Part shown: positions 1 to 31,896 of the stretch, piece by piece
How the letters are laid out: every line of letters begins with the position of its first letter
Position numbering within the stretch: the first letter of the stretch is position 1
Source of the DNA: a virus
DNA length: 31,896 nucleotides
Reading direction: 5' to 3' (one strand)
Virus record (IMG/VR): IMGVR_UViG_3300042556_000195
Coordinates: 1 to 31,896 of that record
Position numbers and translations under genes: made by a program
The notes under the pieces: generated by a model
Seen by the model: only the letters and a program-made list of their open reading frames with translations
Told to the model about the DNA's origin: nothing
Database searches by the model: none

Positions 1-127
1 CCGGAACGTCACGATAGCGCGTAGCGATACCCGTGAATGCCGAGGCAGCCGTCTTGTTGAACGGACCAACCATGAGCATCTTGGGAGTGCCACCCGAAGT
101 CCAGACGCTCTGAACAACAGTCTTCAG
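1..127. repeat. Terminal direct repeat, left copy (circular join)
   Basis: These 127 bases are identical to 31770-31896. The repeat lies inside the capsid gene, and joining the two copies restores one continuous reading frame. That is what a circular contig with a k-mer-length overlap looks like. A true terminal redundancy cannot be excluded, but a perfect repeat of exactly 127 nt (a common assembler k) inside a coding region favours an assembly overlap of a circular or circularly permuted genome. Confidence 0.95.
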
Positions 128-694
128 CAGGGCTTCCGTGAAGGCACGCTGAGTGCCGTCCGTGCGGGCAGCAGTCGGGGTCGAGCCAACAGTCGGGTTA
201 GCACCACCCGTGCCAAACGAGGTGTTGGAGGTCAACCACGCAGGCAGACCAGCCGTGCGGCGGGCAGTCGTGGTGTTACCAGCAACAGAAGCCTGGTTGG
301 CAAGCAGTGCGCTTTCCATGTCACGCTTCAGTTCAGCGCCCATCTTGGCAAGCTGATAGGTCAGTTCTGAACGACGGCCAGCCTTATCGACGCTCTCAAG
401 AGTGCCGGAGATGATGACGTTCTTCGTGCTGATCTGCGTGTAGTTGCCAACGCGGCTCGTCGGGGTTGTTGCAGAGAACGAGGAAACGTCGTCACCTTCG
501 AGCGCAGCGTTCGAGGAAGAAGCGGCTGCAAGAGCGTCCGTCTGCCATTCGAAATAGGTGTTCTTAACGTTCTCACGGCCAACGTTCGAGATGAACGGAG
601 TTTCTTCCGGCGAGATGTTATAGATGACGTTCGACAGGTCTTCACGGATACCGATAGCCGAGTAACGGGTGAAGGTATTTGTAACAATAGCCAT
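1..694 (-). CDS. Major capsid protein, N-terminal part (SU10-like/DUF5309 type), split by the window edge
   Basis: This is the 5' portion of the capsid subunit that builds the icosahedral shell. It starts at the ATG at 694-692, preceded by an AAGGAC-type ribosome site, and begins MAIVTNTFTRYSAIG. The N-terminal part has the features of SU10/DUF5309 capsid proteins: an early EDLSNVIYNISPEETPF segment followed by a region with N-arm and E-loop character. The frame runs off base 1 and continues exactly in frame at 31769 on the circle, giving a full protein of 320 residues, a normal size for the family. It follows the scaffold gene (712-1725) by 17 bp and precedes a hairpin at 31459-31482. The family call is from recognition of the sequence, not a search. 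Confidence 0.93.
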   Translation of the reverse strand, partial: MAIVTNTFTRYSAIGIREDLSNVIYNISPEETPFISNVGRENVKNTYFEWQTDALAAASSSNAALEGDDVSSFSATTPTSRVGNYTQISTKNVIISGTLESVDKAGRRSELTYQLAKMGAELKRDMESALLANQASVAGNTTTARRTAGLPAWLTSNTSFGTGGANPTVGSTPTAARTDGTQRAFTEALLKTVVQSVWTSGGTPKMLMVGPFNKTAASAFTGIATRYRDVP

Positions 695-711
695 AACTAA
701 AAGTCCTTGAG

Positions 712-1725
712 TTAAATGAGTTTATCCAAAAGTGCAGCCGCATCAGTGATACGACCACTACGCACTAGGCGCTGAGAAGCCCTCTTTACCTCGGTTGAAC
801 GACCATTGACCTGTGTGCCATTTGATCCGGGACGGATAACCTTGGATGCCCTCTTTGGCTGGTCCTTGGCCTGTTGGACTTTCGTCTTACCCCGGTCATA
901 CAACATGGCTTTGCGGAGAAGTGCGATGTGGCTTGCTTGGCGTAGACCTTCAACGTCTTGTTCGGTCAGACCTTGTGACAATGCCCAATCACGCAGTTCT
1001 TTAGCTTCTGAAACCATCGTTTCCTGATTTTTCCACTCTGGGATTACATCAGGCAACTTGGCTCGTTCTGCTTCCACAAAAGCCTGTATGGCTTTCATCT
1101 GGTCGGTGGCTTGCTCTTGTGCGAGGCGTTGCTGTTCAGCCTGAATGGCTTGGAAGCGATACGATTGCTCTTCACGAGATTTGCGCCACTGTCGTTCTAA
1201 CCGCGCTGCCTCAATGGGGTCTTCATTGTAAAGAGTGTCCCAATCAGGCTCCGCACTGGCTTGCTGCATCAATTGCTGCTGGAGCAATGGCAGAAGTTCA
1301 GCGTATTGAGCGCGTTCTTGACGGATGGTTTCAGCTTCACCTTGGAACGCTTTACGTTCTTCAGCGAGAGCCTGCGCCTTCCGCGTGTAGTCTGAAGTCC
1401 GACTATAGCCATTCCGAAGCTCTGCCAGGGTGACTTCCACTTCTTCACCGTCAACTTTTACCTTGACCGTGACATCATCAGGAAGTTCCTGTGAGGCTTC
1501 TTCCTCACCATCATCTTCGTCCAGTTCGGCTTCGTCATCATACTCAGCTTCATCGTCGCCATCGGCTTCAACTTCGCCTTCGTAATCTTCTTCTGCCTCA
1601 CCCGTTTCCGGGTCTAGCGCCTCAGTTTCGCCTTGGTTATCCTCTTCAGGGCCGAGCAGTTGACTGATGGCTAAGGTTGCTTCGTGGAGGCCGATCCCAG
1701 CGGGGTTGCCGACTTGTTCCGTCAT
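712..1725 (-). CDS. Capsid assembly scaffold protein
   Basis: A 337-residue protein directly upstream of the capsid gene, the classic place for a scaffold, which guides procapsid assembly and then leaves or is degraded. The first 20 residues are followed by a very acidic stretch (about residues 25-80, rich in E and D). Next comes the conserved block VKVDGEEVEVTLAELRNGYS with SDYTRKAQALAEER (about residues 88-125), seen in many podophage scaffolds. A long Glu/Gln/Ala/Arg-rich segment with coiled-coil character fills the middle, and the basic C-terminus ends LLDKLI. Acidic N-terminus, helical middle and basic C-terminal capsid-binding end fit a scaffold. No protease motif is visible here or nearby. 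Confidence 0.85.
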   Translation of the reverse strand: MTEQVGNPAGIGLHEATLAISQLLGPEEDNQGETEALDPETGEAEEDYEGEVEADGDDEAEYDDEAELDEDDGEEEASQELPDDVTVKVKVDGEEVEVTLAELRNGYSRTSDYTRKAQALAEERKAFQGEAETIRQERAQYAELLPLLQQQLMQQASAEPDWDTLYNEDPIEAARLERQWRKSREEQSYRFQAIQAEQQRLAQEQATDQMKAIQAFVEAERAKLPDVIPEWKNQETMVSEAKELRDWALSQGLTEQDVEGLRQASHIALLRKAMLYDRGKTKVQQAKDQPKRASKVIRPGSNGTQVNGRSTEVKRASQRLVRSGRITDAAALLDKLI

Positions 1726-1747
1726 ATATCACCTTTTTTCATAAATG

Positions 1748-1984
1748 TTAATTCCTTGCTGCAAGCACTCCTGCATCAAGAATTGCCTGTAGGCGGGCTT
1801 TCAAACGCTCTAATCCTTTTAGCGTGTGAAACAGGTCTTGGCGGGCGCGGTCATCACCAACTGGAGATGTGCGCCACTCCATGTAAATGTCGGCTTCAAC
1901 TTGTGCAAACGCCTCCAGAAGAACTTCATCTTCCAGAAGGCGCTTTGCGTGATTGCCTTGAGCGATAGCTTGGAACTTATCCAT
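1748..1984 (-). CDS. Conserved phage protein of unknown function (78 aa)
   Basis: A small protein between the collagen-like gene and the scaffold. Its start codon overlaps the preceding gene's stop region at 1984, so it is translationally coupled. It begins MDKFQAIAQGNHAKRLLED and is predicted all-helical, with an AKRLLEDEVLLEAFAQVEAD segment and a C-terminal heptad-like stretch (LKGLERLKARLQAIL, about residues 55-69). Proteins of this size and pattern recur next to scaffold genes in environmental podophages. A role in capsid assembly is inferred from position only. Confidence 0.72.
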   Translation of the reverse strand: MDKFQAIAQGNHAKRLLEDEVLLEAFAQVEADIYMEWRTSPVGDDRARQDLFHTLKGLERLKARLQAILDAGVLAARN

Positions 1985-3492
1985 CAGATCAGCGGTGTAT
2001 AGACTGGGTTCGTCATTGCAGCCGGAGCAGCAGGCGCGGCAGCAGCACCACTCACCAATCTGCTGTATTCAGGACGGAAGAACGCAGCCTCTGGTCCAAA
2101 ACCGTAACGCTCATAATCAGCGATAGAAGGCTGTGCGCGGTAATCCATGCCTGTGCCGAAGCCACCAGTTGTGCCAAACGGGGACACATACGGCACTCCC
2201 GTAGTTCCAGCGCCACCACCGCCTCCGCCAAACAGGGTGCTAAGTCCCGAAACACCTAAGCTGCCAAGTGTTGCAAGTTCGGTTAGGCTTAGACCAGTGC
2301 CAAGAACGTTATCCTTCTTAGAAGGAGGCGTCTTATCCGTTGGAGTTGTCGGTGTTGTCGATGGAGGCAATATACCAGGCGGAACCGTGATCGGCGGCAC
2401 AAATGGAGGAACAACAGTCGTTCCCGGAGGCGCAGTCACTGTCAGGTCTGGAGACATAACAACATCTGAAGGCGGAGGCGATGGCGGGCTAACCCCACCA
2501 GTTACTCCAGCAACACCAGCAGCGACAGCGGGGACTGTTAGCAAGGCAGGCGGAACGCCAGCGGGAGCCGTTGCGATAATCTCAGGGCCAACCTCAAGCG
2601 GAGTTTCTGCTGTAGGCGTTGTAGTTGGAGTTGTCGGCGTTGCCACCCCACCAGTTAGACCAGCAACTCCAGCACCACCAGCAGTAAGCGCCGCAATGGA
2701 CGGCAAGACAAAGTTTGATCCGCCAGCGGTAACGATAATTGGAGCGGCTTCAAATATGCCGGGAGCGGCTGCACTCAAAAGCCCAGTGCCAGTTCCAGCA
2801 GCACCAGCGGTTGTTGCACCAGTTGCACCGACAGAACCAGCCGTTGTCGCGCCAGTAGCGCCAGTTGCTCCCGTTGCGCCTGTAGCACCAGCACCGCTAA
2901 GTCCACCTGGCTGCAATAACCCACCGCCTATTGACGCAAGCATACCAGCGGCAATCAACTTCATTGGCGTATCAAACAGAATGCTCGGCTGGTCTTCGAA
3001 GATAGGCGAATATCCTCCCCCAATCACATCTGGCTGGGACTGCTCAAATGACAAATCAGCCTTCTTACCAAGCTGCTTTGACAATGCGTTTGACTGTGCA
3101 ACAAGAGAAGAAATTTCTTCTGGTGTTCTTGCTTCACCAACAACTTGTCCCGTTGCGTTATTCACCAAACGGAATGACTGCCCTGGCTGTGCGGCAAATG
3201 CTAGCCGCTCGTTGGCGTTATTTCCGCCCTTATTCTCGCTGCCCAGCAATTCAAACACGGGAACATTTGGGTTCTCAATGCCGAGATTGGCAAGAATGCC
3301 AGCCGTCGTGCCGGGAACAATATCACCACCACCGTAAAGAGGAGTGTAGTCATACGCACCAGCGACACGGTTTGTAACTTGCTGCGGTGCTGCTGCCCTT
3401 GTCGGAAAGCCACCAGCTTCAATGGCAACAAGCTGGTTGATCTCTTGGTCGCTAAGGCCGAGCGCCTTCAGGGCTTCAATATCAACTGCCAT
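1984..3492 (-). CDS. Glycine-rich, collagen-like structural protein (502 aa)
   Basis: A large protein between portal and scaffold; its ATG overlaps the portal stop (TAATG at 3492). The N-terminus (1-190) looks globular and includes a short segment resembling a UBA-like helix (LKALGLSDQEINQLVAIEAG). Around residues 197-235 it has Gly-Ala-Thr triplets (GATGATGATGATGA), a collagen-like GXY pattern. The middle is Pro/Thr-rich low complexity (TPTTPTTTPT, PPSPPPS), and the end has poly-Gly followed by a tyrosine-containing tail. It is probably a virion component, perhaps on the head surface or an ejected protein, but the function is not recognisable. The repetitive coding DNA creates a 396-codon open frame on the opposite strand, which is a shadow. 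Confidence 0.75.
   Translation of the reverse strand: MAVDIEALKALGLSDQEINQLVAIEAGGFPTRAAAPQQVTNRVAGAYDYTPLYGGGDIVPGTTAGILANLGIENPNVPVFELLGSENKGGNNANERLAFAAQPGQSFRLVNNATGQVVGEARTPEEISSLVAQSNALSKQLGKKADLSFEQSQPDVIGGGYSPIFEDQPSILFDTPMKLIAAGMLASIGGGLLQPGGLSGAGATGATGATGATGATTAGSVGATGATTAGAAGTGTGLLSAAAPGIFEAAPIIVTAGGSNFVLPSIAALTAGGAGVAGLTGGVATPTTPTTTPTAETPLEVGPEIIATAPAGVPPALLTVPAVAAGVAGVTGGVSPPSPPPSDVVMSPDLTVTAPPGTTVVPPFVPPITVPPGILPPSTTPTTPTDKTPPSKKDNVLGTGLSLTELATLGSLGVSGLSTLFGGGGGGAGTTGVPYVSPFGTTGGFGTGMDYRAQPSIADYERYGFGPEAAFFRPEYSRLVSGAAAAPAAPAAMTNPVYTPLI
2783..2903 (-). repeat. Imperfect 9-nt tandem repeats encoding Gly-Ala-Thr triplets
   Basis: On the plus strand the stretch is a run of GCRCCNGTN-like units. 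Read on the coding strand they encode GAT and related triplets of the collagen-like segment. Units are degenerate at third codon positions, so the repeat is kept at protein level. Such tracts change length by slippage. Confidence 0.7.
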
Positions 3493-5741
3493 TACATCAT
3501 TCCTTCTGGCGGAAGTTCAACGGGCATAACCATCTCAGGCTGCATGGGGACGGCGGGAGCGGCCTGCGAAGCCTGAACCACTGCGCGTTCCAGTTCACCC
3601 TGCTGCTTCAGAAACTCACGGTCACGCTGCATCAGAGCCTGAATATTGGCCGTGTTCACCTGAGAGCCATACTTGGCTTCGATCTCAGCGGACTTGAGCA
3701 TCACTTCAGCGTCTAGCTTATCACGCTCACGGTCATCCTTGAGCAGCATATCTTCACGCTGCAATTCAAGTTCGGCAGCCTTCTTCTGAATGTCAGCCTG
3801 AATGCTCTGCGCCTGAACCTGTGCCAAGATTGCTTCTGGGCTGGGCGGAGGAGGCGTTGGCTGTGGCGGCTGGAAGTTCTGCGGGTTCTGGAAGAACCGC
3901 GAAACATCCTTGAAGCCAGCGATTGCCAGCATCTGCTCAAGCGTGTTGTAATAGCCCTCAAAGTTAACCAGCGGGTTATTCATTGGACCAAGCTGCTGCA
4001 TCAGCATTTCTTGCTTCTGAGCGATAAGGTTCAGGAAGCCCATCTTCTGCTCATCAGAGCCAGTGCCGAGAGCGACGTTTACCACAACGTCCATGTCGGC
4101 ATCCCATACGCGGGGATCAATCGGAACCCACTTGTTACGCAGGCGGACCATGCGAGGCTTGTCGTGATGCTTGACCAAGAGGCTCAGAGCCTTGCCCATA
4201 AGCGTTTTGAAGCCTGTTTCAGCGAACATACGGCAGATAAGCTCGATATGCTGCTGGGCTGCCGTCACAGTGGCGTTTACAGCCGTTGCAGTGGCTCCGT
4301 TCAGTGCGTTAGCGTCAAGACCAGCGGATGCCTTGTTGATGCCTGTGCGGCTTTCCTTCACCTGATCCATATACTCAAGCATCGGGAATGCAGCGTTAGA
4401 CACGTTAGGTGTAATGAACGGCTGGACAGCGCCTTGCGACTTCATACGGATGATGCCGCCAACTTCTGTGTTCAGAACGTCTTCAATGGACGCCTGACCT
4501 TCAACAACACCCATGCGCGGATAGATGGACTGCGCCAAGCTATCGAGCGTGTTCCGCATAATGGAAGACTTGATGCGCTGAATGTCCATCACAACGTCTG
4601 CAATCGACATACCGAAGAACGTGTGAGGCTCTGGATCGGGACAGAAGTTGAAGAACGGATGGTCGTCTACAGCTTCGTTATGGAGAAGCTTGTAAGCAGA
4701 ACCGCCAACGCAGACCTTCCGAAGTTCAGCAATGCCGTCTCCGTCCATGTCAACGTAGAGATACCCTTCAATGTAGAGAACCTTACGGCTTGCTAGGTCC
4801 GTCCGGCCAGCGCCCAAGATGGAAGCCTGCGGATTACGGTCAAACGTCTCTTGATTGCCCTCGAAGTCGTCCTGCGTCTCGAAGCCAAGGTTTTCAATCT
4901 CATCCTGCTCATAGCCAAGTTGGACAAGCTCAGAGACTGTCATGTAGCGACGATGGCCGATAAACTCGAAGTCATCCATAGACTTGGCGCGACGGTCAAT
5001 CAGCAACTCTTCAGGCGGCAACGCAGCTACGTTCAGGCGGCCTTCCTTCATCTTGCGGACGACTGTTGCGCTGTAAGACGGAAGCTGAACGACTGTCGCA
5101 ATGCCTTCAGGTGTCAGCATTTCCGTTTCGGAATACTCAACCTCAACTTCACGCAGTTCAACCTCTGGGTCGGACATGAGAACCATGTAGGCGTTCTCGT
5201 CCATCTCCTCGATCTCATACGTCTTGATGGTTTCGCTCTCGTCCCACCAGACTTTGCCGAAGCCGTTCTTGCGAATGAGTGCGTCTTTGAACCAGGCATA
5301 GGAATGAGCAAACAGGTTGTTGTCGCGTGTCAAACAGTAGTTGACATAATCCGTTGCCTGCTCTGCGTTCTCAACGTCTTCTGGGCCATTGGGCGCGTAT
5401 TCCACAACAGTAGAAGAACCAAAGAACACCCGCATAATTGACGGCATGATGGCTTGGACCGTATCGCGGACATCCATCGACACAACACTAGAGCGGCCTT
5501 CCTCTTCGTTACCGAAAGGCTCACCCTTGTAATACTGACCAGCTTCCGCACGTTCGGGAGAGATAACGTCGTCGATATACGCTTGAGCGTCATCAATCTC
5601 GCCAGCGACGATGCTCTGAAGCTGCTCGTCAGTCATCTCTTCACCTTCAGGCATTTCGGCGCTTACTTCGATGCCGTCGTCCAGCACCATAGCATCATCA
5701 ACTTCAGACTTTGAAGGCCGCGTGTTTTTCCGAATTGCCAT
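3492..5741 (-). CDS. Portal protein
   Basis: A 749-residue protein that would form the dodecameric channel at the head vertex through which DNA enters and leaves. Recognition rests on the P22/SU10-type portal pattern: an acidic N-terminus, then RSSVVSMDVRDTVQAIMPS and MRVFFGSS (about residues 83-108). A clip/stem-like region follows with INKASAGLDANALNGATATA, where the sequence reads out into an Ala/Thr-rich helix, then IELICRMFAETGFK. A long charged coiled-coil C-terminus (about residues 640-735) ends in Pro/Met-rich sequence, like the barrel of large podovirus portals. Size fits (about 700-760 aa). It sits between the terminase block and capsid genes, and its start overlaps the previous stop (TAATG). 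Confidence 0.93.
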   Translation of the reverse strand: MAIRKNTRPSKSEVDDAMVLDDGIEVSAEMPEGEEMTDEQLQSIVAGEIDDAQAYIDDVISPERAEAGQYYKGEPFGNEEEGRSSVVSMDVRDTVQAIMPSIMRVFFGSSTVVEYAPNGPEDVENAEQATDYVNYCLTRDNNLFAHSYAWFKDALIRKNGFGKVWWDESETIKTYEIEEMDENAYMVLMSDPEVELREVEVEYSETEMLTPEGIATVVQLPSYSATVVRKMKEGRLNVAALPPEELLIDRRAKSMDDFEFIGHRRYMTVSELVQLGYEQDEIENLGFETQDDFEGNQETFDRNPQASILGAGRTDLASRKVLYIEGYLYVDMDGDGIAELRKVCVGGSAYKLLHNEAVDDHPFFNFCPDPEPHTFFGMSIADVVMDIQRIKSSIMRNTLDSLAQSIYPRMGVVEGQASIEDVLNTEVGGIIRMKSQGAVQPFITPNVSNAAFPMLEYMDQVKESRTGINKASAGLDANALNGATATAVNATVTAAQQHIELICRMFAETGFKTLMGKALSLLVKHHDKPRMVRLRNKWVPIDPRVWDADMDVVVNVALGTGSDEQKMGFLNLIAQKQEMLMQQLGPMNNPLVNFEGYYNTLEQMLAIAGFKDVSRFFQNPQNFQPPQPTPPPPSPEAILAQVQAQSIQADIQKKAAELELQREDMLLKDDRERDKLDAEVMLKSAEIEAKYGSQVNTANIQALMQRDREFLKQQGELERAVVQASQAAPAVPMQPEMVMPVELPPEGMM

Positions 5742-6184
5742 TAGTCTTCACCTCGTTCGGGATAAGCCATCCCGTGCATTTCAAGAGCGCCACGTTTGCG
5801 GCTGCTCATTTCATTGGTAATTGGGCCACCAGCAAGCCAAGCATCACAAGTTCTATCACCAGCGCACTTAAAATGGAACAATTCGCAATATCCAAGGTTC
5901 GCGGCATCTTGAACGTTCTCTTCGTAAGACTTGTCTTCCTCTTCGCCTTCCATGCCGTATTTGATGCACTCAAGCATCTTTGGCGTCTGGATGAAGGCGG
6001 CACAATTCTTGCAACGCATCGTCTTGGCTTCGGGAACGTCTGTTGCCCACATATCAGCCTTATCGGCCCAGAACTGTTTATTAGGCTCTCCAGGATTAGC
6101 TGGGCCATAACCAACATTCTTAAAGGCCCAGTTACGAGCCTTCAAGTTTGCCTTGATGTCCTGAGTTTCGATAGGGCAATCCAT
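5741..6184 (-). CDS. Cysteine-rich protein, possible metal- or Fe-S-binding (147 aa)
   Basis: This protein lies just upstream of the portal gene. Seven cysteines are visible: C3, C58, C61, C73, C100, C107 and C113, the first pair of the cluster as CKNCAAF and the last ones in YCELFHFKCAGDRTCDAW. The order C-x2-C ... C ... C followed by aromatic residues resembles the layout of high-potential iron-sulfur proteins, and proteins of this kind are seen beside podophage portals; a zinc site would fit too. There is no signal peptide. Its ATG overlaps the end of the preceding 62-aa gene. Function in the virion or in packaging is unknown. Confidence 0.78.
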   Translation of the reverse strand: MDCPIETQDIKANLKARNWAFKNVGYGPANPGEPNKQFWADKADMWATDVPEAKTMRCKNCAAFIQTPKMLECIKYGMEGEEEDKSYEENVQDAANLGYCELFHFKCAGDRTCDAWLAGGPITNEMSSRKRGALEMHGMAYPERGED

Positions 6185-6372
6185 TATTTGCCCTTCTTCA
6201 TCTTCTTGCTCATGCCAGCTTCTGACAGTGCAATAGCGATGGCTTGCTTGCGGCTCTTGGCGAGAGGAGCTTTGGCTGGGCCTTTAGGGTTTACGCCAGC
6301 ATGAAGTGTGCCGCGCTTGTATTCACCCATAACTTTGCCGATCTTCTTGGCGGCTGCGCTGAGTTTCTTCAT
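6184..6372 (-). CDS. Small basic DUF6496-like protein (62 aa)
   Basis: A lysine-rich protein between terminase and portal. It reads MKKLSAAAKKIGKVMGEYKR, followed by GTLHAG and SRKQAIAIALSEAG. The VMxEYKRGxLxxG...RKQAIAIALSEA pattern is what I recognise as the DUF6496 family, small basic proteins common in phages and bacteria without a known role. Its ATG overlaps the stop of the gene before it (ATGA). The high positive charge suggests DNA contact, perhaps in packaging or carried with the DNA, which is inference. Confidence 0.8.
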   Translation of the reverse strand: MKKLSAAAKKIGKVMGEYKRGTLHAGVNPKGPAKAPLAKSRKQAIAIALSEAGMSKKMKKGK

Positions 6373-6521
6373 TTCTTTTTCACCTTTGCAGTTTTAGCAG
6401 CGGCTTTGAAAGCAGCAGCAGTTGGAGCGCCCTTTGTTCCAGGCTTACGCATCTTCTCCCCAGAGCCAGCCTTGATCCGCGCCTTCTTGGCTGCGATATT
6501 TGCGTATAGACCCATCTTCAT
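6369..6521 (-). CDS. Small basic conserved phage protein (50 aa)
   Basis: A gene with an ATGA overlap at both ends (start at 6521, stop at 6369), so it belongs to a tightly coupled run. It reads MKMGLYANIAAKKARI, then KAGSGEKMRKPGTKGAPTAA, then an Ala/Lys-rich tail. The MGLYANI...GSGEKMRKPGxxGAPTAAAFxxAAKTAK layout recurs near podophage portals. It is strongly basic with no membrane segment. Function is unknown. Confidence 0.8.
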   Translation of the reverse strand: MKMGLYANIAAKKARIKAGSGEKMRKPGTKGAPTAAAFKAAAKTAKVKKK

Positions 6522-6820
6522 TTGGATTTTCCTTTGTTACGGGCTGAAATGGCTTTAGCTTTGGACTTCGCGTCTGTTTTAGATGACGCACCCCACGCTT
6601 GCAGCGATAGGAGTAATCGGGTTGGCTTGCCCTTCTCGTCACGCTCTGGTCCCGGCATATTGCCCATACGCGCTAGAAATGATGCCCTCCGAGGATTATC
6701 GCCTGATTTAACAGGAGCCTTTAAGTTCATTCCTTCAGCCTTTGCAGACGCACGGCCCTTGGCATTTAGTCCGCCAGATGGGGACTTGCCCTCTTTGCGC
6801 TGCCAAGCTGGAGTTTTCAT
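6518..6820 (-). CDS. Conserved basic phage protein (DUF6321-like, 100 aa)
   Basis: Begins MKTPAWQRKEGKSPSGGLNA and has the central motif GDNPRRASFLARMGNMPGP and a closing SLQAWGASSKTDAKSKAKA. This MKTPAWQRKEGK...GGLNAKGR...NPRRxSFxARMxxM pattern is typical of a conserved phage protein family (DUF6321, from memory). It starts where the terminase large subunit ends (6820) and overlaps the next gene by 4 nt. The highly conserved Lys/Arg/Gly-rich make-up suggests nucleic acid contact; the function is not established. Confidence 0.82.
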   Translation of the reverse strand: MKTPAWQRKEGKSPSGGLNAKGRASAKAEGMNLKAPVKSGDNPRRASFLARMGNMPGPERDEKGKPTRLLLSLQAWGASSKTDAKSKAKAISARNKGKSK

Positions 6821-8097
6821 TAAACAATTCCACGGATATTTCGCCTGATAGGCGTATAACCCATTTGTTCTCTATGCGCTATGGCAAAATACCTTGCGGC
6901 ATCGGCGTAGTGAGATGTCCAATCGTGGAACGGGTGCGTTTGAAATTCTTGGCGCTTTTCGTCGTAGTGCCGACGATACATTCGCAATGCCTCGATGCCC
7001 TGCTTGCAAGTGGTCTTGTTGAACCATGAGCGCGGCAAGAGCATCCTAAGCGCCTGTATGCCGTCCATGATGTCCATGCGCGGCGCAACTTCGATATTCC
7101 GTAAGCCAAGTTCACCAAGGACTTCCAATCTACTCTTGCCCGTCCCTAACTCTCTTACACGAACATCGTGCGGAAGGTAATGGTTGCCCCAGACGTATGG
7201 CTTTTCCTGTAAGTGTTTTACATACCAGTCCAGGCCAACGCCCTCGCCCTTGAGGCAGTCGATCCAGCGCGTCTCACCACCATGCGCCTGGACAAACCAG
7301 ATCACAGTGCTGTCGCTCATGCCCAAGTCCCACGCAGTATGAACGGGAAGCGCAGGATCGTAAGGCACGTTAGTAATGCGGCCAGCCTGATCCATCTCGG
7401 AAAACTCTTTGCCGTAATATGCGCCACGAATAGCAGCCTCAAAGCTGCACTCGTATTCCTGTGCAAACTCTTCTTCGCTCATCATGCGTCGAGCGTCGTT
7501 AAGTTCCTTCTCGTCGAGTAGCCCTGTCTCAGATGCCTTGAGCATCAGTCTAGACCAATCTTCGTCGTCCTCTGCGTTCTGCCATAGGTCGTAAAATACG
7601 TTCTTGCCTTTTGGCGTCCCGATGAAGATTGCCCAGCCTTTGCGGTCAGACAATGCAGGGCGGATGACTTGCGACCAGACCGTCGGGTTCATATCCCCAA
7701 ACTCATCAAGAACGCAGCCGTCGAGATAGATACCACGCAGCCGATCTGGATTGTCAGCGCCATAGATGCGGATGCGGGCGTTGTTGTTGGGAAGCTCTAT
7801 CCATAACTCGGAAGCGTTAATCTTGCGGTCAGGGCCGAAGCATTCAGTGTATTCGAGCAGATAGGACCAAGCGATGTCTTTCGCCTGATTGAGTTGCGGC
7901 GCGATGTAAGCGAAGCGTGGGTTCGGCTTAATGCAGCAGGCAGCTTCTTTGATTAGGTCGTTTACGCAGGCAACAGTCTTCCCAGCGCGTCGGTGAGCAA
8001 CAACGATTGCCCAACGTGTATCGCGCAAGTGAAGCGGCATGAACTGATTGCGCGGTTCATACGGGCTTTCAATGGCTGTTAGCTGGGCGTCTTCCAC
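6820..8097 (-). CDS. terL: Terminase large subunit (packaging ATPase/nuclease)
   Basis: A 425-residue motor that pumps DNA into the procapsid and cuts it. The ATPase half has the Walker A variant AHRRAGKT (34-41), the Walker B segment GCVLDEF (127-133, D131/E132) and the coupling motif IGTPKGKN (159-166). The RNase H-like nuclease half starts with AWDLGMSDST (D257 as metal ligand) and has a late HDWTSHYADAARYFA segment with another conserved Asp. The start is GTG at 8097, which overlaps TerS by 19 nt; no better start is visible. The N-terminus is short, as in compact podophage terminases. The packaging strategy cannot be read from the sequence alone. Confidence 0.95.
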   Translation of the reverse strand: MEDAQLTAIESPYEPRNQFMPLHLRDTRWAIVVAHRRAGKTVACVNDLIKEAACCIKPNPRFAYIAPQLNQAKDIAWSYLLEYTECFGPDRKINASELWIELPNNNARIRIYGADNPDRLRGIYLDGCVLDEFGDMNPTVWSQVIRPALSDRKGWAIFIGTPKGKNVFYDLWQNAEDDEDWSRLMLKASETGLLDEKELNDARRMMSEEEFAQEYECSFEAAIRGAYYGKEFSEMDQAGRITNVPYDPALPVHTAWDLGMSDSTVIWFVQAHGGETRWIDCLKGEGVGLDWYVKHLQEKPYVWGNHYLPHDVRVRELGTGKSRLEVLGELGLRNIEVAPRMDIMDGIQALRMLLPRSWFNKTTCKQGIEALRMYRRHYDEKRQEFQTHPFHDWTSHYADAARYFAIAHREQMGYTPIRRNIRGIV

Positions 8098-8381
8098 ACT
8101 AACGCGCCCCTTACCGCGATGTTGCCTTCAATCTCTGCGTTCACCTGAAGCGGAAGAAGCTTGGGATAGATTGTCCCCCAGAAAACACGTTCATTACCAG
8201 CGTTCTCTTTAGCCCATTCAACAAGACGATCTGGTCCACCAAGACGATCAGCAGCCTCTGCAATAACAGACTTAGCTAACCTAGTAGTCTTGTTAGGAAC
8301 GCCTTTGGGTCTGCCGGGGCCACCAGGATGTCCCTCAACAAACTTTCCATTAGCTTCCATTTTTTTAATGGCGTCTTCCAT
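8079..8381 (-). CDS. terS: Terminase small subunit-like protein
   Basis: A 100-residue protein immediately upstream of TerL and overlapping it. The N-terminal third has the basic Gly/Pro motif GGPGRPKGVPNKTTRLAKS (about residues 20-38), frequent in DNA-binding small terminase subunits. A helical part with IAEAADRLGG follows, then a C-terminal RVFWGTIYPKLLPLQV segment. It would recognise the packaging start site and hand DNA to TerL. A start a few codons later (at the Met of MEANGK) is possible. The call rests on motif and position; small subunits diverge strongly. Confidence 0.85.
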   Translation of the reverse strand: MEDAIKKMEANGKFVEGHPGGPGRPKGVPNKTTRLAKSVIAEAADRLGGPDRLVEWAKENAGNERVFWGTIYPKLLPLQVNAEIEGNIAVRGALVWKTPS

Positions 8382-8386
8382 GAAGC

Positions 8387-8578
8387 CTATTTCGTATTTG
8401 CAGGCTCGTTTGTCAACTTAGCTAGGTTATTAGCTAACAAAGCAGCGCCGCAGTCACACCAAGAACGACTATCGCCCCAACGTGTGACCGCGCAGTTAAT
8501 GTGATGCTTAATCGTGCTTGAGTGTTCGCATGGACTTTTTAAAGCGTCCGCGTTCGTCTCTATCTGTGTATGTGGCAA
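8387..8578 (-). CDS. Small protein with Cys/His pairs, TTG start (63 aa)
   Basis: I chose the TTG at 8578-8576 because a GGAGG ribosome site lies 6 nt upstream (8585-8589). The open frame has no ATG. The protein starts MPHTQIETNADALKSP and has a core HHINCAVTRWGDSRSWCDCG in which His and Cys residues could form a small metal site (C...CxC with a His pair). It overlaps the 59-aa membrane protein gene by 71 nt in another frame. No family is recognised. It is the last small gene before the terminase genes. Confidence 0.62.
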   Translation of the reverse strand: MPHTQIETNADALKSPCEHSSTIKHHINCAVTRWGDSRSWCDCGAALLANNLAKLTNEPANTK

Positions 8579-8687
8579 TTTCTTCCTCCAGAGCTTCAAT
8601 GCGTCCACCAAGAACTATAGCACAAATGCTATACCCAATGATAAAGCCTGCAAACAGGCCGCCTCCGATAAATGCTAGTTCAATCAT
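8508..8687 (-). CDS. Small single-pass membrane protein (59 aa)
   Basis: Begins MIELAFIGGGLFAGFIIGYS. Residues 3-26 form a membrane segment with several Gly residues, followed by a charged cytoplasmic-type tail (GGRIEALEEEIATYTDRDER). A strong AAAGGAGG ribosome site precedes the ATG by about 8 nt, and the start overlaps the stop of the preceding gene (ATGA). It may act at the inner membrane against the host or other phages. That is inference; there is no family match. Confidence 0.78.
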   Translation of the reverse strand: MIELAFIGGGLFAGFIIGYSICAIVLGGRIEALEEEIATYTDRDERGRFKKSMRTLKHD

Positions 8688-8812
8688 TTCACTTCCTCCT
8701 TTGTCATTTCAAATGCTCCTCTCCAATTATCTGTTCCGCGATCATCGCTGCGTTGGAATTGCTTTAGATAGCTATCGGGGATTTTGTTGCCCCCATACCA
8801 TGCTGGTTTTAT
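8684..8812 (-). CDS. Small protein apparently starting at AUA (42 aa)
   Basis: The frame reads [start]KPAWYGGNKIPDSYLKQ, then a polar middle (SDDRGTDNWRGAFE) and a TKEEVK end. There is no ATG, GTG or TTG in frame between the upstream stop and this body. The only plausible start is ATA at 8812-8810, which overlaps the previous gene's TAA (ATAA). A GGGGGA ribosome-site-like stretch lies 6 nt upstream (8819-8824). Nearly all neighbours use ATGA overlaps, so one G-to-A change would turn ATGA into ATAA, keeping the stop and losing the canonical start. It may be translated at low level from AUA, read by coupling, or be a recently silenced gene. Confidence 0.6.
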   Translation of the reverse strand: MKPAWYGGNKIPDSYLKQFQRSDDRGTDNWRGAFEMTKEEVK

Positions 8813-9054
8813 TTCGTGTCCCCCAAGGCTGCGCGGGCGATGGTGGTTTGGATCGGCGGAATGATGTTGGCGATCTGCCTCAGCGCCTCACGCAGCCGCT
8901 CGTTCTCTGCGATTAGGTCTTCGATGCGGTCGGCGGCTTCAAAGCGTTGTGCTTCAATGCTGTCCCAGTCTGTGACGTTGTGTCCTTCAACCAAAATATA
9001 TTGGTGATCATCTCGCAACATCTCGACCAGCTTTTTATCATCATCGTTTGTCAT
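8809..9054 (-). CDS. Coiled-coil phage protein of unknown function (81 aa)
   Basis: Begins MTNDDDKKLVEMLRDD. The central part (about residues 40-62) contains AADRIEDLIAENERLREALR, a clear heptad pattern that would form a short coiled coil, and it ends with TTIARAALGDTK. Proteins of this type are common in phages of Rhizobiales and Sphingomonads and have no defined role. The start overlaps the stop of the 35-aa membrane protein gene by 4 nt. The acidic N-terminus and zipper suggest a small oligomer. Confidence 0.82.
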   Translation of the reverse strand: MTNDDDKKLVEMLRDDHQYILVEGHNVTDWDSIEAQRFEAADRIEDLIAENERLREALRQIANIIPPIQTTIARAALGDTK

Positions 9055-9158
9055 AGCTTTCCACCCAGTTCCCAGCCGATACGAGCGCAGAACGCTAAAA
9101 CAGCCGTTGTTAAGGAAAACGCCACAATGGCAATCAAAACATCGTATACTTCCTGCAT
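9051..9158 (-). CDS. Tiny membrane protein (35 aa)
   Basis: Reads MQEVYDVLIAIVAFSLTTAV and ends CARIGWELGGKL; residues 6-25 form one membrane segment. I chose the ATG at 9158 because GGGAG lies 7 nt upstream. An upstream in-frame ATG at 9176, overlapping the previous stop, would add six basic residues. Stop and next start overlap (ATGA). It is too short for family assignment. Together with the 30-aa and 59-aa genes it makes three single-pass membrane peptides in this cluster. Confidence 0.72.
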   Translation of the reverse strand: MQEVYDVLIAIVAFSLTTAVLAFCARIGWELGGKL

Positions 9159-9172
9159 CTTCTTTCTCCCTT

Positions 9173-9394
9173 TCATGCTACAGTTACTTTTACGTCATAG
9201 GCCCAGGAGATAGCATCAATTTGCTGTTGATCTGTCATTGGGCCGTGAACCCTTCCGCTTTCCAAGATGGCTTGCAGTAAGGCTTTGGCGCTCTCTTGCA
9301 TCCCGTATTCGTAATGCTTTGGGCTGTCCGATCTGTCAGGCAAGCGGTTAATGGCTGGCGGCTTGGTCTGGCGGATCATAATAGCGTTCTTCAC
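9173..9394 (-). CDS. Hypothetical phage protein (73 aa)
   Basis: Begins MKNAIMIRQTKPPAINRLPD and ends SWAYDVKVTVA. It is soluble, with a helix-rich middle (QESAKALLQAILESGRV). The start overlaps the preceding 41-aa gene's stop by 4 nt. The ATGA joints on both sides make it a real gene of the cluster. No family is recognised. Confidence 0.74.
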   Translation of the reverse strand: MKNAIMIRQTKPPAINRLPDRSDSPKHYEYGMQESAKALLQAILESGRVHGPMTDQQQIDAISWAYDVKVTVA

Positions 9395-9516
9395 TTCACG
9401 ATCTCCACTGGCTTGCAGCTTGAGACCAGAACTTTGTCACCTGAGAGCTTCTTTGTGCGCTCGATGACGATTGGCTTGAGCCACTTCAGGCGGAGATAGT
9501 CTTTATAGCTGTTCAT
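9391..9516 (-). CDS. Small basic protein (41 aa)
   Basis: Reads MNSYKDYLRLKWLKPIVIER, then KLSGDKVLVSSCKPVEIVK. It is basic, with aromatic and aliphatic residues and no membrane segment. The chosen ATG at 9516 overlaps the stop of the 30-aa membrane peptide (ATGA), which is the coupled start. A longer frame upstream exists in this phase but lies inside the other gene. No family is recognised. Confidence 0.72.
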   Translation of the reverse strand: MNSYKDYLRLKWLKPIVIERTKKLSGDKVLVSSCKPVEIVK

Positions 9517-9605
9517 AGCGACAAATCCCATGCCAGAGCCATTGTCATGCAGAAGCCGATGAAGGCCGAGCAGGCGATGCAAAAGATAAGTTCCTTGGTG
9601 TTCAT
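9513..9605 (-). CDS. Tiny membrane peptide (30 aa)
   Basis: Reads MNTKELIFCIACSAFIGFCM and ends TMALAWDLSL. Residues 6-26 form a Cys-containing hydrophobic segment. A strong ribosome site (AAAGGGAGATTAG) precedes the ATG at 9605, and its stop overlaps the next start. No signal-peptidase or lipobox context is convincing; a single-pass inner-membrane peptide is the simplest reading. Confidence 0.68.
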   Translation of the reverse strand: MNTKELIFCIACSAFIGFCMTMALAWDLSL

Positions 9606-9629
9606 TTCTAATCTCCCTTTCAGTTTCTA

Positions 9630-9854
9630 TTAACGAACCCAGCGTCCGCCGTTGGATGCCTTCTCAGCTTCGTATTCTTTCCAAGCGTTGAAGGCGAAGT
9701 TGAATGCAGCGTGTTCAGCGGTTTCAGCGTCGTATGGGTTTTCTCCACCGATCTGGGCGGCAGTGTAGCCACGAGCCTTTGCTGTCTGCTCAGACGTTGG
9801 CGCTGCATATCGAGCGTAGTTGCTGCCACGAACTGCTGTAAAGTGCATCTGCAT
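9630..9854 (-). CDS. Conserved small phage protein (74 aa)
   Basis: Begins MQMHFTAVRGSNYARYAAPT and continues with ENPYDAETAEHAAFNFAFN, ending SNGGRWVR. It is soluble, rich in Ala, Asn and aromatics. A GAGGGA ribosome site lies about 11 nt upstream of the first ATG; a second ATG two codons later is nearly as good. It is the first gene after a short non-coding stretch (9855-9925) that holds a possible promoter, so it may head a separate sub-operon of small genes. Function unknown. Confidence 0.75.
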   Translation of the reverse strand: MQMHFTAVRGSNYARYAAPTSEQTAKARGYTAAQIGGENPYDAETAEHAAFNFAFNAWKEYEAEKASNGGRWVR

Positions 9855-9886
9855 TTCTAAAGTCCCTCTTCGTTGTCTATGAACGT

Positions 9887-9915
9887 ATCTTTAGCGCCTA
9901 AAACGCATTGGTCAA
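9887..9915 (-). promoter_or_regulatory. Candidate leftward promoter for the small-gene cluster
   Basis: In the 71-bp gap between two small genes there is TTGACC (9910-9915) and, after 17 nt, AAAGAT (9887-9892), both on the minus strand. The -35 is a 5/6 match and the -10 only 3/6. The gap position, ahead of a gene with its own ribosome site, supports it weakly. Confidence 0.33.
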
Positions 9916-9925
9916 TACCTAGTTG

Positions 9926-10078
9926 TTATTTTTTTTCATCTTCCGTCGAAGGTTGCCAGCTTACGATGTCCCAATCGCTATTCCAGCCCCATGACTTCCA
10001 GCGCCACTTACTCGCTTCCACATTCCGTCTTATCTGATTGTTTCGGAACTTTATGTCCACGAACTCGTAAGGTGGCAT
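9926..10078 (-). CDS. Tryptophan-rich small protein (50 aa)
   Basis: Starts MPPYEFVDIKFRNNQIRRNV and continues with ASKWRWKSWGWNSDWDIVSW, ending TEDEKK. Six tryptophans in 50 residues, and the pattern ...VEASKWRW...DWDIVSWQ, are like small conserved phage proteins ending in a W-x-W...DIxxW module. It overlaps the preceding 78-aa gene by 71 nt in another frame. An in-frame ATG nine nt earlier (10087) is an alternative start. Composition and intact frame argue that it is real. Function unknown. Confidence 0.72.
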   Translation of the reverse strand: MPPYEFVDIKFRNNQIRRNVEASKWRWKSWGWNSDWDIVSWQPSTEDEKK

Positions 10079-10244
10079 CCTCCCCATATTTCCTGGCACG
10101 GCGACGAACCCAATCTATCTTGTTAAGAGTTTCCAGCGTGATACGATATTTCTTGGCAATGGCTAACCTTTCCTCATCGTGCTTGATTAGGTCAGCGTGG
10201 ATGCGCTCAACATCGCTTAGTTTTAGTGCTTTGCCCTTGGTCAT
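10008..10244 (-). CDS. Small helix-turn-helix-like protein (78 aa)
   Basis: Begins MTKGKALKLSDVERIHADLI. The region DVERIHADLIKHDEERLAIA with KKYRITLETLNKIDWVRR has the spacing of a helix-turn-helix (about residues 10-48). The protein ends in a basic, polar tail. The start overlaps the stop of the 58-aa gene (ATGA). It is probably a DNA-binding accessory protein of the replication operon; the fold is inferred from pattern only. Confidence 0.68.
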   Translation of the reverse strand: MTKGKALKLSDVERIHADLIKHDEERLAIAKKYRITLETLNKIDWVRRRARKYGEDATLRVRGHKVPKQSDKTECGSE

Positions 10245-10417
10245 CGGCTGTAATCCAAATCAATGAACTTCCGGCCACGCTCATCAATCTTCACAATCGC
10301 CTTCGCAAATGTGAATGTCTGGTTAAACCATGCTGCGTATTCATCTATGCCAGTTGGCGCTCCGCTCTCACCAGGTGTTGGCTTGGCGTATGCGATGCTG
10401 TTCTTTCTCTCGTTCAT
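10241..10417 (-). CDS. Small protein after the replication gene (58 aa)
   Basis: Reads MNERKNSIAYAKPTPGESGA, then PTGIDEYAAWFNQTFTFAKA, ending RKFIDLDYSR. Its ATG overlaps the stop of the replication protein gene and its own stop overlaps the next start (ATGA both times). It is soluble with no recognised family. In this position some phages carry a helicase-loader-like gene, but this one is far too small for that. Confidence 0.74.
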   Translation of the reverse strand: MNERKNSIAYAKPTPGESGAPTGIDEYAAWFNQTFTFAKAIVKIDERGRKFIDLDYSR

Positions 10418-11103
10418 TTGTTGTATGCCCCTTCTATCAGCTTAACAAAGCTCTTCGGTTGTAGGAGGAAGTCAAAGTCAGCCTTCCAGCCCCTATCGTT
10501 TTCTCCACACAGGAACTTTGAATTGTAAATGGCTGCCATCGCAGTGGACCAATCCTCTGCGTCGTATTCCCTGATCCGCGCCTTGATCTGCCTTCGCCTG
10601 TTCTCTGTCAGCTTGACGATCTTAGCCAGACCACGATCCCCTGCCAAACTATTCCAAGCCTCAACAACATCATCGACTGTCAGGGCGTCATCGTCAGATG
10701 ACATATCTTCTTTAATTGGTTGTTGGTTATTGGTTATTGGTTCTTGGTTATTGGTTGGTTGAACGTCTGTTGAACGGACGTTGGACCGACGTTGAGCGGA
10801 TGCTTTACCAGCGTTGGATGCTTTCTCTGATTTTTGGCGGAAATGCGTTATTTCTGCATCGCAGCGGTCATGCTTCCAGCGGCCATCTTCTTCAACGTAA
10901 AAGAAGTCCTCAAGCACCTGAGCTACCTCTTGAACATTAACTCGCATACCGATCTGGCGGGCAACTTCTGCCTCATCGCCATACACTTCACCATCTTTGA
11001 GATAGTAAAGGTCGAGCAGCCGACGATAGGCCAAATCCTCCATCAATGAGAGGTGGCGTGTGTGGCTGGCGTAATCGCCGATATTAAATTGAAAATAGTG
11101 CAT
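10414..11103 (-). CDS. DUF1376 replication initiation protein (lambda O-like role)
   Basis: A 229-residue protein beginning MHYFQFNIGDYASHTRHLSL and MEDLAYRRLLDLYYL, the diagnostic start of the DUF1376 (YdaU-like) winged-helix domain (about residues 1-90). A low-complexity linker (about 105-135, with PTNNQEPITNNQQPI) follows. The C-terminal domain (about 145-225) contains NSLAGDRGLAKIVKLTENRR and ends FVKLIEGAYNK, as in phage replication proteins that bring host helicase to the origin. The linker DNA holds two arrays of direct repeats at 10715-10801, so the gene probably carries its own origin. GGAGG lies 6 nt before the ATG. No helicase or polymerase gene is nearby. Confidence 0.88.
   Translation of the reverse strand: MHYFQFNIGDYASHTRHLSLMEDLAYRRLLDLYYLKDGEVYGDEAEVARQIGMRVNVQEVAQVLEDFFYVEEDGRWKHDRCDAEITHFRQKSEKASNAGKASAQRRSNVRSTDVQPTNNQEPITNNQQPIKEDMSSDDDALTVDDVVEAWNSLAGDRGLAKIVKLTENRRRQIKARIREYDAEDWSTAMAAIYNSKFLCGENDRGWKADFDFLLQPKSFVKLIEGAYNK
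10687..10702. other. Short inverted repeat beside the iterons
   Basis: GTCATC, a 4-nt GTCA spacer and GATGAC form a 6-bp perfect inverted repeat just downstream (in gene sense) of the heptamer array. It may be a protein site or a small hairpin at the candidate origin. Short palindromes occur by chance, so support is weak. Confidence 0.35.
10715..10756. repeat. Iteron-like array 1: six tandem heptamers NTTGGTT
   Basis: Six head-to-tail 7-mers on the plus strand with first base A, G, A, A, C, A and the remaining TTGGTT invariant. The 7-nt period is not a multiple of three, so the repeat is not an amino-acid repeat at unit level; three units (21 nt) give the heptapeptide-like TNNQEPI/TNNQQPI. 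Invariance at codon third positions across changing phases points to selection on DNA. The position inside the replication protein gene matches lambda-type origins, where iterons bind the initiator encoded by the same gene. Confidence 0.85.
10758..10801. repeat. Iteron-like array 2: four tandem 11-mers, consensus GTTGAACGGAC
   Basis: Four contiguous 11-bp units: GTTGAACGTCT, GTTGAACGGAC, GTTGGACCGAC and GTTGAGCGGAT. They start one base after array 1 ends. A further related GTTGGATGCTT lies at 813-823 of the same kilobase (10813-10823). Eleven is not divisible by three, and 11 bp is about one helical turn, so an initiator could bind all units on one DNA face. Probably the second part of the origin. 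Confidence 0.8.
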
Positions 11104-11155
11104 TTGAGCCTCCGAAAACTTGCGGGGCTGGACGCACTGAGATAATAACAGTCAT
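11084..11155 (-). CDS. Possible leader peptide overlapping the replication gene start (23 aa)
   Basis: Reads MTVIISVRPAPQVFGGSNAL then FSI. A perfect AGGAGG lies about 8 nt before its ATG at 11155. It spans the ribosome site of the replication gene and ends 20 nt inside that gene in another frame. The strong ribosome site and position suggest a translated leader that couples or tunes initiator synthesis. It is too short to prove as a gene. Confidence 0.48.
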   Translation of the reverse strand: MTVIISVRPAPQVFGGSNALFSI

Positions 11156-11178
11156 TAGCGTTGCCTCCTATCTAGGCG

Positions 11179-11206
11179 ATGTTAGGGCGGGGAAGTGGAG
11201 CGTCAA
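11179..11206 (-). promoter_or_regulatory. Candidate promoter for the replication gene
   Basis: On the minus strand TTGACG (11201-11206), a 16-nt spacer and TAACAT (11179-11184) make a reasonable sigma70-type promoter, 24 nt before the leader ATG. It overlaps the loop of the inverted repeat at 11186-11223, so a binding protein or mRNA structure could control it. Confidence 0.5.
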
Positions 11207-11223
11207 CTCCTGCCTCGCCCGCC
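11186..11223. terminator. Interrupted GC-rich inverted repeat after the DnaA-like gene
   Basis: Outer arms GGCGGG (11186-11191) and CCCGCC (11218-11223), and inner arms GGAG (11197-11200) and CTCC (11207-11210), give a two-step hairpin. In leftward sense no U-run follows, so it is at best a weak or factor-assisted terminator; it may instead be an operator around the promoter it contains. Confidence 0.4.
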
Positions 11224-11237
11224 TTTAATACCACAAC

Positions 11238-11621
11238 TCAATCGTCGTTAAAAGCGCCATATTTGAACTTCGATCTCTTACGAAGGCCAAGATGATGCTG
11301 GACTGTTGAGATGTCCATCTTGAAGTAATTGCCGATCCGCTGCGGTCCCCAGCCTATCTCTTTATGGATAAGGTTCATCATCTCCCTGCGAGCAATCACA
11401 ACTGGCTTAATCCTAATAGAAGCAAATAGCTGATCCATCGTGAGATTATGCTTTTCCATGATGCGCTTGTGGATGCTCTCCATCTTCTCGCTGACAAAAA
11501 CAGGCTTATCGACTGTGATCGGCGGGATATAAAGTTCCGGCTCTTTTTCCTTGCGCTCTACCTTTGGCTCGGCAGCCTTTGGTGGCGGAGGAACATATCG
11601 GCTGTGTCTAATCGTTAACAT
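11238..11621 (-). CDS. Orphan DnaA domain IV-like DNA-binding protein (127 aa)
   Basis: The N-terminus (1-50) is Pro/Glu/Lys-rich and probably unstructured. The C-terminal half (about 60-118) reads like DnaA domain IV: HNLTMDQLFASIRIKPVVIA, then RREMMNLIHKEIGWGPQRIG and NYFKMDISTVQHHLG. That is the helix-turn-helix which in DnaA reads DNA boxes, here with MDIST in place of the usual RDHTT signature. No ATPase domain is present, so it cannot act as DnaA itself. It lies upstream of the replication gene and could bind origin DNA or compete with host DnaA. A GGGAG ribosome site precedes its ATG. Confidence 0.82.
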   Translation of the reverse strand: MLTIRHSRYVPPPPKAAEPKVERKEKEPELYIPPITVDKPVFVSEKMESIHKRIMEKHNLTMDQLFASIRIKPVVIARREMMNLIHKEIGWGPQRIGNYFKMDISTVQHHLGLRKRSKFKYGAFNDD

Positions 11622-11645
11622 TGTCTATTTCTCCCAAGTATATTA

Positions 11646-12059
11646 TTATTCGTCTGCGCTGCTGTGGTGGCGTGGCCGGGTTGAGGCGGTTTTCTCTCCC
11701 TTCGTCCGTCTCCCCGGCCTTATTTCCCGCAACTCATACGTCGGAAACAGCGCCTTGAACACAGCCTTTCGGATCGGCCAATCACGGCTATCGACTGCCT
11801 TGGCTCCCTTAACGTCCTCAACTATTTCGTTCCCATTTTGGGAATAGCCAAAGTCAGCAAGGTATCCCAAACGCCTGCCGTTGTCGTGTTTGACCTGTCG
11901 GCCATCAATAACGAACCAGAACTGGGGCCAGACGATTAGGTCGTCAATCTCACCAGCCGCCTGCATTAGATGTAGCTCATCGCAGCGTTTAGCTTCCATG
12001 ATGCTATCGTGCTTGTGACCTTCTTTGCAGTAAGCCTTTTTAGCCTTCCACTTTTTCAC
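11646..12059 (-). CDS. DUF1064 nuclease-like protein (137 aa)
   Basis: Matches the DUF1064 pattern of small phage proteins with a PD-(D/E)xK nuclease-like core: DSIMEAKRCDELHLMQAAGE (E22 and the following helix), then WPQFWFVIDG, YLADFGYSQ (D69) and EIVEDVKGAKAVD with D82-V-K84. The acidic and lysine residues are in the right order for an active metal site. It starts at GTG 12059, overlapping the repressor gene's stop (GTGA). Position in the early leftward operon suggests a role in replication or recombination; the substrate is unknown. Confidence 0.85.
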   Translation of the reverse strand: MKKWKAKKAYCKEGHKHDSIMEAKRCDELHLMQAAGEIDDLIVWPQFWFVIDGRQVKHDNGRRLGYLADFGYSQNGNEIVEDVKGAKAVDSRDWPIRKAVFKALFPTYELREIRPGRRTKGEKTASTRPRHHSSADE

Positions 12060-12247
12060 TTGGCAGCTTTCAATTCGATTATCTCGTCTAGCGCCTGGGC
12101 AGCTTTGTTAAGCGTATCAAGTCGCGGGCTTTTATTCCTCCAGTTGGTAAATGATGATGGAGCAATCTTCGCCCTTTCCGCAATCGCCTTGCGTGTGATG
12201 CCATTGTATGCGGCCTTGGCGAGTAATTCCCTTACTTGAACGTGCAT
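12056..12247 (-). CDS. XRE/Cro-like HTH regulator (63 aa)
   Basis: Reads MHVQVRELLAKAAYNGITRK, then AIAERAKIAPSSFTNWRNKS and a C-terminal helix (TLNKAAQALDEIIELKAAK). The RKAIAERAKIAPSSFTNWR segment is a helix-turn-helix. The ATG at 12247 was chosen for its AAAGGAG ribosome site 7 nt upstream; a longer frame to 12295 would run into the promoter. The protein is only a DNA-binding domain, like Cro. It is the first leftward gene and is divergent from the recombination operon, so it probably controls the 12248-12374 region. Confidence 0.85.
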   Translation of the reverse strand: MHVQVRELLAKAAYNGITRKAIAERAKIAPSSFTNWRNKSPRLDTLNKAAQALDEIIELKAAK

Positions 12248-12271
12248 TTTTATCTCCTTTGTGGAAGCCCG

Positions 12272-12300
12272 TAGATGGGGATATAAAATTGTCATGTCAA
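12272..12300 (-). promoter_or_regulatory. Candidate leftward early promoter
   Basis: A perfect TTGACA (12295-12300, minus strand) lies 48 nt before the regulator ATG. With a 17-nt spacer the -10 would be CATCTA, a poor match, so the exact -10 is uncertain. It is the only strong -35 in the divergent region. Confidence 0.45.
12289..12300. promoter_or_regulatory. Candidate operator palindrome
   Basis: TTGTCATGTCAA is a 12-bp palindrome apart from one mismatched pair (TTG-N-CATG-N-CAA). It overlaps the -35 of the leftward promoter, so binding of the adjacent XRE protein here would give negative autoregulation. Only one copy is clear in the region. Confidence 0.4.
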
Positions 12301-12374
12301 CGCATTTTTTTCTATTGCATTATCCATTCTAGGCTTTAAAAGGGTCTGGCTAGAAACGAAGGGAGACTTAGAAA

Positions 12375-12563
12375 ATGTCTAATCACGAAACAATCCTTGC
12401 AATCTTAGATGCTGAACGCGGTGAGCCTTATGGCGACACGGCTTCGTTCAAGCTCGGCTATCTCATTCTTATGCTGACAAGCATTGCAGACCACCATCCA
12501 GATGTAGCCGATGAGCTACAGGACCGCCTTGACCATCTTAACCGCTTGAAGGGAAATAAATAA
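12375..12563 (+). CDS. First gene of the rightward operon, unknown function (62 aa)
   Basis: Begins MSNHETILAILDAERGEPYG, with a helix SFKLGYLILMLTSIADHHPD and an end DHLNRLKGNK. A GGGAG ribosome site lies 9 nt before the ATG. The stop overlaps the ERF start (TAATG). It is acidic and helical, with no family recognised. The rightward promoter feeding it must lie in 12301-12360, but I see no convincing -35/-10 pair there. Confidence 0.74.
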   Translation: MSNHETILAILDAERGEPYGDTASFKLGYLILMLTSIADHHPDVADELQDRLDHLNRLKGNK

Positions 12564-13120
12564 TGACTGTTTATGCCAAACTGAACGCTGCTCGTGCGGC
12601 ATTCCATGCCAAGTCACTGAAGAAGTCTGGCAAGAATAGCTTTGCAGGATATTCCTACTTTGAGTTGGGAGACTTTCTCATCCCCGCACTGCAAGTCTTT
12701 GAAACTTATGGGCTTTGTCCGATTGTTTCCTTTACCGCAGAGGTGGCGACACTAATTCTTGTAGACACAGAAAATGGTGACACGATAACATTCACTAGCC
12801 CGATGGCAGATGCAAACCTCAAGGGAACGCATCCAATCCAGAACCTTGGCGCAGTTGAGACATATCAGCGTCGCTATCTCTACATGATTGCGCTGGAGAT
12901 TGTTGAACACGACGCCATCGACGCATCCAAGCCTTTGGAAGATGCGCCTGTCAGCAAGGGCATCAGCCGGGATCAACTCGACCAGGTGCAAGACCTTATC
13001 GCAGCAACCCAAAGCGATGTTGTCGCCATATGCAAAAAGCTGAAGGTAAACAGCCTCAAAGAGATGACGCAAGAGCAATACGCATACGTCACTGGCGTAT
13101 TAGAAAAGAAGAAGGGCTAA
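12563..13120 (+). CDS. erf: ERF-family single-strand annealing protein
   Basis: A 185-residue protein with the ERF-type core: KLNAARAAFHAKSLKKSGKN, SFAGYSYFELGDFLIPALQ and later NLKGTHPIQNLGAVETYQRR, then YLYMIALEIVEHDAID. The GYxYxxLxD...GAxxTYxRRY pattern is typical of phage annealing proteins that bind ssDNA at resected ends and pair homologous strands. The C-terminus is Gln/Lys-rich and acts as a tail. It is translationally coupled to the gene before it and followed two bases later by the exonuclease that would make its substrate. Confidence 0.9.
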   Translation: MTVYAKLNAARAAFHAKSLKKSGKNSFAGYSYFELGDFLIPALQVFETYGLCPIVSFTAEVATLILVDTENGDTITFTSPMADANLKGTHPIQNLGAVETYQRRYLYMIALEIVEHDAIDASKPLEDAPVSKGISRDQLDQVQDLIAATQSDVVAICKKLKVNSLKEMTQEQYAYVTGVLEKKKG

Positions 13121-13122
13121 TT

Positions 13123-13746
13123 ATGGAACAGCGCAGCGAAGAATGGTTTGCGGCTAGGTGCGGCTCCCTTGGGGCCAGCCAACTTAACGAAGCTCTTGCC
13201 ACCACTAAGAATGGCTGGGGAGCATCCAGAGAGAACCTGAAGAACAGGATTATCGCTGAGAGGCTCACAGGAACGCCTACAGAGTCGTTTACTAATGCAG
13301 CTATGCAATGGGGCGTAGATCAGGAAGATAACGCTAGAAAGGCTTATGAGGCTCATACAGGCACATTTGTGGATGAGATGGGTATCGCGTTCCATCCTGC
13401 CCTGAAGCATACTCACGCAAGTCCTGATGGCCTTGTTGGTGATGATGGGCTTCTGGAGATAAAGTGTCCCAATACGACAACGCATATCGAGACGCTAAAG
13501 TCGCAGAAGGTTCCAATCAAATACATGAACCAAATGCTGTGGCAGATGCGCTGCGTAGATCGGCAGTGGTGCGATTACGTTTCGTTCGATCCCCGTCTGC
13601 CGCAACACCTACAGTTGTTTGTGAAGCGTGTTGAGCGTGACGATGCAGCCATCGCTGAATTGGAAGCTAAGGTGGCTGAGTTTCTGACTGAAGTTGAAGG
13701 TGAGATTGAAGAACTGAACAGGAGATTTTCAGATGACGCAGAATGA
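13123..13746 (+). CDS. YqaJ-family (lambda exonuclease-like) nuclease
   Basis: I chose ATG 13123, which follows the ERF stop directly; the longer frame starts inside ERF. The protein (207 aa) starts MEQRSEEWFAARCGSLGASQ, the usual YqaJ opening (S-EEW...R-G-L-ASQ). It has the active site SPDGLV (D102) and LEIKCPN (E112-x-K114) of the PD-(D/E)xK fold, and the helix NQMLWQM (Q137). It would degrade the 5' strand from DNA ends and load the ERF protein. Length and motif order are normal for the family. Confidence 0.93.
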   Translation: MEQRSEEWFAARCGSLGASQLNEALATTKNGWGASRENLKNRIIAERLTGTPTESFTNAAMQWGVDQEDNARKAYEAHTGTFVDEMGIAFHPALKHTHASPDGLVGDDGLLEIKCPNTTTHIETLKSQKVPIKYMNQMLWQMRCVDRQWCDYVSFDPRLPQHLQLFVKRVERDDAAIAELEAKVAEFLTEVEGEIEELNRRFSDDAE

Positions 13747-14059
13747 ACAGGTTTTGTCTTGGCTGAAGAAGTCCCACATCGGCCCAATGGCAGCAATGCG
13801 TGAGCTTGGCGTGATGCGTCTGGCAGCGCGGATTAAAGACCTCCGCGACGACGGCCATCACATTGAGATGACTTGGGATTACGTCACTGATCGCTATGGA
13901 CAGGAGCGTCGGGTTGCACGTTACACATTGAAGGAATTGGCAAATGGCTCTTCCACAGAGAATAAAGACAAAATCGGACAAAGCGGATCGGGGGAAGAGA
14001 AGCCCAGCGCATCGAGCATGGGTTCGTGGCTTCGCTTGCTCGGCCTGCGGGTCAACTGA
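13733..14059 (+). CDS. Helix-turn-helix protein (108 aa)
   Basis: Begins MTQNEQVLSWLKKSHIGPMA, then AMRELGVMRLAARIKDLRDD with a winged-helix continuation GHHIEMTWDYVTDRYGQERR and VARYTLKEL. This corresponds to the small phage HTH domain where gene-order regulators such as HTH_39 belong (pattern call). Its gene overlaps the exonuclease end by 14 nt and the next gene by 116 nt. The residues after about 67 are Ser/Gly-rich and encoded in the overlap, so they may be spare sequence. It may regulate the operon or bind DNA in recombination. Confidence 0.78.
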   Translation: MTQNEQVLSWLKKSHIGPMAAMRELGVMRLAARIKDLRDDGHHIEMTWDYVTDRYGQERRVARYTLKELANGSSTENKDKIGQSGSGEEKPSASSMGSWLRLLGLRVN

Positions 14060-14285
14060 GGCGATTGAGTGCGCCCACGTTCGTAACGGAACAGACGGCG
14101 GCATAGGTCTAAAGCCATCCGACAAATGGACGATTAGCCTGTGCAAGACTTGCCATTCCCAGCAGCATCAGCAAGGTGAGGAAACCTTCGCAAAGGCTCA
14201 TGGGATTAACCTGAAAGCGTTGGCTGAAGAGTTTTTTAGAAACAGCCCTCACAAGAGGAAATTAGAAAATGACAATACCGAATGA
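13944..14285 (+). CDS. HNH-like nuclease, DUF968/RecA-dependent nuclease type (113 aa)
   Basis: Two Cys pairs and a His pair form a treble-clef-type site: FACSACGSTEAIECAHVRNG, then GIGLKPSDKWTISLCKTCHS with QQHQQGEETF. C-x2-C...C-A-H-V...C-x2-C-H-x3-H is the order in the DUF968/Ref (P1 RecA-dependent nuclease) group. The N-terminus is basic and the C-terminus helical. It sits among recombination genes between the HTH protein and the GapR-like gene. It is likely to cut DNA in recombination intermediates; specificity unknown. Confidence 0.84.
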   Translation: MALPQRIKTKSDKADRGKRSPAHRAWVRGFACSACGSTEAIECAHVRNGTDGGIGLKPSDKWTISLCKTCHSQQHQQGEETFAKAHGINLKALAEEFFRNSPHKRKLENDNTE

Positions 14286-14592
14286 TGTTCCCGTCTCCGA
14301 GCGTTTCCGATTGGCAGCTATGGAGTGGGCAGAACTGGATAACGCAGCCAGGATGCTGGAAGAAGGCAAGACGACATACCTTGCCCAGCAAAAGACGAAG
14401 CTTGGCGATATGCCTGAAGCAAAATCAGAGCGCATCGTTAAGTCATCCAAGGAATGGTCGGATTACATCAAGTCGATGGTTCGGTCTAAAACAGCCGCCA
14501 ACAAAGCTCGTATCGAGATGGATTACCTCAAGATGCGTATGCAGGAATGGATCGCGGCGGAAGCTAATAATCGTGTAGAAAGGAAAATGTGA
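14269..14592 (+). CDS. Helical phage protein of unknown function (107 aa)
   Basis: Begins MTIPNDVPVSERFRLAAMEW. The whole chain is helical and charged (ELDNAARMLEEGKTTYLAQQ, then KSMVRSKTAANKARIEMDYL, ending AEANNRVERKM) with coiled-coil character, like an all-alpha phage accessory protein. It overlaps the HNH gene by 17 nt and its stop overlaps the next start (TGATG). No enzyme motif. Conserved position suggests a partner in recombination. Confidence 0.76.
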   Translation: MTIPNDVPVSERFRLAAMEWAELDNAARMLEEGKTTYLAQQKTKLGDMPEAKSERIVKSSKEWSDYIKSMVRSKTAANKARIEMDYLKMRMQEWIAAEANNRVERKM

Positions 14593-14897
14593 TGGCAGAT
14601 TTTGTTGTATCTGACGAGACAAGACGTTTGATTGGTAAAATTGTCGAAGAAGAGGATTTGATTGTAATGAATATAGCAGCAGATGAACTCCGCCTTTTGA
14701 TTGAGCGGATTGAAAATCTTGAAACAGATAAGAAAGCTGTCTCGGAGGATATTCGGGAAGTTTATTCGGAAGCAAAGAGCCGTGGTTTTGATACCAAGAT
14801 TATGCGCCAGATCGTGAAGCTCCGCACAATGAAGACACGTGAGCGAAAGGAATGGGAAGCCGTTTTAGACACATATATCTCAGCGTTAGGAATGTAA
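14592..14897 (+). CDS. GapR/DUF2312-like nucleoid protein
   Basis: A 101-residue protein starting at the ATG at 14592; a GTG codon directly upstream is possible. The C-terminal 65 residues are a clear DUF2312 match: LIERIENLETDKKAVSEDIR, EVYSEAKSRGFDTKIMRQIV and a closing LDTYISALGM. In Caulobacter GapR clamps overtwisted, AT-rich DNA ahead of replication forks and stimulates topoisomerases. The phage copy has a longer acidic N-terminus. It lies between recombination genes and SSB, so it may organise phage DNA or divert host topology factors. The family suggests an alphaproteobacterial host. Confidence 0.92.
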   Translation: MADFVVSDETRRLIGKIVEEEDLIVMNIAADELRLLIERIENLETDKKAVSEDIREVYSEAKSRGFDTKIMRQIVKLRTMKTRERKEWEAVLDTYISALGM

Positions 14898-14898
14898 G

Positions 14899-15282
14899 AT
14901 GCAAAAAATTGTAATTACAGGCGGACTTGGCCGCGATGCAGAACTGAAGCAAACCAAGTCAGGTGAAGATGTTCTGACATTTCCAATCGGAGCCTCACAG
15001 GGCTATGGAGACAGCAAGACGACCAACTGGTATCGTTGCAGCCTCTGGGGCAAGCGGGCGCGTTCATTGCAGCCGTATCTGCTCAAAGGCGCAAAGGTTG
15101 CCGCTTCTGGTTCGCTGGTGATCGGTGAATACGAAGGCAAGACGCAGCTTAACATCACTGTCGATGAAGTTGAGTTTATGTCACGCGCTGAGAACGCCCA
15201 GAGACAGCCTACAGCGCACGACAAGGCGAAGGCCAACGGATACCAGCCAGAACCATTTGATGACTTGGATACGCCATTTTGA
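14899..15282 (+). CDS. ssb: Single-stranded DNA-binding protein
   Basis: A 127-residue OB-fold protein: MQKIVITGGLGRDAELKQTK, then a conserved FPIGASQGYG...TNWYRCSLWGKRA stretch and YLLKGAKVAASGSLVIGEYE. The disordered C-terminus ends EPFDDLDTPF, the acidic tip plus terminal Phe through which bacterial SSB recruits repair and replication proteins. That tip suggests the phage SSB talks to host enzymes. It follows the GapR-like gene by one base. Confidence 0.94.
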   Translation: MQKIVITGGLGRDAELKQTKSGEDVLTFPIGASQGYGDSKTTNWYRCSLWGKRARSLQPYLLKGAKVAASGSLVIGEYEGKTQLNITVDEVEFMSRAENAQRQPTAHDKAKANGYQPEPFDDLDTPF

Positions 15283-15506
15283 TGGAGGATGTCGTGAAGG
15301 AATTGCTACCACAAGCTCGCAAGATTGTCGCAAAAGGTTTTCGTGAAAACTCAGTTGTGTATCGCGGCGTTATGGGTGGGCAATGGGATGGCGGAATAGC
15401 TATCCAGAAGGCGTTGAAGGATTTAATCAATGGCGGAAAGGCTTATGCCAAGCTGCCAGAGGAATTACCTCCTGAGACGCCACTTAATATCATTGACGAC
15501 GAATAA
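15282..15506 (+). CDS. Last gene of the rightward operon, unknown (74 aa)
   Basis: I chose ATG 15282, which overlaps the SSB stop (TGATG). The protein reads MEDVVKELLPQARKIVAKGF, then VVYRGVMGGQWDGGIAIQKA, ending PLNIIDDE. It is compact, with no membrane segment and no recognised family. It is followed by a 50-bp gap and the terminator. Confidence 0.7.
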   Translation: MEDVVKELLPQARKIVAKGFRENSVVYRGVMGGQWDGGIAIQKALKDLINGGKAYAKLPEELPPETPLNIIDDE

Positions 15507-15555
15507 AAAAGGTGTAGTTTGGAGCGGCGTTGTTCATACGCTTCTCCTTGTTGGG

Positions 15556-15599
15556 AAAGGGGTCGGGTTCCGTTGGGGGTGATCCGGCCCTTTTCTTTT
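15556..15599 (+). terminator. Rho-independent terminator (probably bidirectional)
   Basis: The left arm AAAGGGGTCGG (15556-15566) and right arm CCGGCCCTTTT (15584-15594) form a GC-rich stem with a mismatch or bulge and a long G-rich loop, followed by TTTTCTTTT. It ends the rightward operon where it meets the leftward block. On the minus strand the stem is preceded by A-rich and followed by T-rich sequence, so it could serve that side as well. Confidence 0.75.
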
Positions 15600-15717
15600 A
15601 TCTAAGGTGTGAGCGCGGCCCTAACTTCTTGCGATGACGCAGACCTGGTTTAGCATGGCGACGCTTCTTGCGCTGCTGTGGTGTCCAGGCTTTTTCTTTT
15701 GCGGCTGTTTTAGCCAT
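15598..15717 (-). CDS. Tiny basic protein at the end of the leftward block (39 aa)
   Basis: Reads MAKTAAKEKAWTPQQRKKRR then HAKPGLRHRKKLGPRSHLR. About 40% of residues are Lys, Arg or His. The ATG overlaps the stop of the ADP-ribosyltransferase-like gene (TAATG). It could bind DNA, RNA or the internal virion proteins. Coding evidence is the joint and the composition only. Confidence 0.62.
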   Translation of the reverse strand: MAKTAAKEKAWTPQQRKKRRHAKPGLRHRKKLGPRSHLR

Positions 15718-16880
15718 TATAGACCGCCATCTTGTTGAGGTTGTGTAGCAAGGAGTCCGCCGCCAGCGAGTGCTGGAATTGCGATGCCGTATTTCTTGAG
15801 GATTTCAATTAGCGCATCATTGAAGACAACGTAGTTTCTAGTTGCGTTTTCCATTCCACGAGTTCCAGCGTCTTTATATCTAATCCCAGGTATTCCCATT
15901 CCCGCAAGAGCTTGAGATAGTTCGGCAGGCGTTGCCTTGTCGGCCTTTATTATATCACCAGCAAACATTGGGTTTCTTGAAGCAAGGCTTAATCTGTCAG
16001 CGGCTGCTAACAAATCACTTTCACCAAGAAGTTCCCTAACTTTTTGATTTTGCCCACTTAAAACAGTGTCCCAATCTATAAAATCTTCAGGATTTGCGTT
16101 AATCCGCACTTGATACATTGATCCGCCTCCGACGCCTCCGCCGCGTTTTCTTGCAGACAATTCATCTATCGCCGCTTTTTTTATAGCAACTAATCCATCG
16201 CGCCTAAATACGTCACCACCACCATTCGGAAGCGACATTAGCCGATCTATTTCAGATTGAGCCTCACTAATTGCATCGTCTATATTTTCGTTTTTTGCGA
16301 GAAGTCTATTGGCTGAACTTTTAACTCTTCCAGACAATTCATCTCGATATTTTTTTGCCACTTCCTCAGCTTCAGCAAAATACAAACCATGCCCATAGGC
16401 TTGAGCGCCTTCGCCTGTTCCAATCTTGCTGATGTCAAAACGATCAAAGCTATGCGGGCTTCCGTGGTATGCAATAATTCCACGCTCTGCCGCTGTATCA
16501 GCAACATCTTTGGCTACTTTTGCAGCCTTACCGCCAGGAACAGCCCCTAAAGCTGCCAGAATGCCTGTTGAGGCTGCGTTGCCAACATTCCCTGCCTGAT
16601 ACGCTCTACGGGCGTCCACAAGGCCTGTCAGAAAGCCCAGAGGAGACATCTCAACGGCAGGAGCAATCTTTGCAGCAAGCTCGTTCCCAAAGCGTGTATT
16701 TGGCGTCAAAAGCTGTGCAAGTTCTGTCGCAGCCGATGGCCGTGGTGCGCGGGTGATTGTTCCCGGCAACTTCTGACCAGGCTTAATCTTGCTGACCTCA
16801 CGGAGATATGGGCTGACATAAGGCTTGGCAGATGAGCCAAAGCCAAGTGCGTCTGCAATTCTCAGTGGTTTCTTGGCCAT
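15717..16880 (-). CDS. Ejection-type virion protein with ADP-ribosyltransferase-like domain (387 aa)
   Basis: The N-terminal 130 residues are Ala/Gly/Pro-rich and helical, like the other internal virion proteins upstream. Residues about 135-360 match the ADP-ribosyltransferase module found in phage polyvalent proteins: IIAYHGSPHSFDRFDISKIG, then GEGAQAYGHGLYFAE (H139 and Y167 would be the H-Y positions), VAKKYRD, a typical RINANPEDFIDWD strand, and the closing GIRYKDAGTRG...TRNYVVFNDALIEI. The third catalytic residue is not clear. Family members transfer ADP-ribose from NAD to protein targets. It is downstream of the lytic transglycosylase in one coupled block, so it is probably packed and injected, like T4 Alt. 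A hydrophobic segment lies near the C-terminus. Confidence 0.82.
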   Translation of the reverse strand: MAKKPLRIADALGFGSSAKPYVSPYLREVSKIKPGQKLPGTITRAPRPSAATELAQLLTPNTRFGNELAAKIAPAVEMSPLGFLTGLVDARRAYQAGNVGNAASTGILAALGAVPGGKAAKVAKDVADTAAERGIIAYHGSPHSFDRFDISKIGTGEGAQAYGHGLYFAEAEEVAKKYRDELSGRVKSSANRLLAKNENIDDAISEAQSEIDRLMSLPNGGGDVFRRDGLVAIKKAAIDELSARKRGGGVGGGSMYQVRINANPEDFIDWDTVLSGQNQKVRELLGESDLLAAADRLSLASRNPMFAGDIIKADKATPAELSQALAGMGIPGIRYKDAGTRGMENATRNYVVFNDALIEILKKYGIAIPALAGGGLLATQPQQDGGL

Positions 16881-17458
16881 CAGATCAGCCCTGCTAGAAT
16901 ACCCATAGGTTTAGCCTTTTTGCCGCGCTTCTTTTTACCAAGACCAGATAGCAGAGACGCGAAGTTCTCTTCTGTGGCGGCAGCAATATCAACTTGCTTT
17001 GGCGTGTAAGGAGTGGCTGGCTTCAGATCGACGCTCACCGACTTTGCAGCCTTCGGCATCTTAGCTTGAGCCATAAGAGCTTGCGGGCCGACGATATTCA
17101 CAAACTTTCGGACGTAATCCCGTGTCTCCTTAAAAGGAGGAATGCCTTTATATTTGCGGACATTGCCGGGGCCAGCGTTATAGGCGGCGGCAGCAACAGT
17201 AGGGTCTTTGAACTCTTTAAGCTGCTGCTTGAGATAACGGACGCCGCCTTCGATGTTCTGGAAGGGATCGTCAATGTCAACGCCAAGGTCTTTAGCCGTT
17301 CCAGGCATAAGTTGCATCTGACCACGAGCGCCAGCAGTGGACGTTCCAGCATTGCGCCCCTTGTTGCTTTCGATCTCATATACAGCAAGTGCTATGTCAG
17401 ATGGCACACCATGCTTGTCGGCCATTTTAATGACATAAGAGGAATAATCTTTAGCCAT
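16880..17458 (-). CDS. Lytic transglycosylase, virion-associated (192 aa)
   Basis: The SLT/GH23-like domain occupies residues 1-115: IALAVYEIESNKGRN with catalytic E30 in the ES pair, ARGQMQLMPGTAKDLGV (45-60) and AAAYNAGPGNVRKYKG (91-106). A Pro/Lys-rich tail (about 125-192) ends in Gly/Lys-rich sequence, which may anchor it in the virion. It cleaves the peptidoglycan glycan strand, opening a local path for DNA ejection. Position among internal virion genes, away from the lysis cassette, supports entry rather than lysis. Confidence 0.94.
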   Translation of the reverse strand: MAKDYSSYVIKMADKHGVPSDIALAVYEIESNKGRNAGTSTAGARGQMQLMPGTAKDLGVDIDDPFQNIEGGVRYLKQQLKEFKDPTVAAAAYNAGPGNVRKYKGIPPFKETRDYVRKFVNIVGPQALMAQAKMPKAAKSVSVDLKPATPYTPKQVDIAAATEENFASLLSGLGKKKRGKKAKPMGILAGLI

Positions 17459-19041
17459 TAGCGCCCCTGTGGAATTTTATATGGCCAAACAATGGACTGC
17501 TGTCCAACTGCTGGCGCAATTAGTGAATATGGAGTTTTTTGCGGAGTTACTCCACGAGTCTGCATGGCAAGATTTTGCGCGGCAGTTTTAGCTCTTAAAT
17601 TGCGAGCGCCACTTGCGGCTGCGCCACCCGTCATTGAAATGGCTGTAAGCCACGGATTTCCTGCAGCAGTAAACGCCGCGCCCTGAGCAAACATCGATGT
17701 AAGGCCACGCAAATCCTTACTAGGAGCAAAGGCGGCAAGAAATCCAAGCGTATTGTCAGACATTGTGCCTTTGGCTAGGCCGCGAATGGCATCCTGCTCT
17801 GATTTGCTGAAGAACCGCATTGACGCCTCACGATTAGCAAGGCGGCGGAACTGTCCTTTTAAATTAGTAGCAAAATTTCCTTCAGCAAGAGATGCTCTAT
17901 CAATCAACTGCTGGATTGTATCGCTTTTACTCGCCTGAGAATATAATTTGCGAGCCTCTGTAAGGGCGGAAATCCCAGTATTACCCTTGCCATAGCCAGC
18001 CATAATATCAACTTTAGGCTTTGCATTTACCACAAAATCATCAAGTGTATTACGCATCATATAGCCTAAACGACGTTCATCACGATCAAGGCTATTTGAT
18101 GCTGTATTGATAATCCGCCGCAATTTTTCAATGCGAGGCAATGAAACTCCACCAGATGCAGCCGCATCCGCTGCCACCTTTTCAACTTCATCAATGGCAA
18201 CTTTAATCCTTGGGTGAAGCCCAGGAACATATTCAAAATTATCACCCAAAAGTTTGGATGTCATATCTTGAGCCATTTGCTGAATGTATTGCGGCCTAAA
18301 TTTAACTCCAGCTTGCTCTGCTTTTGTATACGCCAGCGACGCACGATCGCGAATATCCTGAGCCGTAGGAACCTTTTGTTTTGGCATCATAAGTTTTCCG
18401 CCAATCGCTCCACCACCGAGGGATGCAAGTGCAGCAAGCCATGGATCAGCACCGGCTTCAGTAGCGGCCTGTCCGGCAAAACCAGCGCTTCCTCCAGCCA
18501 CCGCCTGCATCGCAGGATTTTTTGCAAGCTCACTAACCACGCGAGATGTGGTTGGCCCTGTAACGACAGGAGCAAGATTGCGAAGCGCAAGTGGCTGCAC
18601 ACCAGCAGTTGTCAAAGCCCCAGTTGTTGCAGACAAAAGACGCTGACCAGAGGTTTGAGGCCGCTTTCCAAATCCAATATTGGCGAGCCGCTCACTGATT
18701 TGCTGGGATGGCAATGGCACAGTTCTACCGCCAAATAACGGAGCAAACGCATTATATCCAGCAGTAGCAATATCTCCTAAGCCAAGAGCTGCAACACCTC
18801 CAGCCGCCCCAATCGGAGCGCCTATTCCAGCAAATGGCGCGCCAGCAGCGCCTCCGGCAAGAGCAGCGGTGGCATACGGAGATGCCCCATAAACAGCGGA
18901 GCCAGCATAATCAGATAATGTTTCAGGAGGCTCTTGGCCCCGAACGCGAAGAAGTTCAGCAGCCAATATGCTAGCGCCTTCACTGTCTCCAGCCGCATCT
19001 GCCTTTTTAAGTGCATCAATAAGCTGCTGCTCTGTTGCCAT
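17458..19041 (-). CDS. Large internal virion (ejection) protein (527 aa)
   Basis: Begins MATEQQLIDALKKADAAGDS, then a Gly/Ala-rich amphipathic hydrophobic region (about 45-95, with AALAGGAAGAPFAGIGAPIG) like membrane-active parts of T7/P22-type ejection proteins. A second hydrophobic region (about 205-215), a long helical middle (VDEVEKVAADAAASGGVSLP) and a Gly/Ala-rich end follow. No enzymatic motif. It sits between the 241-aa protein and the transglycosylase with joint overlaps, so it is probably ejected to form a trans-envelope channel. Confidence 0.74.
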   Translation of the reverse strand: MATEQQLIDALKKADAAGDSEGASILAAELLRVRGQEPPETLSDYAGSAVYGASPYATAALAGGAAGAPFAGIGAPIGAAGGVAALGLGDIATAGYNAFAPLFGGRTVPLPSQQISERLANIGFGKRPQTSGQRLLSATTGALTTAGVQPLALRNLAPVVTGPTTSRVVSELAKNPAMQAVAGGSAGFAGQAATEAGADPWLAALASLGGGAIGGKLMMPKQKVPTAQDIRDRASLAYTKAEQAGVKFRPQYIQQMAQDMTSKLLGDNFEYVPGLHPRIKVAIDEVEKVAADAAASGGVSLPRIEKLRRIINTASNSLDRDERRLGYMMRNTLDDFVVNAKPKVDIMAGYGKGNTGISALTEARKLYSQASKSDTIQQLIDRASLAEGNFATNLKGQFRRLANREASMRFFSKSEQDAIRGLAKGTMSDNTLGFLAAFAPSKDLRGLTSMFAQGAAFTAAGNPWLTAISMTGGAAASGARNLRAKTAAQNLAMQTRGVTPQKTPYSLIAPAVGQQSIVWPYKIPQGR

Positions 19042-19766
19042 TACTTTCTTCCATACTTCAAGAGGAGCGCATCAACTTCAGAACTTGATTTATTTGCGCG
19101 GCCCATCAGGCGCGCTAAATCATTATTAAATTGCTGATCAGTAAAACCAAGGGCGCGGTTTGCTTTTCTAGCAGCATCAATTACTTCATTTGCGCTTCGG
19201 ACATTAAGTTCATCACTAAGATCAATGCCAAATTTTGGCAAAACAGAACCTGCAATGATATTTGTTTCAAAATTGGTCATTGGCGCAAATGGGTTTTTCC
19301 CACCTGTCTTTTTATACATATCGACGACAGCGCCAAACGTCCCCTTTTCTTTTAGGTTGTCAATTGCTGCCTGAGCATCTTTTGTAGCCGTTGCCCCTAT
19401 TGGCAATGCCGCAAATAGTGGGCCAAATGTCCCTGTCCCAGTAAATGCTTTCGTATAGTCCTTAATCTGCATAGCAAGACGGGCCTTCTTAAGGGCCTCC
19501 TGCCTTGCCTCCTCTCTAAGTTCAGGAGTTAATTTTGTCACTGGAGGAGGCTGAAATTCCTTTCCATACGGTCTAAACTCGTTGGTGACAGTATTAACCT
19601 GCCCAAATACGCGCCGACCATCAGGATAATCACGAACCTCGTCTTTAAATGTTCCACGCGCACGAGTCTCCTCGCGGGTAACATCTCCACGAAAACTTGG
19701 CTTATTCTGCGTGGGAACGGGAGCCTCTTGAGGACGAAGTGCGTTAAAATTTAGGGTCTTACCCAT
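19041..19766 (-). CDS. Internal virion-type protein (241 aa)
   Basis: Starts MGKTLNFNALRPQEAPVPTQ and has a basic N-terminal third with TREETRARGTFKDEVRDYPD. A middle segment (LREEARQEALKKARLAMQIK) is helical, and Gly/Ala-rich sequence with AFTGTGTFGPLFAALPIGAT could insert in a membrane. It ends in a helical AARKANRALGFTDQQFNNDL segment. It overlaps its upstream neighbour by 8 nt and the downstream gene by one base. It is part of the ejection block by position; no family named. Confidence 0.66.
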   Translation of the reverse strand: MGKTLNFNALRPQEAPVPTQNKPSFRGDVTREETRARGTFKDEVRDYPDGRRVFGQVNTVTNEFRPYGKEFQPPPVTKLTPELREEARQEALKKARLAMQIKDYTKAFTGTGTFGPLFAALPIGATATKDAQAAIDNLKEKGTFGAVVDMYKKTGGKNPFAPMTNFETNIIAGSVLPKFGIDLSDELNVRSANEVIDAARKANRALGFTDQQFNNDLARLMGRANKSSSEVDALLLKYGRK

Positions 19767-20466
19767 TTACTTCATTTCCTTCTTCATCGAACGTAACACT
19801 TGTTCCATCTTTATAGGTCACAACTGTTGTCCCATCTGAGAATTGCTTGTATTTTGCTCCAGGGGCATCTGTATAATCTCCAGAGCCTGTGACGACAGGT
19901 CTATTCCTAGGAATAAATCTTCCTAATTTTTCAGACCATTGCCCAGGGCCTTCTGGCTTGTTTTGCTGAATAATAAAATCTGCAAATTTCTCTGGAGACA
20001 TCAGAGCAATAGCACGAGCCAACTGCGGATTAGTCTGTGCAGCTTGTCCAACATATTCAGCTTTCAATGCATCGGTCTGCGCTTTTTCAGCGGCAGCTTT
20101 CCGTAACTCTTGGATTTGCAATGCACCCTGAACTTCACCCAACTTTTGCTGTTGAATGCTCTGCAAAACCTGTTGTGGGCTTGTTTGACTTCCGCGAGAC
20201 ACAGACTTTAACAATGCGCCAAGGGCTGATAGCTTTTCACCACCACTTAGCGTTCCGCCGAGTTGGCCACTCATAATCTGAAGCATTCTGTTTGTCAGAT
20301 CAGGAGCGCCAGTTTGAGGAACTTCAACGCCATAAATTGGATTAAGCGCAGAAGCTGCACCAATTTTTGCGTTAGTTGAAGCGCGTCCAAGCACATTACT
20401 AATGTTTTGTGAAATTTCCGCGTCTGAGCCGCGTGGGCCGAAAATTCCAAATGGATTGATTGCCAT
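19759..20466 (-). CDS. Internal virion-type protein (235 aa)
   Basis: Starts MAINPFGIFGPRGSDAEISQ. Residues about 1-120 are helix-forming, Ser/Gln/Gly-rich (LLKSVSRGSQTSPQQVLQSI), and the middle is Ala/Gln-rich (KAAAEKAQTDALKAEYVGQA). A C-terminal beta-type tail has GTTVVTYKDGTSVTFDEEGN. No catalytic motif. Gene order (after the 301-aa Gln-rich protein, before the ejection proteins) suggests a structural or ejected protein. Confidence 0.66.
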   Translation of the reverse strand: MAINPFGIFGPRGSDAEISQNISNVLGRASTNAKIGAASALNPIYGVEVPQTGAPDLTNRMLQIMSGQLGGTLSGGEKLSALGALLKSVSRGSQTSPQQVLQSIQQQKLGEVQGALQIQELRKAAAEKAQTDALKAEYVGQAAQTNPQLARAIALMSPEKFADFIIQQNKPEGPGQWSEKLGRFIPRNRPVVTGSGDYTDAPGAKYKQFSDGTTVVTYKDGTSVTFDEEGNEVNG

Positions 20467-20468
20467 AA

Positions 20469-21374
20469 TTAAATCCCTAGAATGCTTTTGAATAGATTAA
20501 GTTTCTGAGCATCATTGCTGAACAAGGACTTAGCTGCTCCAGCGACGCCAAGAATATCGCCAGCCGTTCCAAGGAAGCCCTGACCAGGCGCTGTAGATGT
20601 TGTTGACGAAGATGTCGTCGCAGGAACGCCAGCAATTCCAGACTGAAGGATTTTAAGCTGCTCAACAGGATAGCCACGCTGTGCAAGGAAGTCCTGATAG
20701 GCCAGATCAAGGTTCTGCTGCGCCATCTGACGCTGCGCCTGACCAGCACCAGCCAACATCTGCTGACGGGCCTGCTCCTGAGATAGTGCTTGTGCGCCGA
20801 AGCCAGCCAATGCGCCAGCGCCAGCAAGCTGTTGTGATGGCAACTGAGAAGCAAGCCCAGCAGCCTGACCATATCCCTGCTGATACAGGTTAGCCAGCGT
20901 CTGAGCGGTGTTCAAATCCTGTTCGCCAGCAAGTTGTGCTTCGTATACGCCACGGCGCTCGTTACCAAATGCACGAGAAGCAGCCAGAGAGGCCTTAGTT
21001 GCTGCATCACGCTCTGCACGAGACTGAGCAAGGCGGCGCATTGTCGCGTCTACCACGTTCTCCTGATACGGAGACATGAAGCCTTGGACATTCTGCTGGA
21101 ATTGGGCCGGAGAGTAACCAGCGGCCCTCTGGGCGGCCTGTGTGGCTTCTTCAAGCTGCGGAGCGCCTACACGGCCAACAGCGGCTTGTTCTGCCATCTG
21201 GAAGGCTTGCTGTTCCTGCGGGCGGAACTGGGCAACTCGCGGCCCCTGATAAGCCTGATACGGGATCGAAGACACTTGCTGTGCGGCCTGAAAGCCACGG
21301 GTCATCAAATCCTGAACAAATGGGTTTAACTGCTGCGTTGTTTGCTGCGTTGCAGTCTGGCCGCCCTTAGACAT
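20469..21374 (-). CDS. Gln/Ala-rich structural protein (301 aa)
   Basis: Starts MSKGGQTATQQTTQQLNPFV and has strongly biased composition: Gln, Ala and Gly dominate throughout. It is helical, with patterns such as EEATQAAQRAAGYSPAQFQQ and AQRQMAQQNLDLAYQDFLAQ. Near the C-terminus a Ser/Thr linker leads to GFLGTAGDILGVAGAAKSLF, a hydrophobic membrane-active-like segment. This is like podovirus internal core proteins that leave the virion with DNA. Function assigned by composition and place. Confidence 0.72.
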   Translation of the reverse strand: MSKGGQTATQQTTQQLNPFVQDLMTRGFQAAQQVSSIPYQAYQGPRVAQFRPQEQQAFQMAEQAAVGRVGAPQLEEATQAAQRAAGYSPAQFQQNVQGFMSPYQENVVDATMRRLAQSRAERDAATKASLAASRAFGNERRGVYEAQLAGEQDLNTAQTLANLYQQGYGQAAGLASQLPSQQLAGAGALAGFGAQALSQEQARQQMLAGAGQAQRQMAQQNLDLAYQDFLAQRGYPVEQLKILQSGIAGVPATTSSSTTSTAPGQGFLGTAGDILGVAGAAKSLFSNDAQKLNLFKSILGI

Positions 21375-21376
21375 AC

Positions 21377-21736
21377 TTAAAGCTCCTTAGCGATTGTTGT
21401 GCAAACCTCTTGCCACCCATCGCTCTCGAATATCTTAACCCAACCTCGTCTACCAGATATTGACATAGAATTACAGCCAATAGTTGTAGCATACGCTCTT
21501 ATCGACTTCTCCATTTCGAGAAGCTCTTCTAAGTCTCCGCCAGCAAGAAAGATGTGCATCGTCTTCTGCTGCGGATATATCTGTATCTCAGTTACAACAG
21601 CCGACTTTTCACCCGGCCAGAACTGAAAATTCCCTGTTACGATGCCATCCCAGATGTCTTGGATGGTATGCGTCCCCTTAGTGTATTCCAACGCCGCTTC
21701 GATATACGGCTGGCAGCGCATAAACTCTTCGACCAT
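21377..21736 (-). CDS. Acetyltransferase-fold-like virion protein (119 aa)
   Basis: I chose ATG 21736, which comes two bases after the stop of the previous gene; an upstream GTG at 21769 is an alternative. The text MVEEFMRCQPYIEAALEYTK, GIVTGNFQFWPGEKSAVVTE, then MHIFLAGGDLEELLEMEKSI and SISGRRGWVKIFESDGWQEV is the layout of GNAT-like phage proteins (beta-alpha strands, G-R-G-W near the end), which is known near the T7 internal-virion genes. A catalytic role is not evident. Confidence 0.72.
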   Translation of the reverse strand: MVEEFMRCQPYIEAALEYTKGTHTIQDIWDGIVTGNFQFWPGEKSAVVTEIQIYPQQKTMHIFLAGGDLEELLEMEKSIRAYATTIGCNSMSISGRRGWVKIFESDGWQEVCTTIAKEL

Positions 21737-21738
21737 TA

Positions 21739-22332
21739 CTACTGCACTTGCATCACTGACAAAAGACACGATGGCGCAGATGGAGCGAATGCCGTTGCGG
21801 GAGAGGCATGAAGCTCAAGGTTCGTGCTATCGGCGGCCCACATCAATTCAATATAATCGCCAGCAACTAAAGAAAAGAAGTCATCTCTGCCTGACGCCAT
21901 GTGACCGCCGTTAATGTCGCTCGTTGACAAGAACGTGCTTGCGGAAACATCAACGCCATTTTTCCTGAACCAAAAATACACGGTTTTTGCGCTGCTGTTG
22001 TTGGATAGAACTGTGAAGTGGGCTGAGAAATTATAGATGCCAGCTTCCTCCACAACAATCCGAGATGCAGGAGAGCCGATTGAAACTTTGTTGCTTTCTT
22101 CGGTTGTGTCAAACGTAATCGCGTAAGCCGTATTCGTCGCGGCAGGAGATACGCTGGTCGTCTTCTTAAACTGGCCGTAGAAGCCTTCGTAAATCAGCTT
22201 TGCTGGCGCATAGATGCCAACGTCCTGACCCTTCTCGTAAAGAGTGTTGGAATAAAGCTCTATAAGGCGGTTCCGCTGCGCTTCATACGCAGGGTTATAT
22301 GTGCCTGGAGGTGGCGGTAGTTTAATGCTCAC
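21739..22332 (-). CDS. Tail fibre/C1q-like beta-sandwich protein (197 aa)
   Basis: The N-terminus MSIKLPPPPGTYNPAYEAQR is proline-rich, with a helix (NRLIELYSNTLYEKGQ) that can dock on the tail. The rest is beta-rich: IVVEEAGIYNFSAHFTVLSN, then KTVYFWFRKNGVDVSASTFL and FFSLVAGDYIELMWAADSTN, typical of the C1q/TNF-like head domains of tail spikes. It overlaps the nozzle-like gene by 4 nt. Probable tail appendage or head-fibre protein; receptor unknown. Confidence 0.78.
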   Translation of the reverse strand: MSIKLPPPPGTYNPAYEAQRNRLIELYSNTLYEKGQDVGIYAPAKLIYEGFYGQFKKTTSVSPAATNTAYAITFDTTEESNKVSIGSPASRIVVEEAGIYNFSAHFTVLSNNSSAKTVYFWFRKNGVDVSASTFLSTSDINGGHMASGRDDFFSLVAGDYIELMWAADSTNLELHASPATAFAPSAPSCLLSVMQVQ

Positions 22333-23813
22333 CTACGGCCCCCAGCGATTGCATTCAGACGCTGCGTCCCAACTCGCCAATCAGTTGGCGTTGCACCAGT
22401 GGTGATCCGCATCTTAACTTGACGGCCATTAAATCGCACTGAGGTTGGCTGTGTCAGGCTGTAAGGTCCATAAGATGTTTCCGCGCTGTTTGGATAGTAG
22501 CGCGTCTTAAATGTTGCCACAACGCTGCCCTGATTGCGCTGGTCTGGAATTAGCTCATTGACATACATGATGTTGTCGCCATTTCCGATCTGCACGGGGC
22601 CGCTTTCCACAAACGGGCTTGCGCCGCTGTAGTTCAAACCAATCTCATGGTCATAGATAAGGTTATCTGTGCCAATCATAATTGGATTACGGAATACGCT
22701 ACGGTCAGTGCCAGCGGTCCGCGCAAGTGTGCCGATTGTCCAATGGTTTTCGAGATAGTCCCAAGCAACGTAGCTATCGTTCTCGTTTGAACCAGCGGAC
22801 GGATAGAACCACCAAACCTCATTATATTGAGCGTTATTAACCGCATAAACCTTGGAGATTTGGTTCGTATTGATGTTATTGAAGACGTAATCGTAAACTT
22901 CGCATGGCAACGGCTTCACATAGCCATCATAAATGTGAAAGCCCTTCTGCCCCATCCAGACAGCCATATTATCAAGAACGGCAACGCAGTTTGCGGACGC
23001 AGCACCACAAGCGCGACCAGCCATTTCAGCCTGATAGACAAAAGGCTGACCAACATACGTCAGCGTATGAGCGTCTATGTCAGTCAGGATTAGGTTCTGA
23101 CCACGAACACGTTTCGCTGTGATAATACGCCCAGATGTCTGGAGTTTAATGCTACCAGCAAGATTTGTGGAAGAAGGCGTCCACACCGTGTTATTTTCTA
23201 GGTCTGACCATGCAACAGTGCGGGCATCACCAGAAGCTCCAAGCGCAAACAATGACCGTTCAGTAGTCACAAGAAGCCCAATGCAACCTGTTGGTGCATT
23301 TGTGATAACGGCAGCCTTGGTCGGAGTTGAGTAGTCCAACTGCCATTCATACAACTTGCCATCAGATGTAGCGCATCCAACGAGATACTCACCCCAAGTA
23401 TCGAGGCTCCACGTTGTTGCGGGCGTTACAGAACCAGTATCAGGGCGAGGTGTGCCGTAATAGCCAACGCCGTAAGTGCTAATCCCGTAACCAGCGCCTG
23501 TAGAAGCATTGTCAGACCCCGCAGTAAAGCTAACGGGTGTAATATCTACCAAAATATCTGATTGCGTAACAGCATATAGTTTTGATGACGTTCCCATCGC
23601 CATCAAACGCACATTGCCGTTTGTTTTCCATGTAAGAAGAGAACGCGCCTTGCCAGTTAGCGCGGCAATGTCTCGCTTTTCCCACCCGCCGACAGGCTCC
23701 ATCGCGCCTTCTGTCCAGCGCACAAGGTTGGCATCATACCAGCGACCAGCAGACTGAAGCTCAGTGCCGCTGCGTAATATGCCTGGTGGAATGTTCAGCG
23801 GAATAAGGGCCAT
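22329..23813 (-). CDS. Tail nozzle/stabilisation protein (P22 gp10-like, 494 aa)
   Basis: Starts MALIPLNIPPGILRSGTELQ, then SAGRWYDANLVRWTEGAMEP and GGW, the typical opening of podophage nozzle proteins; the N-terminal domain is followed by beta-rich repeats with GVGYYGTPRPDTG and TWGEYLVGCATSDGKLYEWQ. The middle has WYPS/AWDYLENHWTIGTLART motifs, where the Trp/Tyr-rich beta-propeller-like blades are seen. The C-terminal YYPNSAETSYGPYSLTQPTS strand set is typical too. It would form the distal tail tube, closing DNA in. The family call rests on recognition. Confidence 0.83.
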   Translation of the reverse strand: MALIPLNIPPGILRSGTELQSAGRWYDANLVRWTEGAMEPVGGWEKRDIAALTGKARSLLTWKTNGNVRLMAMGTSSKLYAVTQSDILVDITPVSFTAGSDNASTGAGYGISTYGVGYYGTPRPDTGSVTPATTWSLDTWGEYLVGCATSDGKLYEWQLDYSTPTKAAVITNAPTGCIGLLVTTERSLFALGASGDARTVAWSDLENNTVWTPSSTNLAGSIKLQTSGRIITAKRVRGQNLILTDIDAHTLTYVGQPFVYQAEMAGRACGAASANCVAVLDNMAVWMGQKGFHIYDGYVKPLPCEVYDYVFNNINTNQISKVYAVNNAQYNEVWWFYPSAGSNENDSYVAWDYLENHWTIGTLARTAGTDRSVFRNPIMIGTDNLIYDHEIGLNYSGASPFVESGPVQIGNGDNIMYVNELIPDQRNQGSVVATFKTRYYPNSAETSYGPYSLTQPTSVRFNGRQVKMRITTGATPTDWRVGTQRLNAIAGGRR

Positions 23814-23815
23814 AG

Positions 23816-24145
23816 CTACTCATCATCAGAAGGCGTGAACTTGAATATTATCTCTATATCACCTTCTTCTTCGTTTTGCCATGCCTCTGCCATTAAGGCC
23901 GCATAAGCAATCGCATCCTCTGAACTATCCTGATGCCACTTATCTGTTTGGGCTTGTCGCGCAAGTTTCAAGAGCAGCATAAACATCCACCCTTCCTGCT
24001 CAGACAGTATATTCCCTGTTAGCACGTTAAACGCTGCCACAGTTCGGCCCATGCTTCTCTCACCTTCAGGGCTGTCGTAATCCTGCGCTCTTTCGAGCAT
24101 CAAGTCGGCTGCACGTTCAAGAAACTCAATCGCTGAGACTGCCAT
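23816..24145 (-). CDS. DUF6378-like phage protein (109 aa)
   Basis: Reads MAVSAIEFLERAADLMLERA, then QDYDSPEGERSMGRTVAAFN and GWMFMLLLKLARQAQ, with HQDSSEDAIAYAALMAEAW near the end. This helical order (YDSPxGERSM...FN..TG...GWxFMxLLKxAR...DxxEDxxAYxAL) is the DUF6378 pattern, a frequent phage protein of unknown function. I chose ATG 24145 (GGAG about 10 nt upstream) instead of 24199, because the longer start overlaps the phosphatase gene by 74 nt. Confidence 0.8.
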   Translation of the reverse strand: MAVSAIEFLERAADLMLERAQDYDSPEGERSMGRTVAAFNVLTGNILSEQEGWMFMLLLKLARQAQTDKWHQDSSEDAIAYAALMAEAWQNEEEGDIEIIFKFTPSDDE

Positions 24146-25121
24146 CTTCACTTGCTCCGTTGTATATACATTCGCCCCGGAAATACGCCTTGTCATCAAT
24201 CACCTCGCAAAGCTCTGGTGGAAGCAGCATCCCATCCTTGAAAGTTAGGACTGCAAATCCCGATGTGTGAGGAGAAGGATTATTCTCAGCGTAATCAAAC
24301 TGCGGTCCGTGAGGATTGGCAAGCGTTCCAGTATCCACACCCCAGCGACGGCCATTATAGTCCGCCCAGGGCGTCACAGCGAGGCGATGAAGGTGTCCAG
24401 TAACGATTGTCTTCCCAGACTTGAGAGCGTTGTTATACGCAGCGTGGATGCCGTTGTGATAACGATGCTTAATCATAACATCATCGTTGACTGTCAGCGA
24501 CCAAGCAAAATCCCAGCGGTCAAACTTATCTTCTAAACGCTCGACAACGCCTTCATATTCTGGAGCGTTCGTAATCAGCGCACGGTCAAAGCGGGCATCA
24601 TGGTTCCCGACATTCCAGAACGTCTGACAGCCTTTGGGGATAATCATCTCAATGTCAGCCATGCGTTCTTGGCAAATCTCAAGCTCACCGCGAACAGATG
24701 GCAAATCAGCCCAGCCAATTGGTGCGTGGCGTGACACCCTAGCGCCATCAAACAAGTCACCATTAGCAACGACAGCAACTGGCTTTAGGTCTTTAATGAG
24801 AATATGAAGGGCTTCATTTGCAACCGTGCGCTGGTGATCCGGCCACCAGTGGGCATCTGAGAACACAATAACGTTTCCATTGTGGACGCTCAGATTGTTT
24901 TGGCCCTTATACGAACGGCCAACATTATCTTTTGACCAATTGCCTTTAGCGGTTCCTCGTGGAATGCTTTTTAGGATAATGCCACGGCCAGCAAGAGCGT
25001 GACGACGGGCGTAGATATTCCGCTCGGTTATACCTGTCATTTCGTGCATTCGGCGCGGGCTGCCGTCTGCCTCTTGCCACATTTTAACAAATTCTTCGTC
25101 GCTAACTATGATGTTAGGCAT
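24126..25121 (-). CDS. Calcineurin-like metallophosphatase with N-terminal HTH (331 aa)
   Basis: The N-terminus (1-50) looks like a helix-turn-helix: EEFVKMWQEADGSPRRMHEM with TGITERNIYARRHALAGRG. The core has the metal ligands in order: SDAHWWP (D89-x-H91), NGDLFDGA (120-127, D122), VGNHDARFD (N173, H174, D175), IKHRYHNG (H219) and TGHLHR (H243/H245). These define a dinuclear phosphoesterase. The substrate could be nucleotide, DNA ends or protein; nothing in the sequence decides. It follows the spanin genes and precedes the DUF6378 gene. The HTH plus phosphatase arrangement is found in several podophages. Confidence 0.88.
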   Translation of the reverse strand: MPNIIVSDEEFVKMWQEADGSPRRMHEMTGITERNIYARRHALAGRGIILKSIPRGTAKGNWSKDNVGRSYKGQNNLSVHNGNVIVFSDAHWWPDHQRTVANEALHILIKDLKPVAVVANGDLFDGARVSRHAPIGWADLPSVRGELEICQERMADIEMIIPKGCQTFWNVGNHDARFDRALITNAPEYEGVVERLEDKFDRWDFAWSLTVNDDVMIKHRYHNGIHAAYNNALKSGKTIVTGHLHRLAVTPWADYNGRRWGVDTGTLANPHGPQFDYAENNPSPHTSGFAVLTFKDGMLLPPELCEVIDDKAYFRGECIYNGASEDGSLSD

Positions 25122-25133
25122 CGCCTATCTCCC

Positions 25134-25481
25134 TCACTTTGACTTAGCGGCCTGCGTCCAAGCATCAACAGTCATTTTGTGCCTTAGCGCACAATCACCA
25201 TACTTGGCAATTATTTCTACTTCCCAGATAGCGCGTTCAGGATCGGTGAGTGTGGAAGGCGGATTTGGAAGAGGTGGGCAGTTACTTGCTAGGTTCGCTG
25301 GAGGCAGCGGCATTGGCACGATTGACACCGCCTTCGAGCAGCCCGACAACACGAGGATCAGGAATGCAATCAGCAGGGACAGCAGGCAAAGTCTTATATA
25401 TCTCGCGGATTGTTTCTCGCTCTCCGGCGACCACCACATCGGCTTTATCTTGCTGTTCTTGGTAAAGCGAAGAAACCTCAT
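25134..25481 (-). CDS. Outer-membrane spanin subunit (Rz1-like lipoprotein), nested
   Basis: A 115-residue protein in another frame, overlapping the i-spanin gene by 200 nt. Residues 29-47 are a signal segment, RLCLLSLLIAFLILVLSG, followed by C48 in the lipobox LSGC. A Pro-rich mature part (PMPLPPANLASNCPPLPNPP) and a C-terminal helix follow, as in Rz1. The ATG at 25481 has AAGGA five nt upstream, so I kept it; a later ATG (M15) would give a more normal signal peptide. It would act with the i-spanin to fuse inner and outer membrane in lysis. A Gram-negative host follows. Confidence 0.85.
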   Translation of the reverse strand: MRFLRFTKNSKIKPMWWSPESEKQSARYIRLCLLSLLIAFLILVLSGCSKAVSIVPMPLPPANLASNCPPLPNPPSTLTDPERAIWEVEIIAKYGDCALRHKMTVDAWTQAAKSK

Positions 25482-25641
25482 CTATCTTTCCTTGCATCTG
25501 CTGGCGTTGCTTTTCAGCTTTTTCCAGAGCTTTGGAATACGCAGCATCACATTGCCAATCCTTGACTTTCCATCCGGCTGCGAGGCCAATAACAAGAGCG
25601 CCTGCCGCCACATAGCCCATGATCGGATTAAACGGGAGCAT
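25282..25641 (-). CDS. Inner-membrane spanin subunit (Rz-like)
   Basis: Starts MLPFNPIMGYVAAGALVIGL and has one N-terminal membrane segment (about residues 8-24), then a charged coiled-coil periplasmic part (SKALEKAEKQRQQMQGKIDE) and a Pro/Cys-containing end (AVPADCIPDP). The topology fits an i-spanin. The o-spanin gene is embedded in its 3' half in another frame, the lambda-type nested arrangement. It follows the endolysin gene by 15 bp. Confidence 0.86.
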   Translation of the reverse strand: MLPFNPIMGYVAAGALVIGLAAGWKVKDWQCDAAYSKALEKAEKQRQQMQGKIDEVSSLYQEQQDKADVVVAGERETIREIYKTLPAVPADCIPDPRVVGLLEGGVNRANAAASSEPSK

Positions 25642-25656
25642 TTGCCAAACACCCTT

Positions 25657-26271
25657 TCATGAGAACCAAGAGTAGAACTTCTTTGTCTTGGCCTTGCGGT
25701 CATCGAGGCCATGCGTCCCACCATTGATGCGCTTAGTTAGTGCAAGGATGGCGGCGTCGTTTACGCCTTGGTCGCAAATGGCCCACAGCTTGTTCTTGTC
25801 GAAGAACCACAATGCGCTTTCAAAAGCCAGTTCGGTTGCTACCAGATCAGGGTTCGTCATGATGTCAGGACGATTGATATAATTTGCAAACGCTTGGTAG
25901 TTAGCCTTGCCAGTTAATTGCAAGGCCCCTCGTCCTTTGTATGCGAAACCTTCGCCCGACACTTCGTCACCATTGCCCATGCGGCTTGCATATACCCGAT
26001 TAGCAATCTTTTTTGGCTGTCGCTCATACGCTCTAGCCATTGCATCAGTAGGGAAATATTTTCTAAAAATACCGCGAAGCCCTTTTGCGCCATAATTCAG
26101 GTTCTCCGAAAAAGCCCTAAAGTTGCCGCTTTCGTGAGCGCACTGGGCGAAGAAGTGTGCAGCGCGGCGTGGTGTCAGCTTGTAATATCTCATCGCGGCT
26201 TTAAGTGTGCCGGGACCAAGCGCTCCGTCAGGCGTAACTCCGATCTTCTTTTGCAGTTCAATCAGGCTCAC
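25657..26271 (-). CDS. Endolysin, GH19 chitinase-like (204 aa)
   Basis: The N-terminal 30 residues (IGVTPDGALGPGTLKAAMRY) are a short peptidoglycan-binding motif. The catalytic part has FFAQCAHESGNFRAFSENLN with E47 and E56, the expected two glutamates of GH19-type lysozymes, and later GRGALQLTGKANYQAFANYI. It would cut peptidoglycan glycan strands at the end of infection. There is no signal sequence, so it depends on a holin. The start is GTG at 26271, overlapping the previous stop (GTGA). Confidence 0.93.
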   Translation of the reverse strand: MSLIELQKKIGVTPDGALGPGTLKAAMRYYKLTPRRAAHFFAQCAHESGNFRAFSENLNYGAKGLRGIFRKYFPTDAMARAYERQPKKIANRVYASRMGNGDEVSGEGFAYKGRGALQLTGKANYQAFANYINRPDIMTNPDLVATELAFESALWFFDKNKLWAICDQGVNDAAILALTKRINGGTHGLDDRKAKTKKFYSWFS

Positions 26272-26435
26272 TTGTCCTGCCCCTTATTCCACAATTCAAA
26301 CAGCGTCTTGATCTTCTCTTCCGTTACGCCCAGCCGCACATCCATCTTGGCAAGGATGATTGTAAGCGAAATGAAAGCAAGAACGACGGGCCAGAGTTGA
26401 CCGATCAGTTCAACGGTCGAGAGATTGCCCGCCAT
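26268..26435 (-). CDS. Small holin-like membrane protein (55 aa)
   Basis: Reads MAGNLSTVELIGQLWPVVLA then FISLTIILAKMDVRLGVTEE and ends LWNKGQDK. One membrane segment (about residues 9-29) is followed by a charged helix. Size, single span and place directly ahead of the endolysin suggest a class III holin or antiholin. Its ATG overlaps the stop of the preceding membrane protein gene (TAATG). Confidence 0.68.
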   Translation of the reverse strand: MAGNLSTVELIGQLWPVVLAFISLTIILAKMDVRLGVTEEKIKTLFELWNKGQDK

Positions 26436-26887
26436 TACTGCCCCGGATTACGCCAATTCGGAAAGTCGTCTTCGTCAACCTTGCCGTCATCGTTGTTGTC
26501 GTAGCGAAGATCGTTGCGATACATTTCCCACGGCTCCATCTCGTCATCGTCATCCAACTCAACGGCTGGGGCTGGCGGTGCGGGTGGCGCTACTGGTTCA
26601 GGCTCAACGGGTTCAACAGGCTCTTCCTTGTCACGCGCATTGGCGTTCAGGGAGAGGCCACCAAGCAAACCAACAAATGCACCGATGATGGTCTGGAACG
26701 CAGGGTTGATTGTCTCAAGGATGGCCGTGCTATCAACCACATCATTTGGCACGAATAGGCCGACGACCAGCGCCATAACCACCACAAGGATAACGGCTGC
26801 CAGCGTTACAATGGCGACGCGGATAACGAACTCAACGGTATCGTTCACGCCCTCGGCCTTGCTCTCAAAGTCGTTTAGAAAGCTCAT
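26435..26887 (-). CDS. Two-span membrane protein with EF-hand-like loop (150 aa)
   Basis: Two hydrophobic segments (about residues 20-45 and 62-82) have a Val/Leu/Gly-rich composition. Then comes a Pro/Glu-rich linker (EEPVEPVEPEPVAPPAPPAP), an acidic tract (LDDDDE), and a canonical EF-hand loop at D130-D141 (DNNDDGKVDEDD): ligands at 1, 3, 5, 9 and 12, Gly at 6 and Val at 8. Thus a calcium-binding tail seems attached to a holin-like membrane part. It overlaps its neighbours by 4 nt and 1 nt in the lysis region. A holin role is likely by position; calcium response is inference. Confidence 0.72.
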   Translation of the reverse strand: MSFLNDFESKAEGVNDTVEFVIRVAIVTLAAVILVVVMALVVGLFVPNDVVDSTAILETINPAFQTIIGAFVGLLGGLSLNANARDKEEPVEPVEPEPVAPPAPPAPAVELDDDDEMEPWEMYRNDLRYDNNDDGKVDEDDFPNWRNPGQ

Positions 26888-27102
26888 CTGTCTGCCTTAT
26901 TGTCCAACTTGTCTTCAATCCGGCGGAGGTGCATCATCACCTCATCAAACTTCTTGTCGATGGCGTTGAACTTCTCGTCACCATATTCCAGCTTTGTTTC
27001 CAGAATAGCGAGACGATTGCTTAACTGCGTCCAAACGCCAATGATGGCAAAGACGCCAGCAATCAGGGTGAGAAGAGTATCAATGCCGAATGACATATCC
27101 AT
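26884..27102 (-). CDS. Membrane-anchored coiled-coil protein (72 aa)
   Basis: Starts MDMSFGIDTLLTLIAGVFAI, with one membrane segment (about residues 8-27), followed by a heptad-rich helix SNRLAILETKLEYGDEKFNA and IDKKFDEVMMHLRRIEDKLD. Such proteins are common in phage lysis regions (Bdr/DUF-like, hemolysin XhlA-like topology). The ATG overlaps the chaperone gene's stop (TGATG). It probably assists the holin, or is the holin itself. Confidence 0.68.
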   Translation of the reverse strand: MDMSFGIDTLLTLIAGVFAIIGVWTQLSNRLAILETKLEYGDEKFNAIDKKFDEVMMHLRRIEDKLDNKADR

Positions 27103-27551
27103 CAGGCTGGCTCACTCGGCCAAACGATATTGAAAGGGTCTTCCTGATTGGTGATGTCGCGCAAGGCTTGGCGATAGGTTGCCCAATCAGCTTTTTGCGC
27201 TGTTGTTAGCGGCGCGTCAGGAAGTTGCGTCCAATCAGATTTGGACAATTTCATGCCACGCAAACTACGAACAGTCCGCCATTGGGCAGCAACTCGCTCG
27301 TCAATTTCTTCTTCGCTGGCATTTGAAACAACCCAATTTTGCACCCAATTCGAGCCATTTTTAACAGGCTGGCCTTCGGTGACATTCTTGGTGTGGTCAA
27401 CTTCTGGATAATCAGATGGATGAACAACGACATATTCTTCGGGCGGGACAAAATCCACGGCAAAGCTGACGTTTGGATAACGCAGCCGGATGTCGCCTTC
27501 ATAAAGCGGATATTCCGCAACCTGTTCGTTTTCAATTCGTGCATAACTCAT
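27102..27551 (-). CDS. Tail assembly chaperone-like protein (149 aa)
   Basis: I chose ATG 27551 (MSYARIENEQVAEYPLYEGD), which overlaps the tail-fibre stop (ATGA); the longer frame lies inside that gene. The C-terminal half carries the phage tail-fibre-assembly pattern: VRSLRGMKLSKSDWTQLPDA, PLTTAQKADWATYRQALRDI and PFNIVWPSEP. Family members help fold fibre tips and are encoded just after the fibre gene, as here. Confidence 0.85.
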   Translation of the reverse strand: MSYARIENEQVAEYPLYEGDIRLRYPNVSFAVDFVPPEEYVVVHPSDYPEVDHTKNVTEGQPVKNGSNWVQNWVVSNASEEEIDERVAAQWRTVRSLRGMKLSKSDWTQLPDAPLTTAQKADWATYRQALRDITNQEDPFNIVWPSEPA

Positions 27552-28789
27552 GGGATGATTGCCCCTGTCCAAGTGATTGTGCCATTATTCCAATTTCCAG
27601 CGGTGTATGGATAATCACCCATATTACCAATGTCGTCGCTAGTCGAATTTGAAACGCCGCGAGTTCTTAAGACTTGAGTAGCAGTTCCAACAGCATAGGT
27701 ATAAATTCCGTAGGTTCCAGTTAAAGAGCCATCTCCCGGCAATTTCGCAACCACTACGTTTGAACCACATTGCGTTTTGATATAAATGCAATCGTTAGCG
27801 CCGACAACAAGACCATATCCAGCATCACCAGCCGCAGTCCCGAAACTTCTTTGCCAAAGCAAAGTGCCAGTTGGACTGTATTTGTAAATCAGCGCGTTGC
27901 CTGACAATGAGGCAATTGCAAAAACATTCCCACCGCTGTCAATCGCCACATTATTGACTTGGCTGCTAGTGTAGTGATTTTGCCAGATAACGCTAGAAAG
28001 GTCGGCACTAACTTTTGAGACATAACCTCTGCCTTCAGATAACCCGCCGACGATAAAAGTGTTGTCAGGATTAACCGCAACGGATGTCAAAAAGTCGATG
28101 TTATCCAGATGCTTTCTGTTCAGTATAACCCCTGTTGTTGGGTTTATAATGACAATTTCGCCTTTAGCACCGCCAGCCCAGACCGAGCCAACAGCAACAA
28201 GATTGCCGTTCGGCATAAGTGCGACATCATAAAAAGCTGACGACCACTCAGTTTGATAAACAATTGACCAGCCCATGCCGGCATCATTCAATCGCGCAAC
28301 CCAAGGACAAGAAAAGCCTGTCGGCTCTCCTTCAACAATGTCAATCCATTGGCCGCAAATATAGACAGTTCCACTATAAATTCCTGCGCCTGATGCGGCG
28401 TAAACGCCAAGACCAATTGTGCCGCCCGTCCCTCTCCAAAAGTGATTGCGATAAGTTTGGTTGGTTGCAAAATTAACGCCATAAATTGGCGCGATAAGAT
28501 TGTCATTCCAACCAGTTGCATGGCAAGTTTGACTGCCCCGCATATCGCAAGCGCGACCAACATAAAATTGACCGCTGCCGCCAAAATTCTTTGTTCCTTG
28601 CTGAATGCCAAGGCTGCTTAACTTAGTCATAAAACCAGCGGCGCTGGACGAAACGCGGCCAGTGAAATGGATGTTTGTTTTCGTGTCATCAATCGCCATC
28701 TTGCCAATGTCGCAAGTGCAACCAGCATTTGGCGTGGCAATCCAAAAGATGTCGCTTTCGGACTGCCCCATAAGGATGCGTTCAAACAT
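27548..28789 (-). CDS. Probable receptor-binding tail fibre, beta-propeller-like (413 aa)
   Basis: Beta-rich, Gly- and Asn-rich. From about residue 180 it has repeating blades of the kind VALMPNGNLVAVGSVWAGG, SVAVNPDNTFIVGGLSEGRG and VAIDSGGNVFAIASLSGNAL (period of about 40-45 residues), which point to a beta-propeller or related repeat fold. The first 60 residues differ (GCTCDIGKMAIDD) and may dock to the tail. Several Cys/Trp residues are spread over the middle. Position between the 247-aa fibre-like protein and its chaperone suggests it binds the host receptor. Confidence 0.75.
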   Translation of the reverse strand: MFERILMGQSESDIFWIATPNAGCTCDIGKMAIDDTKTNIHFTGRVSSSAAGFMTKLSSLGIQQGTKNFGGSGQFYVGRACDMRGSQTCHATGWNDNLIAPIYGVNFATNQTYRNHFWRGTGGTIGLGVYAASGAGIYSGTVYICGQWIDIVEGEPTGFSCPWVARLNDAGMGWSIVYQTEWSSAFYDVALMPNGNLVAVGSVWAGGAKGEIVIINPTTGVILNRKHLDNIDFLTSVAVNPDNTFIVGGLSEGRGYVSKVSADLSSVIWQNHYTSSQVNNVAIDSGGNVFAIASLSGNALIYKYSPTGTLLWQRSFGTAAGDAGYGLVVGANDCIYIKTQCGSNVVVAKLPGDGSLTGTYGIYTYAVGTATQVLRTRGVSNSTSDDIGNMGDYPYTAGNWNNGTITWTGAIIP

Positions 28790-29533
28790 TTATTTGCTGT
28801 CCTTCATCATCTGGACGCCGCGCCACGTTGTGCCGCCATCGTCAGTGATAAAGCCAAGAACATCAACCCCAGATGCGACTAAGGTCGGCGCTGTGCCTCC
28901 GGGCCATTTCGTGCCAGAAAACCAAGTCTGCGTTCCTGTGCCGCCGTTGGTGAGTTCAAGGATGAATGTAAAAGCACCCGATGCCGGGACGTTAGTCGCT
29001 GTCCATGTGAGCGCACCAGATGCAGTCTTGATGAAATAATTACCCGCGCTGCAATTAATGGCAGACGCAGCAACTGAGACAACAGAACTTTTATAGGCAT
29101 CAATGGTTTTATTTGTGATTGTCTGCGTATCAGTTGTGCCGACAAGCGCGCCTGATGGAGCGGTGAGAGACGTATTCCACGCGGTTCCCGTGGAAACAGC
29201 AACACCCGCAGCAGGATATGCCTGTGCAGGGATTGTAATTGTCTGCCAGCTACCGTCACCCCGAAGATAGGTTGTGGATGATGGGGTTCCAGTTGCACTG
29301 ATATCCCCAACCACAAAACCTGTTACCGTAGCGTCGGTTACATTCAACGTCCCCGCAACGGTAAGCGTCTTTCCTGTTCCGACTTTTAAACCAACGCTCG
29401 TCCCTGTGCCAGCGGCAGCAAAGAGCGCATCAAGCGTATCTAGGTCGGTATTGAGCTTAGTTCCCCAAGTGTCGGCGGAAGCGCCAACTTCTGGTTTTGT
29501 AAGTCCAAGATTAGTCGTTGTCGTATCAGGCAT
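28790..29533 (-). CDS. Tail fibre-like structural protein (247 aa)
   Basis: Starts [20 protein letters not shown] followed by [20 protein letters not shown], the recurrent N-terminal shaft-attachment pattern of phage fibres (TxxLxLxKPExGxSxxTWGxKLNxDLDxLD). The middle has Thr/Gly-rich beta-strand repeats ([31 protein letters not shown]) and ends with a beta-sandwich-like [16 protein letters not shown] tail. It is probably a trimeric fibre subunit. It lies before the propeller-like gene, so the two may form one appendage. Confidence 0.83.
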
Positions 29534-29541
29534 ATCTTACC

Positions 29542-30117
29542 TCATGCTGCTTCCAGATATTCTGGGAAGCCTAAAACCGTCCAAGTTTCTGCTGTATCAG
29601 AAATTGGCGTCCATGTCTCTGATGTAATTGGTTGCGGTTCCCATTTCTTCGTCCCGACCACCGTAACGGTAGATACGCCAGTTATTGTCGTAGAACCGAT
29701 ACGCACAAACCCAGCACTGACAGAGACGCTCGATGCTGCCGTTGTAGGCACAACTCCCGCTGCCGTGATATTGGCAGAAGCAGTTACCGAAGAAACGCTT
29801 ATAGACGCCACTTGACCGATAACGGATGTGCCACCAGCAACAATAACCGTAGATGCTGCAGAAACAGCCACAGAGCCGTCCACAACGCGAACAGCAGCAA
29901 CTGTGGTAGTTGATGTCGCGCTTACCGCCACAGCGCCGTCCGTGCGCTCTCCAGCGGAGATTGTAACGGTAGAGAATGAGTTACTCTCTAACGCTGCATC
30001 TTTGACAACAACGGCAGAAGCAGTTGTGGTAGCGGACGCAACTACAGAAACCGCACCCTCAATGGGGTCGATCCCGTAGTTTCCTATTCCGTATAGGCCG
30101 CTACCATAACCAGCCAT
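29542..30117 (-). CDS. Ser/Val/Thr-rich repeat protein (191 aa)
   Basis: Starts MAGYGSGLYGIGNYGIDPIE, a Gly/Tyr-rich lead. Then at least four roughly 21-residue repeats of alternating beta-strand type run along the protein (GAVAVSATSTTTVAAVRVVD; GSVAVSAASTVIVAGGTSVI; QVASISVSSVTASANITAAG). The end has two copies of a T-E-T-W-T pattern (SETWTPISDTAETWTVLGF). It is probably a fibrous virion protein with beta-repeats. No catalytic motif. Confidence 0.74.
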   Translation of the reverse strand: MAGYGSGLYGIGNYGIDPIEGAVSVVASATTTASAVVVKDAALESNSFSTVTISAGERTDGAVAVSATSTTTVAAVRVVDGSVAVSAASTVIVAGGTSVIGQVASISVSSVTASANITAAGVVPTTAASSVSVSAGFVRIGSTTITGVSTVTVVGTKKWEPQPITSETWTPISDTAETWTVLGFPEYLEAA

Positions 30118-30120
30118 ATA

Positions 30121-30501
30121 TTAGTCCAGCGTAATGTCGAAATCGCCAGCAGGAATGCGGAACACATCGCCACTGTCAATCGTCTTGGACGTTGCAAGGC
30201 CGCCGTAGGCCAGCATATTGCCGCCAGTGGACGCATCAAACAGCGCAGCGTAGGTGATTGTCCCCCACGATGCAGAAGCTGTCGGAAACTCTACCGCAGC
30301 CGTGTTAGAGGCAAGGTTAGCCGCAACCGTGAATGCTGCCGTCTGACGAGCGTATGAACCTCCAGAAACTTCCGTTCCAGCGCCACCTTCGCCTGGGTTA
30401 GACGTAAACAGGCCAACATACAGAGTTGCAGGCGCGGTATAAGGTGTCGCACCGAAAACGTGCAGAAGAACCTTGTTTTCAAGATAGTTAGAGAAAGACA
30501 T
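30121..30501 (-). CDS. Gp80-like tail or fibre base protein (126 aa)
   Basis: Starts MSFSNYLENKVLLHVFGATP, then PATLYVGLFTSNPGEGGAGT and VSGGSYARQTAAFTV, followed by FPTASASWGTITYAALFDAS and a closing DVFRIPAGDFDITL. This pattern (SNYLENKVLxHxFG...LYVGLFTxNP...EVSGGSYARQ) is a common small podophage and siphophage structural family, known as Gp80 (Pfam, from memory). AAGGAG precedes the ATG. Probably a tail-associated beta-sandwich protein. Confidence 0.85.
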   Translation of the reverse strand: MSFSNYLENKVLLHVFGATPYTAPATLYVGLFTSNPGEGGAGTEVSGGSYARQTAAFTVAANLASNTAAVEFPTASASWGTITYAALFDASTGGNMLAYGGLATSKTIDSGDVFRIPAGDFDITLD

Positions 30502-30511
30502 TTAATGCTCC

Positions 30512-31132
30512 TTACGAAAAAGACCGAATACGCGGGACAAGTTTGCTGTTGCCAATTCTAGCACGTTCGTCAGCAATTTTCATGTCATTTACCAATGTCT
30601 GGTAAAGTCCTGCCCAAACGCCCGTGCGCTCATCTTCCTTCAGATATGGAGCGGACTGCACCAAAGTCGCATACAGGTAGATGTCTGGAGCCTCTGTAAG
30701 CAGCCAGTTTGTTGGCGCTGCGTCGCTAAGTGCTGGGATTTTGCCGTAATACAGCAACTCACCCGTATATGAGCCATCAGGAGCAGGGAGAACCTGAAAC
30801 TGCTGGCCCACCATCGTGAAGAACATCGGCTGGCCGCTAGTGATGTAGACCTGGCTGTCCTCAATCATCTGTTCAGGCGTCACATAAACCAATGGCGTGA
30901 TTGGGTTAGTGTTCAAATGAAAGCGGATGTTCTCCATCCAATCAGACGGAACAGCGAAATACGGCGTATCCAGAGTTGCATCTGCACGAACCACCATCTT
31001 GCGGTGGCGGATTTGCCTATTCATCTGCGCCTCTGCCAACGCGATGAAGTTAGGAATAGCCGAAGTTAGGTCGGATCGGTTGAGCCAATCTCCAACTGCG
31101 GTTTTCAACTCTGAATACGTCGTGATCGCCAT
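30512..31132 (-). CDS. Head-tail adaptor protein (SU10 adaptor-like, 206 aa)
   Basis: Starts MAITTYSELKTAVGDWLNRS, DLTSAIPNFIALAEAQMNRQ and IRHRKM, the conserved opening of podophage adaptor proteins (YSELxxAVxDWLxRSDLTxxIPxFIxLAE). The middle is beta-rich (VPSDWMENIRFHLNT; FQVLPAPDGSYTGELLYYGK) and the C-terminal helix (DIYLYATLVQSAPYLKEDER) is typical. It would dock under the portal as the first tail ring and bind the nozzle and fibres. Start overlaps the previous stop by one base. Confidence 0.88.
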   Translation of the reverse strand: MAITTYSELKTAVGDWLNRSDLTSAIPNFIALAEAQMNRQIRHRKMVVRADATLDTPYFAVPSDWMENIRFHLNTNPITPLVYVTPEQMIEDSQVYITSGQPMFFTMVGQQFQVLPAPDGSYTGELLYYGKIPALSDAAPTNWLLTEAPDIYLYATLVQSAPYLKEDERTGVWAGLYQTLVNDMKIADERARIGNSKLVPRIRSFS

Positions 31133-31440
31133 TAGATAGTTCCCGGCCTTGTGCGGAACGCTCTGTTGTCAGGGTCGTTCAGCCATTTCGCCATTGCCTT
31201 CTGGTCATTCAGAATGCCTTGACGCTCAAGCTCGTAATACACTGAAAGCGGAATGCTGCCAACCTTCGTCCACTCTCCCCAGCGTTCAGGTGCAGCGTTA
31301 AATTCAGCCTTATTGGCTTCGATGATTGCAGTAACATCCTGTTCCTTCTGAATGACTGCCTCATCTTTGTCAGCGTCATAGTGGAACGATGTAACGATGC
31401 CTGTAAGGTTGCTATCGTCTGCAATGATACGTTTAGACAT
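31132..31440 (-). CDS. Conserved head-region protein (102 aa)
   Basis: Starts MSKRIIADDSNLTGIVTSFH and contains a helix (AVIQKEQDVTAIIEANKAEF), then ERWGEWTKVGSIPLSVYYEL with ERQGILNDQKAMAKWLND. Proteins of this type sit after the capsid gene of podophages. GGAGG lies a few nt before the ATG, just beyond the hairpin at 31459-31482. A head completion or decoration role is inferred from position. Confidence 0.78.
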   Translation of the reverse strand: MSKRIIADDSNLTGIVTSFHYDADKDEAVIQKEQDVTAIIEANKAEFNAAPERWGEWTKVGSIPLSVYYELERQGILNDQKAMAKWLNDPDNRAFRTRPGTI

Positions 31441-31458
31441 ATTCCCTCCAAAGAGTTA

Positions 31459-31482
31459 GGGGAGAGGTCGAAACCCCTCCCC
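31459..31482 (-). terminator. Strong 10-bp stem with UUCG loop after the capsid gene
   Basis: In mRNA sense the stem GGGGAGGGGU pairs with ACCUCUCCCC (one G-U) around a UUCG tetraloop. No U-run follows, so it may not terminate alone. It lies between the capsid stop (31501) and the next gene's ribosome site. A role in capping the capsid transcript, in mRNA stability or in partial termination would all explain higher capsid yield. Confidence 0.7.
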
Positions 31483-31500
31483 ACCCTTGTAAAGTCTTGA

Positions 31501-31896
31501 TTAGCTCGTGGTCAGATCGGCTACGATCCCATGAGCTGCCTGTGTGTTGACCTTCAGGCCATATTCCACAAGCATCAGGCGCTTTTCAGCGTCGCCCGTC
31601 TTCGCCAGTTCCATCTGCTGGATCGGACGAAGGATTGCCAACGAGGCGTAATCGGGGTCGATGATGAACGCATCACGGTCACGCTGGAAGCGGTTCGGAA
31701 CGATGTTGATCGTGCCAAAGTCGGACACATAAACGTCGGCAGCGCCGATGATCTGCGCCTGCTGACCAGCCGGAACGTCACGATAGCGCGTAGCGATACC
31801 CGTGAATGCCGAGGCAGCCGTCTTGTTGAACGGACCAACCATGAGCATCTTGGGAGTGCCACCCGAAGTCCAGACGCTCTGAACAACAGTCTTCAG
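31501..31896 (-). CDS. Major capsid protein, C-terminal part (continues from 1-694)
   Basis: This is the 3' part of the capsid gene; positions 31770-31896 repeat bases 1-127. It contains PKMLMVGPFNKTAASAFTGI, then VYVSDFGTINIVPNRFQRDR and the closing NTQAAHGIVADLTTS. The P-domain strands around GTINIVPNRFQRDRDAFIID and the ending are the recognised signature of the SU10/DUF5309 capsid group. Frame continuity with 694-1 was checked by position arithmetic: 31848 corresponds to base 79, and 694 minus 79 is a multiple of three. Confidence 0.93.
   Translation of the reverse strand: MKTVVQSVWTSGGTPKMLMVGPFNKTAASAFTGIATRYRDVPAGQQAQIIGAADVYVSDFGTINIVPNRFQRDRDAFIIDPDYASLAILRPIQQMELAKTGDAEKRLMLVEYGLKVNTQAAHGIVADLTTS
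31770..31896. repeat. Terminal direct repeat, right copy (circular join)
   Basis: Identical to bases 1-127. Removing one copy gives a 31,769-bp circle in which the capsid gene is whole. Confidence 0.95.

Follow-up and report, generated by a model that had tools for sequence, protein, structure and literature searches.

Replication origins that lie inside the gene of their own initiator are already known. In lambdoid phages, iterons and an easily melted tract occupy the middle of gene O, and the O protein binds the iterons as duplex DNA and the tract as a single strand (PMC7466680). In the RepA_N plasmid pSK41, four Rep boxes are found where rep codes for a linker that is dispensable and joins the DNA-binding N-terminal domain to the C-terminal domain, both of them DnaD-like (PMC5703833). 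Additionally, TrfA of plasmid RK2 and other Rep proteins bind one strand of the repeats in the DNA unwinding element (DUE) in a sequence-specific manner, and the RK2 iterons stand beside these tandem repeats (PMC4081077).

Here, we describe a candidate origin of this kind in a gene of the DUF1376 family, found in a window of 31,896 nt that comprises positions 1 to 31,896 of the IMG/VR virus record IMGVR_UViG_3300042556_000195. The contig forms a circle of 31,769 bp and has a terminal repeat of 127 bp. The features discussed below are as follows.

10414–11103, minus strand: gene of the putative DUF1376 replication initiator (229 aa; Pfam PF07120, E 1.2e-21; PHROG matches)
10849–11100, minus strand: DUF1376 N-terminal winged-helix-like domain, residues 2–85 (Pfam range; AlphaFold pLDDT about 90+ over residues 11–80)
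10786–10809, minus strand: basic peptide GKASAQRR, residues 99–106, at the end of a long helix (79–107); presumed specificity determinant (AlphaFold helix; peptide and 11-mer types change together)
10754–10797, minus strand: four 11-bp iterons of the GTTCAACGGAC consensus family (TRF, shuffles, lag-11 excess over a codon-preserving null in relatives)
10715–10756, minus strand: six AACCAAT heptamers; presumed unwinding or loading element (TRF, shuffles, family-wide conservation, stop avoidance, low stability)
10687–10702, minus strand: small hairpin GTCATC-TGAC-GATGAC immediately after the heptamers (folding energy −4.6 kcal/mol, z −3.63)
10432–10677, minus strand: C-terminal helical domain, residues 143–224, of the O-like or DnaD-like helicase-loader type (matches to PHROG 345 and 10469; AlphaFold model)

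The assignment of the protein to PF07120 is secure by score (77.2 bits against a gathering cut-off of 30.1), RepA_N (PF06970) is absent from its Pfam matches at E 0.1, and on these matches we class it as a DUF1376 member, not as RepA_N. Its PHROG matches are labelled 'primosomal protein', 'replication initiation O-like', and 'DnaD-like helicase loader'. Structural comparison of the N-terminal domain returned winged-helix DNA-binding domains as the best matches, all weak (Z 5–6), and Foldseek ranked a DnaD N-terminal domain second, likewise weakly (E 1.3); the structure search with the DUF1376 protein found no strong relative. AlphaFold predicts a disordered linker at residues 108–137 that is largely encoded by the two arrays, which, together with the Pfam match, bears out the suggestion in an earlier note on this DNA that the repeats encode the low-complexity linker of a DUF1376 protein. 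In named phages, the DUF1376 gene directly precedes a gene for a DnaB-like helicase (Acinetobacter phage RM_A2) or a primase/helicase (Pseudomonas phage phPA-G), much as O precedes P in lambda.

Tandem Repeats Finder (TRF) reports a period of 7 with 6.0 copies at 10715–10756 (score 70) and a period of 11 with 3.9 copies at 10758–10800 (score 44). Read on the coding (minus) strand, the 11-mers come first, from 10797 down to 10754 (GCTCAACGTCG, GTCCAACGTCC, GTTCAACAGAC, and GTTCAACCAAC), followed by the heptamers from 10756 down to 10715 (AACCAAT, AACCAAG, AACCAAT, AACCAAT, AACCAAC, and AACCAAT). A fifth CAACG near 10816 keeps to the same 11-bp grid, 22 bp (two 11-bp steps) upstream of the 11-mers. 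These arrays are the strongest repeats of their periods in the window (31 of 35 matches for period 7, next best 19; 24 of 33 for period 11, next best 18), and neither was matched in any of 200 shuffles of the whole window under a first-order Markov model, in agreement with the earlier report of six 7-bp and four 11-bp units inside the replication gene. That report had also placed the arrays back to back with one base between them; they are indeed adjacent, but the gap does not exist, since the last 11-mer and the first heptamer share 3 bp and the arrays interlock. Across the family, stems following the array are longer (5.22) than those of codon-resampled controls (4.15).

The locus resembles the lambda origin in having tandem iterons, kept as DNA, together with an adjacent tract of low predicted stability inside the coding sequence of the initiator, a helicase-loading gene next to it, and a hairpin after the array. 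The likeness to the origin in gene O that had been drawn from the sequence earlier therefore holds for this origin-like pair of arrays in the linker. Lambda differs in that its four iterons measure about 20 bp each and its AT-rich tract is not built from tandem units, whereas the DUF1376 case shows 11-bp iterons of several swappable types, an A/C-rich 7-nt array, and a DUF1376 domain at the N-terminus. The pSK41 origin likewise occupies linker-encoding DNA of its rep gene; it belongs, however, to a different Pfam family from Gram-positive plasmids, and the accessible part of its description mentions no heptamer array (PMC5703833). RK2 shares the juxtaposition of iterons and tandem repeats in the unwinding element, but its 13-mers lie outside the initiator gene and its Rep proteins carry two winged helices, unlike the DUF1376 protein (PMC4081077).

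The conservation of the arrays was assessed in relatives chosen by protein similarity from viral contigs and bacterial genomes and dereplicated at 70% identity to 113 genes, using a null in which synonymous codons of the linker were redrawn and self-similarity was measured by lag. Lag 7 exceeded this null with a mean z of 3.22 (81 genes at p<0.01) and lag 11 with a mean z of 2.46 (40 genes); the other multiples gave 3.09 (lag 14), 1.95 (lag 22), and 1.49 (lag 21), lag 6 gave 1.01, and all remaining lags were at or below 0.62. After codon randomization, the unexplained periods are thus mainly 7 and 11 with their multiples. In a first gene set, lag 7 had been significant in 48 of 53 genes. The earlier argument that a period not divisible by three already rules out repetition at the protein level does not suffice, because three heptamers make 21 nt, or seven codons, and yield the repeat NNQEPIT; it is the codon-preserving test that excludes protein repetition and upholds repetition at the DNA level.

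The use of individual bases leads to the same picture. The last base of the heptamer is T in 63 of 71 and 79 of 100 cases at the two harmless codon positions (142 of 171 together) and in 0 of 98 where T would create a stop (TAA); the substitution of T is thus tied to the places where the code does not allow it. The AAG and AAC variants in the window fall at exactly such places. Codon choice inside the arrays also departs from that outside (ATA 82% versus 22%, CCA 92% versus 29%, ACC 74% versus 28%), and one DNA unit is read as different peptides among relatives (NNQEPIT, HQTPVTN). Aligning related genes, as had been proposed, showed the arrays kept as DNA while the amino acids drift, and relatives with the same protein but no repeats, named beforehand as counter-evidence, are confined to a few distant members (L064, L073). 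A 7-nt array is absent from 31 DUF1376 genes; in many of these, 6-nt or degenerate A/C-rich repeats take its place, and a few show no repeats at all. Units of 6 nt (AACCAG, CCAACA) replace the heptamers at the same place in Bordetella phage IFTN2 (L366), L231, and L238. A+C richness as a feature in itself surpasses the codon null in only 8 of 82 genes with arrays, so that period and word matter, not composition alone; the C content of the array follows gene GC weakly (rho 0.20, p 0.07).

The heptamer also marks the family. When viral contigs were scanned with four tandem copies of AACCANN and gene context was assigned by HMM, 110 of 120 sites among the matches listed lay in DUF1376 genes, compared with 5 of 129 for a permuted word and 35 of 119 for AACCANN at 8-nt spacing, again among the matches listed; the raw pattern counts (at least 120, 129, and 119, respectively) are uninformative and gene context alone discriminates. 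Within DUF1376 genes the unit length is 6, 7, or 8, with 7 the commonest, and heptamers accompany every cassette type described below as well as several unrelated clusters of C-terminal domains. The distance from the last iteron core to the first heptamer is 7 nt in 24 of 27 genes of the GKASA type and 8 nt in 11 of 13 of the GAAKRW type. The array ranks among the least stable 0.3–0.5% of all 42-bp stretches in the window, and its median position within genes of the family is the 4.8th percentile of stability. It is not AT-rich in absolute terms, is predicted to be unstructured as a single strand, and has a G-poor coding strand (5%).

The heptamers are constant; the 11-mers come in several types, each with its own basic peptide directly after the DUF1376 domain.

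GKASA: 11-bp repeat TTCAACG
GGRPK: 11-bp repeat AACCC
GAAKRW: 11-bp repeat CCCCCTAAT
SAxARW: 11-bp repeat GAACGCA

Cross-tabulation of peptide against iteron in 63 genes gave 19, 17, 14, and 13 on the diagonal and no crossed combination, with word sets and peptide classes that had been defined after inspection of the same sequences; the mutual information was 1.02, against a maximum of 0.27 in 2000 shuffles. In each of the four main iteron classes, taken separately, the strongest lag is 11. On the tree of the DUF1376 domain, the cassette type changes at least 18 times, and L010 and L011 carry different cassettes on domains that are 94% identical. Independent-pair tests on supported branches offered 3–5 pairs per class, each below significance and none in the opposite direction. 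Covariation of this sort could arise from linkage without recognition, given that the motif adjoins the iteron; recognition of the sites by the peptide is what we infer.

Taken together, the two arrays and their conservation as DNA across the family, the peptide types that covary with iteron types, the unchanging heptamer, its set distance from the iterons, and the low stability of the duplex point to a lambda-like replication origin in the interdomain linker of the initiator, which we consider the probable function of this region, the 11-mers serving as DUF1376 iterons and the heptamers as the unwinding and loading element. In the scheme that we infer from sequence, which extends to protein binding, strand opening, helicase loading, and origin function, the 11-bp iterons would be bound in duplex form by the DUF1376 protein, with one site on each turn of the DNA, and the basic end of the protein's long helix would be the main determinant of specificity. 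Since the DNA coding for this peptide adjoins the iterons and in part consists of them, peptide and sites would move together as a cassette. Iteron binding would then open the adjacent A/C-rich heptamer array, which may act as both unwinding element and landing site for a helicase loaded through the C-terminal domain of DUF1376 or for a neighbouring helicase. In this respect, the DUF1376 system would work like those of lambda and pSK41. Whether DUF1376 phages in general share one composite origin, consisting of the constant 7-nt array and a swappable peptide/iteron cassette, with the initiator or its helicase partner reading the array in single-stranded form, we judge to be an evenly balanced question. 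A GC-skew minimum expected near 10.7 kb was not seen (detrended minimum at 12095, maximum at 15850); skew is uninformative on the origin here, and its extrema mark the borders of the one block of plus-strand genes. This block (12375–15506, plus strand; Erf, YqaJ exonuclease, HNH, and SSB) is the sole stretch of positive skew.

An alternative that we regard as unlikely, though it fares best of those considered, is that the heptamers are double-stranded sites of a second protein, either a host factor or the orphan DnaA domain IV protein put forward in the earlier note. A reader shared by the whole family would fit heptamers that stay constant across iteron types and C-terminal domains, and in the window the DnaA domain IV gene lies just upstream (11238–11621, minus strand; Pfam Bac_DnaA_C 31.7 bits, just above the cut-off of 31.5). 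However, of 112 dereplicated DUF1376 loci, 81 have heptamer arrays but just 7 have this gene nearby; all seven belong to the closest clade of the window, and the gene is also found beside relatives with a different 11-mer (L011, L014–L017). This distribution excludes the protein as a reader that serves either array in general, though it may have a clade-specific role. A host factor would need wide conservation, as the hosts span Beta- and Gammaproteobacteria, with Chlorobi and further lineages appearing as MAG matches. Furthermore, side-by-side helix-turn-helix sites would be cramped at 7 bp, and heptamer spacing varies from 6 to 8. Instability, lack of single-strand structure, and low G content would suit strand opening and loading better than they would a series of sites bound by protein as duplex. 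Such an element would have parallels in the RK2 DUE repeats and in the AT-rich tract of lambdoid phages, which Rep and O proteins, respectively, bind as single strands (PMC4081077, PMC7466680).

A regulatory role of the two arrays in transcription or copy number, through autorepression or handcuffing, with the origin elsewhere, is rather improbable: plasmid iterons are often regulatory and initiation at the arrays is itself deduced, but the position in a linker beside a low-stability element fits an origin better than regulation. We give very little credence to the repeats being a by-product of a low-complexity linker or of neutral slippage. The NNQEPIT repeat spelled by three heptamers and the predicted disorder of the linker would suit it, yet the repeats exceed the codon-preserving null, T is retained wherever it is stop-free, rare codons such as ATA and CCA are favoured in the arrays, the encoded peptides differ over the same DNA unit, and slippage by one 7-nt unit would be a frameshift. 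Equally far-fetched is a G-quadruplex on the GT-rich complement, or a Rho loading site on a transcript with regular CC steps and no G; GG runs recur every 7 nt on the complement and GGG runs occur in some members (L074, L250, L258), but in L213, L062, and L359 the 7-nt period persists although CC/GG runs are missing or nearly so, and neither structure holds as a family-wide function in such members.

If the arrays are indeed origins, the likely role of DUF1376, a widespread phage family still named for its unknown function, would be that of an origin-binding initiator. In a literature search whose scope took in few subscription papers, we found no paper joining DUF1376 with iterons and no description of the family-wide heptamer or of the peptide/iteron cassette. 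The DNA signature could locate the replication origins of hundreds of uncultivated phages from sequence, the exchange of a short peptide together with its sites on near-identical domains would make initiator specificity directly testable, and the constant heptamer may offer a defined starting point for studying DNA opening by phage initiators.

Several minor observations were also made. In the high-GC members L236, L250, L258, L315, and L361, the complement of the array carries GGG runs that could form G-quadruplexes. Two AACCA heptamer arrays occur on the single contig L198 (2184–2223 and 6257–6303), both in open frames outside the DUF1376 family. An annotated CRISPR-spacer match (L364, 1861–1890; MG592549.1, 27814–27843) falls within the DUF1376 gene of Vibrio phage 1.183.O, in or near the iteron-encoding linker.
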